DNA of 64,000 bases from Lysobacter sp. yr284. Lineage in GTDB: Bacteria > Pseudomonadota > Gammaproteobacteria > Xanthomonadales > Xanthomonadaceae. Location: the NCBI RefSeq assembly GCF_900107375.1, contig NZ_FNPT01000003.1, forward strand, positions 62,001 through 126,000, written 5' to 3'. The position numbers and the translations under genes were made by a program. The notes beneath the pieces are model-generated. The model saw nothing but the letters and a program-made list of their open reading frames with translations. It did not search any database and was not told where the DNA came from. Positions 1 through 64,000 of this stretch are shown in pieces. Numbering within the stretch: the first letter of the stretch is position 1; every line of letters begins with the position of its first letter.

Positions 1-57
1 CTCGATGCGCAGGGTGGGGTAGGCGCGTGCGCGGTGCAGTTTTTCGATGGTGCTCAT
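1..57 (-). CDS. rpfF: Probable DSF synthase RpfF, 5' end only
   Basis: An ATG at 57 opens a minus-strand frame that runs off the left edge, leaving 19 codons. A GAGGA ribosome-binding site lies just upstream. The visible peptide begins MSTIEKL and ends TLRIE. It lines up, including the TLRI stretch, with my recollection of the N-terminus of Xanthomonas RpfF, the enoyl-CoA hydratase-like enzyme that makes the diffusible signal factor. The next gene upstream in the direction of transcription is rpfB, its usual neighbour. Nineteen residues are thin evidence, so the call rests mainly on this context; another gene downstream of rpfB is possible. Confidence 0.55.
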   Translation of the reverse strand, partial: MSTIEKLHRARAYPTLRIE

Positions 58-160
58 GGATGCGGTCCTCGGCGATGGCCGCCCGCAGGGCAGGGTGCGG
101 TGGGCCGCGAGCGGCGATGGTTGGAGCCCACGCATCGATGCTACACCCCGATTCCGCCGC

Positions 161-190
161 AAAAATAAAAGCCCCTCCGGAGAGGGGCTT
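161..190 (-). terminator. Rho-independent terminator between rpfB and rpfF
   Basis: A 7-bp GC-rich stem (171-177 with 182-188, loop 178-181) is followed, in the minus direction, by a T-rich tract at 170-161. It should end rpfB transcription before rpfF, so rpfF probably has its own promoter between here and position 58. Confidence 0.8.
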
Positions 191-278
191 GCGCGGCTTC
201 TTGCGTTGTTGGCTGCAGGACCGGGGCGTTGCGCGGGCTATTTTACCCGCACCAGGGCCCACCCATGCTCACGCGTCT

Positions 279-1955
279 TCACGCCGCCGGCGGCGGGTCG
301 CGCAGCTCGCGGCGCAGGATCTTGCCGACGTTGGTCTTGGGCAGTTCCTTGCGGAACTCGACGAACTTGGGGTGCTTGTAGCCGGTGAGGTTGGCGCGCG
401 CGTGCGCCTTGACGTCCTCGGCGGTCAGCGCCGGATCCTTCTTGACGATCACCACCTTGACCGCCTCGCCCGACTTCTCGTCGGGAACGCCGACCGCGGC
501 CACTTCCAGCACGCCGGGCATGAGCGCGATCACGTCCTCGATTTCGTTCGGGTACACATTGAAGCCCGAGACCAGGATCATGTCCTTCTTGCGATCGACG
601 ATATAGAAGAAACCTTGCTCGTCCATCTTGGCCATGTCGCCGGTGTGCAGCCAGCCGTCGTCGTCGATGACCTTGGCGGTTTCCTCGGGCTTTTGCCAAT
701 AGCCCTTCATCACCTGCGGGCCCTTGATGCACAGCTCGCCGACTTCGCCCATCGCCAGGATGTTGCCGTCCTCGTCCTTGACGCAGGCGTCGGTGGAGGA
801 GATCGGCAGGCCGATCGCGCCGTTGTACTCGGCCAGGTCCATCGGGTTGATGCACGCCGCCGGCGAGGTCTCGGTGAGGCCGTAGGCCTCGACCAGGGTC
901 ACCCCGGTGACCTGCTTCCAGCGCTCGGCGACCGAGCGCTGCACGGCCATGCCGCCGCCCAGGGTCAGGTGCAGGCCGGAGAAGTCGACCTTGTCGAAGC
1001 CGGGCGTGTTGAGCAGGCCGTTGAAGAGCGTGTTGACGCCGGTGATCGCGGTGAAGCGGTTTTCCTGCAGCTCCTTCACGAACGCCGGCATGTCGCGCGG
1101 GTTGGTGATCATGTGGTTGAGGCCGCCGAACTTCATGAACACCAGGCCGTTCGCGGTCAGCGCGAAGATGTGGTACAGCGGCAGCGCGGTGATGATGATC
1201 TCTTCGCCCATGCGCGCGTTGGTGCCGATCCACGCCGCGGCCTGCTGCATGTTCGCGACCAGGTTGCGGTGGGTCAGCATGGCGCCCTTGGCCACGCCGG
1301 TGGTGCCGCCGGTGTATTGCAGGAACGCGATGTCGTCCGGCGCGATGTCCACCTGCGGCAGCTTGTGCATCTGCCCCAGGGTGAGGGTGTCGCGGAAGCG
1401 CACCAGGCCCGGGATGTCGTAGTCGGGCACCATCTTCTTGACGTACTTCAGCACGAAGTTCATCACCGGGCCCTTGAGCCCGCCGACCATGTCGCCCAGG
1501 CCGGTGCCGATCACCTGCACCGAGCTGCCGGCGACCACGTCCTGCACGGTCTTGCCGAAGTTGTCGAGCACGAAGATCACCTTCGCGCCGGAGTCGTCGA
1601 GCTGGTGCTTGAGCTCGCGCGGGGTGTACATCGGATTGGTGTTGACCACGGTCAGGCCGGCGCGCAGCACGCCGAAGGTCGCGATCGGGTACTGCAGGCA
1701 GTTGGGCATCATGATCGCGACGCGATCGCCCTTCTTGAGCTTGAGCTCGCCGAGCAGGTAGGCGGCGAATTGCGCGCTGAGCCGGTCGATGTCGCCGTAG
1801 GTCAGTGTCTTGCCGAAGTTGCGGAAGGCGGGGCGGTCGCGGAACTTCTCGATCGCGTTTTCCAGCACCGAGACCACGGAGGGAAATTCCTCCACGTCGA
1901 TCTGGGCCGGCACGCCTTGCGGATAGTGGGCAAGCCACGGACGGTTCAAACTCAT
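279..1955 (-). CDS. rpfB: RpfB / FadD-type long-chain fatty acyl-CoA ligase
   Basis: A 558-residue adenylate-forming enzyme that activates fatty acids with ATP and CoA. In Xanthomonadaceae RpfB is tied to turnover of the DSF signal and to general fatty-acid activation. The AMP-binding P-loop YTGGTTGVAKG is at 214-224, followed by the EAYGLTETSP motif. The C-terminal domain has GWLHTGD, a DRKKDMI hinge and a late catalytic lysine in TNVGKILRREL. The length is normal for the family. The ATG at 1955 is preceded by GAGGGGA and gives the MSLNRPWL start typical of RpfB. The probable rpfF lies downstream on the same strand behind a terminator. An ordinary FadD is the alternative, but the neighbourhood favours RpfB. 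Confidence 0.88.
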   Translation of the reverse strand: MSLNRPWLAHYPQGVPAQIDVEEFPSVVSVLENAIEKFRDRPAFRNFGKTLTYGDIDRLSAQFAAYLLGELKLKKGDRVAIMMPNCLQYPIATFGVLRAGLTVVNTNPMYTPRELKHQLDDSGAKVIFVLDNFGKTVQDVVAGSSVQVIGTGLGDMVGGLKGPVMNFVLKYVKKMVPDYDIPGLVRFRDTLTLGQMHKLPQVDIAPDDIAFLQYTGGTTGVAKGAMLTHRNLVANMQQAAAWIGTNARMGEEIIITALPLYHIFALTANGLVFMKFGGLNHMITNPRDMPAFVKELQENRFTAITGVNTLFNGLLNTPGFDKVDFSGLHLTLGGGMAVQRSVAERWKQVTGVTLVEAYGLTETSPAACINPMDLAEYNGAIGLPISSTDACVKDEDGNILAMGEVGELCIKGPQVMKGYWQKPEETAKVIDDDGWLHTGDMAKMDEQGFFYIVDRKKDMILVSGFNVYPNEIEDVIALMPGVLEVAAVGVPDEKSGEAVKVVIVKKDPALTAEDVKAHARANLTGYKHPKFVEFRKELPKTNVGKILRRELRDPPPAA

Positions 1956-2223
1956 CGCGATCCCCTCGTTAATCGCTCGTCGACGTTCTGTCCGCTTGCC
2001 GCGAAGTGCGCCGGCGTACGGTGTGTTTTCTCGATTGGAGCATAGGCTCTAGCAGGTGGCAAGGCGGTGCCCGGCGGCGTTGTGGCGGGCGCTGCGGACC
2101 TGTCAGGATCGGCGGGAGCCGGGCCCGGCTCCGGCGCGGACCGAACGGCGGCAGGCCGCCGGCCGAGTGGGCGAACGGTCGTGCGAATACGCGGGATGCA
2201 GCGCTTTGAAGGGGAAATCAGCC

Positions 2224-2703
2224 ATGTTCAGGATGTTCGCGATCAGCCAGGCGCAGCCTTTGCGGGACGCCGCCGCGGGCGCGCGCGCGTGGTGGCTGGC
2301 GGCGGCGCTGCTGGCCCTGGCCGCATGCAGCGGCGGTTCGCCGGAACAACGCCTGCGCGAGTCGATGACGCAACTGCAGGAGGCGATCCAGGCGCGCGAC
2401 GCCAAGGCGGTGCGGGCGCAACTGGCCGACGACTTCGTCGGCCCGCAGGGCCTGGACCGCGAAGGCGCGCGCCGGCTGGCCGCGGCCAGCTTCCTGCGCT
2501 ATCGCGATGTGTGGGTGCGCGTGGCCGCGCCGCGCTACAAGGTCGAGGGCGACCGCGCCACGGTCGAGTTCGAGGCCGCGCTCGGCGGCGGTGGCGGCAG
2601 CGCCCTGCCCGAGGCCGCGCAGCTCTACCAGGTGCGCACCGGCTGGCGCGAGCGCGACGGCGAGTGGCGGATGATTTCGGCGGAGTGGACGCCGCGGTTG
2701 TAG
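2224..2703 (+). CDS. Putative lipoprotein with small NTF2-like domain
   Basis: A 159-residue protein divergent from rpfB. A hydrophobic stretch (about residues 23-34) ends in LAAC, a lipobox, so it is probably lipidated and periplasmic. The mature part starts with a helical region (EQRLRESMTQLQEAIQARDAKAV) and continues to a tryptophan-ending strand (GEWRMISAEWTP). This resembles small SnoaL/NTF2-like proteins that hold a ligand in a cone-shaped pocket; the fold is inferred from pattern only. ATG 2224 was chosen over upstream in-frame starts because it sits behind GAAGGGGA and directly begins a signal sequence. No specific function can be assigned. A 169-base gap separates it from the SWIM gene, so it may be transcribed separately. 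Confidence 0.7.
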   Translation: MFRMFAISQAQPLRDAAAGARAWWLAAALLALAACSGGSPEQRLRESMTQLQEAIQARDAKAVRAQLADDFVGPQGLDREGARRLAAASFLRYRDVWVRVAAPRYKVEGDRATVEFEAALGGGGGSALPEAAQLYQVRTGWRERDGEWRMISAEWTPRL

Positions 2704-2872
2704 CGGCTCGGCGGCGCGCGCGGCGGGCGAACGCGCGCGCGCGCAATCGACGGCGCGCTTGCCGCGTTTGCCCGCTGCGTTTGCCCGCTGCGCAGTGCGC
2801 GTCGCCGGTTGCCCGCTGCTCGGCTATGCTTGCCGGCAACACAAGGACGCTACCGGTGGGGACCGGTTCGCA

Positions 2873-4213
2873 ATGGAATCTGCCCTGACCGCCGAACAGG
2901 CGCTCGCGTTGGCGCCCGACGGCGCTTCGGCCAAGGCCGCCACCGGCCTGGCCTCCGACCGACATTGGCTGAGCCTGGGCGGCGACGCCGAGGCCTTGTG
3001 GGGCGAATGCAAGGGCAGCGGCGCGAAGCCGTACCAGGCCCAGGTCGACCTGAGCGCGCTGGTCACCCGCTGCTCCTGCCCCAGCCGCAAGTTTCCGTGC
3101 AAGCACGCGCTGGCGCTGCTGTTGATGCATGCGCGCGGCGGCATCGCCGCGGATGCGCGGCCGGCCTGGGTCGAGGAATGGCTGAACTCGCGCCGCGACC
3201 GCGCCGAAAAGAAGGAACAGGCCGCGGCCAAGGCCGCCGCTGTGCAGGCGGCCGATCCGGAAACCGCCGCGGCGTCGGCGGCCAAGCGCGAAGCCGCGCG
3301 CTGGAAACGCATCGACCAGGGCAGCGCCGAACTGCAGCGCTGGATCGGCGACCAGTTGCGTCGCGGGCTGGCCTCGTTCGGCGCGCAGCAGCGCGCGGAG
3401 TGGACGGCGATGGCGGCGCGCATGGTCGATGCGCAGGCGCCGGCGTTGTCGGCGCAGTTGCTGGCCGCGACCGAGGCCATGGCCGCCGGCATCGCCGGCG
3501 CGCCGGCGGTGGTCGAGCGCTTCGGCCTGATCTGGCTGCTGCGCGAAGCGGTGGTCCGGCGCGCGTCGTTGTCGCCGCAACGCCTGGCCGACGTGCGCAC
3601 CGCGCTGGGCTGGGTCTACGACAAGGACGATCTGGCCACGCTCGGCGAAAGCGTGGGCGATCGCTGGATCGTGCAGGGCCAGCGCATCGACGAACGCGAC
3701 GACCGTTTGTTCGAGCGCCGGGTGTGGCTGCGCGGGCAGGCCAGCGGCCGCGACGCGCTGCTGCACGACTACGCCTACGGCGGCCGCGGCTGGGAGCAGC
3801 AATGGCTGGACGGGCGCAGCGTCGAGGCGACCCTGCGCTTCTTCCCCGGCAGCGCGCCGCTGCGCGCGCTGGCGCTGGAGCAGGGCGCGGCGCAACCGGC
3901 GCCGCGCTGGTCGCAGCCGGCGGCCGAGGCCATCGACGCGGCATCGCTCGCGTTCGCCGCGAACCCATGGCTGCAATGGTGGCCGCTGGCGCTGGCCGAT
4001 GCGGTGCCGCTGCGCGAGAACGAACGCTGGTGGCTGCACACCCCGGCTGGGCGCGTGCCGCTGGCGCTGGGCGAGGCCGCCGGCTGGAACCTGCTCGCGC
4101 ACAGCGGCGGCCGCGAACTGCAGGTGATGGGCGAATGGGACGGCCGCGAACTGCGGCCGCTGAGCGCATGGCGCGGCGCCGATGCGGCGCACAACTGGAG
4201 CCTGGCGGCATGA
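2873..4213 (+). CDS. SWIM zinc-finger protein (YehQ-like), first gene of MoxR/vWA operon
   Basis: A 446-residue cytoplasmic protein. The SWIM motif CxCx6CxH is intact (C67, C69, C76, H78). SWIM fingers bind zinc and contact DNA or protein. Residues about 100-140 are rich in Lys, Glu and Ala and probably form a helix or coiled coil. The rest is Trp/Leu/Ala-rich without other motifs I recognise. It is the first gene of a five-gene plus-strand operon and overlaps the next gene by 4 bases (ATGA). E. coli carries a SWIM protein, YehQ, in the corresponding yehL-M-P-Q cluster. ATG 2873 was chosen because the SWIM-family N-terminus begins there and upstream sequence is unlike protein. Zinc-finger assignment is firm; cellular role unknown. 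Confidence 0.85.
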   Translation: MESALTAEQALALAPDGASAKAATGLASDRHWLSLGGDAEALWGECKGSGAKPYQAQVDLSALVTRCSCPSRKFPCKHALALLLMHARGGIAADARPAWVEEWLNSRRDRAEKKEQAAAKAAAVQAADPETAAASAAKREAARWKRIDQGSAELQRWIGDQLRRGLASFGAQQRAEWTAMAARMVDAQAPALSAQLLAATEAMAAGIAGAPAVVERFGLIWLLREAVVRRASLSPQRLADVRTALGWVYDKDDLATLGESVGDRWIVQGQRIDERDDRLFERRVWLRGQASGRDALLHDYAYGGRGWEQQWLDGRSVEATLRFFPGSAPLRALALEQGAAQPAPRWSQPAAEAIDAASLAFAANPWLQWWPLALADAVPLRENERWWLHTPAGRVPLALGEAAGWNLLAHSGGRELQVMGEWDGRELRPLSAWRGADAAHNWSLAA

Positions 4214-5775
4214 GCGCGAACCCCGAGCCCGGCGCCGGCGGCGACTGGATCAAGCCGGCCCTGGTCGGCATCGACGGCGCGCGCGCGACGGCGTTTCCTG
4301 CGCCGGTCGGCGAATGGCTCGAACAGATCGACGGCGACGACGCGCTGGCGCGCTACGCCCGCGGCGCCGCGGCGATGGCGGCGTGCCGCCTGGCCGCGGT
4401 CGAGGTCGCGTCGGCCGAGATCGCGCCGCCGCCGGCCGCGCCGGACGACGCGCGCATGATCGGCGAGGGCGAACCGTTGGCGCCGGCGCTGGCCGCGATC
4501 TTCCGCGGCGACAGCGAACGCCTGCACCACGAAGCCTGCCAGCGCCTGGCCGCGCTCGGCCGCGCGCTGCCGGCAGGGGCGCTGGCGTCCGCGCTCGACG
4601 CCGGCCGCCAGCGCGCGCGGCTGCGCCCGCCGCTGCTGCCGGTGCTCGGCGAACGCGGCCTGTGGCTGGCCCGGCTCAATCCGGATTGGCGCTACGCCGA
4701 TCGCGGCGCGGCCGGCGCGGGCGTGGAAGGCCAGAGCGGTGCGGACGACGGCGAATCCGGCGATTCGGCCGACGAAGCCGCGCGCCTGTGGCAGGAAGGC
4801 AGCTTCGAACAGCGCCTGGCCCTGTTCGCGCGGATCCGCGCGGCCGAGCCGGCGCGCGCGCGGCAGATGCTGCAGGCGCAGCTCGGCGAGCTGCCGGCCA
4901 AGGAGCGCGCCGCGTTCGTCGCCGAGTTCGATACCGGGCTGGGCGCGGACGACGAGGCCTTGCTGGCCGGCCTGCTCAAGGACCGCGGGCGCGAAGTGCG
5001 CCGGCTCGCCGCGAGCCTGCTCGCGCGCCTGCCGCAGTCCGCGCACGCGCAGCGATTGATCGCCTGGCTGGCGCCGCTGGTGACCCAGGAACGCGCACTG
5101 CTGCTCAAGCGTTGGACCCTCGACGCGCCGCAGGCCGCCGACCCCGACTGGGCCGCCGCGGCCATCGACGCCGTGCGCCCGCAGAACGACGCGCTCGGCG
5201 AGCGCGCGTGGTGGCTGTATCAACTCGTGCGCCAGGTGCCGCTGCGCTGGTGGCGCGAGCGCACCGGCATGGACGCGGCCGCGCTGCTGGCCTGGGCCGG
5301 CAAGAGCGACTGGAAGCAGGCGCTGCATCGCGGCTGGATCGAGCGCATCCACCGCGACGACGCCGACTGGGCCGAGGCCATGCTCGACGCGCCCGGCCGC
5401 GCCTTCGGCGGCCATCACGGCGAACTGCTGGCGCTGCTGCCGCCGGCGCAGCGCGTGCGCCACTGGCCGCGCAGCTTCGCCGACCTGTGCCGCAGCGGCC
5501 GCATCGACGAAGTGCTCGGCTCCTGCGCGCCGGGGCAGTGGCTGCCGCTGGACTACTCGCGCCTGGTCGGCGCCGGCCTGCAGCAGGCCGGCGACACCCT
5601 GCGCCAGGACTGGAGCTTGCGCCAGAACGCCCAGTCGCTGCTGGAAGCGCTGCACCCGCAGGCCCTGCAGGGCTGGCAGGCGCCGCCGCGCGCGCCCGAC
5701 GACACCCCGGCGCTGGCCGACTGCTTGGCCGGCCTGGAGCGCACCGCGCACCTGCGCCGGCTGCTGCACGCCTGA
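4210..5775 (+). CDS. DUF5691-like helical-repeat protein in MoxR/vWA operon
   Basis: A 521-residue cytoplasmic protein starting at the ATG that overlaps the SWIM stop codon. It begins MSANPEPG and soon reads WIKPALVGIDGAR, which I associate with DUF5691 proteins encoded beside SWIM and MoxR genes. The middle (about residues 190-310) has several leucine/alanine helical pairs, such as RARQMLQAQLGELP and RREVRRLAASLLARLP-like stretches, resembling HEAT repeats. No catalytic motif was seen, so a scaffold or adaptor role is inferred. It is followed after 50 bases by the AAA+ gene. Translational coupling with the SWIM gene suggests fixed stoichiometry. The family name is from memory and should be confirmed by profile search. 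Confidence 0.7.
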   Translation: MSANPEPGAGGDWIKPALVGIDGARATAFPAPVGEWLEQIDGDDALARYARGAAAMAACRLAAVEVASAEIAPPPAAPDDARMIGEGEPLAPALAAIFRGDSERLHHEACQRLAALGRALPAGALASALDAGRQRARLRPPLLPVLGERGLWLARLNPDWRYADRGAAGAGVEGQSGADDGESGDSADEAARLWQEGSFEQRLALFARIRAAEPARARQMLQAQLGELPAKERAAFVAEFDTGLGADDEALLAGLLKDRGREVRRLAASLLARLPQSAHAQRLIAWLAPLVTQERALLLKRWTLDAPQAADPDWAAAAIDAVRPQNDALGERAWWLYQLVRQVPLRWWRERTGMDAAALLAWAGKSDWKQALHRGWIERIHRDDADWAEAMLDAPGRAFGGHHGELLALLPPAQRVRHWPRSFADLCRSGRIDEVLGSCAPGQWLPLDYSRLVGAGLQQAGDTLRQDWSLRQNAQSLLEALHPQALQGWQAPPRAPDDTPALADCLAGLERTAHLRRLLHA

Positions 5776-5825
5776 GCCGCGCAGCCCCGAATATTCGAAT
5801 CAAACCTCATCTACACGGAGTTCCG

Positions 5826-6905
5826 ATGACCGCCGTCCTGCGCCAACACGCCGAAATCCAGTTCGCCGAAGAGCTCGAACAACTGGCCAAGGCCGACGAC
5901 CGCCAGCGTCCCGCCAACTGGAAGCTGTCGCCGTGGGCGGTGGTGACCTACCTGATCGGCGGCAAGCTCGACAACGGTTTCGAGGTCAGCCCCAAGTACA
6001 TCGGCAACCGCCGCTTGATGGAAATCGCGGTGGCCACCGTCGCCACCGACCGCGCGCTGTTGCTGTTCGGCGTGCCGGGCACGGCCAAGTCGTGGGTGTC
6101 CGAGCACCTGAGCGCGGCGATCAGCGGCGATTCGACCATGCTGATCCAGGGCACCGCCGGCACCAGCGAAGAGCAGATCCGCTACGGCTGGAACTACGCG
6201 CAGTTGCTCGCGCACGGCCCGAGCGAGAACGCGCTGGTGCCCAGCCCGATGATGAACGCGATGAAGCTCGGCAAGATCGCCCGGGTCGAGGAACTCACCC
6301 GCATTCCCGCCGACGTCCAGGACACCCTGATCACGGTGCTGTCGGAGAAGACCCTGCCGGTGCCCGAGCTGGGCAGCGAAGTGCAGGCCGCGCGCGGCTT
6401 CAGCGTGATCGCCACCGCCAACAACCGCGACAAGGGCGTCAACGAACTGTCCAGCGCGCTCAAGCGCCGCTTCAACACGGTGATCCTGCCGGTGCCGGCC
6501 AGCGAGGAGGAAGAGGTCTCGATCGTGGTCAAGCGCGTGCACGAACTCGGCCGCGCGCTGGAACTGCCGGCCGAGCCGCCGGCGCTGAAGGAAGTGGCGC
6601 GGATCGTGCGCATCTTCCGCGAACTGCGCAACGGCCAGACCGAGGACGGCAAGTCCAAGCTCAAGACGCCGAGCTCGACCCTGTCCACCGCCGAGGCGAT
6701 CTCGGTGATCAACAACGGCATGGCCCTGGCCGGGCACTTCGGCGACGGCGTGCTGCGTCCGGCCGACATGGCCGCGGGCATGATCGGCGCGGTGGTCAAG
6801 GACCCGGTGCAGGACCAGGTGGTGTGGACGGAGTATCTGGAAACCGTGGTCAAGGAACGCGCCGAGTGGAAGGACCTCTACCGCGCCTTCCGCGAACAGC
6901 TCTGA
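5826..6905 (+). CDS. MoxR-type AAA+ ATPase (YehL-like)
   Basis: A 359-residue AAA+ ATPase. Walker A is GVPGTAKS at 82-89. The Walker B position reads IARVEELTRIP (about 151-161), with EE where DE is usual. Sensor 1 is the ATANN segment (about 196-200). The LKRRFNTVILP segment near 212-222 fits the arginine-finger region. MoxR ATPases are chaperone-like remodellers that act with a vWA protein, often inserting metals or activating enzyme complexes. Here the vWA gene is two genes downstream. E. coli YehL is the likely counterpart. A strong GGAG site precedes ATG 5826. The client protein is unknown. Confidence 0.88.
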   Translation: MTAVLRQHAEIQFAEELEQLAKADDRQRPANWKLSPWAVVTYLIGGKLDNGFEVSPKYIGNRRLMEIAVATVATDRALLLFGVPGTAKSWVSEHLSAAISGDSTMLIQGTAGTSEEQIRYGWNYAQLLAHGPSENALVPSPMMNAMKLGKIARVEELTRIPADVQDTLITVLSEKTLPVPELGSEVQAARGFSVIATANNRDKGVNELSSALKRRFNTVILPVPASEEEEVSIVVKRVHELGRALELPAEPPALKEVARIVRIFRELRNGQTEDGKSKLKTPSSTLSTAEAISVINNGMALAGHFGDGVLRPADMAAGMIGAVVKDPVQDQVVWTEYLETVVKERAEWKDLYRAFREQL

Positions 6906-6912
6906 GCCGCGC

Positions 6913-9336
6913 ATGAGCGCCACGCTCGGTTACTTCGGCATCCGCCACCACGGCCCGGGCTGCGCGCGCAGCCTGCGCAAGGCGCTGGACGCGCTGCGCC
7001 CGGACTGCGTGCTGATCGAGGGCCCGGCTGGTGCCGAGGCCCTGGTCGAGCACCTGCGCGACGCGCAACTGCAGCCGCCGGTGGCGCTGCTGTCCTATGG
7101 CGTCGACGATCCGCAACTGGCCGTGTTCCATCCCTACGCCGAGTTCTCGCCCGAGTGGCAGGCGATGCGCTGGGCGGTGGAGCACGGCGCGACGGTGCGC
7201 TTCATCGACGTGCCGGCCGGGGCCAGCCTGGCCTGGCAGCGGGCGCGGCGCGAACGCTTGGCGGGCGATGCGGCCGCGCAGACGCAAGCGGGCGAGGGCG
7301 AGGCGCCGTCGCCGCAGGAACTCGCCGACGACGCGGCGCGCGCCGAGGCCCCTGCGGCGCCGCAGACGGCCGGTGAAGACGCCGCCGAATCCGCGTCCGC
7401 ACACCCGGCCGACGACGCCGGCAGCGACGCCAGCGCCGCGACCGCCGACGCCGAGCGCCACGCCGAGCACCGCGATCCGCTCGACTGGCTCGCCCACGCC
7501 GCCGGCTACGCCGACGGCGAGAGCTGGTGGAACCACATGGTCGAGGAACGCGGCGACGGCGAAGGCCTGTTCGAGGCGATCGCCGCGGCCATGGGCGAAC
7601 TGCGCGACCACGCCGAGCTGCGCAACGGCCTGGATCCGCACGAGGAAGCGCTGCGCGAGGCGCACATGCGCAGCGGCATCCGCGACGCGATCAAGCAGGG
7701 CTTCGAGCGCATCGCCGTGGTCTGCGGCGCCTGGCACGTGCCGGCGCTGGCCGGCAAGGCCACCGCCGCGGCCGACAAGGCCCTGCTCAAGGACTTGCCC
7801 AAGCTCAAGGCCGCCGCGACCTGGGTGCCGTGGACGTACCGGCACCTGAGCAGCGCCAGCGGTTACGGCGCCGGCATCGATTCGCCGGGCTGGTACGAAC
7901 ACCTGTGGCGGCACGGCGGCAGCCAGGGCCGCACGGTCGGCTGGTTCGCAAGGGTCGCGCGGGTGCTGCGCGAACACGCGCTGGACTGCTCCTCCGCGCA
8001 CCTGATCGAAGCCACGCGCCTGGCCGACACCCTGGCCGCATTGCGCGACCGGCCGGCGCCGAGCCTGGAGGAACTCAACCAGGCCACCTTGAGCATCCTG
8101 TGCAACGGCGACGACGCGCCGATGCGGCTGATCGAGCAGGCGCTGATGATCGGCGAGCGGATCGGCTCGGTGCCCGAAGCGGTGCCCACGGTGCCGCTGC
8201 AGCGCGACCTGGAAGCCCAGCGCAAGCGCCTGCGGCTCAAGGCCGAAGCGTTGAGCAAGCCGCTGGAACTGGACCTGCGCAACGACACCGACCTGCAGCG
8301 CAGCGAACTACTGCACCGGCTGCTGCTGCTCGACATCGGCTGGGGCCGCCTCGGCGGCGCCGGGCGTTCGCGCGGCAGCTTCCGCGAAGTGTGGGAACTG
8401 GCCTGGCAGCCGGGTTTCGAGATCGAGCTGATCGTCGCCAGCCGCTACGGCCAGACGGTGGCGCAGGCCGCGACCGCGCGCGCGATCGAATCCGCGCGCC
8501 GGGCCGAGCGCTTGCCGGACCTCTCGCGCCTGATCGACCGGGTGCTGCTGGCGAACCTGCCCGATGCGGTGCAGGCGGTGGCGGCCGAACTGCAGGCGCG
8601 CGCCGCGGTCGACGCCGATCCGCTGTCGCTGCTGGCGGCGCTGCCGGCGCTGGCCAACGTGCAGCGCTACGGCAACGTGCGCAATACCGATGCGGCGCAG
8701 GTGCGGCACCTGTTCGACGGCATGCTCGCGCGCGCCTGCATCGGCCTGACCATCGCCCTGGGCGGGCTCGACGAAGAGGCCGCCGGCGACGCGCGCGAGA
8801 CTTTGCTCGCCGCCGACCGCGCCGTGGCGCTGCGCGAGGACGACGCCCAGACCGCGACCTGGCGCGGCGCCCTGCGCCAACTCGCGCTGGCGCTGAGCGC
8901 CACGCCGCTGCTGCGCGGCGTGGCCACGCGCCTGCTGTTCGACGCCGGCGGCTTCGACGGCGAAGCGGTGGCGCGCGAGCTGGGCCTGAACCTGTCGCTC
9001 GGCGCCGAGCCGCTGGACGCGGCGCACTGGCTGGACGGCTTCCTCAACCGCAACGCCGCGGTGCTGCTGCACGACGACGCGGTGTGGGGATTGATCGACG
9101 CTTGGGTCTCGAACCTGGGCCACGAGCATTTCCTGCGCGTGGTGCCGTTGTTGCGGCGCAGCTTCGCCGAGTTCGAGGCCGCCGACCGGCGCGACCTCGG
9201 CCAGCGGGTCAAGCGCCCGCCGGGCGCGGCGCCGGCATCGGCGGCGCGATCGTCCTGGGACGCCGCCCGCGCGGCGCGTGCGCTGCCGTTGCTGCGCGAA
9301 CTGTTCGGCCTCGAGCCTATGGGAGATGCGCGATGA
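6913..9336 (+). CDS. DUF5682-like protein (YehM-like)
   Basis: An 807-residue cytoplasmic protein 7 bases after the AAA+ gene. The N-terminus carries IRHHGPG (10-16) and LIEGP (34-38); a further CGAWH motif ends at His 275. These spaced His/Glu motifs recall the EreA/ChaN/TraB group of hydrolases, but that link is my inference. A low-complexity Ala/Asp/Glu/Pro stretch (about 118-178) interrupts the N-terminal part and looks like a flexible insertion. The remainder is helical. The length is close to E. coli YehM, which sits in the same kind of cluster. The stop overlaps the start of the vWA gene (ATGA). No function is established for this family as far as I know. Confidence 0.78.
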   Translation: MSATLGYFGIRHHGPGCARSLRKALDALRPDCVLIEGPAGAEALVEHLRDAQLQPPVALLSYGVDDPQLAVFHPYAEFSPEWQAMRWAVEHGATVRFIDVPAGASLAWQRARRERLAGDAAAQTQAGEGEAPSPQELADDAARAEAPAAPQTAGEDAAESASAHPADDAGSDASAATADAERHAEHRDPLDWLAHAAGYADGESWWNHMVEERGDGEGLFEAIAAAMGELRDHAELRNGLDPHEEALREAHMRSGIRDAIKQGFERIAVVCGAWHVPALAGKATAAADKALLKDLPKLKAAATWVPWTYRHLSSASGYGAGIDSPGWYEHLWRHGGSQGRTVGWFARVARVLREHALDCSSAHLIEATRLADTLAALRDRPAPSLEELNQATLSILCNGDDAPMRLIEQALMIGERIGSVPEAVPTVPLQRDLEAQRKRLRLKAEALSKPLELDLRNDTDLQRSELLHRLLLLDIGWGRLGGAGRSRGSFREVWELAWQPGFEIELIVASRYGQTVAQAATARAIESARRAERLPDLSRLIDRVLLANLPDAVQAVAAELQARAAVDADPLSLLAALPALANVQRYGNVRNTDAAQVRHLFDGMLARACIGLTIALGGLDEEAAGDARETLLAADRAVALREDDAQTATWRGALRQLALALSATPLLRGVATRLLFDAGGFDGEAVARELGLNLSLGAEPLDAAHWLDGFLNRNAAVLLHDDAVWGLIDAWVSNLGHEHFLRVVPLLRRSFAEFEAADRRDLGQRVKRPPGAAPASAARSSWDAARAARALPLLRELFGLEPMGDAR

Positions 9337-10547
9337 GCGCGGCTACGGACAACGCCGATACCGGCCTGCCCAGCGATGCGGCGACGCCGAGCACGCGCGA
9401 GGAGCGCTGGCGCATGGTCCTGGGCAGCGAAGCCCAGGACAGCTGCGGCGCGCTCGGCGCGGGCCTGTCGCCGATGGACGCGGCCCTGGCCGCGCTGTAC
9501 GAACCCAGCGGTCCGGGCGGCCTGTCGCGGCGCGGCGGCCGCGGCGGTTCGGCGCCGAACGTGGCGCGCTGGCTCGGCGACATCCGCAAGTACTTCCCGA
9601 CCAGCGTGGTCCAGGTGATGCAGCGCGACGCCCTGCAGCGCCTGGACCTGCGCCAGATGCTGCTGGAAAAGGAGATGCTCGAGGGCATCCAGCCCGACGT
9701 GCACATGGTCGCCAACCTGGTGTCGCTGTCGGGCGTGATCCCGGCCGAGACCAAGCAGACCGCGCGCATGGTGGTGCGGCGCGTGGTCGAGGAACTGATG
9801 CGCAAGCTCGAAGAGCCGATGCGCTCGGCGGTGACCGGCGCGCTCGACCGCGCCCGCCGCACCCGGCGGCCGCGCCACGCCGAGATCGACTGGAACCGCA
9901 CCATCCGCGCCAACCTCAAGCATTGGCAGCCCGAGTACAAGACCGTGATCCCGCAGCAGCTGATCGGCTTCGGCCGCAAGTCGCGGCGGCCGCAGCGCGA
10001 GATCACCCTGTGCATCGACCAAAGCGGCTCGATGGCGGCCTCGGTGGTGTATTCGAGCATCTTCGGCGCGGTGATGGCCTCGCTGCCGGCGGTATCGACC
10101 CGGCTGGTGGTGTTCGACACCGCGGTGGTCGACATGACCGAGCAACTCGACGACCCGGTCGACCTGCTGTTCGGCGTGCAGCTCGGCGGCGGCACCGACA
10201 TCCACGGCGCGGTGGCCTATTGCCAGGGCCTGATCCGCGAGCCGCGCAACAGCATCCTGGTGCTGATCTCGGACCTGTACGAAGGCGGGGTCGAGGCCAA
10301 GCTGCTGGCGCGCGCGCAGGAATTGGTCGAGGCCGGCGTGCAGTTCATCGTGCTGCTGGCGCTCAGCGACGAAGGCCGCCCGGCCTACGATCAAGCGCTG
10401 GCGGCGAAGCTGGCGGCGCTGGGCGTGCCTTCGTTCGCGTGCACGCCGGATGCGTTTCCGGGATTGATGGCGGCGGCGATTCGCCGCGACGACGTCAACC
10501 AGTGGGCGGCGGGGAACGGGTTGGTGCCGACGCGGGCGGAGGGGTAG
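9333..10547 (+). CDS. von Willebrand factor A domain protein (YehP/CoxE-like), MoxR partner
   Basis: A 404-residue protein. A helical N-terminal half (about 1-215) is followed by a C-terminal vWA domain. All metal-ion-dependent adhesion site residues are present: DQSGS (D229, S231, S233), T288 in GGGTDI and D314 in LISDLYEGG. It should therefore bind a divalent cation and a partner protein. CoxE- and YehP-type vWA proteins work with MoxR ATPases, and the genes here are in one operon. ATG 9333 overlaps the DUF5682 stop. No signal peptide is seen, so it is cytoplasmic. The operon ends here: the next gene is convergent after 33 bases. Confidence 0.87.
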   Translation: MSAATDNADTGLPSDAATPSTREERWRMVLGSEAQDSCGALGAGLSPMDAALAALYEPSGPGGLSRRGGRGGSAPNVARWLGDIRKYFPTSVVQVMQRDALQRLDLRQMLLEKEMLEGIQPDVHMVANLVSLSGVIPAETKQTARMVVRRVVEELMRKLEEPMRSAVTGALDRARRTRRPRHAEIDWNRTIRANLKHWQPEYKTVIPQQLIGFGRKSRRPQREITLCIDQSGSMAASVVYSSIFGAVMASLPAVSTRLVVFDTAVVDMTEQLDDPVDLLFGVQLGGGTDIHGAVAYCQGLIREPRNSILVLISDLYEGGVEAKLLARAQELVEAGVQFIVLLALSDEGRPAYDQALAAKLAALGVPSFACTPDAFPGLMAAAIRRDDVNQWAAGNGLVPTRAEG

Positions 10548-10580
10548 GGCGCGAGCGTGCGCTCGCCGCGCCGCGCGCGC

Positions 10581-11006
10581 TCAGCGCGGCGCCAGCGCGG
10601 TGCAGTCGTCCCAGCGAATCACGGTGGTGCACTCGCCGTTCTCGCAGGACCCACTGCGGCGCGAACTGAGCGCGCAAAACTCGAAAGCGCCGTCGTCGGT
10701 CGCGATGCGGCCGTAGTAATGCGGCCCCACGCGCATGTGCTTGCGCAGCCGGTACCAGCCTTCTTCTGCGGAGCCGTTGCCGTCCTCGCTGGACCTGGCG
10801 TAGCGCAGATGGCCGTCCGCGCGTGCCTGCGTGCTCTTTTCCAGCCAGCCTGCGCGCAGTTGCGCGGTTGCGTGCTGCAATTCGATTTCGACCACGCCGG
10901 CGGTGCGGCCGTACCAACGGCTGTTGCGGTCGCGCTCCGCGCTGCCGGCGCAGGCGGCCAGGGTGAGGCAGAGCGCACCGGCAGAAGCGATGGAACGAAA
11001 CAGCAT
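10581..11006 (-). CDS. Putative small lipoprotein
   Basis: A 141-residue protein whose N-terminal hydrophobic segment ends in the lipobox LAAC (Cys 19), so it is probably a lipid-anchored periplasmic protein. The mature part has further cysteines near the C-terminus (CALSS, SCENGEC, DDC), which may form disulfides. GGAG precedes the ATG at 11006. It is convergent with the vWA gene and lies downstream of acnA on the same strand, with repeats in between. No family was recognised. Confidence 0.65.
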   Translation of the reverse strand: MLFRSIASAGALCLTLAACAGSAERDRNSRWYGRTAGVVEIELQHATAQLRAGWLEKSTQARADGHLRYARSSEDGNGSAEEGWYRLRKHMRVGPHYYGRIATDDGAFEFCALSSRRSGSCENGECTTVIRWDDCTALAPR

Positions 11007-11169
11007 GCGGCGGCTCCATGTCGGCGGCGCTGCAGGCGCCGTCCGTTTGCCTCAAGCGGGAGAGGATCCTGCGAGAGGGTAAGCGAGTCGGCCAGTGGAG
11101 GCCATCACCAGCCCCGCCCCGGCCCGAACGCATAGCGTTCGGGCGACCGGGTCCGCGCGAGCCAATGGC

Positions 11170-11300
11170 TCGCAGCGCGGCCCCTCACCCCGCAAGCGGG
11201 AGAGGGGCCCAAGCAGCAGCGTCGTGAGCCGTTCCTTCTCCCGTTTACGGGAGAAGGCGCCCGAAGGGCCTGCCCCTGCGAAGGCAGGGGCGGATGAGGG
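11170..11300. repeat. Composite palindromic intergenic repeat downstream of acnA
   Basis: The gap between acnA and the lipoprotein gene holds stacked palindromes: a 10-bp stem with TTTA loop (11234-11243 with 11248-11257), then an 8-bp GCCCCTGC stem starting at about 11272. A related half-copy (CAAGCGGGAGAGG) is near 11055. It resembles the GC-rich REP-like elements scattered in Xanthomonadaceae genomes. It may also end acnA transcription, since no standard terminator is visible. Confidence 0.6.
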
Positions 11301-11317
11301 CAGCGCGAAGCCGCCTG

Positions 11318-14086
<2,769 letters not shown>

Positions 14087-14930
14087 GCGTTGAACTCCTG
14101 TGAGGTGCTGGCTCGCGCCTCGCGCCGGGCGAGGATCTGCTTGCGGTGGACCGGGCGGCGCAGTGCGTGGCGGGGTCTGTGGGGCGATTATCCACCAGTT
14201 GCCGATGAGCGGATGTGCACGGGGTGTCGAGGCGATTCGATCGCGACGGCGGTTGCGGTTCGGCGATGCACGACGGTCCTGCGGCTTTTGCCGCGCATTT
14301 CGTTCGCCTCGGGTTTTTCCCGCGAGCCGGTCCGGCGCCGCGGACAACACAGCGTTGCGCGGGCGCGGCGGCGAGCGACCCGTTCGGTGTTCGCGCCGCC
14401 TCGCCGCGCATCGAACGAGGATGCCCGCGTTTTGTTGCGCTTCGGCAAAGGGCGCGCGCACTGCGGTCCCGGCATCGGCGATGCGCGCGGCGGGCCGGTC
14501 GCGGATCGGCAGCGCGGTCGGAGTAGCCACGTCGTGCGAACAGGGCCGGCCGCCGATCCGCCCTGCGCCGGCGACGGCGGCTCGCCGCGCGCGCCGCCCC
14601 AGGAACGAACGCCGGCGGCGCCGATTCGATCCCGAGCCGCGGCAACGCAGGGCAGCGCGCCGGGAATCGGACCGGTCCGTCCGCGGTAGCGCAGGCCTGG
14701 AAGTTTGCTGCCGGGGGCGAGGGCGGGCGTATCGGTATGGACCGGCGGCTGAACCGCAGCCGCCGCGCGGTCCCGCGCAGCGGGCGACGGCGGCCCGCAG
14801 TCTAGGGGCTTGGGGCGGGATAACTTTCTGTAAAATATGGATTTTCGCCTCGGCTCGCGACGCTTCGGCCGAGCGCTCGGCGGCCCACGGCCACCGGCCA
14901 GCGCTACAGTCCCGGCCCCTGAGCGCGGCC
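14087..14930. other. Long intergenic region between acnA and vapBC
   Basis: About 840 bases without a convincing gene; the open frames here lack start signals and look like GC-driven shadows. It must hold the acnA promoter (minus). A TAAAAT hexamer lies at 14831-14836 on the plus strand, but no good -35 partner was seen. The closing part is GC-rich up to the vapBC operator. Confidence 0.5.
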
Positions 14931-14933
14931 CAG

Positions 14934-14970
14934 GTATGTATAATGAGTACATACTTTCTGGAGCGTACTC
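14934..14970 (+). promoter_or_regulatory. vapBC promoter and operator palindrome
   Basis: A perfect inverted repeat, GTATGTA (14934-14940) and TACATAC (14948-14954) separated by 7 bases, contains a consensus -10 box TATAAT at 14939-14944. A second inverted pair, GAGTAC (14945-14950) and GTACTC (14965-14970), ends against the antitoxin start codon. AbrB-fold antitoxins bind such palindromes and repress their own operon with the toxin as co-repressor, so autoregulation is expected. The overlap of operator and -10 box is directly visible; the regulator is inferred. Confidence 0.75.
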
Positions 14971-15195
14971 ATGGAAGCCACCGTCGCCGAGCGGGGTCAG
15001 ATCACCCTCCCCAAAGCGGTGCGCGATGCGCTCGGCCTGACCAAGGGCACGCTGCTGAAGGTCGAGCTGGACGGCAGCCGGATCATCCTGCGCAAGAGCG
15101 TGGACGATGCGATCTCCAAGGCGCGCGGCAAGTTCGCCCTGGACGGCTTCGACTCCGGCGAGGACGCCGCCCGCGCGATGCGCGACGAGGAATGA
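14971..15195 (+). CDS. vapB: VapB/MazE-type AbrB-fold antitoxin
   Basis: A 74-residue protein with an N-terminal SpoVT/AbrB swapped-hairpin domain: ERGQITLPKAVRDALGL (about 8-24), then GTLLKVELDGSRIIL. The acidic C-terminal tail (about 55-74) should wrap the toxin. It is followed after 4 bases by the PIN-domain toxin gene, a standard antitoxin-toxin arrangement. It probably autoregulates through the palindrome just upstream. AGCG-poor spacing gives no strong Shine-Dalgarno; CTGGAG at 14958-14963 is the best candidate. The family call is firm; whether the pair is active is not known. Confidence 0.85.
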   Translation: MEATVAERGQITLPKAVRDALGLTKGTLLKVELDGSRIILRKSVDDAISKARGKFALDGFDSGEDAARAMRDEE

Positions 15196-15199
15196 GCCG

Positions 15200-15598
15200 G
15201 TGATCGCGGTCGACTCGCCGGTCCTGATCGAACTGCTCAGCGACGGCCCGCAGGCCGACGCGGTCGAGTCGTGCCTGCGCCAGAGCCTGGTCGGCGGCCG
15301 CGTGGTGGTGTGCGACGTCAGCCTGGCCGAGATCTGCGCGGCGTTGCGCGGCGGCGCGCAGGCGCAGGAAGCGCTGGAGGAAATGGGCATCCACTTCAGC
15401 GCGCTGGAAGCCAAGTCGGCGTTGCGCGCGGGCGAGATGCACCGGCGCCAGCGCCAGCGCGGCGGCGAGCCGCGCGGCTTCGGCGGTTTCCTGGTCGGCG
15501 CCCACGCCTTGCTGCAGTGCGACGGCCTGATCACCTGGAACGACACGTTTTACCGCGACTACTTCAAGGGCCTGAAGCTGATCGTGCCGCAAGCCTGA
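15200..15598 (+). CDS. vapC: VapC-type PIN-domain toxin
   Basis: A 132-residue PIN-domain ribonuclease homologue starting at GTG 15200, four bases after the antitoxin stop. PIN toxins cleave RNA using clustered acidic residues. Visible ones are the first Asp in IAVDSPVL, a Glu in SLAEICAAL and an Asp in LITWNDTFY. The segment before LVGAHA reads [12 protein letters not shown], where family members usually have Asp before the FLIGAHA-like motif. So one expected acidic ligand appears replaced by Gly. The toxin could be weakened, or use a neighbouring residue. A terminator follows, separating the pair from acnB. Confidence 0.82.
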
Positions 15599-15637
15599 GC
15601 CCCTGCGACATCCGGTCGCCGCGATCGCTCCGGCCCC

Positions 15638-15664
15638 GGCCGGGCGCGTCGCCCGGCCCGTTTT
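15638..15664 (+). terminator. Terminator after vapBC
   Basis: An 8-bp stem, GGCCGGGC (15638-15645) with GCCCGGCC (15651-15658), is followed by CG and TTTT at 15661-15664. It should stop vapBC transcripts before acnB, although the short T run makes it moderately strong only. Confidence 0.6.
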
Positions 15665-15717
15665 ACCCCACCGTCTTCATCCAGATGTTTTCTACCCAGA
15701 TCCACGCGGAGAATTTT

Positions 15718-18303
15718 ATGTTGGAAGCCTATCGCCACCACGTTGCCGAGCGCGCCGCGCTGGGCATTCCGCCGCTGCCCCTGACCGCCCAGCAGACCGC
15801 CGACGTCATCGAACTGCTGAAGGCCCCGCCGACCGGCGAGGGCGAGTTCCTGCTGGACCTCATCACCTACCGCGTCCCCGCCGGCGTCGACGACGCCGCC
15901 AAGGTCAAGGCCTCGTACCTGGCCGCGGTCGCCTTCGGCACGCAGAAGAACGCGCTGATTTCGCGCGCCCGCGCCACCGAACTGCTGGGCACCATGCTCG
16001 GCGGCTACAACATCCATCCGCTGATCGAACTGCTCGACGACGCCGAAGTCGGCACCGTCGCCGCCGACGCGCTCAAGCACACCCTGCTGATGTTCGACGC
16101 CTTCCACGACGTGCAGGAAAAGGCCGAGAAGGGCAACGCCAACGCCAAGGCCGTCTTGCACAGCTGGGCCGACGCGGAATGGTTCACCAGCAAGCCGGAA
16201 GTGCCGCAGTCGATGACCGTCACCGTGTTCAAGGTGACTGGCGAGACCAACACCGACGACCTGTCGCCTGCGCCCGACGCGACCACCCGCCCGGACATCC
16301 CGCTGCACGCGCTGGCGATGCTGAAGAACAAGCGCGACGGCATCGAGCCGGAAGAGGACGGCAAGCGCGGCCCGATCGCCTTCATCGAATCGCTGAAGGA
16401 CAAGGGCCACCTGGTCGCCTACGTCGGCGACGTAGTCGGCACCGGCTCCAGCCGCAAGTCGGCGACCAACTCGGTGCTGTGGTTCACCGGCGAAGACATC
16501 CCCTTCATCCCGAACAAGCGCTTCGGCGGCGTGTGCCTGGGTTCGAAGATCGCGCCGATCTTCTACAACACCATGGAAGACGCCGGCGCGCTGCCGATCG
16601 AACTGGACGTGTCGCAGATGGACATGGGCGACGTGGTCGAGCTGCGTCCGTACGAAGGCAAGGCGTTCAAGAACGGCGAGCTGATCGCCGAATTCGCGCT
16701 GAAGTCCGACGTGCTGCTGGACGAAGTCCGCGCCGGCGGCCGCATCCCGCTGATCGTCGGCCGCGGCCTCACCGCCAAGGCGCGCGAAGCGCTGGGCCTG
16801 GCGCCGTCGAGCCTGTTCCGCCTGCCGCAGAACCCGGCCGACAGCGGCAAGGGCTACTCGCTGGCGCAGAAGATGGTCGGCCGCGCCTGCGGCCTCGCCG
16901 AAGGCCAGGGCATCCGCCCGGGCACCTACTGCGAGCCGAAGATGACCTCGGTGGGTTCGCAGGACACCACCGGCCCGATGACCCGCGACGAATTGAAGGA
17001 CCTGGCCTGCCTGGGCTTCTCGGCCGACCTGGTGATGCAGTCGTTCTGCCACACCGCGGCGTATCCCAAGCCCGTCGACGTCAAGACCCACCACGACCTG
17101 CCGGCCTTCATCAGCAACCGCGGCGGCATCGCCCTGCGTCCGGGCGACGGCGTGATCCACTCGTGGCTCAACCGCATGCTGATGCCCGACACCGTCGGCA
17201 CCGGCGGCGACTCGCACACCCGCTTCCCGGTCGGCATCTCGTTCCCGGCCGGCTCCGGTCTGGTCGCGTTCGCCGCGGCCACCGGCGTCATGCCGCTGGA
17301 CATGCCCGAGTCGGTGCTGGTGCGCTTCAAGGGCGAGATGCAGCCCGGCGTGACCCTGCGCGACCTGGTCAACGCGATTCCGCTGGCCGCGATCAAGAGC
17401 GGCCTGCTGACCGTCGCCAAGCAGGGCAAGAAGAACATCTTCTCCGGCCGCATCCTCGAGATCGAAGGCCTGCCGCAGCTCAAGGTCGAGCAGGCGTTCG
17501 AGCTGTCCGACGCCTCGGCCGAACGTTCCGCCGCCGGCTGCACGGTCAAGCTGGATAAGGAACCGATCATCGAGTACCTGACCAGCAACATCACCCTGCT
17601 GAAGTGGATGATCGCCGAAGGCTACGCCGACCCGCGTTCGCTGCAGCGCCGGATCAAGGCGATGGAAGGCTGGCTGGCCAACCCGCAGTTGCTGGAAGGC
17701 GACGCCGATGCCGAGTACGCGGCGGTGATCGAGATCGATCTCAACGAGATCGTCGAGCCGATCGTGGCGTGCCCGAACGATCCCGACGACGTCAAGACCC
17801 TGTCCGACGTCGCCGGCGCGGTCATCGACGAAGTGTTCATCGGTTCGTGCATGACGAACATCGGCCACTTCCGCGCCGCTGCCAAGCTGCTGGAAGGCAA
17901 GCGCGACATCCCGACCCGTTTGTGGGTCGCGCCGCCGACCAAGATGGACGCCAGCGAGCTGACCAAGGAAGGCCACTACGGCACCTTCGGCACCGCCGGC
18001 GCGCGCATGGAAATGCCGGGCTGCTCGCTGTGCATGGGCAACCAGGCGCAGGCGCGCGAGGGCGCGACGGTGTTCTCCACCAGCACCCGCAACTTCCCCA
18101 ACCGCCTGGGCCGCAACACCAACGTGTACCTGGGTTCGGCCGAACTGGCCGCGATCTGCTCGCGCCTGGGCCGGATCCCGACCCGCGAGGAGTACATGGC
18201 CGACATCGGCGTGATCAACGCCAACGGCGACAAGATCTACCGCTACATGAACTTCGACCAGATCGAGGACTACAAGCAGGTCGCCGACACCGTCGCGGCC
18301 TGA
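15718..18303 (+). CDS. acnB: Bifunctional aconitate hydratase 2 / 2-methylisocitrate dehydratase
   Basis: An 861-residue AcnB, the main TCA-cycle aconitase in many proteobacteria, also able to act on 2-methylisocitrate. The N-terminal HEAT-like domain begins [17 protein letters not shown], matching the E. coli AcnB start. The swivel domain has [19 protein letters not shown], and the catalytic part has [30 protein letters not shown]. Cluster cysteines lie in [10 protein letters not shown] and [12 protein letters not shown] 15718 is preferred over an in-frame ATG 11 codons upstream (15685) because of this match and the preceding GGAGA. A strong terminator follows. Divergent acnA lies on the far side of vapBC. 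Confidence 0.97.
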
Positions 18304-18326
18304 GGTTCGAGGTTGCGTCGACGAAG

Positions 18327-18351
18327 AACCCCGGCTCCGGCCGGGGTTTTT
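18327..18351 (+). terminator. Terminator after acnB
   Basis: A 9-bp stem AACCCCGGC (18327-18335) with GCCGGGGTT (18340-18348), 4-base loop, and a T run to 18351, 24 bases after the acnB stop. Confidence 0.88.
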
Positions 18352-18380
18352 CGTTGGCGCTTGCGCGGCGACCTGAGCGC

Positions 18381-18476
18381 AAAGCATCGGGCCTGAAGGC
18401 CCTCTCACAAGATCGTGCCTGCTTGCATGGACCCAGGCCGGCCCTTGTGGGAGGGCCTTCAGGCCCGACGCCTTTC
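18381..18476. repeat. Inverted pair of GGGCCTGAAGGCCCT repeats
   Basis: Two facing copies of a dispersed palindromic element: a minus copy at 18381-18410 and a plus copy at 18444-18476 (core GTGGGAGGGCCTTCAGGCCC, then GACGC). Each core contains the small palindrome GGGCCTTCAGGCCC. The same unit recurs at 19178-19289, 41382-41574 and 43793-43891. Such REP/BIME-like pairs can fold into large hairpins in RNA. Confidence 0.75.
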
Positions 18477-18596
18477 GCTCCGACCGCCCGATTGGCTGCT
18501 TGCCGCGGCCCGCCCACTGGCTTACGGTGCCGCCCGATCCCGCGCTTCGCCGCGGCGACGTTTCTTCCTCACCGCACCACCGACAAGGACTTGCGC

Positions 18597-19148
18597 ATGA
18601 CCCGATTCCCCCTGCGCCTCGCCGCCGCCTCGCTCGCCGCCGCGTTGTTCACCGCGCTGGCCAGCGCCGCCGACGAGGCGCCGTACCGCGACGCCGCCGA
18701 AGTGCGCAGCGAACTGGTCAAGGTGCTGGGCTGCCAGGCCAGCCGCGCCGACTACCTGCGCCTGGCCAACGCGGTCACCGAGATCTACTACGACAAGCCC
18801 GCGCAGCCGGCGCTCAAGGGCTGGAGCAAGGCCAAGGACGACAACGCGTTCGTGGCCATGTTCGACCTGCCCGAGGCGGTGACCGTGCACGGCCGTCCGA
18901 CCCGCCAGCTGATGATGGCCGGCGAGGGCATCCTGGCCGTGCTCGACGGCGACATCGCCGACAAGCTGGCCGGCGAACTCAAGCTCGCGCCGGCCGACGA
19001 GCCGCTGGCCGGGCACATCCGCGTGCGCCAGGTGCGCAGCGAAGACCTCGGCGACGGCGTCGCGGTCAAGATCGTGCAGACGGTCAGCACCATCACCAGC
19101 CACCCGGGCAAGACCATGGTCGGCTGCGAGTACCGGATGAGCTACTGA
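18597..19148 (+). CDS. Secreted protein of unknown function
   Basis: A 183-residue protein. A clear signal peptide (TRFPLRLAAASLAAAL to ALASA, cleavage near residue 22) predicts periplasmic export. The mature part has two cysteines, one near the start (LGCQAS) and one near the end (VGCEYRMSY), that could pair. No domain was recognised. The ATG at 18597 directly follows the leader region after the repeat pair. It is flanked by repeats on both sides and convergent with hflD, with a strong bidirectional terminator between. Confidence 0.7.
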   Translation: MTRFPLRLAAASLAAALFTALASAADEAPYRDAAEVRSELVKVLGCQASRADYLRLANAVTEIYYDKPAQPALKGWSKAKDDNAFVAMFDLPEAVTVHGRPTRQLMMAGEGILAVLDGDIADKLAGELKLAPADEPLAGHIRVRQVRSEDLGDGVAVKIVQTVSTITSHPGKTMVGCEYRMSY

Positions 19149-19177
19149 GCCGGCGGTGGGGGGCGGCCTGATCGAAC

Positions 19178-19289
19178 GGCGTCGGGCCTGAAGGCCCTCC
19201 CACAAAAACAAAGAAAGCGGCCTCTTGCGAGGCCGCTTTCTTTTGGGGCGCCTGCTTTTGTGGGAGGGCCTTCAGGCCCGACGCCGTTC
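19178..19289. repeat. Inverted REP-like pair around a terminator
   Basis: A minus copy (19178-19207) and plus copy (19257-19289) of the GGGCCTGAAGGCCCT element face each other and enclose the terminator hairpin at 19213-19244. The nested arrangement lies exactly between two convergent genes. Confidence 0.75.
19213..19244. terminator. Bidirectional terminator between convergent genes
   Basis: A perfect 12-bp stem (19213-19224 with 19229-19240, TTGC loop) followed by TTTT on the plus strand and by an A-rich tract on the other side that reads as T-rich on the minus strand. It can serve both the secreted-protein gene and the hflD operon. Confidence 0.9.
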
Positions 19290-19303
19290 GACCCGTTCGC
19301 GGT

Positions 19304-19912
19304 TCAATCCAACCGCGCCTCGGTCGCATCCACCATCGCCCGCTTGCGCAGCAGGAAGTCCCAGTAGCTGCCGCCGAGCTGGCGCCACAGCACCGCCGAG
19401 CGCACCGCCGCCAGCAACACCGCGCGGACCTCGGCGACCACTCCGGGCTGGCCCAGGTAATGCGGGTTGCCCTGCACCAGCACCCGCGGGCGCAGGTGGC
19501 TCAAGGTATCGGCGTAGAGCGTGCCGAGCGCGGCGATCACGTCGGGGTGGCTGCTGCCCAGGCGCTGGGCCTGGTCGGCTTGCGCGCGGATGCCGCCGAG
19601 GACCTTGTCGGCCATCGCCGCGTCCTGGACGAAGCGGCGCTCCAATTGCAGCACCGCCAGCGCCAGCCGCGGCAGGTGCTCGTCGTGGCTGCGGCTGGTG
19701 AAGTAGTCCTGCACCAGCACCAGCCCCGGGCGCAGCTGGGCGACGTTGCCGTACACCGCCGAGGGCGAGGAGGCGTCGATGCGGAACACCGACTCCAGCG
19801 CGGTTTCCAGCACGCTGGCGTTGGCCTGGCCGGTGTCGGCGATGCGCCGCACCTGGGCCAGCGCCTGGGCGAGGCCGGCGAGGGCGAGGACGCGTTCGGA
19901 AAGTTCGGCCAT
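19304..19912 (-). CDS. hflD: HflD (YcfC) family protein
   Basis: A 202-residue, mostly helical protein matching HflD: it begins [21 protein letters not shown] and contains [18 protein letters not shown]-like and [11 protein letters not shown] segments. In E. coli HflD is a peripheral membrane protein that influences lambda lysogeny through CII; its housekeeping role is unclear. The ATG at 19912 shares its A with the mnmA stop (TAATG), so the two are translationally coupled. hflD-mnmA adjacency is widely conserved. In several gammaproteobacteria purB follows; here a terminator and convergent gene follow instead. Confidence 0.92.
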
Positions 19913-21057
19913 TACGGATTCGTCGTCAAAGTCGTCAGGGAAGGGGAGGCCGCGCGCAGGCCCGGCACCGGCGCGTCGGTGGCGGCGATCACCGCACCGC
20001 CGAGGCATTCCTCGCCGGCGTACAGCACCAGCGACTGGCCGGGAGTGACCGCGCGCTGCGGCTGGGCGAAGCGCACCGACAGGGTACCGTCCTCGCCGAC
20101 CTCGACCTCGCACGACTGGTCGGGCTGGCGGTAGCGGGTCTGCGCGGCGCAGGCGAAGCGGCGGCCGGGCGGCGCGCCGGCGATCCAGTGCGCGGCCTCG
20201 GTGACCAGCGCCTGCGACCGCAGCCACGGCGTATCGCTGCCCTGGTCCACGTACAGCACGTTGCCGGCGACGTCCTTGCCGACCACGTACCACGGCGCCT
20301 GCTCGAAGCCGCGCACGCCGCCGATGGCGAGGCCTTCGCGCTGGCCCAGGGTGAAATAGAACACGCCCGGATGGCGGCCGACGGCGCGGCCGTCGACGGC
20401 GCGGATCTCGCCTTCGCGCGCGGGCAGGTAGCGGGCCAGGAACTCGCGGAAGTCGCGTTCGCCGATGAAACAGATGCCGGTGGAGTCCTTCTTGGCCGCG
20501 GTCGGCAGGTTCGCCGCGCGCGCCATCTCGCGCACGTCGCGCTTGAGCAACTCGCCCAGCGGGAAGCGGGTGGCGCCGAGCTGGGCCTGGCCGAGCTGGT
20601 GCAGGAAGTAGCTCTGGTCCTTGCTGCGGTCCAGCGCCTTGAGCAGGCGGAAGCGATCGCCGGCGCGGTCGACCCGGGCGTAGTGGCCGGTGGCGATGTA
20701 GTCGGCGCCCAATTCGCGCGCGGCGTCGAGGAAATGCTTGAACTTGATCTCGCGGTTGCACAGCACGTCGGGATTGGGCGTGCGCCCGGCCGCATATTCG
20801 GCGACGAAGTGCTCGAACACCCCGGCCCAGTACTCGCCGGAGAAATCGCGGAAGTGGATCGGCAGGCCGAGCCGGCCGGACACCGCGACCGCGTCGCGGC
20901 GGTCGTCCTCGGCGCGGCAGTCGCCGCTGCCGTCGTCGGCCCAGTTCTGCATGAACAATCCCGACAAGGCCTGCCCGGAGTCGCGCAGCAACAGCGCGGC
21001 GACCGAGGAATCGACCCCGCCCGACATGCCCACGATGGTGTCCGCCGACCTCGTCAT
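19912..21057 (-). CDS. mnmA: tRNA-specific 2-thiouridylase MnmA
   Basis: A 381-residue ATP-dependent enzyme that thiolates U34 of Lys, Glu and Gln tRNAs. The PP-loop GMSGGVDSS is at about 10-18. The catalytic cysteines are in [13 protein letters not shown] and [12 protein letters not shown]. The C-terminal barrel ends in the usual Q-rich RNA-binding region. The length is slightly long for the family but normal. The operon order nudJ-mnmA-hflD is as in E. coli. The start ATG at 21057 begins [14 protein letters not shown], only a few bases after the nudJ stop. Confidence 0.96.
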
Positions 21058-21061
21058 GACC

Positions 21062-21559
21062 TCACACCGGCGCTGCGGCGTCCGCGAAGTGCTGGACCAG
21101 GTCGAGCGAATGGCGGCGCCCGCCGAGGTAATCGGCGGCGACCTGCCACACCAGCGGGCTGCGGTGCTGGTCGGCGCGCGCCTGCAGCTCGGCCGGGGTC
21201 AGCCATAGCGCCTGGACGATGCCTTCGTCGAGCGGGCGTTGCGGATCGTGGCGGACCGGCTCGGCGGCGAAGGCGAAGCGCAGGTAGTGGCGGCCGCTGC
21301 CGCCGGCCGAGGCGTCCGGCGCCTTCCATTGGTAGGCCCCGACGAAGGCGGTCAGGCGCACGTGCCAGCCGGTCTCCTCGAGGGTCTCGCGCAGCGCCGC
21401 CTCGAGCAGGCTCTCGTCCGGCTCCAGGTGGCCGGCCGGCTGGTTGAGCACCAGGCGCCCGCCGACGGTCTCCTCGACCATCAGCAGGCGGCCGCCGTCG
21501 ACCACCACGGTGGCCACGGTCACGTCGGGTTGCCAGAAACGGCCTTCGCGGTAGCTCAC
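21062..21559 (-). CDS. nudJ: NudJ-like Nudix phosphatase
   Basis: A 165-residue Nudix hydrolase. The Nudix box is complete: [20 protein letters not shown] then TGW, with Gx5Ex5[RxxEExG] spacing. NudJ acts on thiamine and nucleoside di/triphosphates. The start is taken as GTG 21559, because reading [19 protein letters not shown] fits the family N-terminus, there is no suitable ATG, and the upstream gene ends only 1 base away. The gene order with mnmA and hflD is the same as in E. coli, which supports the specific name. It is likely co-transcribed with the ybjN-like gene upstream. Confidence 0.88.
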
Positions 21560-21560
21560 G

Positions 21561-22160
21561 TCAGAATTCGTCCTGGCCGGGAGTGAGTTCGGCTTCCATT
21601 TGATCCGCCGCGCGCACTGCGTAGTCGATGGCGTCGTCCAGGGTCTGCTGCGAGGCGTCGGCGTCGAGCTTGACCACGAACACCGCGACCCCGTCCTGGC
21701 TGACCCAGCCGCCGAGCTTGCTGAGCTGGCCGTCCTCGAGCAGGCGGTTGGCGACCGCCGCCGGCAGCGCGCCGCGGTCGGCGCTGCGGTAGGCCGGCGA
21801 CCAGATCTCGCGCACCTTGAGCGAGCCGTAGCGCTGGGTGCGCGAGAGCACGTAGGCCATCTGGCTGCGTTGTTCGTCCAGGGCGAAGGTGAGGACGAAA
21901 TCGCCGTCCTCGTCGACCTCGTACTTGTAGCCCAGCGCCTGCAAGTGCGCGCGCAAGGCCGGATCGCCGTCCTTGGACGCGGCGGCGTCGCCGTCGCGGG
22001 CCGGCTTGGCGGCGGCCTTGGCCGCGTCGGCGGCGGGCGCGGCCGGCGCGCCGGACCGGGCCGGGTTCGCCCACGCGGGCGCGGCGGCCAGCGCGGCGAG
22101 CAGCGCGGCGCCGGCGAGGCGGAACGTGGAGCCGGTCGGAAAGCCGGGGATGGGGCGCAT
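21561..22160 (-). CDS. Exported YbjN-like protein
   Basis: A 199-residue protein with a signal peptide (MRPIPGFP to APAWA, cleavage near residue 31), then an Ala/Pro/Asp-rich linker (about 32-65). The remaining domain (LRAHLQALGYKYEVDEDGD onward) looks like the YbjN fold, related to secretion chaperones. The fold is inferred from strand pattern. It is the first gene of the nudJ-mnmA-hflD run, ending 1 base before nudJ, and is divergent from clpS across 170 bases. ATG 22160 was chosen over upstream in-frame starts because it begins the signal peptide. Confidence 0.65.
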   Translation of the reverse strand: MRPIPGFPTGSTFRLAGAALLAALAAAPAWANPARSGAPAAPAADAAKAAAKPARDGDAAASKDGDPALRAHLQALGYKYEVDEDGDFVLTFALDEQRSQMAYVLSRTQRYGSLKVREIWSPAYRSADRGALPAAVANRLLEDGQLSKLGGWVSQDGVAVFVVKLDADASQQTLDDAIDYAVRAADQMEAELTPGQDEF

Positions 22161-22320
22161 GCGGGTCCTTGAATTCGCTGGCATCGGCGCAATCTGCACC
22201 GACGGCACCGCTACAGATGGCGGCGCTGCGGCATTTTGCAATGCGGCCGTGGATGCGTCCAACGCCGCGCCGCGACCGCTTCCCGCGTGACCGGGGCCGC
22301 GTCCCCAGAGGGCAGGAGTC

Positions 22321-22326
22321 TATAAT
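22321..22326 (+). promoter_or_regulatory. Consensus -10 box close to clpS start
   Basis: TATAAT lies only 6 bases before the clpS ATG. Transcription would start at or next to the ATG, giving a leaderless or nearly leaderless message. An AGGAG at 22314-22318 is 14 bases from the ATG, too far for usual use and upstream of the predicted transcript start. No good -35 element is visible. Confidence 0.5.
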
Positions 22327-22332
22327 CTTCGC

Positions 22333-22653
22333 ATGGCCAAACAGACCGACCACGAACACAGCCACGGGGTCCTGGTGGAAGCCGGCAAGCCCGAGCTCGC
22401 CCGCCCGCCGCTGTACTCCGTAATGCTGCTCAACGACGACTACACCCCGATGGACTTCGTGATCGAGGTGTTGATGCGCTTTTTCCCGATGAACGTCGAA
22501 AAAGCCACCCAGATCATGCTGCACGTGCATACCCGCGGCCGCGGCGTATGCGGCGTCTTCACGCGCGAAGTCGCCGAATCCAAGGTAGCGCAGGTGAACG
22601 AATTTTCAAGGATGCATCAGCACCCCTTGCTGTGCACGATGGAAAAGGCCTAA
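22333..22653 (+). CDS. clpS: ClpS, N-degron adaptor for ClpAP
   Basis: A 106-residue adaptor that recognises N-terminal Leu, Phe, Trp and Tyr and delivers such proteins to ClpA. The family core is intact: [15 protein letters not shown] (binding pocket, about 34-48), then [19 protein letters not shown] and [10 protein letters not shown] at the end. The flexible N-terminal tail (about 1-25), needed to engage ClpA, is present. It is immediately upstream of clpA (91-base gap) and shares a neighbourhood with aat, which makes N-degrons. Confidence 0.97.
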
Positions 22654-22744
22654 AAGGGAGCTGAAGCATCCCCCTGGGGCGGGGCATGGAAAAGCCGGCG
22701 AGCGCCCCCACGTAGCGAGCATACGTCCTGGAGGCTCCGTCCCC

Positions 22745-25024
<2,280 letters not shown>

Positions 25025-25051
25025 TCGTCGGCCGCGATTGCGGCGCAACGG

Positions 25052-25078
25052 AAAAGGCGGCCTGCGGGCCGCCTTTTT
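25052..25078 (+). terminator. Terminator after clpA
   Basis: An 11-bp stem AAAAGGCGGCC (25052-25062) with GGCCGCCTTTT (25067-25077), TGCG loop and trailing T run, 27 bases after the clpA stop. The A-rich left arm means it can also act on the minus strand. Confidence 0.92.
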
Positions 25079-25249
25079 CGTTTGCCACGGGCTCGCCGGC
25101 GTCGATCCATTCTTTGGACATGGATCGCGCCGTCAGCATGCGGATGCGCAGGGCCGGAGTGAGTGCGCTGTGCCGACGGCTGCGTATCCGCTGGCGCCTC
25201 GCCGACGCGGACAGTGTCCGCGCGCTCGCGTTTTCGCGAGGCGGCCGTC

Positions 25250-25600
25250 TCAGCGCCGGGTGTAGCGCTTGTACGCCTGCGCGTCGATCTTCTCCACCCG
25301 CGTGATCGAGCAATAGTCGCGCTCGGTGGTCAGCTTCGTGCCCTGCGGGCACAGGCGCGCGTTCTGCTCGTCGGTGGAGATCGACAGCTTGCCGGTATAG
25401 CTCAGATCGCTGCAGCCCTGGCGCGCCTGTGCGCGGTAGTACTGTTCGCCGTCGCGGATCGCGATGGCGCCGTCGCCGGCGCGGCGCACGCTGTGCTCGG
25501 CGCCCAGGTCGATGCAGTCCTGCAAGGGCTCGGCGGCGAGCGCAGGTGCGCAGGCGGCGGCGAGCGCGGTGGCGACGGCGATGGCGGACAACAGCTTCAT
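25250..25600 (-). CDS. Small exported cysteine-containing protein, DUF6491-like
   Basis: A 116-residue protein with a signal peptide (MKLLSAIAVATALAAACAPA, cleavage after ALA near 22). The mature part has Cys in DCIDLG, QGCSDL, ARLCPQ and YCSITRV, four residues likely paired. The pattern CIDL ... DGxQYYRAxxxxGCxxL recalls the DUF6491 family common in Xanthomonadaceae; that match is from memory. Function unknown. It lies convergent with clpA, separated by the terminator. Confidence 0.7.
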   Translation of the reverse strand: MKLLSAIAVATALAAACAPALAAEPLQDCIDLGAEHSVRRAGDGAIAIRDGEQYYRAQARQGCSDLSYTGKLSISTDEQNARLCPQGTKLTTERDYCSITRVEKIDAQAYKRYTRR

Positions 25601-26261
25601 GCTTCGTATCCTTGAGTTGGAGTGGTCGGCGTATGCGCAAATCTAGCGATGGCGCGCGTCGGCCAAATCTGGAAAAAGTCGCGGTGACCTTCGTCACGGC
25701 ATGACCTTTGGCCCACACGCGCGGCGTCGCTGCGGCATCCGTGGTGCGGATGCCGCTTCGTCGCCAGAAGTGCGTTCGATCCATGGATGCGGCCGCGGGC
25801 GCGATGGTTGCAGCGCCGGTGCGCGTCGTTCGCGCGGCGTGCTATGCCGCGCTGCGATGCGTCGGTGCCGTGCCGGCGCGGGCGACGCGCGGCGAGATGA
25901 TGCGTGCGCATCGCGATGCGATGGCGTCGTCGTTGCGTCGCGGCAGTGGAGCCGAGCCGCAGCGTTGCGCGCGCAGCGTTTCGGTGCGCGCGGATGGATG
26001 CGCGCTATCGGCGAGGCGCGCGAGCGCATTGGTCGCGGCCTTCGCCGAACGCGTCGCCTTGCTGCGCTGCGCAACGATGCAGCGCGCGCGGACCCGCGAA
26101 ACGCGCTGCGCGTCGCATCCGCGGCGTGCGTTGCGGCGTGCGCCCTGTCGGTTTTGCCAGGGGCCGCCGGCGCGTCCGGGCGCCGATGCTAGCGTCCGCT
26201 CGCCCGCGGGCTGCGGGCGGCGGCGGCGACGCCGCCTCACCAGGAAGAGGAGTCCGATCCC
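25601..26261. other. Intergenic region, no gene seen
   Basis: About 660 bases. Overlapping open frames occur on both strands, but their products are Arg/Ala/Cys-rich strings with no start signals or domains. The sequence repeatedly uses short GATGCG/CGCATC motifs. The promoter of the two small cysteine-rich peptides should lie near its right end. Confidence 0.5.
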
Positions 26262-26459
26262 ATGAAGAAGCGTTCTCTCGCGGCCGTGGCCGCGTTCGTG
26301 TTCGGTTGCGCGGTGGTGACCACGGCGATGGCCGCCGACGCCTGCCAGACCTGCTGGCAGCGTTACAACAAGTGCGTGGCCGTGATGGATGTGCAGACCT
26401 GCGAGTACCAGGTCGAGAACTGCCTGAAGAGCAACGGCTGCCCGAACCCGCCGTGGTGA
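26262..26459 (+). CDS. Six-cysteine secreted peptide A
   Basis: A 65-residue precursor with a signal peptide (MKKRSLAAVAAFVFGC to AMA, cleavage near 24) and a mature peptide of about 41 residues. Its cysteines follow C-x2-C-x6-C-x8-C-x6-C-x5-C-P. A strong AGGAAGAGGAG precedes the ATG. The next gene encodes a paralogue with the same layout. Six paired cysteines in an exported mini-protein suggest three disulfides. I do not recognise the family. Possible roles include a secreted toxin, inhibitor or envelope protein, but nothing here decides. Confidence 0.75.
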   Translation: MKKRSLAAVAAFVFGCAVVTTAMAADACQTCWQRYNKCVAVMDVQTCEYQVENCLKSNGCPNPPW

Positions 26460-26525
26460 GTCGCGCTCGCATCATCGGGCGCGGCTGAGGCGCGCGCCTT
26501 CCGAAGTCATGGATAAGGAGGTTGT

Positions 26526-26732
26526 ATGAAGTCTCGCCACACCCCGTTCGTGGCGCTGGCCGCGTTCGTGTTCGCGTTCTCGGCCGCGGCGATCGCCGCC
26601 CCGGGCGGTGCCTGCAAGCAATGCCGTACCGAGTACCAGGCCTGCATGAACAACGGCGGCTGGGACGGTACCCGCGATTGCGAAACGCCGTTCAGCGTTT
26701 GCCTGATCGCCGCCGGCTGCCCGCTGGAGTGA
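26526..26732 (+). CDS. Six-cysteine secreted peptide B, paralogue of A
   Basis: A 68-residue precursor. The signal peptide (KSRHTPFVALAAFVFAFSAAAIA) shares AAFVF with peptide A. The mature part has C-x2-C-x6-C-x11-C-x6-C-x5-C-P, differing from A only by three extra residues in the third loop. A near-perfect AAGGAGG site at 26515-26521 precedes the ATG. The two genes lie 66 bases apart and are probably one operon ending at the terminator before infA. Sequence outside the cysteines has diverged strongly, as expected for an old or fast-evolving duplication. Confidence 0.75.
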   Translation: MKSRHTPFVALAAFVFAFSAAAIAAPGGACKQCRTEYQACMNNGGWDGTRDCETPFSVCLIAAGCPLE

Positions 26733-26806
26733 GCCCCGGGCGCGGGCCGGCACAGGCCCGCGCGCTCCACCTCGGCGGCGGCAGCGCCGTCGCCACGCCG
26801 GAAACG

Positions 26807-26833
26807 AAAAAGGCGGCCATTGGCCGCCTTTTT
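26807..26833. terminator. Bidirectional terminator between peptide genes and infA
   Basis: A 12-bp perfect stem (26807-26818 with 26822-26833, ATT loop). One arm is A5-rich and the other ends T5, so it can terminate both the plus-strand peptide operon and infA on the minus strand. Confidence 0.92.
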
Positions 26834-26849
26834 CAACAGGTTACCGCCA

Positions 26850-27068
26850 TTACTTCATGCGGTACGTAATCCGGCCCTTGGTCAGATCGTAGGGCGTCAT
26901 CTCTACCTTGACCTTGTCGCCGGTCAGGATGCGGATGTAGTTCTTGCGCATGCGACCCGAGATGTGGGCGATGATTTCGTGCCCGTTTTCGAGACGCACG
27001 CGGAACATGGTGTTCGGAAGGGTTTCCGCCACCGTGCCCTCGAATTCGATCACGTCGTCTTTTGCCAT
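26850..27068 (-). CDS. infA: Translation initiation factor IF-1
   Basis: A 72-residue OB-fold protein that binds the 30S A site during initiation. The sequence is near-identical to the family: [18 protein letters not shown] at the start, then [20 protein letters not shown] and [20 protein letters not shown] 27068 is fixed by the conserved N-terminus. It lies downstream of aat on the same strand with a 169-base gap, and beside clpA as in E. coli and Pseudomonas. In E. coli a serine tRNA gene lies between clpA and infA; none is seen here. Confidence 0.98.
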
Positions 27069-27237
27069 GTGCTTCCCAGGAAGGTGGACTCGCAGAGGAG
27101 TCCTGGAGTCGGGTGTGTGGGCGTCGCGCGCCCGCGAAGCCGAGCATTTTGCCACGGCTGCGGCCTGGGCGCAAAAAATCGTTAATGAGATGGCCGTCGG
27201 GCCGCCAGGGGGCCCAGCGGGGGCGCCGGCGGGCGTC

Positions 27238-27999
27238 TCAGCCTGGCGCGGGCGCGGGCAGGGGCTCGGCCAGTTCCGCCGCGGCCATGGTGCCGAAGCG
27301 CGCGGTCCAGGGGCCGGGTTCGAAGCCGGGCAGGGCCGCCAGTTCGCCGGCCCGGGCCAGGAACCGGGCGCGCGGCATGGCCTGGGCGCCCAGACTGGCC
27401 AGGTGCGGGTTCTCGACCTGGGCGTCGAGCAGCGGCCAGCCCCAGCCGTGCAGGCGCCGCGCCAGCGCCGCCAGCGCCACCTTGGAGCCGCCGGAGGCCG
27501 CGCTGAACATGCTCTCGCCATAGAACATGCGGCCGATGGCGATGCCGTAGATGCCGCCGACCAAGGCCTCGCCGTCGAACACCTCGACCGAGTGGGCGTG
27601 GCCGAGCCGGTGCATGCGGGTGTAGGCCTCGATCATCGCCGGTACGATCCAGGTGCCGTCCTGGCCCGGCCGCGGCGCCGCCGCGCAGGCGTCGATGACC
27701 GCCTCGAACGCGGTGTCGGCGCGCACCGTCCAGGCGCTGCGGCGCAGGCCGCGGCGGAACTTGGAGGCCAGCCGCACCGCGTCGGTGTGGAACACCGTGC
27801 GCGGGTCCGGGCACCACCACAGCAGCGGATAGCCCTCGCTGGGCCAGGGAAACACGCCGCTGCGGTAGGCGTTGAGCAGGCGCGCCGGGCCGAGGTCGCC
27901 GCCGACCGCGAGCAGTCCGTCGGGCTCGATCAGGGCGCGGTCGCCGGGCGGGAACGGTGCCTCGGGGTCGCTGGGCAAAAGGAACGGCAGGCGCTTCAT
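27238..27999 (-). CDS. aat: Leucyl/phenylalanyl-tRNA-protein transferase
   Basis: A 253-residue enzyme that transfers Leu or Phe from tRNA onto N-terminal Lys or Arg, creating N-degrons for ClpS/ClpAP. Family motifs: [62 protein letters not shown] and the [19 protein letters not shown] block. The length is normal. ATG 27999 overlaps the stop of the acyltransferase-like gene by 4 bases, so the two are translationally coupled. The other N-degron genes clpS and clpA are within 6 kb. Confidence 0.96.
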
Positions 28000-29210
28000 G
28001 GGTCCGATGATGGCCGATCCGGCGGCGCGCCGGCGTCGGCGGCATCGGCCTTGAACGGCGAATGCGCGCGCAGGGTCGCGGCGTAGCGCCGGATCGAGGC
28101 CGCCTCCTCGCGGCACCACGGCCGCAGCGCGTCGCGGAACGCCGGGTGGGCGATCCAGTGGCGGCTGCGCACCTGGGCCGGCAGGAAGCCGCGGGCCAGC
28201 TTGTGCTCGCCCTGGGCGCCGGGCTCGAACGCGTGCAGGCCTTCGCGCAGGCAGTACTCGATGCCCTGGTAGTAGCAGGTCTCGAAGTGCAGGCCCGGCA
28301 GTTCGGCGCGCGCGCCCCAGTAGCGGCCGTAGAGCGTGTCGCCGCCGCGCAGGCACAAGGCGCCGGCGACCGGCTCGCCGGCGTATTCGGCCAGGAACAT
28401 CACCAGCGCCTGCGGCATCGTCCGCGCCAGGTGGCGCAGGAAGTCCAGGGTCAGCGCGGCGTGGTTGCCGTACTGGTCGAAGGTACTGCGGTAGAAGCCG
28501 TACATCGTCGCCAGGTCGGCGTCGCTGGCCTGCGCGCCTTCGACGGTGCGGAAACTCACCCCGGCGCGCGCGACCTTGGCCCGTTCCTGGCGGATGTTCT
28601 TGCGGTGCTTGTGGTCGAACGCGGCGAGGAACTGGTCGAAGTCCTGCCAGCGCCGGCCGTGCGGGTCGGCCGGGTTGCGCCAGTGGTACTGCACGTCCAA
28701 GCGCTGCAGCCAGGCGTCGTCGCCTTCGGCGGCGAAGGCGGCGTCTTCGTCCTCCGGATGGAAGTTCACGTGCGCCGAGGACAGCTCCTGGCGCTCGCAC
28801 AATTGCCTCATCGCCTGCAGCAGCAAGCGCCGGTGCGCGGGTTCGCGCGCGAGCAGGCGCGGGCCGGTCACCGGCGAGTAGGGCACCGCGGCCAGCCACT
28901 TGGGGAAGTAGTCCAGGCCGTGCTGCTCGTAGGCGTGGGCCCAGGCGTGGTCGAACACGAACTCGCCGTGCGAGTTCTGCTTCAGATAGGCCGGCATCGC
29001 CGCGACCAGGCGGTCGCCTTGCCAGACGGTGAGGTGATGCGGCGTCCAGCCCCAGTCCGCGCGCAGGCAGCCGGTGGCTTCCAGCCCGTGCAGGAAGGCG
29101 TGGGCGACGAACGGGTTGGCGCCGTCGTGCAGCGCGTCCCACTGCGCCGCGGGCACCTCGGCGAGCGCGCCGAGCAGGCGGATCGCGTAGGCGTCGCCGG
29201 CCTCGCTCAC
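27996..29210 (-). CDS. GNAT/FemX-like acyltransferase of the COG3146 (DUF482) group
   Basis: A 404-residue protein. Segments DYFPKWLAAVPYSPVTGPRLL, HVNFHPEDED, QYHWRNPADP, FDHKHRKNIRQER and YYQGIEYCLREGLHAFEPGAQGEHKLARGF match my recollection of the family once called peptidogalycan biosynthesis proteins. Members have a double GNAT fold related to FemABX aminoacyl transferases. The true reaction is unknown. It overlaps aat downstream and a GNAT gene upstream by 4 bases each. In Pseudomonas the arginyl-transferase-like gene ate1 occupies this slot, which raises the idea of an N-degron role here. No signal peptide, so cytoplasmic. Confidence 0.85.
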   Translation of the reverse strand: MSEAGDAYAIRLLGALAEVPAAQWDALHDGANPFVAHAFLHGLEATGCLRADWGWTPHHLTVWQGDRLVAAMPAYLKQNSHGEFVFDHAWAHAYEQHGLDYFPKWLAAVPYSPVTGPRLLAREPAHRRLLLQAMRQLCERQELSSAHVNFHPEDEDAAFAAEGDDAWLQRLDVQYHWRNPADPHGRRWQDFDQFLAAFDHKHRKNIRQERAKVARAGVSFRTVEGAQASDADLATMYGFYRSTFDQYGNHAALTLDFLRHLARTMPQALVMFLAEYAGEPVAGALCLRGGDTLYGRYWGARAELPGLHFETCYYQGIEYCLREGLHAFEPGAQGEHKLARGFLPAQVRSRHWIAHPAFRDALRPWCREEAASIRRYAATLRAHSPFKADAADAGAPPDRPSSDP

Positions 29211-29662
29211 GGTGCGGGCGCGGCTTCGCGGGCGCGCAGGTACACGTCGGGGTCGTGCTTGTGCATGTGCTGCTCCGGCCGCGGCAACGCAGTGAAGCCG
29301 AGCTTGGCGTACAGCGGCTGCATGTCGCTGGTGACCAGCAGCCAGCGGCGCAGGCCCTGCACGCGCGGGTCGGCCATCAGGGCTTCAACGACTGCGCGGC
29401 CGTAGCCGCGGCCGCGCTGCCGCGCAACCACGAACACGTCGGCGAGGTAGGCGAACGTGGCCTGGTCGGTGACCGCGCGGGCGAAGGCGACAAGCTCGCC
29501 GTCGAGGTAGCCGCGGTAGCACAGCGAGCCGTCCAGCGCGCGGCGCAGGGTGTCGGCGGGGATGCCGGCGGCCCAGTAGGTTTGCGAGAGAAAGCCGTGG
29601 ATCACGGCGAAATCGGCATCGGACAACGCGTCGTCGCGGAAGCTCAGCATCGTGGCGGCCAT
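29207..29662 (-). CDS. GNAT-family N-acetyltransferase
   Basis: A 151-residue single-domain GNAT protein. The acetyl-CoA-binding motif is visible as VVARQRGRGYGRAVVEALMAD (about 78-98), followed by LYAKLGFTALP. It begins FRDDALSDADFAVIHGFLSQTYWA, a pattern common among small GNATs of unknown substrate. The start may be 29662 or an ATG four codons later (29650); no clear ribosome site separates them. It overlaps the COG3146 gene by 4 bases and likely forms an operon with it and aat. A 10-bp hairpin (29698-29721) lies upstream towards trxB without a T run. Confidence 0.85.
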   Translation of the reverse strand: MAATMLSFRDDALSDADFAVIHGFLSQTYWAAGIPADTLRRALDGSLCYRGYLDGELVAFARAVTDQATFAYLADVFVVARQRGRGYGRAVVEALMADPRVQGLRRWLLVTSDMQPLYAKLGFTALPRPEQHMHKHDPDVYLRAREAAPAP

Positions 29663-29779
29663 CGGGCGGAAGCAGCGGACACGCGGCGGTGCCGGAGGGC
29701 CCGCCGCTGTCGCGGCGGGCCGGCAGACGGCGGGCGAGGGGACCGGCGGGTCGGCGAACGGCCCGCCCGGCGCGCGCGC

Positions 29780-32261
<2,482 letters not shown>

Positions 32262-32327
32262 CCGCCCGATCCGGGACTCGCGGCCGGCCCTGCCGGGGCG
32301 GTTGCGGTCCTGCTGCGAGGCCGCGTG

Positions 32328-32358
32328 GGGCCGGACGGAGTATTCCGTCCGGCCCTTT
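32328..32358 (+). terminator. Terminator after ald
   Basis: A perfect 12-bp stem (32328-32339 with 32344-32355, GTAT loop) followed by TTT and, shortly after, TTTT at about 32363. It lies 66 bases after ald. Confidence 0.82.
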
Positions 32359-32548
32359 GTGCTTTTATGGTGGGAATCGCGCCCGCGACCCGGCCGATTC
32401 GGGCCGCAGCGGTTGCGGATTCGTCCCGACTCACTGAACGGGCCGCCGGTCCAGCTCGCCCGGCGGGTTTGCGGCGGTTGATTACTACCTCATCGCTCTT
32501 CCTGTATATTCAACGACTAACGGAATCTAGCTAAGGCAGCACATCACG

Positions 32549-34930
32549 GTGGCGTCCGCTCCCACAGCCAGTCGCAAGAAGGCCAAGGCTCCAGCCGAGG
32601 CCGCGCCGCGCGCGGCCGCGTCGTCGCCGCCGTCGCCGAAGCGGCAGCGGTTGATGCGCGACATTTCGCTGATCGTGATCGCGCCGTTGCTGCTGTACTT
32701 GCTGGCCAGTCTGTTCACCTTCTCGCCGACCGATCCGGGCTGGTCGCATTCGGGCTCGATCACCGCGCCGCTGCACAATCTCGGCGGCCGGGTCGGCGCT
32801 TGGATCGCCGACGTGCTGCTGTACCTGTGCGGCTACGTCGCCTTCCTGTTGCCCTTCATGCTCGGCGCGATCGCCTGGATCGCGCTGTTCGGCATGGACA
32901 CCGACGGCGACGGCGAGGCCGACCTCGGCCCGGCGTTGCGCCTGGTCGGCATCGTCGGTTTCCTGGTGTCGTCCGCCGGCCTGCTGCAGTTGCGCATCGG
33001 CGGGGTCGACAACTTCTCCGCCGGCGCCGGCGGCATCCTCGGCCAACTGGTCGGGCGTTCGCTGTACTCCGGTTTCGGGCCGGTCGGCGGCAACCTGTTC
33101 CTCGCGGCCTTGCTGCTGATCTCGTTCACCCTGGCCACCGGGGTGTCGTGGTTCGCGGTGATGGACTGGATCGGCCAGCGCGTGCTGACCCTCGGCCCGG
33201 TCGCGAGCAAGCTGTTCCGCCGCGGCAGCCAGCAGGCGACCGAATGGCGCCAGACCCAGGTCATGCGCGAGGAGCGCGAGGAAGCGCGCAAGGCCGACAC
33301 CGAGCTGCGCGCCAAGCGCGAGAAGGTCAAGATCGAGCCGCCGCCGGCGCCGGTGGTGGAAAAGAGCGAGCGCGCCAAGCGCGAGACCCAGATTCCGCTG
33401 TTCCACACCGCCGACGGCAGCGGCGTGCCGCCGCTGGCGCTGCTCGACGATCCCAAGCCGCAGCCCAAGGGCTACAGCGAGGAGACGCTGGAAACCCTGT
33501 CGCGGCAGATCGAGTTCAAGCTCAAGGACTTCCGCATCGACGCGCAGGTGGTCGGCGCCTACCCGGGCCCGGTCATCACCCGCTTCGAAGTGCAGCCCGC
33601 GCCGGGCGTCAAGGTCAGCCAGATCTCCTCGCTGGACAAGGACATCGCCCGCGGCCTGTCGGTCAAGTCGGTGCGCGTGGTCGACGTGATCCCGGGCAAG
33701 TCGGTGATCGGCCTGGAAACGCCGAACACCTCGCGCGAGATGATCTTCCTGTCCGAGCTGCTGCGCTCGAAGGAGTACGACAAGTCCGGCAGCCCGCTGA
33801 CGTTGGCGCTGGGCAAGGACATCGCCGGCCGGCCGACGGTCGCCGACCTGGCGCGCATGCCGCACTTGCTGGTCGCCGGCACCACCGGCTCGGGCAAGTC
33901 GGTCGCGGTCAACGCGATGGTGCTGAGCCTGCTGTACAAGGCCTCCGCGAAGGACCTGCGGATGCTGATGATCGACCCGAAGATGCTGGAGCTGTCGGTC
34001 TACGAAGGCATCCCGCACCTGCTGGCGCCGGTGGTCACCGACATGAAGGAGGCCGCCAACGGCCTGCGCTGGTGCGTGGCCGAGATGGAGCGGCGCTACA
34101 AGCTGATGTCGGCGGTCGGCGTGCGCAACCTGGCCGGCTTCAACAAGAAGGTCAAGGACGCGCAGGACGCCGGGCAGCCGATGATGGACCCGCTGTTCAA
34201 GCCCAACGCCGAGCTCGGCGAGGTGCCGCGTCCGCTGGAGACGCTGCCGTTCATCGTCATCTTCATCGACGAATTCGCCGACATGATGATGATCGTCGGC
34301 AAGAAGGTCGAGGAACTGATCGCGCGGCTGGCGCAGAAGGCGCGTGCGGCCGGTATCCACCTGATCCTGGCGACCCAGCGGCCGTCGGTGGACGTGATCA
34401 CCGGCCTGATCAAGGCCAACATCCCGACCCGCATCGCCTTCCAGGTGTCGAGCAAGATCGACTCGCGCACCATCCTCGACCAGTCCGGCGCGGAGACGCT
34501 GCTCGGCCACGGCGACATGCTGTACCTGCCGCCGGGCACGGCGATGCCCGAGCGCGTGCATGGCGCGTTCGTGTCCGACGAAGAAGTGCATCGCGTGGTC
34601 GAGCACCTCAAGCAGATCGGCGGCGGCCCGGACTACATCGAGGGCGTGCTCGACGAGATGCAGACGATGGGCGACGGCACCGTGGTCGGCGCGACCGGCC
34701 TGCCGGAGACGGCCAGCTCGGGCGGCGACGAATCCGACCCGCTCTACGACGAGGCCGTGCGCATCGTCACCGAGACCCGCCGCGCCTCGATTTCCGGCGT
34801 GCAGCGCCGGCTCAAGATCGGCTACAACCGCGCCGCGCGCCTGATCGAGGCGATGGAAGCGGCCGGCGTGGTGACGCCGCCGGAGCACAACGGCGACCGC
34901 AGCGTGCTGGCGCCGCCGCCGCCGAAGTAA
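32549..34930 (+). CDS. ftsK: DNA translocase FtsK
   Basis: A 793-residue division protein that pumps DNA towards dif and activates XerCD. After a basic N-terminus come about four membrane helices (from [16 protein letters not shown] near 38 to about 215), a short charged linker (about 215-310), the alpha/beta motor and a C-terminal winged-helix gamma domain ([34 protein letters not shown]) that reads KOPS. Walker A is GTTGSGKS at 444-451; Walker B is VIFIDEFAD near 575. The linker is short compared with E. coli FtsK. The start is GTG 32549 behind AAGG. A TATATT at 32505-32510 may belong to the promoter. lolA follows. Confidence 0.96.
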
Positions 34931-35178
34931 GCCGACGCGCTGCGGGTCGCGGCGCCGTCGCTGTCTCGCGCATCCGTGGGGTATCGGCGGGTTTCCGCAG
35001 TCGCCCGGCGTCGCGCCGGCGCAGCCATCGAGGCCTTGCCGGCGGCCGGCCCGCGGTGGTGCGCGGCCGGTCGGCGCAGGCGGCGTGGCAAACTACGCGG
35101 TGAACCCCGATGCGGCCGTCGCAAGCCCGTTCAGTTTCGTCCCAGCACACTGCCGCCATCTCATCCAGGAGTCGCCCC

Positions 35179-35814
35179 GTGACCCGTTTCGTCCGCCAAG
35201 CCGCCCTCGCGTTGTCGCTGTCGGCGACGCTGTTCGCCGGCGCCGCCAGCGCCGGCGCGCGCGACGACCTCAACGCCTTCACCCGCGGCCTCAAGGGCCT
35301 GGACGGCCAGTTCGCCCAGCAGGTCTACGACCCCAACGGCAAGCTCAAGGAATCCTCGACCGGCCAGGTCGCGCTGTCGGCGCCGCGGCTGTTCCGCTGG
35401 GAATACGCCAAGCCGTATCCGCAGCTGATCGTCGCCGACGGCAAGAAAGTGTGGGTGTACGAGCCGGACCTGCAGCAGGTCAGCGTGCGGCCGCAGGGCG
35501 CCGAAGAGCAGAACAGCCCGCTGGCGGCTCTGGTCGACCCGAGCAAGCTCGACGCGATGTTCGCGGTCCGGGAACTGCCCGGCGACGGCGGCCTGAGCTG
35601 GCTGCTGCTGACGCCCAAGAGCCAGGGCGAGGCCAGCTTCCGCAGCGCGCGCCTGGGCTTCAGCGGCGGCACGCTGAGCAAGATGGAGATCGTCGACGCG
35701 CTGGGGCAGAAGACCGAGATCAGCTTCTCCGGCTGGAAGCGCAACCCGAGCTTCCCCGCCAGCACCTTCAAGTACGCGCCGGGCAAGGGCGTGGATGTGA
35801 TCGGCGAGGGTTGA
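35179..35814 (+). CDS. lolA: Outer-membrane lipoprotein carrier LolA
   Basis: A 211-residue periplasmic chaperone that carries lipoproteins from LolCDE to LolB. Signal peptide TRFVRQAALALSLSATLFAGAASA (cleavage near 25). The mature part has GLDGQFAQQVYDPNGKLKESSTGQVALSAPRLFRWEYAKPYPQLIVADGKKVWVYEPDLQQV, the family signature, split here only by name. The start is GTG 35179 behind CAGGAG; an upstream in-frame ATG (35110) would add an unlikely extension before the signal peptide. It follows ftsK and in relatives directly precedes rarA. Here three minus-strand genes lie between lolA and rarA. Confidence 0.95.
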   Translation: MTRFVRQAALALSLSATLFAGAASAGARDDLNAFTRGLKGLDGQFAQQVYDPNGKLKESSTGQVALSAPRLFRWEYAKPYPQLIVADGKKVWVYEPDLQQVSVRPQGAEEQNSPLAALVDPSKLDAMFAVRELPGDGGLSWLLLTPKSQGEASFRSARLGFSGGTLSKMEIVDALGQKTEISFSGWKRNPSFPASTFKYAPGKGVDVIGEG

Positions 35815-35853
35815 GTTTCGGCGCGGCGAAGCGCCGCCGCCGCATCTACGACC

Positions 35854-35887
35854 GAAGAACGCGAGCCCCGGCTCGCGTTCTTCGTTT
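35854..35887. terminator. Bidirectional terminator after lolA
   Basis: A long near-perfect hairpin (35854-35867 with 35870-35883, minimal loop) followed by GTTTT. It lies 40 bases after lolA and 29 bases from the stop of the convergent gene. Confidence 0.85.
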
Positions 35888-35915
35888 TGCGCGGCGCCGA
35901 CGATGCGGCGCCGGC

Positions 35916-36281
35916 TCAGTTGCAGTAGCTGATCTGGTAGTTGTGATCGTTGATCATCGCCCAGGCCTTGACCACGCTGCCGTCGCCGCGGGTGTGGAAA
36001 TCGTTGTTGCCGGGGAGGTACGGCGTGGTCCACGACCCGCCGAACCACTGGATGCGGTAGGAGATGATGTCGCAGCCGTAAGTGCCGGAACAATGCGCGG
36101 GCCGGATGTTGCGCAGCAGGGCGTTGTCGATCTGCAGCGAATAGTCGTCGGCGGTGCCGGTGGCGTTGTCGAGGCCGACGACCCAGCGCAGGTCGTTGGC
36201 GGGCGTGCCTTGGTAGTCGTAGCAGGCGGCCGAAGCGGGGCCGGCGAAACCGGCGCCGAGCAGGGCATGGGAAAGCTTCAT
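35916..36281 (-). CDS. Small exported protein of unknown function
   Basis: A 121-residue protein with a short signal peptide (MKLSHALLGAGFAGPASA, cleavage near 18). The mature protein starts with ACYDYQ and contains four cysteines (ACYDY, AHCSG, YGCDI and SYCN at the C-terminus), probably two disulfides. It is rich in Asp, Asn, Tyr and Trp, typical of secreted beta proteins. No family was recognised. Start ATG 36281 follows GGAG. It is one of three minus-strand genes inserted between lolA and rarA. Confidence 0.65.
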   Translation of the reverse strand: MKLSHALLGAGFAGPASAACYDYQGTPANDLRWVVGLDNATGTADDYSLQIDNALLRNIRPAHCSGTYGCDIISYRIQWFGGSWTTPYLPGNNDFHTRGDGSVVKAWAMINDHNYQISYCN

Positions 36282-36791
36282 CGCATACGTCTCCTGGGGT
36301 GACCGGACGCAGCGCGGTGCTGACCGCGTTCGCGTCGCGCGCCGCGGGCCGGGCGCGGCGGGTCGAATGGGGTGTGGCTGCGTCCGGCGAGCGAGACGCG
36401 GCGTTCCGGCCGGCGATGAAACTGCGTCGGCGCGCTGGCGGCGTACAGGGCGAAACCGGGTGCGAATACGGTCGGCGCGGGGCGATTCGGGGATGCGCAG
36501 GGAAGGAATCGGGAATCGTGTGCGCTGCGCGCGCGCGGACTTCGCCTGCGAGCACATCAAGAAAAAAACCTATGGATTGAATGTGCCACGGGCTTGCGCT
36601 GTCGATCGCGGGTAGCGGTGCGGGGCCGGTATCGGTACGGGCGCGCGCGCGGCTCGCGCGCCGCCGCGTGCGACGCATGCGGCCGGCGGCGCAGGCACAG
36701 GCACAGGCACAGTGTCGCGGTCGCGGCTTGCGCCGTCGCGTCAGGCCATGGCGTATGCGCCCGGCGCCGGGCCGCGGGGCGATGATCGGGC
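36282..36791. other. Intergenic region, no gene seen
   Basis: About 510 bases. The only structure noted is a short tandem hexamer (AGGCAC-type, three to four units) at 36691-36712 and stretches of alternating CG. Open frames here are unconvincing. Confidence 0.5.
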
Positions 36792-37268
36792 TTACAGCGC
36801 CTTTTCGTAGCGGATCGTGGTCAGCCCGCTGTTCCACTCTTCGTCTGGGTAGCGCGCGGTTTCGCGGTAGCCCAGGGCCAGGTACAGCGCCTGGCTGCCG
36901 GTATTGAAGGTGTCGGTCTCCAGGCTCGCCAGGGCCAGGCCGTCCTCGCGCATCGCGGTTTCCAGCGCCTGCATCAGCGCGCGGGCGATGCCGCGGCGGC
37001 GGCCGCGCGCGCTGACGTGCAGGGAGTCGACGAACCCGCCGTCGCGGCCGGCGAAGCCGAGCACGGCGCCGTCGAGTTCGGCGACCAGCAACTGCGCCAG
37101 TTGCGCGTCGATGTAGCGCTCGGCGACGCGGTTGCGGCGGTAGTCGGCGATGGCCTGTCCGGTCAGTTGCGGCTGCCAGGTGTCGAGGAAGGTTTCTTCG
37201 AGCAGGGCGAGCACGGTGGCGCGGTCGTCGGTGCCGGCGAAACGGATCAGCGGGGCGGCGGCGGACAT
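36792..37268 (-). CDS. GNAT-family N-acetyltransferase
   Basis: A 158-residue GNAT protein. It begins PLIRFAGTDDRATVLALLEETF; the acetyl-CoA motif is LHVSARGRRRGIARALMQALE (about 93-113), and TFNTGSQALYLALGYRET is the usual C-terminal block. The substrate is unknown. ATG 37268 is preferred because the family N-terminus begins there; the frame is open further upstream. Not obviously in an operon: 158 bases separate it from the upstream gene on the same strand. Confidence 0.85.
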   Translation of the reverse strand: MSAAAPLIRFAGTDDRATVLALLEETFLDTWQPQLTGQAIADYRRNRVAERYIDAQLAQLLVAELDGAVLGFAGRDGGFVDSLHVSARGRRRGIARALMQALETAMREDGLALASLETDTFNTGSQALYLALGYRETARYPDEEWNSGLTTIRYEKAL

Positions 37269-37426
37269 GGGAGGGCGACGACGGCGGGCGAGGGCGCCAT
37301 TGTCGCCGCCGCGCGCGGCCGGGCAAAGCGCGGCGCGCGCGGATGCGCGGCGCGCGCGTCGCCGATCGAACGGCCGATTGAGCCGCGGATCGCGCCGCCG
37401 CGGTCGGCGGCGCGGTTGCCGGCCGC

Positions 37427-38137
37427 TCAGCGTGGAATGGCTTCGTGCTGCAGGGTGGCGTTGTCGACGGTGGCGCAGGGCGCTTCGCTGGCGAACAAGC
37501 GGTCCAGGTCCAGGCTGGGATCGAGCTTGATCGCCTCGGCCACGCAGGTGGCGCGCTTGATCGAGCTGGACGCCTGGTACCAGTCGCAGTTCTTCGGGTT
37601 CACTTCGAACGCGTTCTTCTTCCAGACCTGGGTCGGCGCGGCGTTGCGGGTCACGCAGCGGGTCGAGGCCGGGAAGGCGTACCAGGCGCCGCCGTCGCTC
37701 TTGTCGTCCTTGCCGGTGGCGGTGCAGGCCTGGCCGCTGTTGAGGCAGACCCGCTTGCACTGCTTGAGCAGGTCGAGGTCGTCGGTCTTGCAGGCCTTGT
37801 TGCCGAGTTCGAAGTTGCAGTTGCAGTAGGCGTTCGGCGCGATCGCGATGCGGGTCACGCTGAAGCGGATGGCCAGGGTCTTGGGGCCGCCGGCATAGCC
37901 CTTGATGACCGGCTCGAACGAGGCCTTGCTGGTGCCGTTGGCTTCCTGCAGCGACAGGGAGTCGCGGCCGGCGGCGTCGGTCAGCAGGGCCGGCCAGGTC
38001 TGTACGCGATAGACCGCGATGGTCTCGCACGGCGAACTGTCGGGGCAGGCGGCCTGGGCGCCGCCGGCGGCGAGCAGCAGCGCCAGCGCGGCCAGGACGC
38101 GGCGGAAGGGACGGGGCAGGGACGGGCGAGGGGACAT
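37427..38137 (-). CDS. Exported cysteine-rich protein of unknown function
   Basis: A 236-residue protein. The signal peptide (residues about 1-31) has a basic front (MSPRPSLPRPFRR), core VLAALALLLAAGG and cleavage after AQA. At least a dozen cysteines follow, including CPDSSPC, YCNCNF, KACK, QCKRVC, QACTA, TRCV, NCDW, ATCV and PCAT. Many disulfides are therefore likely. No family was recognised. The frame is open far upstream, but ATG 38137 begins the signal peptide. It is divergent from rarA. Confidence 0.7.
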   Translation of the reverse strand: MSPRPSLPRPFRRVLAALALLLAAGGAQAACPDSSPCETIAVYRVQTWPALLTDAAGRDSLSLQEANGTSKASFEPVIKGYAGGPKTLAIRFSVTRIAIAPNAYCNCNFELGNKACKTDDLDLLKQCKRVCLNSGQACTATGKDDKSDGGAWYAFPASTRCVTRNAAPTQVWKKNAFEVNPKNCDWYQASSSIKRATCVAEAIKLDPSLDLDRLFASEAPCATVDNATLQHEAIPR

Positions 38138-38421
38138 GGGCGACTCCGGACGTGACGCAATGGGCCAGGGCGCGCGCGGCGCCGGTACCTGTGCGAACGC
38201 CGGCGGCGCGGTCTTGTGAGCGCCGGCGCAGGCCGGGCCGGCGCCGGCGGGGACGTCCGCTGCGCGCACCCGGTTTGCCGGGTCCCGCCGTATGCGCGCG
38301 CGCCGGGCCGCCGCGGGCCTTGTCGACAGCCGTCGCGGCGCGATCTTGTTATCGTGGCGGTCCTTCTGTTTCAGCCCGATCCGCCGCAGTGGCCCGCAAA
38401 ACCGCCTCACCTTCCGGGGAC

Positions 38422-39777
38422 ATGCCCGACCTGCTCAGCGTCGACCGCGAGGGCCTGCGCCCGCTGGCCGAGCGCATGCGTCCGCGCTCGCTCGACGAGA
38501 TGGTCGGCCAGCGCCGGCTGCTCGCGCCGGGTTCGGCGCTGCGCCGCGCGGTCGAGTCCGGGCGCGTGCACTCGATGATCCTGTGGGGCCCGCCGGGTTG
38601 CGGCAAGACCACCCTGGCGCTGCTGCTGGCGCGCTACGCCGACGCCGACTTCCGCGCCATTTCCGCGGTGCTCTCGGGCCTGCCGGAGGTGCGCCAGGTG
38701 CTGGCCGAGGCCGCCCACCGCTTCGCCGAGGGCCGGCGCACGGTGTTGTTCGTCGACGAGGTGCACCGCTTCAACAAGACCCAGCAGGACGCGTTCCTGC
38801 CGCATATCGAGCGCGGCACCATCATCTTCGTCGGCGCCACCACCGAGAACCCCTCGTTCGAACTCAACTCCGCGCTGCTCTCGCGCTGCCGCGTGCACGT
38901 GATGGAGGCGGTCTCGCCGCAGGACGTGCGGACGACCTTGCGGCGCGCGCTGGACGACGCCGAACACGGCCTGGGCGCCCAGCAGGTGCGCGTGGACGAC
39001 GAACTGCTGTTGCAGATCGCCACCGCCGCCGACGGCGACGTGCGCCGCGCGCTGACTTTGCTGGAGATCGCCGCCGAACTGGCCCAGGACGAGGACGGCG
39101 AGATCACCCCGGCGACCCTGGCCCAGGTCCTGGCCGACCGCACCCGCCGCTTCGACAAGGGCGGCGAGCAGTTCTACGACCAGATCTCGGCGCTGCACAA
39201 GTCCGTGCGCAGCTCCAATCCCGATTCGGCGCTGTACTGGTTCGCGCGCATGCTCGACGGCGGCTGCGACCCGCACTACCTGGCGCGGCGGCTGACCCGC
39301 ATGGCGGTCGAGGACATCGGCCTGGCCGACCCGCGCGCGCTGCAGATGGCGGTGGACGCCTGGGACACCTACGACCGCCTCGGCAGCCCCGAGGGCGACC
39401 TGGCCCTGGCCCAGGTGGTGATCTACCTGGCCAGCACCGCCAAATCCAACGCCGCCTACGCCGCGTTCAACCAGGCCAAGGCCGACGTGGCCGAATACGG
39501 CACCCAGGACGTGCCGCTGCACCTGCGCAACGCGCCGACCAAGCTGATGAAGCAACTCGGCTACGCCCAGGGCTACCAGTACGACCACGATGCGCAGGGC
39601 GGGGTGGCGCTGGACCAGACCGGCTTCCCCGACGCGATGGGCGAGCGGGTGTACTACCAGCCGGTGGCGCGCGGGCTGGAGATCAAGCTCGGCGAGAAGC
39701 TGCAACGGCTGCGGGCGCTGCGCGCGCAGGCGCGCGGCGAGGACGTGGACCCGGCGGCGGACGCGGCCGCAGAGTGA
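38422..39777 (+). CDS. rarA: Replication-associated recombination protein RarA (MgsA)
   Basis: A 451-residue AAA+ clamp-loader-like ATPase acting at stalled forks and DNA ends. Near the N-terminus: LAERMRPRSLDEMVGQ. Walker A GPPGCGKT is at 56-63, Walker B is VLFVDEVHRFNK near 115, and the sensor 1 region is FVGATTENPSFELNSALLSRCRV. The C-terminal part ends LGEKLQRLRALRAQ. ATG 38422 gives a normal start (MPDLLSVDREGLRPL); a GTG at 38389 in frame is an alternative adding 11 residues. In E. coli it lies directly after lolA. Confidence 0.95.
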   Translation: MPDLLSVDREGLRPLAERMRPRSLDEMVGQRRLLAPGSALRRAVESGRVHSMILWGPPGCGKTTLALLLARYADADFRAISAVLSGLPEVRQVLAEAAHRFAEGRRTVLFVDEVHRFNKTQQDAFLPHIERGTIIFVGATTENPSFELNSALLSRCRVHVMEAVSPQDVRTTLRRALDDAEHGLGAQQVRVDDELLLQIATAADGDVRRALTLLEIAAELAQDEDGEITPATLAQVLADRTRRFDKGGEQFYDQISALHKSVRSSNPDSALYWFARMLDGGCDPHYLARRLTRMAVEDIGLADPRALQMAVDAWDTYDRLGSPEGDLALAQVVIYLASTAKSNAAYAAFNQAKADVAEYGTQDVPLHLRNAPTKLMKQLGYAQGYQYDHDAQGGVALDQTGFPDAMGERVYYQPVARGLEIKLGEKLQRLRALRAQARGEDVDPAADAAAE

Positions 39778-39821
39778 CCGCAGAGTGACCGCAGCGGCGG
39801 CGGCGTCGCGACGGCCTCCTG

Positions 39822-39914
39822 TAGGAGCGGCGCGAGCCGCGACCGCGGCAACTCAACGATGACGACACTTTCGGCGTAGCTGAGGTGGCGCGGTCGCGGC
39901 TCGCGCCGCTCCTA
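39822..39914. repeat. Large inverted repeat of the GTAGGAGCGGCGCGAGC type
   Basis: Two arms of about 26 bases (39822-39846 and 39889-39914), near-perfect reverse complements, enclose about 42 bases. The unit TAGGAGCGGCGCGAGCCGCG is a dispersed repeat I associate with Xanthomonadaceae and related genomes. It lies between convergent rarA and the next gene and may act as a transcript end. Confidence 0.78.
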
Positions 39915-39936
39915 CCAAGGGCCGCCGCGGCGACGC

Positions 39937-40305
39937 TTACTCGGGCTGGTACGACGCCGGCAGCCGGGTCATCCGCAGCACCTCGTCGCTGGGCGCGCTG
40001 GACTTGTTGACCAGCACCTGCTGGAGCGATTCGACCTCGGCCCAGACCATGTGCTGCAGGGCCTGCAGCAGGGTGTTGCCGGCCTCCGACAGGCTCAGCC
40101 GGCCGTCCGCGCTCAGCGCCAGTCCGTCCTCGATCAGGGCGTGCTTCATATGGCTGGTTTCCGGCTGGACGCCGCGCTGCAGCCCGACCAGCACGCTCAG
40201 CAGAGCATGTTCCCGCAACGACACCTTGAACAAAGCGATAGTCCCCTGGGCGCACCCGGCACGTAGTGCTTTATATGTGCCTGTAATCACGATATGGGAT
40301 CGCAT
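39937..40305 (-). CDS. Unrecognised cytoplasmic protein, possibly winged-helix
   Basis: A 122-residue protein without signal peptide or membrane segment. The pattern VSLREHALLSVLVGLQRGV then MKHALIEDGLALSADGRLSLSEAGNTLLQALQ looks like helices followed by a small hairpin, as in winged-helix DNA-binding domains. This is only a shape argument. ATG 40305 is chosen as the start of plausible coding sequence; further upstream codons become low-complexity. The region upstream is AT-richer than average and may hold its promoter. Convergent with rarA and divergent from the SapC gene. Confidence 0.55.
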   Translation of the reverse strand: MRSHIVITGTYKALRAGCAQGTIALFKVSLREHALLSVLVGLQRGVQPETSHMKHALIEDGLALSADGRLSLSEAGNTLLQALQHMVWAEVESLQQVLVNKSSAPSDEVLRMTRLPASYQPE

Positions 40306-40490
40306 GTGATGACATTTTTGACTCGCACCCGTGCAGGTGAAAGTGGCGTTCACGCCGCCGCCGGGGTACGGTAGCCGGCGCGCGCCGGATCGCCGGCGGC
40401 CGGACGCGTTGTAACTGTCACGCCGATGGCGCATCTTCGCCGCTCACGCCGGTGCTCCTGCCGGCGGTCGCCACCAGGAATCGGAATTCC

Positions 40491-41249
40491 ATGCTGATCT
40501 ACGACCGCGTCGTCCCGCTCAACCGCGAAACCCACCGCCGCCTGCGCATCCGCACCGCGCAGCACAACGCCCGTTTCGCCGCGTCCCTCAACTCGGTGCC
40601 GGTGGCGACCATCGAGTTCCCGGCCGCGGCCAACGAGTACGCGATCGTGTTCGCCAAGCTCGCCAACGGCGACTTCCTGCCGGCGGTGCTGGTCGGCCTG
40701 CGCAGCCAGCAGAACCTGTACGTGGACGAGAACGCCCGTTGGCGCCGCGGCTACGTGCCGGCGTTCCTGCGCCAGTACCCGTTCGTGCTGGCCGAAGACG
40801 CCGACACCGGCACGGTCACGGTGTGCGTGGACATGGCCTACGACGGCCTGTCGGAGGACGAGGGCGAGCCGCTGTTCGGCGAGGATGGCGCCGACACCGA
40901 GAGCCTGACCCGGGCGGTGAACTTCCTGCAGGAGCTGCACGGCGAGTTCAAGCGTACCGCGGCGTTCGCGGCCAAGATCAAGGAACTGGACCTGCTGGAA
41001 GAGAAGGTGATCCGGTTCGGCAATCCCGACCAGCCGCAGGCCGAGTTGAACGGCGTCTACGCGGTGTCGGAAGAGAAGCTGATGAAGCTTACCGACGCGC
41101 AGCTGCCGGAGCTGTTCCGCACCGGCGTGCTGGGGCTGATCTACACCCACCTGCTGTCGATGCGCAACCTGGAGCGGCTGTCGGAACTGGCGCAGCAGGC
41201 GCCGGCCAACGTCGCGGCGAACGCGCCGCAGGGCGAGCCGGCGAACTGA
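40491..41249 (+). CDS. SapC-family protein
   Basis: A 252-residue protein. The segment RTAQHNARFAASLNSVPVATIEFPAAANEYAIVF with a following LVGLRSQQNLYVDENARWRRGYVPAFLRQYPFVLA matches SapC-family proteins, named after Campylobacter S-layer genes but of unknown function in this group. No signal peptide. GGAATC-like spacing with CCAGGAA precedes ATG 40491. It is monocistronic, ending in a terminator. Family call is firm; function open. Confidence 0.87.
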   Translation: MLIYDRVVPLNRETHRRLRIRTAQHNARFAASLNSVPVATIEFPAAANEYAIVFAKLANGDFLPAVLVGLRSQQNLYVDENARWRRGYVPAFLRQYPFVLAEDADTGTVTVCVDMAYDGLSEDEGEPLFGEDGADTESLTRAVNFLQELHGEFKRTAAFAAKIKELDLLEEKVIRFGNPDQPQAELNGVYAVSEEKLMKLTDAQLPELFRTGVLGLIYTHLLSMRNLERLSELAQQAPANVAANAPQGEPAN

Positions 41250-41275
41250 GCCGGCGGCGTCGGCGCGGTTCCCGC

Positions 41276-41304
41276 AAGGGCGGCTTCGGCCGCCCTTTCT
41301 TTTT
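41276..41304 (+). terminator. Terminator after sapC-like gene
   Basis: A 9-bp stem AAGGGCGGC (41276-41284) with GCCGCCCTT (41289-41297), stabilising TTCG loop, and TCTTTTT downstream. Confidence 0.9.
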
Positions 41305-41381
41305 GCGCGCCGCCTGGCCGGTAACCGGTCCGGCGCTCGCCCGGCGATAGTCGTCCGCTGTCGAAGCGAAGTCAGCCGGCC

Positions 41382-41574
41382 TTTGTGGGAGGGCGTTCAG
41401 GCCCAATGCTTTTCTCTCAGACCGATGCGATCTATCGGCCTCTGGCCGGCGAGGGCCGCAGGCTCCCGATCCTATGCCGCCCGGCTTTTGTGGGAGGGCC
41501 TTCAGGGCCGATGCTTTCCTTTCAGATCGCATCGGCCTGAGAGAAAAACATCGGGCCTGAAGGCCCTGCCACAA
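41382..41574. repeat. Three copies of the GGGCCTTCAGGCCC repeat
   Basis: Plus copies at 41382-41413 and 41486-41517 and a minus copy at 41546-41574, each of the GTGGGAGGGCCTTCAGGCCC type followed by a GATGCTTTT-like tail. The last two face each other as an inverted pair. They lie in the gene-free stretch upstream of the two-partner secretion locus. Confidence 0.75.
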
Positions 41575-42171
41575 GCGCCAGCCGCCGTCGTCGATGTTGC
41601 CAAGACGAAATATCGCGGCGTCAACAGTGCCGCGATCGCCATCGCATCGCTTCTCATCGCCAGACGCGAGAACCCAGCCGCATGCAGGCACGTTGCCATG
41701 TCGCGCAGGCATTGCATGCGCGCATTCGGCTTGCTGGGCCGACAGCGCGACGCCGCCGCGAACGGCCCCGCCGCGCGCGATGCGAGCGCGCCGTTCGCAT
41801 CGCGCTTCGCGACGCATGCACGCTTGTCGCTGCGCACATCGACAGAATTCCACGCGCTTCGCACTTATCGCTGCGACAAAAGAATCGCGAGTCCCTGAGA
41901 TCGTTCCGCCAACGACGCAACTAAAAATCGCTGCATTTCTTACCTGTGTGATATAGCTCAACTACGGATGAGATGTCGCGTGACCGAACGCGTAGTTCTC
42001 GTGTCATCCGTCAGACTTGTGAGCGATGCGTTGCAGCGGCGATACATCTGTGACGTCTTCCGTGTGCGTTGTCATGTAGCAGTTCAAACATCGTCATATA
42101 GCGAACCTACCTTGGCGCGGTCTGCCGCCCCCCGATCGCGGGGCCGGCGCAACAGGGATGGTTTCGGGTCG
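41575..42171. other. Gene-free, AT-richer leader region of the two-partner secretion locus
   Basis: About 600 bases with no convincing gene. The right part (about 41860-42110) has visibly lower GC than the surroundings, for example around GATATAGCTC at 41950. It probably carries the promoter and 5' leader of the tpsB operon. No specific operator was identified. Confidence 0.5.
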
Positions 42172-43767
42172 ATGCATCTACGCCTCATCGCAGCCGTCGG
42201 TCTGACCATGTTCGGACCGACGGTTCTCCATGCGCAGCAAACCGCCCCGCAGGCCGGCGCCGCGCCGGCCGCGGCGGCGCGCTTCGACATCCTCGCCTAC
42301 CAGGTGCTCGGCAACAGCAAGCTGAGCACCCTGGACATCGAGAAGGTGGTCTATCCGCACCTGGGGCCCAAGCGCAGCGAAGAGGACGTAGAGAACGCGC
42401 GGGCGGCGCTGCAGTCGCTGTACGACAGCCGCGGCTATCCCACCGTCAGCGTCGCCATTCCCGAGCAGGACGTCGCCACGGGCCTGGTGACCTTGCAGGT
42501 CAACGAGCAGAAGATCGGCCGGCTGCGGGTCAACGGCGCCGACTATTTCTCGCCCGACGACATCGAGCGCGCCGCGCCGTCGCTGGCGCAAGGCGCGGTG
42601 CCGAACTTCAAGGACGTGCAGCGCGACATCGTCGCGCTGAACCAGTTGCCGGACCGCCGCGTCACCCCGGAAATCAAGGCCGGGACCACGCCCAACACGG
42701 TGGACGTGGACCTCAACGTCGAGGACAAGCTGCCGCTGCACGGCTCGCTGGAACTCAACAACCGCAACAGCGCCAACACCACCGACCAGCGCCTGGCCGC
42801 GAGCGTGCGCTACGACAATCTGTGGCAGCGCGGCCACAGCGTCAGCCTGTCGGCGCAGGTCGCGCCGCAGCGCAGCTCCGACGCGCAGGTCTATTCGGCC
42901 TCCTACCTGGCGCGCTTCGGCGCTTCGCCGTGGTCGCTGCTGGGCTATGCGGTGCGCAGCAAGAGCGACATCGCCGTGGTCGGCGACCTCAACGTGATCG
43001 GCAACGGCACCCTGGCCGGCGTGCGGCTGATGCGTTCGTTCGCCGCCGGCGAGGGCTTCTATCATTCGCTCAGCGTCGGCGTGGACTACAAGGACTTCAC
43101 CGAGTCGCTGATCCAGGGCGCCGACCGCGGCGCGGTGCCGATCGAGTATTTCCCGCTCAGCGTCAACTACAACGCCGACTGGGTGAAGGAACGCTCGGTC
43201 GCCGACCTGGCGCTGTCGGCGGTGTTCAACCTGCGCGGCGTCGGCGACGGGCGCGCGGCGTTCGACGCCAAGCGCTACCAGGCGCAGCCGAATTTCTTCT
43301 ACCTGCGCGCATCGGGCTCCTACACCTGGAAGTCGCAGCGCGACGCGCAGTTGATGCTGCGCCTGCAGAGCCAGTTCGCCGGCGAGCCGCTGATCAGCAA
43401 CGAGCAATTCAGCATCGGCGGCCTGGACAGCGTGCGCGGCTACTACGAATCCGAATCGCTCGGCGACATGGGCGCGGCGGCGACGCTGGAGGCGCGCACG
43501 CCGTCTTTCGCCGATTCGCTCGGCGACGCGTTCCAGGAACTGCGCCTGCGCGCGTTCGTCGACGCCGGCTACGCCCGCATCAACGATCCGCTGCCCGAGC
43601 AGTCGCGCAGCGAGACCCTGGTCAGCGCCGGGCTCGGCGCGACCATCAAAGCCTTCGGCCATCTCAACGGTTCCATCGATGTGGCCCATCCGTTGTCCAG
43701 CCCCGGCGGACGCGAACGCAAATCCGACTCGGTCGAGGTGGGCGTGCGGCTGTGGGGCGAGTTCTGA
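42172..43767 (+). CDS. Two-partner secretion transporter TpsB (ShlB/FhaC/HecB family)
   Basis: A 531-residue outer-membrane protein. Signal peptide 1-21, short Ala/Pro linker, then a POTRA-type periplasmic region (FDILAYQVLGNSKLSTLDIEKVVYPHLG, about 38-120) and a second one, then a C-terminal 16-strand barrel. Hallmarks are VRGYYESE near 421 (the loop-tip VRGY motif) and FVDAGYA near the end. It should translocate the filamentous haemagglutinin encoded at the end of the locus. ATG 42172 was chosen because it starts the signal peptide. Between it and the next gene is a 153-base gap with an inverted repeat pair. Confidence 0.93.
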   Translation: MHLRLIAAVGLTMFGPTVLHAQQTAPQAGAAPAAAARFDILAYQVLGNSKLSTLDIEKVVYPHLGPKRSEEDVENARAALQSLYDSRGYPTVSVAIPEQDVATGLVTLQVNEQKIGRLRVNGADYFSPDDIERAAPSLAQGAVPNFKDVQRDIVALNQLPDRRVTPEIKAGTTPNTVDVDLNVEDKLPLHGSLELNNRNSANTTDQRLAASVRYDNLWQRGHSVSLSAQVAPQRSSDAQVYSASYLARFGASPWSLLGYAVRSKSDIAVVGDLNVIGNGTLAGVRLMRSFAAGEGFYHSLSVGVDYKDFTESLIQGADRGAVPIEYFPLSVNYNADWVKERSVADLALSAVFNLRGVGDGRAAFDAKRYQAQPNFFYLRASGSYTWKSQRDAQLMLRLQSQFAGEPLISNEQFSIGGLDSVRGYYESESLGDMGAAATLEARTPSFADSLGDAFQELRLRAFVDAGYARINDPLPEQSRSETLVSAGLGATIKAFGHLNGSIDVAHPLSSPGGRERKSDSVEVGVRLWGEF

Positions 43768-43792
43768 CGAAGTCCGAAATCTGAAGTCTTGA

Positions 43793-43891
43793 GTGTGGGA
43801 GGGGCTTCAGCCCCGACGCTTTTGTCGCAGATCGCCGGCAGCGCTCGTCGCGACCGGTCAGGAAGGCATCGGGCCTCAAGGCCCTCCCACC
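43793..43891. repeat. Inverted repeat pair in the tpsB-exbB gap
   Basis: A plus copy (43793-43823, variant GGGGCTTCAGCCCC core) and a minus copy (43864-43891) of the dispersed element face each other. A hairpin here could lower expression of tpsB relative to downstream genes or protect transcripts from decay. Confidence 0.7.
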
Positions 43892-43920
43892 AGTACCGAA
43901 CATCTCTTGGGGAAAGTGTC

Positions 43921-45741
43921 GTGACTCAATTGCGCGTGCTGTTGGCCTGTTCGCTGTTGCTGCTGTTGTCGCTGCTGTCGGCTCCGGCCACGGCGGCCTC
44001 GTGGTGGGACGGCAAGTGGAACTACCGGGCCAAGATCGATCTCAACACCACCTCCACCGGCGCGGCGATGACCGAGCCGGGCGGCCGCGCGCAAGTGCTG
44101 GTGCGCCTGCATTCGGGCAACTTCAACTTCGCCGACGCCAAGGAGGACGGCAGCGACGTGCGCTTCCTCGCCGCCGACGACCGCACGCCGCTGAAGTACC
44201 ACTTCGAGAAATACGACGGCCTGGTCGACCAGGTCGCGCTGGCCTGGGTGGACGTGCCCAAGCTCGACGCCAACGCGGCTTCGTCGGTGTACGTCTATTT
44301 CGGCAATCCCGAGGCCACGCCGGGCAGCGACCCGAAAGGCAGCTTCGACGCCGACAGCGTCGCGGTGTTCCACTTCGCCGACCAGGGCGCGGCCGGCAAC
44401 GACAGCACCGCCTACGGCAACAACGCGCAGGCGCCGCTGGCGCTGGCGCAGACCGCGCTGATCGGTTCGGGCCTGCAGCTCGACGGCAAGGCGCCGGTCA
44501 AGGTGCCGGCTTCGTCCTCGCTCAACCTCGCCGCCGGCCAGCCGCTGACGCTGAGCGCGTGGATCAAGCCGGCCGGCGCCGGCGCCAGCGGCGTGATCGC
44601 CTCGCTGCCGGGCGCGCTGACCGTGCTGCTCGAGCAGGGCGTGGTGTACGCCGAAGCCGGCGGCGTGCGCACCGCCGCGGGCGCGCCGCTGGTCGGCGAG
44701 GGCTGGGCGCACATCGCGGTGCGCGCCGACGCCGGCAAGCTCAGCGTCTACGTCAACGGCGCGCCGGCCGGCGACGCCGCGGCGGCGCTGCCGGCGGCGG
44801 CCGCGGGCCTGCTGGTCGGCGGCGAGGACGGCGCGGCGCGGCCGAACTTCATCGGCCAGATCGACGAACTGCAGCTGTCCAAGGTCGCCCGCCCGCTCGG
44901 CCTGATCCAGGCCGCCGCGCACAGCCAGGGCCTGGACGCCAAGCTGCTGACCTTCCAGCCGGTCGAGCAGCGCTCCGGCGACGGCGGCCACAACTACTTC
45001 GGCATCCTGTTCAGCGCGCTCACCGTCGACGCCTGGGTGGTGATCGTGATCCTCGGCTTCATGGCCGCGATCTCGTGGTGGGTGATGATCGGCAAGGGCC
45101 TGTTCGTCGGCGCCACCGCCAAGGCCAACGAGCGCTTCCTGCTCGCGTTCCGCAAGCACGCCGCCGAATACCCGCTGCACGACGCGGCCTGGGTGCGCGC
45201 GGCCGAGGGCAACGGCCCGCTCAACGGCGAGAAGTCCAACCTCGCGCGCCTGCTCGCGATCGGCCTGGACGAGCTGCGCAACCGCGTCGCCGCCGCCGGC
45301 GGCCGCCAGGTGGTGCGGCCGCAGTCGATCGCCGCGATCCGCTCGGCGCTGGACGCCGCCGCGGTGCGCGAAGGCCAGCGCCTCAACAAGCTGATGGTGA
45401 TGCTGACCATCGCCATCTCCGGCGGCCCGTTCCTGGGCCTGCTCGGCACCGTGGTCGGCGTGATGATCACCTTCGCCGCGGTGGCCGCGGCCGGCGACGT
45501 CAACATCAACGCGATCGCGCCGGGCATCGCCGCGGCGCTGCTGGCCACGGTGGCCGGCCTGGCCGTCGCGATCCCGGCGCTGTTCGGCTACAACTACCTG
45601 CTCAGCCGCACCGAGGCCATCGGTGCGGACATGCAGGTGTTCGTCGACGAGCTGGAGAAGCGCATCGCCGAGGACTACGCCGGCGACGCGCCGCTGCCGG
45701 CGCACCTGGCCCGCAGCGTGTCGACGGAGACGCTGCCGTGA
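43921..45741 (+). CDS. ExbB/TolQ-type proton channel fused to extracytoplasmic DUF2341 and LamG-like domains
   Basis: A 606-residue fusion. Signal sequence (VTQLRVLLACSLLLLLSLLSAPATA), then a DUF2341-like domain (WWDGKWNYRAKIDLN onward, about 28-150), a LamG/concanavalin-like domain (GNDSTAYGNNAQAPL to IDELQLSKVARPLGLIQ, about 158-335), a membrane helix (about 369-392) and the MotA/TolQ/ExbB core (LMVMLTIAISGGPFLGLLGTVVGVM onward, from about 490). ExbB normally forms the pentameric proton channel energising TonB. The periplasmic lectin-like part could sense glycan or the adhesin. GTG 43921 sits behind GGGGAAAG. The stop overlaps exbD. Confidence 0.87.
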   Translation: MTQLRVLLACSLLLLLSLLSAPATAASWWDGKWNYRAKIDLNTTSTGAAMTEPGGRAQVLVRLHSGNFNFADAKEDGSDVRFLAADDRTPLKYHFEKYDGLVDQVALAWVDVPKLDANAASSVYVYFGNPEATPGSDPKGSFDADSVAVFHFADQGAAGNDSTAYGNNAQAPLALAQTALIGSGLQLDGKAPVKVPASSSLNLAAGQPLTLSAWIKPAGAGASGVIASLPGALTVLLEQGVVYAEAGGVRTAAGAPLVGEGWAHIAVRADAGKLSVYVNGAPAGDAAAALPAAAAGLLVGGEDGAARPNFIGQIDELQLSKVARPLGLIQAAAHSQGLDAKLLTFQPVEQRSGDGGHNYFGILFSALTVDAWVVIVILGFMAAISWWVMIGKGLFVGATAKANERFLLAFRKHAAEYPLHDAAWVRAAEGNGPLNGEKSNLARLLAIGLDELRNRVAAAGGRQVVRPQSIAAIRSALDAAAVREGQRLNKLMVMLTIAISGGPFLGLLGTVVGVMITFAAVAAAGDVNINAIAPGIAAALLATVAGLAVAIPALFGYNYLLSRTEAIGADMQVFVDELEKRIAEDYAGDAPLPAHLARSVSTETLP

Positions 45742-46142
45742 AGGTGCAGGGCAAGAAGCCTTACGACGACATCAACATCACCCCGATGCTGGACCTGGCG
45801 TACGTGCTGCTGGTGATCTTCATCATCATGACCACCGCGGCGGTGCAGGGCATCAAGGTCGACCTGCCCAAGGCCAGCGCGGCGCAGCCGCTGTCGCAGC
45901 CCAAGACCAAGGTCATCGCCATCGACAACGCCGGCCAGGTCAGCATCGACGCGGTGCCGGTCAGCATGAGCGAGCTGGAGCAGCAATTGCGCAACGCGCT
46001 GGCCAACGACGCCGAACTGCCGGTGATCCTGCGCGGCGACCGCGCCGTGCAGTACGACAAGGTCATGGCGGTGCTGGACCTGTGCAGCAAGCTCGGCATT
46101 TCCTCGATCGGCCTGGCCTCGCAGCGCCAGGCCGCGGGCTAG
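45738..46142 (+). CDS. exbD: ExbD/TolR biopolymer transporter
   Basis: A 134-residue partner of ExbB. One membrane helix (MLDLAYVLLVIFIIMTTAA, about 17-36) carries the essential Asp (D19). The periplasmic domain ends ILRGDRAVQYDKVMAVLDLCSKLGISSIGL, the family signature. The GTG start 45738 overlaps the ExbB stop (GTGA). It should form the proton channel with the upstream fusion protein. Confidence 0.93.
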   Translation: MKVQGKKPYDDINITPMLDLAYVLLVIFIIMTTAAVQGIKVDLPKASAAQPLSQPKTKVIAIDNAGQVSIDAVPVSMSELEQQLRNALANDAELPVILRGDRAVQYDKVMAVLDLCSKLGISSIGLASQRQAAG

Positions 46143-46158
46143 GGCAGGGGGCCTGCAC

Positions 46159-46827
46159 GTGTCCGAGACCTACGGCCGCGGTTCCAAGTTCTCGCGCGCG
46201 CTCGGCGTGATCGGCGCCATCGGCGTCGTCGCGGTGATGGCGTGGCTGGTGTGGTCGCTGATGCAGGGCGCCGGCCCCACCGTCAAGCGCCAGCCGCCGC
46301 GCATCACCCAGGTGATCCTGCCGCCGCCGCCTCCGCCCCCGCCGCCGCCCGAGCCGGACAAGGTGCCCGACGAGCCCACGCCGGTGGAGAACACGCCGTT
46401 CGAATCGATCGAGCCGCCCAAGGACGACGCGGCCGAACCGCCGGGCGATCCGCTGACCGCCGACGCCGGCCCGGGCAGCAACGAGTTCGGCCTGCAGGCC
46501 GGCACCGGCGGTGGCGGCACCCGCATCGGCGGCAACGGCGGCGGCGGCAATCCGTATGCCGGCTACGCCGCGATGGTGCAACGCACGGTGCAGCAGTACC
46601 TGCAGCAGGCCGAGAAGACCCGCAAGGGCCGCTACAGCGCCACGGTGGCGATGTGGCTGAACCCCGACGGGACGATCCAGCGCTCGCAGGTGATCGCCGG
46701 CACCGGCAAGCCCGAACTCGACGCGGCCATCGTCGCCGCGCTGCAGGGCCGCGCGCTGCCGCAGCCGCCGCCGGCGGAGATGCCGCAACCGATCAACTTG
46801 CGCATCGGCGCGTCGTCGCCGGGCTGA
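46159..46827 (+). CDS. tonB: TonB-family energy transducer
   Basis: A 222-residue protein with an N-terminal membrane anchor (VIGAIGVVAVMAWLVWSLM, about 17-35), a run of ten prolines at 55-64 in the periplasm-spanning linker, a Gly/Asn-rich hinge (GTGGGGTRIGGNGGGG) and a TonB C-terminal domain (RYSATVAMWLNPDGTIQRSQVIAGTGKPELDAAIVAAL). It should couple the ExbB/ExbD motor to an outer-membrane protein. GTG 46159 starts 17 bases after exbD. The client is unknown; the porin and TpsB are encoded in the same run. It is separate from the main cellular TonB. Confidence 0.9.
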   Translation: MSETYGRGSKFSRALGVIGAIGVVAVMAWLVWSLMQGAGPTVKRQPPRITQVILPPPPPPPPPPEPDKVPDEPTPVENTPFESIEPPKDDAAEPPGDPLTADAGPGSNEFGLQAGTGGGGTRIGGNGGGGNPYAGYAAMVQRTVQQYLQQAEKTRKGRYSATVAMWLNPDGTIQRSQVIAGTGKPELDAAIVAALQGRALPQPPPAEMPQPINLRIGASSPG

Positions 46828-46871
46828 CCGCGGCGCGCCTCGATACGACTTCAACTTCAGGAAGGCCACGC

Positions 46872-48614
46872 ATGACCGCTTCGATCCAACTCCGCCGCCG
46901 TCTTCGTCCCCGCCTGCGCGTGCGCGCGCTGGCGCTCGCGCTGCTGGCGGCCTGCGCCGCGCCGGCGCTGGCCGCCGCGCCGGCGGACGCCGCCAAGATC
47001 AGTCCCGAGGTGACCCTCAAGCTGATCGACCTGCTGGTGGCGAAGGGCGTGCTGACCCGCGGCCAGGCCGACGACTTGATCGCCGAAGCCAGCGCCAGCG
47101 CGGCCGCCCGTCCGGCCGCAACGGCCGCGGCGCAGCCGGCCTACCAGACCGCGCCGGGCGCGGTGGTGGTGCCGTACGTGCCGGAAGTGGTGCGCCAGCA
47201 GATCAAGGACGAACTGCGCGCCGAGGTGGTCCAGCAGGCCAAGAGCGAGGGCTGGGCGACGCCGAACGCGCTGCCGGAATGGACCCAGCGCATCAGCGTC
47301 TACGGCGACCTGCGCGCGCGCGCCGAAGACGTGCTCAACGACGGCGAGAACTACCGCGAGTTCCCCAACTTCGCCGCGCTCAACAGCGGTTCGGGTTACG
47401 ACGTCGCCGATCCGGTCGCCAACCCGGTGCCGTACGTCAACACCACCAAGAACCGCGGCCGCATGCGCCTGCGCGCGCGCCTGGGCGTGCACGCGCAGAT
47501 CGCCGACTGGGTCGAGGCCGACCTGCGCCTGGCCACCGGCAGCGACCGCAGCCCGGTCTCGACCAACCAGACCCTCGGCGCCGGCGGCAACCTGTCCAAG
47601 TATTCGTTGTGGCTGGACCGCGCCTACGTCCGGCTCAAGCCGACCTCCTGGCTCAGCGCCGACATCGGCCGCACGCCCAATCCGTTCTGGACCAGCGAGC
47701 TGCTGTTCGACAACGATCTCAACTTCGACGGCGTGGCGGTGAAGACCCAGTTCGCGCACGACCCGGATTTCAAGACCTTCGTCAACGTCGGCGCGTTCCC
47801 GGTGTTCAACACCGACTTCGACTTCGGCTCGACCCAGAAGATCGACAAGGAATCCAGCCGCGACAAGTGGCTGTACGGCGCCCAGGCCGGGCTGGACTGG
47901 AACTTCGCCGACGCCATGTCGCTCAAGCTGGGGCTGGGCTATTTCCTGTTCGACAAGCTCAACGGCCAGTTCTCCTCGGCGTGCCTGGCGCCGACCGCCA
48001 AGGACGTGTGCGACACCGACCTGTCGCGCCCGCAGTTCCAGCAGTTCGGCAACACCATGTTCGCGATCCGCAACATCGTGCCGGCGCAGGGCGCGCCGAA
48101 CGGCCCGCAGCTGCAGTACTTCGGCTACGCCAGCGAATTCGGCGTGGCCAACCTGCACGCGGCGCTGGAGATCGCCCGCTTCGATCCGGTCAAGATCGTG
48201 CTCGAGGCCGACGTGGTCAAGAACACCAAGTACGACGCCGGGCGCATCCGCGCGCTGGGGCCGCTCAACAACTTCAAGCCGACCCTGGATCCGGCCGACA
48301 CCACCGCGATCTTCGACGGCGGCGACATGGGCTACTACGTCAATCTGCTGGTCGGCCAGCCCAAGATCGAGAAGGCCTGGGACTGGAACGCGAGCATCGG
48401 CTACAAGCGGCTCGAATCCGATGCGGTGCCCGATGCCTTCACCGATTCGGACTTCCACCTCGGCGGGACCAACGCGCGCGGCTTCATCGTCGGCGGCTCG
48501 CTGGGCCTGGCGCGCAACACCTGGCTGGGCCTGCGCTGGCTCAGCGCCAACGAAGTCACCGGCCAGCCGTACTCGGTCGATGTGATCCAGCTCGATCTCA
48601 ACACCCAGTTCTGA
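46872..48614 (+). CDS. Putative outer-membrane porin
   Basis: A 580-residue protein. Signal peptide (RALALALLAACAAPALA, cleavage near 36), a helical N-terminal region (PEVTLKLIDLLVAKGVLTRGQADDLI) and a linker (about 85-135), then a long beta-rich barrel with segments such as ISVYGDLRARAEDVLNDG, RMRLRARLGVHAQIADWVEA and WLSADIGRTPNPFW. It ends VDVIQLDLNTQF, with the terminal Phe typical of outer-membrane barrels. It matches the so-called putative porin family. It could be the TonB-opened pore of the locus or import a nutrient. GAAGG precedes ATG 46872. Confidence 0.85.
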   Translation: MTASIQLRRRLRPRLRVRALALALLAACAAPALAAAPADAAKISPEVTLKLIDLLVAKGVLTRGQADDLIAEASASAAARPAATAAAQPAYQTAPGAVVVPYVPEVVRQQIKDELRAEVVQQAKSEGWATPNALPEWTQRISVYGDLRARAEDVLNDGENYREFPNFAALNSGSGYDVADPVANPVPYVNTTKNRGRMRLRARLGVHAQIADWVEADLRLATGSDRSPVSTNQTLGAGGNLSKYSLWLDRAYVRLKPTSWLSADIGRTPNPFWTSELLFDNDLNFDGVAVKTQFAHDPDFKTFVNVGAFPVFNTDFDFGSTQKIDKESSRDKWLYGAQAGLDWNFADAMSLKLGLGYFLFDKLNGQFSSACLAPTAKDVCDTDLSRPQFQQFGNTMFAIRNIVPAQGAPNGPQLQYFGYASEFGVANLHAALEIARFDPVKIVLEADVVKNTKYDAGRIRALGPLNNFKPTLDPADTTAIFDGGDMGYYVNLLVGQPKIEKAWDWNASIGYKRLESDAVPDAFTDSDFHLGGTNARGFIVGGSLGLARNTWLGLRWLSANEVTGQPYSVDVIQLDLNTQF

Positions 48615-48634
48615 CCGGGAAGGACGCCTAGCGT

Positions 48635-49306
48635 ATGAGCCTGCCTTCGATTCGCCACGCCGCCCTGCGCAGCGCGCCGCTGCTGGCGGCGCTGTGGTTC
48701 GCCGCCTCCGCCGCGCACGCGCAGAGCGCCAACGAAACCCGCCTGCGCGACGCGCTGCGCGATACCGCCTCGCGCCTGCGCACCGCCGAGGCCGCGCTGG
48801 CCCAGCAGCAGTCCGCCACCGCCGCGGCCGAGCGCGAGCGCGACGAGCTCAAGGGCCGCGCGGCCAAGCCCGCGCCGGCCGCCGACGGCGCGCAACTGGC
48901 GGCGCTGCAGCAACGCCTGGGCCAGGCTTCGGCCTCGGCCGAGCAGGCGCGCGGCGAGGCGCTCAAGTGGCGCAGCGCGCAGGAGCAGGCCGCGCAGAAC
49001 GCTCAGCACAAGGAGCGCGAACGCGCCGAACTGGCGCAGCAGTTGCAGGCGGCGCAGGCGCGCGCGGCCGAATGCGCCGCCGGCAGCGAGGCGCTGTACC
49101 GCGCCGGCCGCGAGCTGGCGCAGTTGTACCGCGATCCGGCGTATTCCAAAGGCAGGCGCGTGACCCTGCTCGGGTTCGGCCAGGTCGAGCGCGAGAACCG
49201 CGCGCGCGAGCTCGAAGGCCGGCTCGAGGACGAGCGCGCCAAGAGCGCCCAGTGCGGCGCCGGCGAGGGCGCCGCGCGCACCGCCGGCACGACCCCGAAC
49301 GGGTGA
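48635..49306 (+). CDS. Periplasmic coiled-coil protein of the secretion locus
   Basis: A 223-residue protein with a signal peptide (PSIRHAALRSAPLLAALWFAASAAHA, cleavage near 27). The mature part is almost all Ala/Glu/Arg/Gln helix (about 30-160) with heptad-like spacing, followed by a region with cysteines (AECAAG, AQCGAG) around ELAQLYRDPAYSKGRRVTLLGFGQVERENRARELE. It may act as a periplasmic chaperone or scaffold for the adhesin; this is inference. The stop overlaps the next start (TGATG). Confidence 0.75.
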   Translation: MSLPSIRHAALRSAPLLAALWFAASAAHAQSANETRLRDALRDTASRLRTAEAALAQQQSATAAAERERDELKGRAAKPAPAADGAQLAALQQRLGQASASAEQARGEALKWRSAQEQAAQNAQHKERERAELAQQLQAAQARAAECAAGSEALYRAGRELAQLYRDPAYSKGRRVTLLGFGQVERENRARELEGRLEDERAKSAQCGAGEGAARTAGTTPNG

Positions 49307-49758
49307 TGGACGCTGCGCGCGCCCGCGTCGTAGTCGTTGCGTTGCGTGCGGTCGCGCGCGCGGCGCCTGCGCGCGTGGGCGTGCGTGCGCGCCACGGCGG
49401 CGCGCGCGCGGCGCTGGCTGCCGCGTTGCTGTGCGCGGCCGCGGCGCTGCCGGCGCAGCGGCGGATCCTGCCGGCCTCGAAGCCGCCGCCGCCGCCGTGC
49501 GTGCAGGTGCGCATCGGCCACGACGAGGCCGGGCGCTGGGATTGCGTCAACGACGCGATCAAGAGCGAAGTCGACAAGGTCGCGCCGGTCGTCGCCGCCG
49601 ATTCGCCGGGCGAACGGCTGGCGCCGATCGGGCAGGGCCTGGCGGTGCCGGCGGCGACGCGCCAGCGGCTCGGCGACCAGTACGGCAAGTCGGTCGTGCC
49701 GCAACGGCCCGACCGCAGTTTTCCCGCTACGCCGCTGTCGCGGCCGCCGGTGCGCTGA
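49306..49758 (+). CDS. Small protein of the secretion locus with paired cysteines
   Basis: A 150-residue protein. An Arg/Ala-rich N-terminus contains a hydrophobic helix (ALAAALLCAAAALPA, about 35-49), a signal or membrane anchor with an unusually long front. The mature part has CVQVRIGHDEAGRWDCVND, two cysteines 15 residues apart that probably pair. It is overlapped with the coiled-coil gene and directly precedes the adhesin gene. Function unknown; possibly an assembly factor. Confidence 0.65.
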   Translation: MDAARARVVVVALRAVARAAPARVGVRARHGGARAALAAALLCAAAALPAQRRILPASKPPPPPCVQVRIGHDEAGRWDCVNDAIKSEVDKVAPVVAADSPGERLAPIGQGLAVPAATRQRLGDQYGKSVVPQRPDRSFPATPLSRPPVR

Positions 49759-49860
49759 GATGCGCGCACGCGCGGCCGAAGCCCTTTTCCCATTCCACCG
49801 CGTCGCCGCGCTGCGCGATGCCTCCGCCGCGGCCACGCTGCCAGCGCAAAGGAAGCCGTC

Positions 49861-52800
49861 ATGACCCGCAAGCCCCTCGCCGGTAACGTCTCTGGCCGTC
49901 CTTCGCCCGCGCGCTTGCGCCTGTTCGCGCTGAGCGCGGCGATTTCGCTGGCGCTGGTCGGCGGCGCCGCGTATGCCGATCCCAATCCGTTCGCGCGCCG
50001 CGGCGCCGATCCGGCCGCGCAGGCCGCGCGCAACGTGCAGCAGCAGGGCCAGCAGTCGGTGCAGGCGCAGCAGATGGCGCAGCGCTCGCTGGCCGCGTTC
50101 GCCCAGGCTGCGCGCGTGCGCTCCGCGCTCGACGCCGCGCAGGTGGCCGCGCGCGCCGCGGCGGCGGCCTCGGCGGCCGCCAACCAGATTCCCGACGGCC
50201 TGGCCGAGGGCGGCCTCAAGGTCGCCGCGGGGGTGCGCTTCGAGCCCGGCGCGATCGCGGTCGAAGACCCGCGCCTGAACCAGTCCAAGCTGTGGCTCGG
50301 CGCCAAGGGCCCGAGCCAGAGCAAGGACGGCGACAACGTCACCGTCACCATCGAGCAGACCCAGAAGAAGGCGATCCTGAGCTGGGAAAGCTTCAACGTC
50401 GGCCGCCGCACCACGGTCCATTTCGACCAGCGCGCCGGCAACCAGGCCGGCGGCGGCAACGACTGGATCGCGCTCAACCGGGTCGACGATCCCAGCGGCC
50501 GGCCCAGCCAGATCTTCGGCCAGATCAAGGCCGAAGGCAGCGTGTATCTGCTCAACCGCAACGGCGTGATGTTCGGCGGCACCAGCCAGGTCAACACCCG
50601 CTCGCTGCTGGTGTCTTCGTTGAATCTGTTCAGCAACGACGTCGCCCAGAGCAACCGCATCTTCATCGGCGAAGGCGTGCGCCGGGCCAAGGCCGACGTG
50701 GCGGTGCTGACCTCGGAACTGGCCGAATTCGTCGGCGGCGCCGCGACGCGGCCGCAGGCCTCCGGCGACATCCGCATCGATGCCGGCGCGCAGATCAAGA
50801 CCGGTTCCGGCGGTTATGCCCTGATCGCCGCGCCGAACCTCAGCAACGCCGGCAGCGTGATCGCCGAAGACGGCCACGCGCAGTTGGCCGCGGTGGTCGG
50901 CGCGTTCTCGACCCCGGCGCCGGCCGGCGCCAGCAACGAACTGAGCCTGCGCTACAGCGGCGTGGCGCCGCAGGCCAGCGCGCCCAACGTCGGCTACGGC
51001 CGCCTGGACAACACCGGCATCGTCGCCAGCAAGCGCGGCACCGTCACCCTGACCGGCTACGACCTGCGCCAGGACGGCTATGTCGGCACCACCACCTCGG
51101 TCAGCCGGCCGGGGCGGATCTCTATAGTGGCCGCCAACCACGCGCGTTCGGCCGGCGTCGACAAGCCGGGCGATCTGAGCGCCAGCACCGGCGGCAAGCT
51201 CAGTTTCGGCAGCGGTTCGGTCACCGCGATCCTGCCCGAGCGCGACGGCGAGACCACCACCTCGGCGGCGACCGCGGACAAGGCGTTCCAGGCGCCCAAT
51301 GCGGTGCTGGCCGCAGCGCAGATGCGCCTGCAGGAAAGCTCGCTGGTGCTGATGCCCGGCGCCAGGCTCGATCTGGTCGGCATGGAGCCGCTGCGCGACG
51401 GCAGCAGCAAGCCCGACGTCGCGCGCATCCAGATCGACCGCGGCGCGCAGATCAACGTCGCCGGCCTGGCCGACGTGCAGCGGCCGATGTCCGACCACTT
51501 CATCACCATCGAACGCGTCGGCGAGAACGAGCTGGCCGATTCGCCGCTGCTGCGCGGCGGCGCGTTCTACCGCAAGAAGGTCGTGCTCGACGCGCGCGAG
51601 CGCGGCGTGACCGACGACGGCCGCGCCTGGGTCGGCAGCCCGCTGTTCAACGCCGCCGGCTACGCCGACCAGCGCCCGCGCGGCATCGACCAGTTGCTGG
51701 TCGACGGCGGCACCATCAACGTCAGCGCGCGCGAATTCGTCGCCCGCGGCGGCTCGGTGATCGACGTCAGCGGCGGCTTCCTGCATTACCAGGGCGGCAT
51801 GGTCGAAACCCCGCGGGTGATCGGCGCGGACGGGCGCACCTACCGCCTGGCCGGGGCCGACCCGTCGCAGTCCTACCTCGGCTTCGCCGGCCAGTTCTCG
51901 CTCGACCACCAGCGCTGGAACGTGCGCGAGTACTTCTATTCCGGGTTCGCGCGTTCGGACCGCTACTACGAATCCGACTACGTGCAGGGCGGCGCCGGCG
52001 GCGAGCTCAACATCGTGTTGCGCCAGGACGCCGGCGTCGATGCCACCCGCGTCGACACCGGGTTGGTGCTGGCCGGCGAACTGCGCGGCAACGCCGAATC
52101 CGGGCGCGACCAGCGCGAGCGCGGCGCGCCGGCGCTGGGAGGCAAGTTCAGCGTCTCGGTCGGTGGCGCGGGTTACGGCCATTGGACCTTGCAGAACGGC
52201 GCTGTGCCCGATGTGGCCGCGGACTTTTCGATGCAGCAGCGCCTGACCCAGGAGCAGGGCGGCGCGTTGTCCGCACAGGCGTTGAATCGGGCCGGCTTCG
52301 GCACGGTCGAGCTCAGCGACAAGCTTTCGCGCATCGAGGTGGCCAGCGACGCGCACCTGCAAGTCGACGCCGGCGGCCGCATCGCCCTGAGCGGCGCACG
52401 GGTCGACGTGGCCGGCACCTTGCAGGCCGATTCGGGCGAGATCGCGCTAAGCGCGACCAGCGAGAACGACCCGGATCCGCAAGATGGCGCGCGCCGCGGC
52501 ATCGCCGTGCGCTCCGGCGGCCGCTTGCTCGCGCGCGGACAATGGGTCAACGACCGCGACCGCGTCGCCGACCAGCGCCAGGGCGGCGCGCACATCGACG
52601 GCGGCCGCATCAGCCTGAGCGTGTCCGAGTATCCGCTCTTGAACGGCGGGGAGCAGGACGGCGCCGGCGGCGGCCGCGACGCCAGCGGCTCGATCGTGCT
52701 CGATCCGGGCGCGCTGCTGGACGTGTCCGGCGGCGGCCGGATCCTGCCCAACGGCCAGCTTGCGGCCAAGGACGGCGTGCCGCTGGGCCGCGGCGGCGAT

Positions 52801-55800
52801 ATCGCCTTGAAGCTGTACCAACCGCGCGAAGGCACCCAGTCGCTGAATCCGTTCCTGCCCGCGTCGGCGTACGCCGCCGAGCCCGGCGCCGGCGAGCTGC
52901 GCTTCAGCGCGCAGAACCTGCGCGGCGGCGGCCTCGCCGGCGGCGGCACGCTGAGCCTGCACGCGCGCGACATCCTGATCGGCGCGTCGGCGGCCGATCC
53001 GCTCGCCGGCGATGCGCGCACGCTGCGCCTGGACGCCGGCTTCTTCCACGACGGCGATTTCGGCGCTTACGACCTGGTCGCGCGCCACGACGCGCGCATC
53101 CTTGCCGGCACCCAGCTGAGCGTGTCGCAGCGCAATTTCCTGCCGAACCTCGACGCGTTGCGCGGGCTGGCCAGCGGCGGCGATCTCTACGCCGGCTTGA
53201 ACGCCGGCGGCGCGGGCCAATACGGCGCGTTCGGCCGCCTCGACGACTATCACCGCGACGCCGCCGATTTCTTCCTGGAAGCCGGCGCGGCCACCGGCCG
53301 CACCCTGCCGAACGTGGCGGGGCTCGACCAGGTGCGCGACACGCTGACCCTGGAACGCGGCGCGCAGCTGCAGGTCGACGCCGGCGGCGCGGTGCGCCTG
53401 GGGTCGCGCGGGCAGCTGACGGTGCTTGGGTCGGTGATCGCGCACGGCGGCAGCATCGATCTGTCCGGCGATACGTCGAGCACGGCGCTGTCGCCGTCGC
53501 ACAGCCCGGCGCAGGTGGATTACTGGCGCGCGGACAAATCGGTGTGGGTCGGCGCGGAGGCGGTGCTCGACGTGTCCGGCGTGGCGCTGCTCAATCCGTT
53601 CAAGGCGCCGCTGCCCAACGGCGGCGCGGTGCCGCGCGACGGCAAGCTGCTCGACGGCGGCCGCATCGGCCTGAGCAACGACGGCGGTTATGTGGTGGTC
53701 GAGCAGGGCGCGCGCCTGGACCTGTCCGGCGCACGAGCGGTGTTCGACCTGCCGGCCGACAGCGGCGCGATCGGCCAGGCGCCGCTGCAGGCGCGCACGG
53801 TGTGGAGCGACGGCGGCGAGCTGGTGCTGGCCGCGGCTGGCGGCCTGTTCTTCGACGGCCGCATCCAGGCCGCCGGCGGCGACGCCAAGGCGCGCGGCGG
53901 CAGCGTGCAGCTGTTGACCGCGCAGAGCGTGCGGCCGCTGGACGTCAGCGGCGGACGCGCGCCGTTGGCGACGTCGCAGATCGTGTTCCACCAAAGCGGC
54001 AGCCGACTGGATCCGTCGGCGCGCGCCGGCGGGACGATCGAGCCGGGCCGCGACGCGCCTTCGGGGACCATGCATTTCCAGGCCGACTCGCTCGACGGTT
54101 CCGGCATCGATACCTTGTTGGTCGGGATCGGCGAAGACGGCCTGATCCGCGGCCCCGGCGTGGCGCCGGTGGTGTTCGACGGCGATGTGACCCTGTCGCC
54201 GGCGCGCGCGCTGATGATCAACGCGCGCGCGTTCCAGGCCGGCGGCGAGCGCGGCGCGGCCACGCTGCGTTCGGCCTACGTGTCGCTGCAAGGCCTTGGC
54301 GGCGACGCCGCGACCGCGCTGGCGGAACCCGGCAAGCCCGGCGCGGCGACGCTGAAGGTCGAGGCCGGCTTCATCGACATCGGCGGACGCGTGGCGTTGC
54401 GCAACTTCGCCGACGCCGCCTTCGACAGCCGCGGCGACATCCGCTTCCACACGCCCAGCCTCTACCAGAGCGCGACGATCAACAACGAAGTGCGGCTGGT
54501 GCCGGGCGAACTGCTCAGCGGCGGCAACCTGTCGTTCCGCGCGGCCCAGTTGTATCCGGCCAGCGGCGAGACCTTCATCGTGCGCGCGCTCGGCGCCAAG
54601 GACGCGGCCGGCCAGCGCGCCGACACCGCGATCCGCATCGCCGGCAACGGCGCGGCCGCGCCGCTGCCGTTGTCGGCCGGCGGCAAGCTGCTGCTGGACG
54701 CGAGCGAAATCGAACAGGCCGGTACGCTGCGCGCGCCGGCCGGGCAGATCGTGCTCGGCGCCGGCAACGCCGACGACCCGGCCACCCGCGCGCTGTTCAA
54801 TCAGCTCGCGCTGACGCCGACGCGCAAGGTGACCCTGGCGCCCGGCAGCCTGACCTCGGTCTCGCTCGACGGCCGCGTGCTGCCCTACGGCAAGACCGTG
54901 GATTCGCTGCAATGGGACGGCAACGAGGTCGAGCAGCGCTTGACCGCGCCGCCGCTCAATCGCATCTCGCTCGACGGCGTCGAGTTGTCGCTGCAGGCCG
55001 GCGCGCGCGTCGACCTGTCCGGTGGCGGCGATCTGCAGGCGTTCGAATGGGTGGCCGGCACCGGCGGCAGCCGCGACCTGCTGTCGAGCTTCGCGGTGAG
55101 CTACGCCGACGGCGGCAGCGGCACGCGCGCGCCGCTGTATGCCGACGGCCGCGAAGTCTATGCGATCGTGCCGGGCGCGCAGTCGCCGCTGGCGGCGAGC
55201 GACCCGCTATTGAGCCAGGGCGCCGGCCCCAGCCAGATCGGCAAGTCGGTGTACCTGTCCGGCGTGCCGGGGCTGGCCGACGGCGTCTACACCTTGCTGC
55301 CGGGCCGCTACGCGACCCTGCCGGGCGCGTTCCGCGTGGTCCAGCGCAGCGGCGGAAAGGACGCGCTGGCCAGCCAGAACCTGACCGCGCCGGACGGCAC
55401 CCACCGCGTCGCCGGTTACTACGTCGACTCGCTCAGCGGCGCGCGCGATGCGCGCAGCCAACTGTTCGACGTGCAGTCGGCGGCGGTGTGGGGCCAGTAC
55501 TCGCAATACCAGCTCAGCCGAGCCAACAAGTTCTTCTCCGAACAGGCGGGCAAGGCCGGCCGGTTCGCGCCGCAGCTGCCGCGCGACGGCGGCCAACTGG
55601 TGCTCAGCGCGCAGCGCGCGCTGGAACTGGCCGCGCGTCTGGACGTGGCCGCCGCCGACGGCGGCGCCGCGGCGCAGATCGACGTGGTCGCCGACGCGAT
55701 CCAGATCCGCGGCCGCAACCAGGCCGCGCTCGAAGGCTATGTGCAGCTCGATGCCGGCCAGCTCAGCGCGCTGGGCGCCGGCAGCCTGCTGATCGGCGGC

Positions 55801-58800
55801 GTGCGCGAACGCGGCGGCGACGGCACCGCGATCTCGGTGCGCGCGCGCGACGTGCTGGTGTCCAACGACGCCGCCTCGCCGCTGCAGGGCCCGGAAATCG
55901 TGCTGGTGGCCAAGGCCGGCGACGGCAGCCAGGGCGTTCGGATCGAGGACGGCAGCGTGATCCAGGCGCGCGGCACCCTGGCCGGCGCCGGCGATCTGCA
56001 ACTGGTCGTCGGCCAGAACGCCGACGCCGCCAGCAACCGCCCCGCGATCAGCGGCGACGGCGCGCTGCTGCGGGTGTCCAACGCCGGCGCGGCGACCTTG
56101 CAACGGCGCGGCCTGCCGGCGTTCGAACAATCGCGCGGCCTGCTCGACGTCGGCGCCGGAGCGCGCCTGGACGGCGGCGCGTCGCTGATGCTCGACGCCT
56201 CCGGCAACGCCCGCGTTGACGCCAGCGCGGTGCTGGCCGGGCGCGACATCCAGGCCAGCAGCGGGCGGGTGGTGTTCAGCGCCGATCCGCACGCGCGCTA
56301 CGACGGCTTCGTGGTCGGCCGCAACACCCTGGCCCAGTTCGGCCAGGCCCAGCGGGTGAGTCTGCGCAGCTACGGCGAGATGGCGTTCTACGGCGATATC
56401 GACGTCGACAGCGACCGCGAACTCAACCTCAGCGCGCGCCGCTTCGGCGGCGACGGCGGCACGGTGCGGCTGAGCGCGCAGCGGCTGAGCCTGGGCAACG
56501 AACTCGGCGTGCAGGGCGGCCCCGCCGGCGACGCGTCGGCCGGGCGTGGCAGCCTGCAGCTGCATGGCGATTCGGTCGCCTTCAGCGGCGGCGATTCGCA
56601 GTTCGCCGGTTTCGCCAAGGTGTCGGTTGAAGCGACCAGGCAAATCTCTGCCGGCGGCCGCGGCAGCGTCGATTTCGGCGCCGCTGATCTGCGCCTGCAG
56701 GCGCCGCTGCTCCAGGCCGAAGGCGGGGCCGAGCAGAGCCTTCGCAGCAGCGGCGCGATCGCGCTCGTGCGCGTCGGCGACGCCGCGGCCGACGCCGCGC
56801 GGCCGCAGGGCGGGGCGCTGGAACTGCGCGGCGCCAGCATCGCCGGCAGCGCGCTGATCCGGGCCAACTCAGGCCGCGCGAGCTTGGTCGCGACCCAGGG
56901 CGACGTGCGCCTGGACGCGGGCAGCGCGATCGACGTGTCGGCATTGCCGAAAGCGATCTTCGACCAGCCGGTGTACGCGCCGGGCGGACGGATCGAACTG
57001 CGCGCCGAGCGCGGCGGCATCGCGCTGGCCAACGGCGCGCAGCTCGACGTATCGGCCGCGGCCGGCGGCGGCGACGCCGGCGAACTGCGCCTGCTCGCGC
57101 CGCAGGGCGCGATCGCGCTCGACGGCACGCTCAAGGGGGCGGCGCCGAAGGGGCAGGGCGGCCGCATCGAACTCGACAGCGGCGCAGCGCTGGACCTGGA
57201 CGCGCTGGCGCAGCGGCTGGCGCAAAGCGGCATCGACCGCAGCATCGCGGTGCGCAGCCGCAGCGGCAACCTGCAGCTCGGCGCCGGCCAGACCTTGAAG
57301 GCGCGCGAGGTCAGCCTGATCGCCGACGGCGGCAGCGACGCGCTGCTGCGCGACGCGGCCAACGGCAACGTGCGCGTCCTCGGCGACATCGACGCCTCCG
57401 GCAGCGCCGGCGGCCGGATCGATCTGTACGGCCGCCACGGCGTGGACCTGCAAGGCCGCCTGCTGGCCAACGGCAGCGACGCCGGCAAGCGCGGCGGCAC
57501 CGTACGCATCGGCACCAGCGGCCGCAGCGACGGCAGCCTCAACGAATTCTTCGGCTATCAGAACATCGCCGGCGACGCGGCCGGCGTCATCCGCATCGGC
57601 CGCGACGCGCTGATCGACGTGCGCGGCGGCAGTGTCGGCGGCCTGGCCGGCGGCAAGGTCGAACTGCGCGCGCCGCTGCTGGTCGGCGGCGACGTCAACA
57701 TCGAAGTCGACAACCCGGCGGCGTTCGTCGGCGCGCGCGAGGTCGGGCTGGAAGCGTATGCGGTGTGGAGCGCAAGCGACGCGATCGACCCGGCGCATCC
57801 CGAACGGCACTTCGACGGCATCGTCGATCCGGCCGGCTGGTACGCTGCCGACGGCAAGCTCGTCGCCGGCAAGTGGCGCGACGCCAGCGGCGCCGAACTG
57901 GCCGCGCCGCAGACGCCGGAGCAGCTCGCGCTGTATCTCAAGACCCATTACTTCACCCCTGAGGCGGCCAACGCCGCGCACCAGGGTTTCTACGGCTATC
58001 TCAACGGCGACAGCGTCGAGCATCAGGCCGGTACCCTGATGCGTTTCGCCCAGGCCCCGGGCTTCGCTTTCGGCGAGCGCTTCGCCGGCATCGCCCAGTT
58101 CCGCGCGCGTCCCGGCATCGAGCTGCAAAATCCCGATGCGGGCCGCGACGGCGGCGCGATCCGGGTGCTGACCAACTGGAACCTCAACTCCGGCGACCGC
58201 AACGCGCCCGACTTCCGCTACCAGGGCGCCGCGCCGGTGCTGACCTTGCGCGCGGCCGGCGAAGTGCAGGTCAACGCCAGCATCAGCGACGGGTTCTACA
58301 ACTACAACGCCGCCGGCAGCGGCGCGGTCGGCAACTACGACGGCTCGGCCGCCGCGCGCATGACCTGGCTGCAGAACAATCCGCTGAGCATGCCCGACAG
58401 CGAGCAGTTCCTGCCCGCGCCGCAGCCTTACGATCCGAACGACGAATCCGGCCAGTACTACGGCCAGTACGACGAACTGTTCGGCATGATGACCAAGCCC
58501 GACAGCGCGCTCGACAACATCGTCGGCCCCGGCACCTCGTTGATGGGCTTCATCGACCTGCTGATCTCGATCGCCGGCACCGGCGATGCCGGCATCGCCG
58601 AACCGACGCCGCCGAGCGGCCCGGGCGACTACGCCGGTTATCTGGACCGTTACCGCAGCTACGTGCTCGATCTGGCCAACCGCATCGCCAACGGCGAAGC
58701 GCCGCCGATGACCTGGGTGGCGCGCCTGCCGGTGCTCGGCCCGGTGCCGCCGGCCGCCGACCGCACGCCGACGCTGCAGGCCACGGTCGAACGGCCGACG

Positions 58801-61800
58801 CCGTGGCTGGAGCAGCAGCTCGCCGGCGGCGACAGCAGCCGCTACCGCTTCGTCGCCGGCGCCGATTTCGCCAGCGTCGCGCCCGACCGCGCCGGCAGCG
58901 GCGCGGCCGACATCGTGTTCGACGGCCACACCACCTTGCGCAAGCCCGGCCAGAGCGATCTGCTGTTGCCGAACGTGCTGCGCACCGGCACCGGCGAGAT
59001 CGAACTGGTCGCCGCGCGCGACGTGCGCTTCGCCGACCGCGACGCGCCGGCTAGCGTCTACACCGCCGGCCGCCCGGGCGCGGGCACCAGCGCCGATACC
59101 TCGCGGCCGCGGGTCGAAGGCGCGGCCTCGCCGCAGAATCTGGGCGGCCCGCTGGTCGCGGTCACCGGCGCGGTCAATCCGGAAGCGGCCGGCGACCTCA
59201 GCCTGCGCGCCGGCCGCGATATCGTCGGCAACCGCCAGATCCGCGACAGCGACGGCCGCCGCAGCGGCGTCGCCGGCAGCTATCTGGTCCAGTACTGGTG
59301 GCCGTGGATGCAGACCGGCAACCTCGTCGACGCCGACGGCCGCCTGGTCTCGACCTCGATCAACTTCGGCGGTTTCGCCCAGGGCCTGCTCAGCGTCGGC
59401 GGCGACATCCGCCTCGATGCCGGCCGCGACCTGGTCGAAGTGTCGGCGTCCTCGCCGACCACGTGGCAGCGCGACGGCGCCGGCGGCCTGCGCCGCTTCG
59501 GCGGCGGCGACCTGCGCGCCAGCGCCGGCCGCGACGTGCTCGGCGGCGATTTCTTCGTGTCCCAGGGCGAGGGTTCGCTCAACGCCGGCGGCCGCATCGG
59601 TTCGGCGTACGAGCTGAGCGTGCCGGTGTTCATCGAGAACGTCAGCAGCCAGACCACGACGATGAACTCGGGCGTGGCGCCGATCCTGGCGATGCAGGAC
59701 GCGCGCTGGAACGTCGGCGCCAGCGGCGACGTCGACATCGGCCGGGTGCTGAATCCCTCGTACGCGCGGCTGAGCGAGCGCGAAGTCGATTCGCAGACCT
59801 TCGGTGCCGACGCTGCGCTCAATGCGACCTCGACCACCGGCGACGTGCAGCTCGGCAGCCTGCTGCTCGGCGACGCGCTGTTCGCCTACGGCGGCCGCGA
59901 CCCGAATCGTCCGCAAGCGCCGTACAACATCGGCAGCAGCTCGCTGTTCGCGCAGGTGCTGCCGGGTTCGCTGAGCCTGGTCGCGATCGCCGGCGACGTG
60001 CGCGTGCGCAACGGCGGCCAGTTGTTCCCGTCCGCGCGCGGCGGCCTGAGCCTGCTCGCCGGCGGCGACGTGCTGCTGTACGCCGACACGTTCCCGCGCC
60101 TGGACACGCTGCGCCTGCTCGACATCGACCCGGCCTGGATGCCGTCGCCGCTGCAACCGCTGTCGAGCCTGCCGGAACAGACCGCGTTCGACTTCTCGCG
60201 CCTGGACGTGTTCATCGCCAGCCGCGACCAGCGCGCCAACCTGCACCGCGACGACCGCGAGCCGGTGCGGGTGTACGCGCTGGGCGACATCGTCAACGGC
60301 CAGCCGGACCAGCGCCAGAGCTTCAACACCCTGACCCTGGAACTGCCCAAGCCGGCGACGATCCGCGCCGGCCGCGACATCGTCGACCTGGACCTGCGCG
60401 GACAGAACTACCGCGCCAGCGACGCCACCCGCGTGCTGGCCGGACGCGATCTGTACTACCGCCCGCTCGGCCGCAGCATCACCGGCCGGGTCAGCCGCTA
60501 CAACTGGATGGAACTGGGCGGGCCGGGCAGCTTCGAAATCCAGGCCGGGCGCGACCTGGGCCCGTTCACTTCGGCCAACGAGGCCTACGCGTTCAATCAG
60601 CTGCGCGCCGAAGGCGGCGGCATCCGCACCATCGGCAATCGCGACAACGCCGGGCTGGGCTACGACGGCGCCGACCTGGTGGTGCGCTTCGGCGTCGCGC
60701 CGGGCATCGACACGCGCGCGTTCGCCGCGCGCTATCTCGATCCGGCCGGCGAAGAATCCGCGGCCTATGCGGGCTGGCTCGCCGCCTACGTGCGCCAGCA
60801 GCGCCGCGACGCCGGCGGCGACGGCGAGGGCCAAGGCGACGGCGCGCTGTCGCCGCAACAGGCCTGGGCCGAATTCGCGCAACTGCCCGAAGCGGCGCAG
60901 CAGCGCCTGGTCGACAAGGTGTTCCTGGACCTGCTCGAACGCGCCGGCCGCGACAACAAGAACCCGGCCAGCCCCGAGTTCGGCAAGTACGCCGCCGGCT
61001 ACCGCGCGATCAACACCTTGTTCCCGCAGGCGTTGGGCTACACCGCCAACCGCCTCGACGGCGGCGCCAACGGCGCCGACGCACCGGTCGCGACCGGGCG
61101 CATGGACATGCGCGGTTCGACCGTGCAGACCCAGCAGGGCGGCGACGTGCGCATTCTCGGCCCCGGCGGCGAAGTGCTGGTCGGCAGCGTGGCCGCGCCG
61201 CCGCTGGTGACCAACAACCGCGGCGAGACCGTGATCGGCCCCAACCAGCAAGGCGTGTTGACGCTGGATGTCGGCGACATCGGCATCTTCACCGACCGCA
61301 GCGTGCTGCTCGCGCAGAGCCGCATCTTCACCCAGCGCGGCGGCGACCTGACGATCTGGAGCTCGAACGGCGACATCAACGCCGGCAAGGGCGCCAAGAC
61401 CTCGTCGGACAAACCGCCGGTGCGCTACGTCTGCGACGTCGACCAGTACTGCCGGATCGACGCGCGCGGCCTGGTCACCGGCGCCGGCATCGCCACCTTG
61501 CAGACCGCCGCGGCCGGCAAGGCCGGCGACGCGGTGCTGGTCGCCCCGCGCGGCACCATCGATGCCGGCGACGCCGGCATCCGCATCGGCGGCAACCTGA
61601 TCGTCGCCGCGCAGACCATCGCCAACGCCGACAACATCCAGGTCGACGGCGACTCCCTCGGCATCCCGGTCGCGCGCAACGTCGACACCGGCGCGCTCAG
61701 CGCGGCCTCGTCGGCCAGCTCGGGCGTGAACGCAGTGGCCGAGCAGATGGCGGAAAGGCGCCCGGCGATGGGCGGCCGCGACCTGCCGGCGGTGATCTCG

Positions 61801-61863
61801 GTGCAGGTGATCGGCTTCGGCCAATGCCAGGCCAGCAACCCGCGCTGCGCGAACTCGCCGTAA
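49861..61863 (+). CDS. Giant filamentous haemagglutinin (TpsA) with C-terminal DUF3739-like domain
   Basis: A 4000-residue adhesin. Signal peptide with a long front (to about residue 39), an Ala/Gln-rich helical linker (about 50-108), then the TPS secretion domain (about 110-400) with LSWESFNVGRRTTVHF (173-188) and NRNGVMFGG (232-240), which engages TpsB. The bulk is a repeated beta-helix of GG-, DVSG- and LDAG-like turns. The C-terminus (ending in VISVQVIGFG) looks like DUF3739. I saw only four cysteines in the protein, all near the C-terminus: C3858, C3864, C3989 and C3996. Expected at the cell surface. AAAGGAAG precedes ATG 49861. Confidence 0.93.
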   Translation: MTRKPLAGNVSGRPSPARLRLFALSAAISLALVGGAAYADPNPFARRGADPAAQAARNVQQQGQQSVQAQQMAQRSLAAFAQAARVRSALDAAQVAARAAAAASAAANQIPDGLAEGGLKVAAGVRFEPGAIAVEDPRLNQSKLWLGAKGPSQSKDGDNVTVTIEQTQKKAILSWESFNVGRRTTVHFDQRAGNQAGGGNDWIALNRVDDPSGRPSQIFGQIKAEGSVYLLNRNGVMFGGTSQVNTRSLLVSSLNLFSNDVAQSNRIFIGEGVRRAKADVAVLTSELAEFVGGAATRPQASGDIRIDAGAQIKTGSGGYALIAAPNLSNAGSVIAEDGHAQLAAVVGAFSTPAPAGASNELSLRYSGVAPQASAPNVGYGRLDNTGIVASKRGTVTLTGYDLRQDGYVGTTTSVSRPGRISIVAANHARSAGVDKPGDLSASTGGKLSFGSGSVTAILPERDGETTTSAATADKAFQAPNAVLAAAQMRLQESSLVLMPGARLDLVGMEPLRDGSSKPDVARIQIDRGAQINVAGLADVQRPMSDHFITIERVGENELADSPLLRGGAFYRKKVVLDARERGVTDDGRAWVGSPLFNAAGYADQRPRGIDQLLVDGGTINVSAREFVARGGSVIDVSGGFLHYQGGMVETPRVIGADGRTYRLAGADPSQSYLGFAGQFSLDHQRWNVREYFYSGFARSDRYYESDYVQGGAGGELNIVLRQDAGVDATRVDTGLVLAGELRGNAESGRDQRERGAPALGGKFSVSVGGAGYGHWTLQNGAVPDVAADFSMQQRLTQEQGGALSAQALNRAGFGTVELSDKLSRIEVASDAHLQVDAGGRIALSGARVDVAGTLQADSGEIALSATSENDPDPQDGARRGIAVRSGGRLLARGQWVNDRDRVADQRQGGAHIDGGRISLSVSEYPLLNGGEQDGAGGGRDASGSIVLDPGALLDVSGGGRILPNGQLAAKDGVPLGRGGDIALKLYQPREGTQSLNPFLPASAYAAEPGAGELRFSAQNLRGGGLAGGGTLSLHARDILIGASAADPLAGDARTLRLDAGFFHDGDFGAYDLVARHDARILAGTQLSVSQRNFLPNLDALRGLASGGDLYAGLNAGGAGQYGAFGRLDDYHRDAADFFLEAGAATGRTLPNVAGLDQVRDTLTLERGAQLQVDAGGAVRLGSRGQLTVLGSVIAHGGSIDLSGDTSSTALSPSHSPAQVDYWRADKSVWVGAEAVLDVSGVALLNPFKAPLPNGGAVPRDGKLLDGGRIGLSNDGGYVVVEQGARLDLSGARAVFDLPADSGAIGQAPLQARTVWSDGGELVLAAAGGLFFDGRIQAAGGDAKARGGSVQLLTAQSVRPLDVSGGRAPLATSQIVFHQSGSRLDPSARAGGTIEPGRDAPSGTMHFQADSLDGSGIDTLLVGIGEDGLIRGPGVAPVVFDGDVTLSPARALMINARAFQAGGERGAATLRSAYVSLQGLGGDAATALAEPGKPGAATLKVEAGFIDIGGRVALRNFADAAFDSRGDIRFHTPSLYQSATINNEVRLVPGELLSGGNLSFRAAQLYPASGETFIVRALGAKDAAGQRADTAIRIAGNGAAAPLPLSAGGKLLLDASEIEQAGTLRAPAGQIVLGAGNADDPATRALFNQLALTPTRKVTLAPGSLTSVSLDGRVLPYGKTVDSLQWDGNEVEQRLTAPPLNRISLDGVELSLQAGARVDLSGGGDLQAFEWVAGTGGSRDLLSSFAVSYADGGSGTRAPLYADGREVYAIVPGAQSPLAASDPLLSQGAGPSQIGKSVYLSGVPGLADGVYTLLPGRYATLPGAFRVVQRSGGKDALASQNLTAPDGTHRVAGYYVDSLSGARDARSQLFDVQSAAVWGQYSQYQLSRANKFFSEQAGKAGRFAPQLPRDGGQLVLSAQRALELAARLDVAAADGGAAAQIDVVADAIQIRGRNQAALEGYVQLDAGQLSALGAGSLLIGGVRERGGDGTAISVRARDVLVSNDAASPLQGPEIVLVAKAGDGSQGVRIEDGSVIQARGTLAGAGDLQLVVGQNADAASNRPAISGDGALLRVSNAGAATLQRRGLPAFEQSRGLLDVGAGARLDGGASLMLDASGNARVDASAVLAGRDIQASSGRVVFSADPHARYDGFVVGRNTLAQFGQAQRVSLRSYGEMAFYGDIDVDSDRELNLSARRFGGDGGTVRLSAQRLSLGNELGVQGGPAGDASAGRGSLQLHGDSVAFSGGDSQFAGFAKVSVEATRQISAGGRGSVDFGAADLRLQAPLLQAEGGAEQSLRSSGAIALVRVGDAAADAARPQGGALELRGASIAGSALIRANSGRASLVATQGDVRLDAGSAIDVSALPKAIFDQPVYAPGGRIELRAERGGIALANGAQLDVSAAAGGGDAGELRLLAPQGAIALDGTLKGAAPKGQGGRIELDSGAALDLDALAQRLAQSGIDRSIAVRSRSGNLQLGAGQTLKAREVSLIADGGSDALLRDAANGNVRVLGDIDASGSAGGRIDLYGRHGVDLQGRLLANGSDAGKRGGTVRIGTSGRSDGSLNEFFGYQNIAGDAAGVIRIGRDALIDVRGGSVGGLAGGKVELRAPLLVGGDVNIEVDNPAAFVGAREVGLEAYAVWSASDAIDPAHPERHFDGIVDPAGWYAADGKLVAGKWRDASGAELAAPQTPEQLALYLKTHYFTPEAANAAHQGFYGYLNGDSVEHQAGTLMRFAQAPGFAFGERFAGIAQFRARPGIELQNPDAGRDGGAIRVLTNWNLNSGDRNAPDFRYQGAAPVLTLRAAGEVQVNASISDGFYNYNAAGSGAVGNYDGSAAARMTWLQNNPLSMPDSEQFLPAPQPYDPNDESGQYYGQYDELFGMMTKPDSALDNIVGPGTSLMGFIDLLISIAGTGDAGIAEPTPPSGPGDYAGYLDRYRSYVLDLANRIANGEAPPMTWVARLPVLGPVPPAADRTPTLQATVERPTPWLEQQLAGGDSSRYRFVAGADFASVAPDRAGSGAADIVFDGHTTLRKPGQSDLLLPNVLRTGTGEIELVAARDVRFADRDAPASVYTAGRPGAGTSADTSRPRVEGAASPQNLGGPLVAVTGAVNPEAAGDLSLRAGRDIVGNRQIRDSDGRRSGVAGSYLVQYWWPWMQTGNLVDADGRLVSTSINFGGFAQGLLSVGGDIRLDAGRDLVEVSASSPTTWQRDGAGGLRRFGGGDLRASAGRDVLGGDFFVSQGEGSLNAGGRIGSAYELSVPVFIENVSSQTTTMNSGVAPILAMQDARWNVGASGDVDIGRVLNPSYARLSEREVDSQTFGADAALNATSTTGDVQLGSLLLGDALFAYGGRDPNRPQAPYNIGSSSLFAQVLPGSLSLVAIAGDVRVRNGGQLFPSARGGLSLLAGGDVLLYADTFPRLDTLRLLDIDPAWMPSPLQPLSSLPEQTAFDFSRLDVFIASRDQRANLHRDDREPVRVYALGDIVNGQPDQRQSFNTLTLELPKPATIRAGRDIVDLDLRGQNYRASDATRVLAGRDLYYRPLGRSITGRVSRYNWMELGGPGSFEIQAGRDLGPFTSANEAYAFNQLRAEGGGIRTIGNRDNAGLGYDGADLVVRFGVAPGIDTRAFAARYLDPAGEESAAYAGWLAAYVRQQRRDAGGDGEGQGDGALSPQQAWAEFAQLPEAAQQRLVDKVFLDLLERAGRDNKNPASPEFGKYAAGYRAINTLFPQALGYTANRLDGGANGADAPVATGRMDMRGSTVQTQQGGDVRILGPGGEVLVGSVAAPPLVTNNRGETVIGPNQQGVLTLDVGDIGIFTDRSVLLAQSRIFTQRGGDLTIWSSNGDINAGKGAKTSSDKPPVRYVCDVDQYCRIDARGLVTGAGIATLQTAAAGKAGDAVLVAPRGTIDAGDAGIRIGGNLIVAAQTIANADNIQVDGDSLGIPVARNVDTGALSAASSASSGVNAVAEQMAERRPAMGGRDLPAVISVQVIGFGQCQASNPRCANSP

Positions 61864-61908
61864 CGCCGCGCGCCGAAGCGTCGGCGCGAAGGGCAGGGGA
61901 ATGAAACG

Positions 61909-61933
61909 GGGCGGCCGACAGGCCGCCCTTTTT
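61909..61933 (+). terminator. Terminator after the filamentous haemagglutinin gene
   Basis: An 8-bp GGGCGGCC stem (61909-61916 with 61921-61928, GACA loop) followed by TTTTT, 46 bases after the stop. Confidence 0.88.
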
Positions 61934-62713
61934 CGTGGGCGGCAACGACCCGATCAGCGCTGAGCCGCCTGGACGGCCAAGCCAGCGATCGCCCGCGCCG
62001 TCGCGGACCGCCGCCGCATCGCCTGCCTGCAGGAGCTGCGCAAGCGGCGAGCGCGAAAACCAAACAACGCCGCACCCTTCATCGCCGCATTATCGAAAGC
62101 ACGGCGGCTGCCCAGCGTTCATTCCCGCGCAAACGCCCGTGCGACATCGCGGCGTCCATTGCGTCGCGACGCAAGCAAACCGCACGAACCGCGAATGCAG
62201 ACAGCGACGCCGCATCCGCACGCAACACCATCTCCATCTCCATCTCCATCGCCAACGAGTCTCCGCTTCGTTGCGAATCGCTGAGAACCGTGCCCGCCTT
62301 TCGCAACGCCGATTGCGAGCCAGCGAGGCCGCGCGGGCGAACGCACTGGCCGCGTCGATTTCTACGCAGATGACAATTGATCCGCGTCGCAAACAAGCTC
62401 CGGACTCATCGCGCGCGACCGTGACGCAGTGCGCGCGCACGCTGTCATCTGTGTAACCACGCGATCGCGCGCAGACACAAAACCTTCGCATCGCTTACGA
62501 AAACACGATTTAGATCGCGCTAAATCCCAGCCGATTAGTAACTTGAAGCATGTAATAAATACTTACCCGCATGGTCGTTGCGCTTGCACACGCCGCGCCC
62601 ATTCTGTCGCCGCGCCAACGCAGCCCGTTGAGGCAACGCGTCGGCGCCTTGCAACGAACAGATACGGATTGATCCGCGGGCATTCGGCCCGCACCCTCAA
62701 AAGGAGACGTCTC
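61934..62713. other. Gene-free region before the PstS-like gene
   Basis: About 780 bases. A short tandem of CATCTC-type hexamers lies at 62228-62250. CTGTCATCTGTG at 62442-62453 resembles half of a Pho box. An AT-rich stretch at about 62500-62570 is a likely promoter region for the downstream gene. No gene is convincing. Confidence 0.45.
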
Positions 62714-64000
62714 GTGCATCGCAACAAGCTTCATGTCGGCCTGCTGGCCGCTACCGCTGTCCTGGTCTTCGCTGGTTCGGCCAACGCGGCCGATCTGTAC
62801 GGCGGCGGCGCCACCTTCCCGGCCCCGGCTTATGTCGGCGACCTGTACAACGGCACCTCGCCGGTCGCCAAGCTGTCGCGCGATTCCGCCATCACCCTGC
62901 CGGCCGTGACCTTCAGCGTCGCCGGCCTGGGCAACTCCACCGGCACCAAGGTTCCGGTGTTCAAGGACTTCCACACCCGCTACTCGGCCGATGCCGTCTC
63001 CTACTGCCAGACCGGCAGCGGCACCGGCAAGAAGATCCTCAACAACGACGGCATCTTCGCCAACGGCGCCTGCTCGCCGGCCGGCATCACCGGCTTCAGC
63101 TCGGTCTCGGGCCAGTCGGCTCCGGACTTCATCGGCACCGACGCGCCGATCGCCACCGCCGACTACAACACCTTCATCACCAACATGGCGTCCACCCGCA
63201 CCGCGATCGTGCAGATCCCGGTCCTGGCCGGCGCCATCGCCCTGCCGTTCAAGGACACCACCGGCGGCCTGACCTCGGTCGCGCTGAACACCGAGCAGGT
63301 CTGCCGCATCTTCGCCGGCGACATCAAGAACTGGAACGATTCGCGCCTGACCTCGCCGGTGGCCGGTTCGCACCCGATCACCATCGTCTACCGTTCGGAA
63401 GGCAGCGGCACCTCGTTCGCCTTCACCAGCTACCTGGCCGCGCAGTGCAACGGCAAGTTCGGCCTGGCCGCCGACTTCTTCAAGCCGAACCAGAGCTTCG
63501 CCACCGCCGCCGCTCTGGCGCTGCCGAACTACTCGGCCTCCTCGGCCCAGGCCGGCAACAACGGCGTGGTCTCCAAGGTCAAGTCCACCACCGACGCGTT
63601 CGGCTACGCCGACATCGCCGAAGTGCTGAGCCAGGGCGTGATGTACGCCTCGGTCAACGGCAACGACCCGGCCCTGTTCGGTTCGACCGGTGCGGTCAGC
63701 CTGGCTCCGGCCGCGCTGCTGTCGGGCAAGGTGCTCGACGGCGCCACCGTCGCCGACGTGCCGGCCAGCGTCGCCGCCCCGGCGCGCAACTGCACCCGCC
63801 TGGTCAACCCGACCGCCGTGATCTCGGGCGCTTACCCGATCGCCGCGGTGACCTACCTGGCCGCTTACAACGCCGGCAACGGCACCAAGGCCACCGCGCT
63901 CAAGAACCTGTTCAAGCAGTTCTACGCCCCGCTGCCCGTCGGCGGCGTCACCCCGCCGGATACGCGCGTCTCGCTGCCGACCGGCTATGCCTACATCGAC
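62714..64000 (+). CDS. PstS-like phosphate-binding protein, 3' end missing
   Basis: A frame from GTG 62714, preceded by AAGGAG, stays open to the right edge (429 codons seen). A signal peptide (NKLHVGLLAATAVLVFAGSANA, about 1-26) precedes DLYGGGATFPAPAY, the family N-terminus. IVYRSEGSGTSFAFTSYL contains the anion-binding RSEGSGT motif. Cysteines in SYCQTG, GACSPAG, EQVCRIF and AQCNGKF are unusual for the E. coli type and suggest disulfides, as in secreted relatives. It could serve a Pst transporter or be an extracellular phosphate binder. The C-terminus lies outside the window. Confidence 0.85.
   Translation, partial: MHRNKLHVGLLAATAVLVFAGSANAADLYGGGATFPAPAYVGDLYNGTSPVAKLSRDSAITLPAVTFSVAGLGNSTGTKVPVFKDFHTRYSADAVSYCQTGSGTGKKILNNDGIFANGACSPAGITGFSSVSGQSAPDFIGTDAPIATADYNTFITNMASTRTAIVQIPVLAGAIALPFKDTTGGLTSVALNTEQVCRIFAGDIKNWNDSRLTSPVAGSHPITIVYRSEGSGTSFAFTSYLAAQCNGKFGLAADFFKPNQSFATAAALALPNYSASSAQAGNNGVVSKVKSTTDAFGYADIAEVLSQGVMYASVNGNDPALFGSTGAVSLAPAALLSGKVLDGATVADVPASVAAPARNCTRLVNPTAVISGAYPIAAVTYLAAYNAGNGTKATALKNLFKQFYAPLPVGGVTPPDTRVSLPTGYAYID

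Follow-up and report, generated by a model that had tools for sequence, protein, structure and literature searches.

Operon layout and gene products

Do the products of five tightly packed genes in Lysobacter sp. yr284 form one machine, and if so, what does that machine act on? The genes lie at 2873-10547 on the + strand of the window, by which we mean the whole 64,000-nucleotide stretch analysed, and encode, in that order, a SWIM protein, a DUF5691 protein, a YehL-class MoxR ATPase, a DUF5682 protein and a CoxE-type vWA protein (Table 1). Neighbouring reading frames overlap by 4 bases at 4210-4213 and again at 9333-9336, and gaps of only 50 and 7 bases separate DUF5691 from MoxR and MoxR from DUF5682. 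A preliminary description of the locus had listed five + strand genes with these overlaps and gaps, and its coordinates were reproduced exactly. The G+C content of the operon is 73.1%, against 70.5% for the entire window. Simple scans of 2600-11320 detected no sigma-70-like promoter and no terminator-like sites above the level of shuffled sequence; such scans are weakly informative at 73% G+C.

Table 1. Genes of the operon and conserved motifs of the DUF5682 protein, in window positions
Feature	Position	Strand	Evidence
SWIM zinc-finger protein, 446 aa	2873..4213	+	Pfam SWIM 9.7e-8
DUF5691 helical-repeat protein, 521 aa	4210..5775	+	Pfam DUF5691 5.7e-106; AF2 model
MoxR AAA+ ATPase, 359 aa	5826..6905	+	AAA_5 4.8e-37; 40% identity to E. 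coli YehL (BLASTP)
DUF5682 protein, 807 aa	6913..9336	+	Pfam DUF5682 3.4e-252; AF2 model
DUF5682 motif GIRHHGP (His12 aligned with His of GxxH in TraB and ChaN)	6937..6957	+	R11, H12, H13 and P15 invariant in 16 sequences of alignment A1
DUF5682 motif IEGP (Glu36)	7015..7026	+	Glu36 invariant in 32 N-domains; at least 90% in 64
DUF5682 motif REAHM (Arg248)	7654..7668	+	RExxM in 95/95 sequences
DUF5682 motif GAWH (His275)	7726..7737	+	G[AG][WFY]H in 95/95 sequences
CoxE-type vWA protein, 404 aa, MIDAS residues complete	9333..10547	+	VWA_CoxE 1.4e-52

A profile search of all five proteins, which the preliminary description had proposed as a check, agreed with it for each, and the finer features that it had read from the sequence were found as well. 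The SWIM finger is intact: CSCPSRKFPCKH occupies residues 67-78 of the SWIM protein, and its Cys and His residues are invariant in 51 sequences. The AF2 model of the DUF5691 protein (pLDDT 89.3) consists of helices nearly throughout, with one hairpin, and thus fits the label of a helical-repeat protein that had been given to it. The MoxR ATPase carries the Walker A motif GVPGTAKS (residue 82). The usual Walker B pair of MoxR proteins is Asp-Glu. The window protein has Glu-Glu instead (KIARVEELTR), which is a trait of the set, since our own pattern finds it in 86 of 91 MoxR sequences. Every metal-site residue expected of the vWA protein is present, in the motifs DQSGS (229), GGGTD (285) and ISDLYEGG (312); DxSGS occurs in 87 of 88 vWA sequences, and the MIDAS is complete, by pattern, in 85 of the 88.

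The five genes form a widespread unit

The scan for relatives of the DUF5682 protein started from alignment A1, whose 16 DUF5682 sequences had been collected with Pfam rather than with the GIRHHGP motif. At least 577 stretches with a DUF5682 relative were found, and we analysed the 80 best-scoring loci, located by a DNA pattern for [FVA][GP][IV]RHH[SG]P[AG][CS]; this selection by motif and score favours loci with DUF5691 (type A, below). A family that matched two open frames in a locus was left out for that locus. Among these best 80 of at least 577, all five genes were separately detected in 65 named loci, and the order SWIM-DUF5691-MoxR-DUF5682-vWA on one strand was kept in 64, the vWA gene coming first in L105. 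The remaining 15 comprise one locus with SWIM and DUF5691 fused (L060), three with all five genes of which one is split across two open frames (L078, L100 and L116), six cut by contig ends (L066, L072, L074, L092, L096 and L109; L072 additionally has no vWA gene although there is room for it), and five in which subunits are absent although room is present (L091, L094, L098, L099 and L107). From record titles and our knowledge of taxonomy, we take the 80 loci to come from Pseudomonadota, Desulfovibrionaceae, Cyanobacteria, Chloroflexota, Planctomycetota, Verrucomicrobiota, Acidobacteriota and Armatimonadota, and from one metagenome-assembled genome (MAG) labelled Actinomycetota. The closest named DUF5682 relative among them is that of Lysobacter enzymogenes, with 87% identity in the best segment (our own record was possibly omitted). 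With gene starts estimated, the median spacing between DUF5682 and vWA over 86 loci came to -4 bases.

An even draw of 348 genomes from the phylum of the window was searched with Pfam models. DUF5682 was found in 14 genomes; DUF5691 exceeded the cut-off in 7, all of them within those 14, and in all 7 the five genes adjoin. Weak matches in G204 (C1:3523518) and G009, at 19.3 bits each, were under the cut-off and were dropped. The preliminary description had named rare co-occurrence in other genomes as the outcome that would speak against it; the genes co-occur tightly, which clearly disposes of that objection. We conclude that the five genes form a real, widespread and coherent unit.

A sister type in E. 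coli exchanges DUF5691 for DUF4132

The other 8 DUF5682 copies of the 348-genome survey, together with that of E. coli K-12, are without DUF5691. This second type (type B) contains MoxR, DUF5682, vWA and a longer SWIM protein, YehQ; one genome (G171) carries both types. Of the 9 type B loci, 7 showed YehQ and 8 showed vWA; the genes not found fall at L037, where the contig ends, and L039, where the stretch ends inside vWA. In all 9, a gene of the WGR/DUF4132 group adjoins the core or sits within it (at the contig end of L037, only its first 102 residues could be read), and no member of that cluster occurs in type A loci. DUF4132 is present in 10 of the 348 genomes, including all 8 type B genomes; our own genome has no DUF4132 match, and has DUF5691 instead. 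In trees of MoxR, DUF5682 and vWA, made with minimum lengths, one branch splits the two types with support of 1.0, 1.0 and 0.999, respectively. The window SWIM protein has no BLAST similarity to YehQ; the SWIM-protein bodies of the two types match by profile (hhalign probability 87%), which indicates that four subunits are common and one is exchanged. We detected no relationship between DUF5691 and DUF4132. HEAT_2 exceeded the cut-off in 3 of 8 DUF4132 partners scanned and was weak in a fourth, so that, given the helical DUF5691 model, both are likely helical-repeat proteins.

A second draw, of 99 genomes from the taxonomic family of the window, yielded five DUF5682 matches over the cut-off, nine genomes with sub-cut-off matches having been dropped. 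Three scored 800-838 bits (type A, the window included) and two scored 333-339 bits (type B). The companion gene predicted from the DUF5682 score was right in 4 of 4 new loci, an expectation that was formed from the score before retrieval and was unrecorded; YehQ is weak in one locus (L185). Among 12 plasmid loci picked by hand from 36 and 40 hit records, 6 have DUF5691, 4 have DUF4132, none has both and 2 have neither. Profiles detected neither SWIM nor DUF5691 nor DUF4132 in a Streptomyces cadmiisoli locus (L202), and in a Fusobacterium locus (L207) an unmatched frame of 638 residues stands where DUF5691 or DUF4132 would be expected. The gene unit and its modular plan are well supported.

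The preliminary description had pointed to a similar set in E. coli, and the comparison bears this out. The MoxR proteins are 40% identical (357 columns, E 7e-79) and the vWA proteins 36%, the DUF5682 proteins belong to the same Pfam family, the SWIM-protein bodies correspond by profile, and in yehI-L-M-P-Q, too, MoxR is adjoined by DUF5682, CoxE-type vWA and SWIM genes. The E. coli set differs in that DUF4132 (YehI) replaces DUF5691, the small yehK lies between yehI and yehL, and the SWIM gene is last and encodes a longer protein with two finger-like motifs. The set of the window is a variant of, and sister to, the uncharacterised E. coli yeh operon. The DUF4132 partner in E. coli and the DUF5691/DUF4132 swap had gone unmentioned in the preliminary description. 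A list of seven MoxR subfamilies includes YehL (PMC3893208), and yehI to yehQ are gone, within a 29 kb deletion, from the genome-reduced E. coli strain DGF-298 (PMC10652928). Our literature search, which in part covered top-ranked results only, found no function reported for YehL, DUF5682 or DUF5691, and came upon no report of an interaction, ATPase or enzyme activity of the window proteins; no paper in the literature searched used the family names DUF5682 and DUF5691 or their Pfam accessions, and the available passages of papers that name two or more yeh genes state no function.

The sister type suggests one alternative that we regard as quite unlikely, namely that the set is a machine for stress response or repair when nucleic acids are damaged, in which SWIM, joined by WGR in the sister type, would recognise damaged DNA or proteins bound to it and the ATPase would remodel them. 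SWIM domains also bind proteins, and the nucleic-acid recognition that the preliminary description had allowed for SWIM is conjectural. A WGR domain stands at the N-terminus of 2 of the 8 DUF4132 partners scanned, but is absent from the other 6, including E. coli YehI, and Pfam gave no WGR match in the proteins of the window. Loss of the DdrO repressor in Deinococcus radiodurans raises expression of dr2173 (WGR) and of the DUF4132 operon drA0165-drA0166, and E. coli MolR is described as a LexA regulon member (PMC8533742). These Deinococcus genes may lie apart from any core genes, and their link to the DdrO damage regulon is a lead for type B only.

Resemblance of the DUF5682 N-terminal domain to the TIKI/TraB/ChaN superfamily

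The DUF5682 protein has an N-terminal domain (residues 1 to ~310) that appears TIKI/TraB/ChaN-like, followed by a helical C-terminal part (AF2 model, pLDDT 88.8, pTM 0.86). It had been described as an 807-residue protein with His/Glu motifs, and both the length and the conserved His and Glu sites were found; the TIKI/TraB/ChaN-like domain was not mentioned. His12, Glu36, Arg248, Gly272 and His275 are invariant in 32 DUF5682 sequences, while Gly9 is replaced by Pro in some type B sequences. RHHxP occurs in 95 of 95 sequences, a count that is partly built in because 80 of the loci were picked with the motif pattern; a relative from outside that selection (L196) has RHL rather than RHH.

In profile comparisons, the N-terminal domain aligned with ChaN at an hhalign score of 38.3, and 150 column shuffles reached no more than 23.8. 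With TraB it scored 38.0 in the full alignment and 30.5 after gap trimming, against a shuffle maximum of 22.6. The corresponding probabilities are moderate (53-62%). Once gaps are trimmed, the TraB match covers 41 columns at a probability of 17%, and ChaN is the better match in that comparison. In the full alignments with TraB and with ChaN alike, three elements correspond, namely the GxxH His, the Glu and the final GxxH; the DUF5682 Arg is paired with Arg in the TraB alignment, and the ChaN column is Trp or Arg. Foldseek with the DUF5682 model returned nothing at E <= 0.001, and a sequence search against the PDB gave no significant match. Profile and fold hints suggest that the domain resembles this superfamily, sharing with it the GxxH-type His, the Glu of the second strand, the Arg and the final GxxH. 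It differs in its long helical C-terminal part and in the first Glu of the 2His/2Glu set, which is Ile or Val in the 32 DUF5682 sequences. The full catalytic set is described for Ere/RRSP (PMC6254334). With the first catalytic Glu absent, DUF5682 may bind something without catalysis.

This difference bears on what the set acts on. The respiratory complexes served by RavA-ViaA are encoded away from ravA-viaA. By the same token, the machine might act on a client encoded elsewhere, such as a respiratory or DNA-associated complex, with DUF5682, DUF5691 and SWIM as adaptors and with the TIKI-like domain binding without catalysis, as ChaN does. The loss of the first Glu and the better match to ChaN, whose family is named Cofac_haem_bdg in Pfam, are consistent with such a role, as is the action of RavA-ViaA on respiratory complexes (PMC3893208, PMC10585395). 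We nevertheless consider it unlikely, since the other DUF5682 motif positions are invariant or nearly so, which is strong conservation for a mere scaffold, most loci keep one gene order, and the clusters examined showed no other gene family standing out beside type A.

A proposed machine with DUF5682 as its client

Our tentative proposal, to which we give somewhat less than an even chance, is that the five products form one ATP-driven remodelling machine whose client, DUF5682, is made in the same operon. The model for its working parts is NorQ/NorD (and likewise CbbQ/CbbO), which also pairs a MoxR ATPase with a vWA protein that has an intact MIDAS. There, the vWA protein inserts a finger into the MoxR ring, and metal insertion into the client depends on a NorD linker that is remodelled at the expense of ATP (PMC13036017); NorD has been proposed to bind the client through its MIDAS (PMC9976466). 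By analogy, the YehL-class MoxR would form a ring, on which the vWA protein would dock while gripping DUF5682, whose TIKI/TraB/ChaN-like domain, with its conserved His/Glu/Arg/His site, precedes the helical tail. A movement like that of NorQ/NorD, driven by ATP, might then open the DUF5682 site, so that a metal or cofactor enters or the protein is switched on. SWIM and DUF5691 would form a second arm that recognises a target; in the E. coli type, the target arm would be the longer SWIM protein with DUF4132. Unlike NorQ, the window MoxR belongs to another subfamily (its best PDB matches are midasins at 1.1e-12, with NorQ at 3.9e-5), and, read by eye, it has no GRxLL/IxxxxT, the motif of the NorQ helix-2 insert (PMC13036017); the set also has three extra subunits and no known client. 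Points that count against the machine include the absent first Glu, the moderate profile scores, the negative Foldseek and PDB searches, the loci lacking subunits and the absent NorQ motif.

Natural gene fusions suggest which subunits touch. SWIM and DUF5691 share one open frame in loci from three phyla, namely a Hydrogenophaga MAG (L060), Hymenobacter (L195) and Nocardia (L200), and in Streptomyces atratus (L203) DUF5682 and vWA are a single protein of 1255 residues, among 111 loci examined. Four more Streptomyces plasmids cover the DUF5682-vWA fusion in one piece, at 96-99.8% identity. Because fused genes are neighbours anyway, the fusions are supportive and not decisive. The DUF5682-vWA fusion fits a vWA protein that grips DUF5682 in the manner proposed for NorD. 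It thereby lends some weight to the earlier suggestion that the ATPase and vWA protein load or activate DUF5682, of which the interaction and the activation stay conjectural.

A stronger form of the proposal is possible, if on the unlikely side: the set may be an ATP-gated enzyme machine, in which a MoxR/vWA motor is permanently dedicated to a TIKI/TraB-like metalloenzyme (DUF5682) from the same operon and carries exchangeable recognition arms for different targets. These arms would be SWIM with DUF5691, or SWIM with DUF4132, with or without WGR. If this were true, it would to our knowledge be the first MoxR system with a TIKI-fold client enzyme and a modular target arm. Claims about the operon become testable through the plan of a common core joined by DUF5691 or by DUF4132, through the fusions and through the prediction of a His/Glu/Arg/His site, which between them name touching subunits, residues to change and a type-defining partner.

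Distribution, mobility and a possible conflict role

A very unlikely alternative to the machine with DUF5682 as client is that the set acts against phages or in some other conflict, as the ternary systems built on MoxR and vWA do (Kaur et al. 2020, PMC7159879). It shares the MoxR and vWA core with those systems, and MoxR-vWA pairs are akin to conflict systems (PMC7159879). The set is patchily distributed, even inside one genus; of 72,556 plasmid records, 36 hold relatives of DUF5682, and several of these records are as large as chromosomes; and a type I restriction gene is found 0.5 kb away from one plasmid copy. Yet the bpMoxR model scores 22.2 bits in the window MoxR, against a cut-off of 27, and none of the third components described for ternary systems is among the Pfam matches of the window proteins. 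For the five proteins, PADLOC (PADLOC-DB of 2023) gave matches to two IetA models only, which cover 34 residues of the ATPase at E 0.003. Among 111 flanking proteins, it matched mad3, mad8 and AriA three times each, with single matches to reverse transcriptase, Cas1, AbiD, PtuA and others, but no family exceeded three, in a scan that had no control set. A pattern-limited search of viral contigs confirmed no relative. The preliminary description had allowed for a stress or conflict role; these results give its conflict part no backing, and they neither establish nor refute a role in defence.

Within the genus of the window, the site of the operon is itself variable. In L. enzymogenes (L043) the operon is at the same place, between genes for an aconitase-like protein (identified by reading), a small lipoprotein-like protein and an AMP-binding protein. 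In three genomes of the genus (G412, G457 and G484), tblastn found these flanking genes adjoining, with no operon gene between them. The set has thus come or gone at this site in one piece; one of the three genomes with an empty site (G484) has a type B set elsewhere in its genome.

MoxR Walker B motif and downstream flank

In the MoxR protein of the window, the Walker B motif carries Glu-Glu at the position where Asp-Glu is usual, and a pattern match gave the same pair in 86 of 91 sequences of this MoxR class. A small lipoprotein-like frame lies 3' of the operon; tblastn at an E-value of 1e-8 gave no match to it in the Lysobacter enzymogenes locus that has the operon at the same place, or in the three same-genus sites that do not carry the operon.

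Coordinates of features in the window and in related loci
Sequence	Position	Feature
Window	5826-6905	MoxR
Window	10581-11006	Lipoprotein-like frame
L202, Streptomyces cadmiisoli plasmid	6856-12926	vWA/MoxR locus
L196, faecal scaffold	166-12721	MoxR, DUF5682, vWA genes
L207, Fusobacterium	6062-7975	638-residue frame
L205, Iodobacter plasmid	152-17053	Type B set
L206, Methylosinus plasmid set	11244-12469	vWA region

Plasmid-borne sets and possible variants

Some loci may depart from both type A (with DUF5691) and type B (with DUF4132, as in E. coli). On the S. cadmiisoli plasmid, the vWA gene precedes the MoxR gene and the DUF5682 frame is weak. DUF5691, DUF4132 and SWIM were all undetected at this locus, which is perhaps a third type of system. 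The L196 set, which has DUF5717 and DUF5716 genes farther along, is perhaps another variant; its source record, an unverified scaffold labelled phage, is probably bacterial. In the Fusobacterium locus, the frame occupying the DUF5691 position did not match the DUF5691 profile. A single genome, G171, has both type A and type B sets (L028 and L032), with three consecutive DUF4132 matches at the type B locus.

On E. coli plasmid NZ_CP103756.1, a conjugative IncF plasmid, yehI, the yehL-Q genes, yehR and btsR/btsS lie together in one stretch, with an IS26 transposase nearby; it seems to duplicate the corresponding part of the chromosome. PMC9334617 describes 184 ST131 isolates with a resistance transposon inserted at the E. 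coli metG/DUF4132/yeh region, which hints that the yeh/DUF4132 region is dispensable in those isolates. In the Iodobacter set, which has two transposase genes upstream and type I restriction genes after it, the YehQ-like region is split over two frames. The vWA gene of the Methylosinus plasmid set looks broken, since its region is divided into three short overlapping frames.
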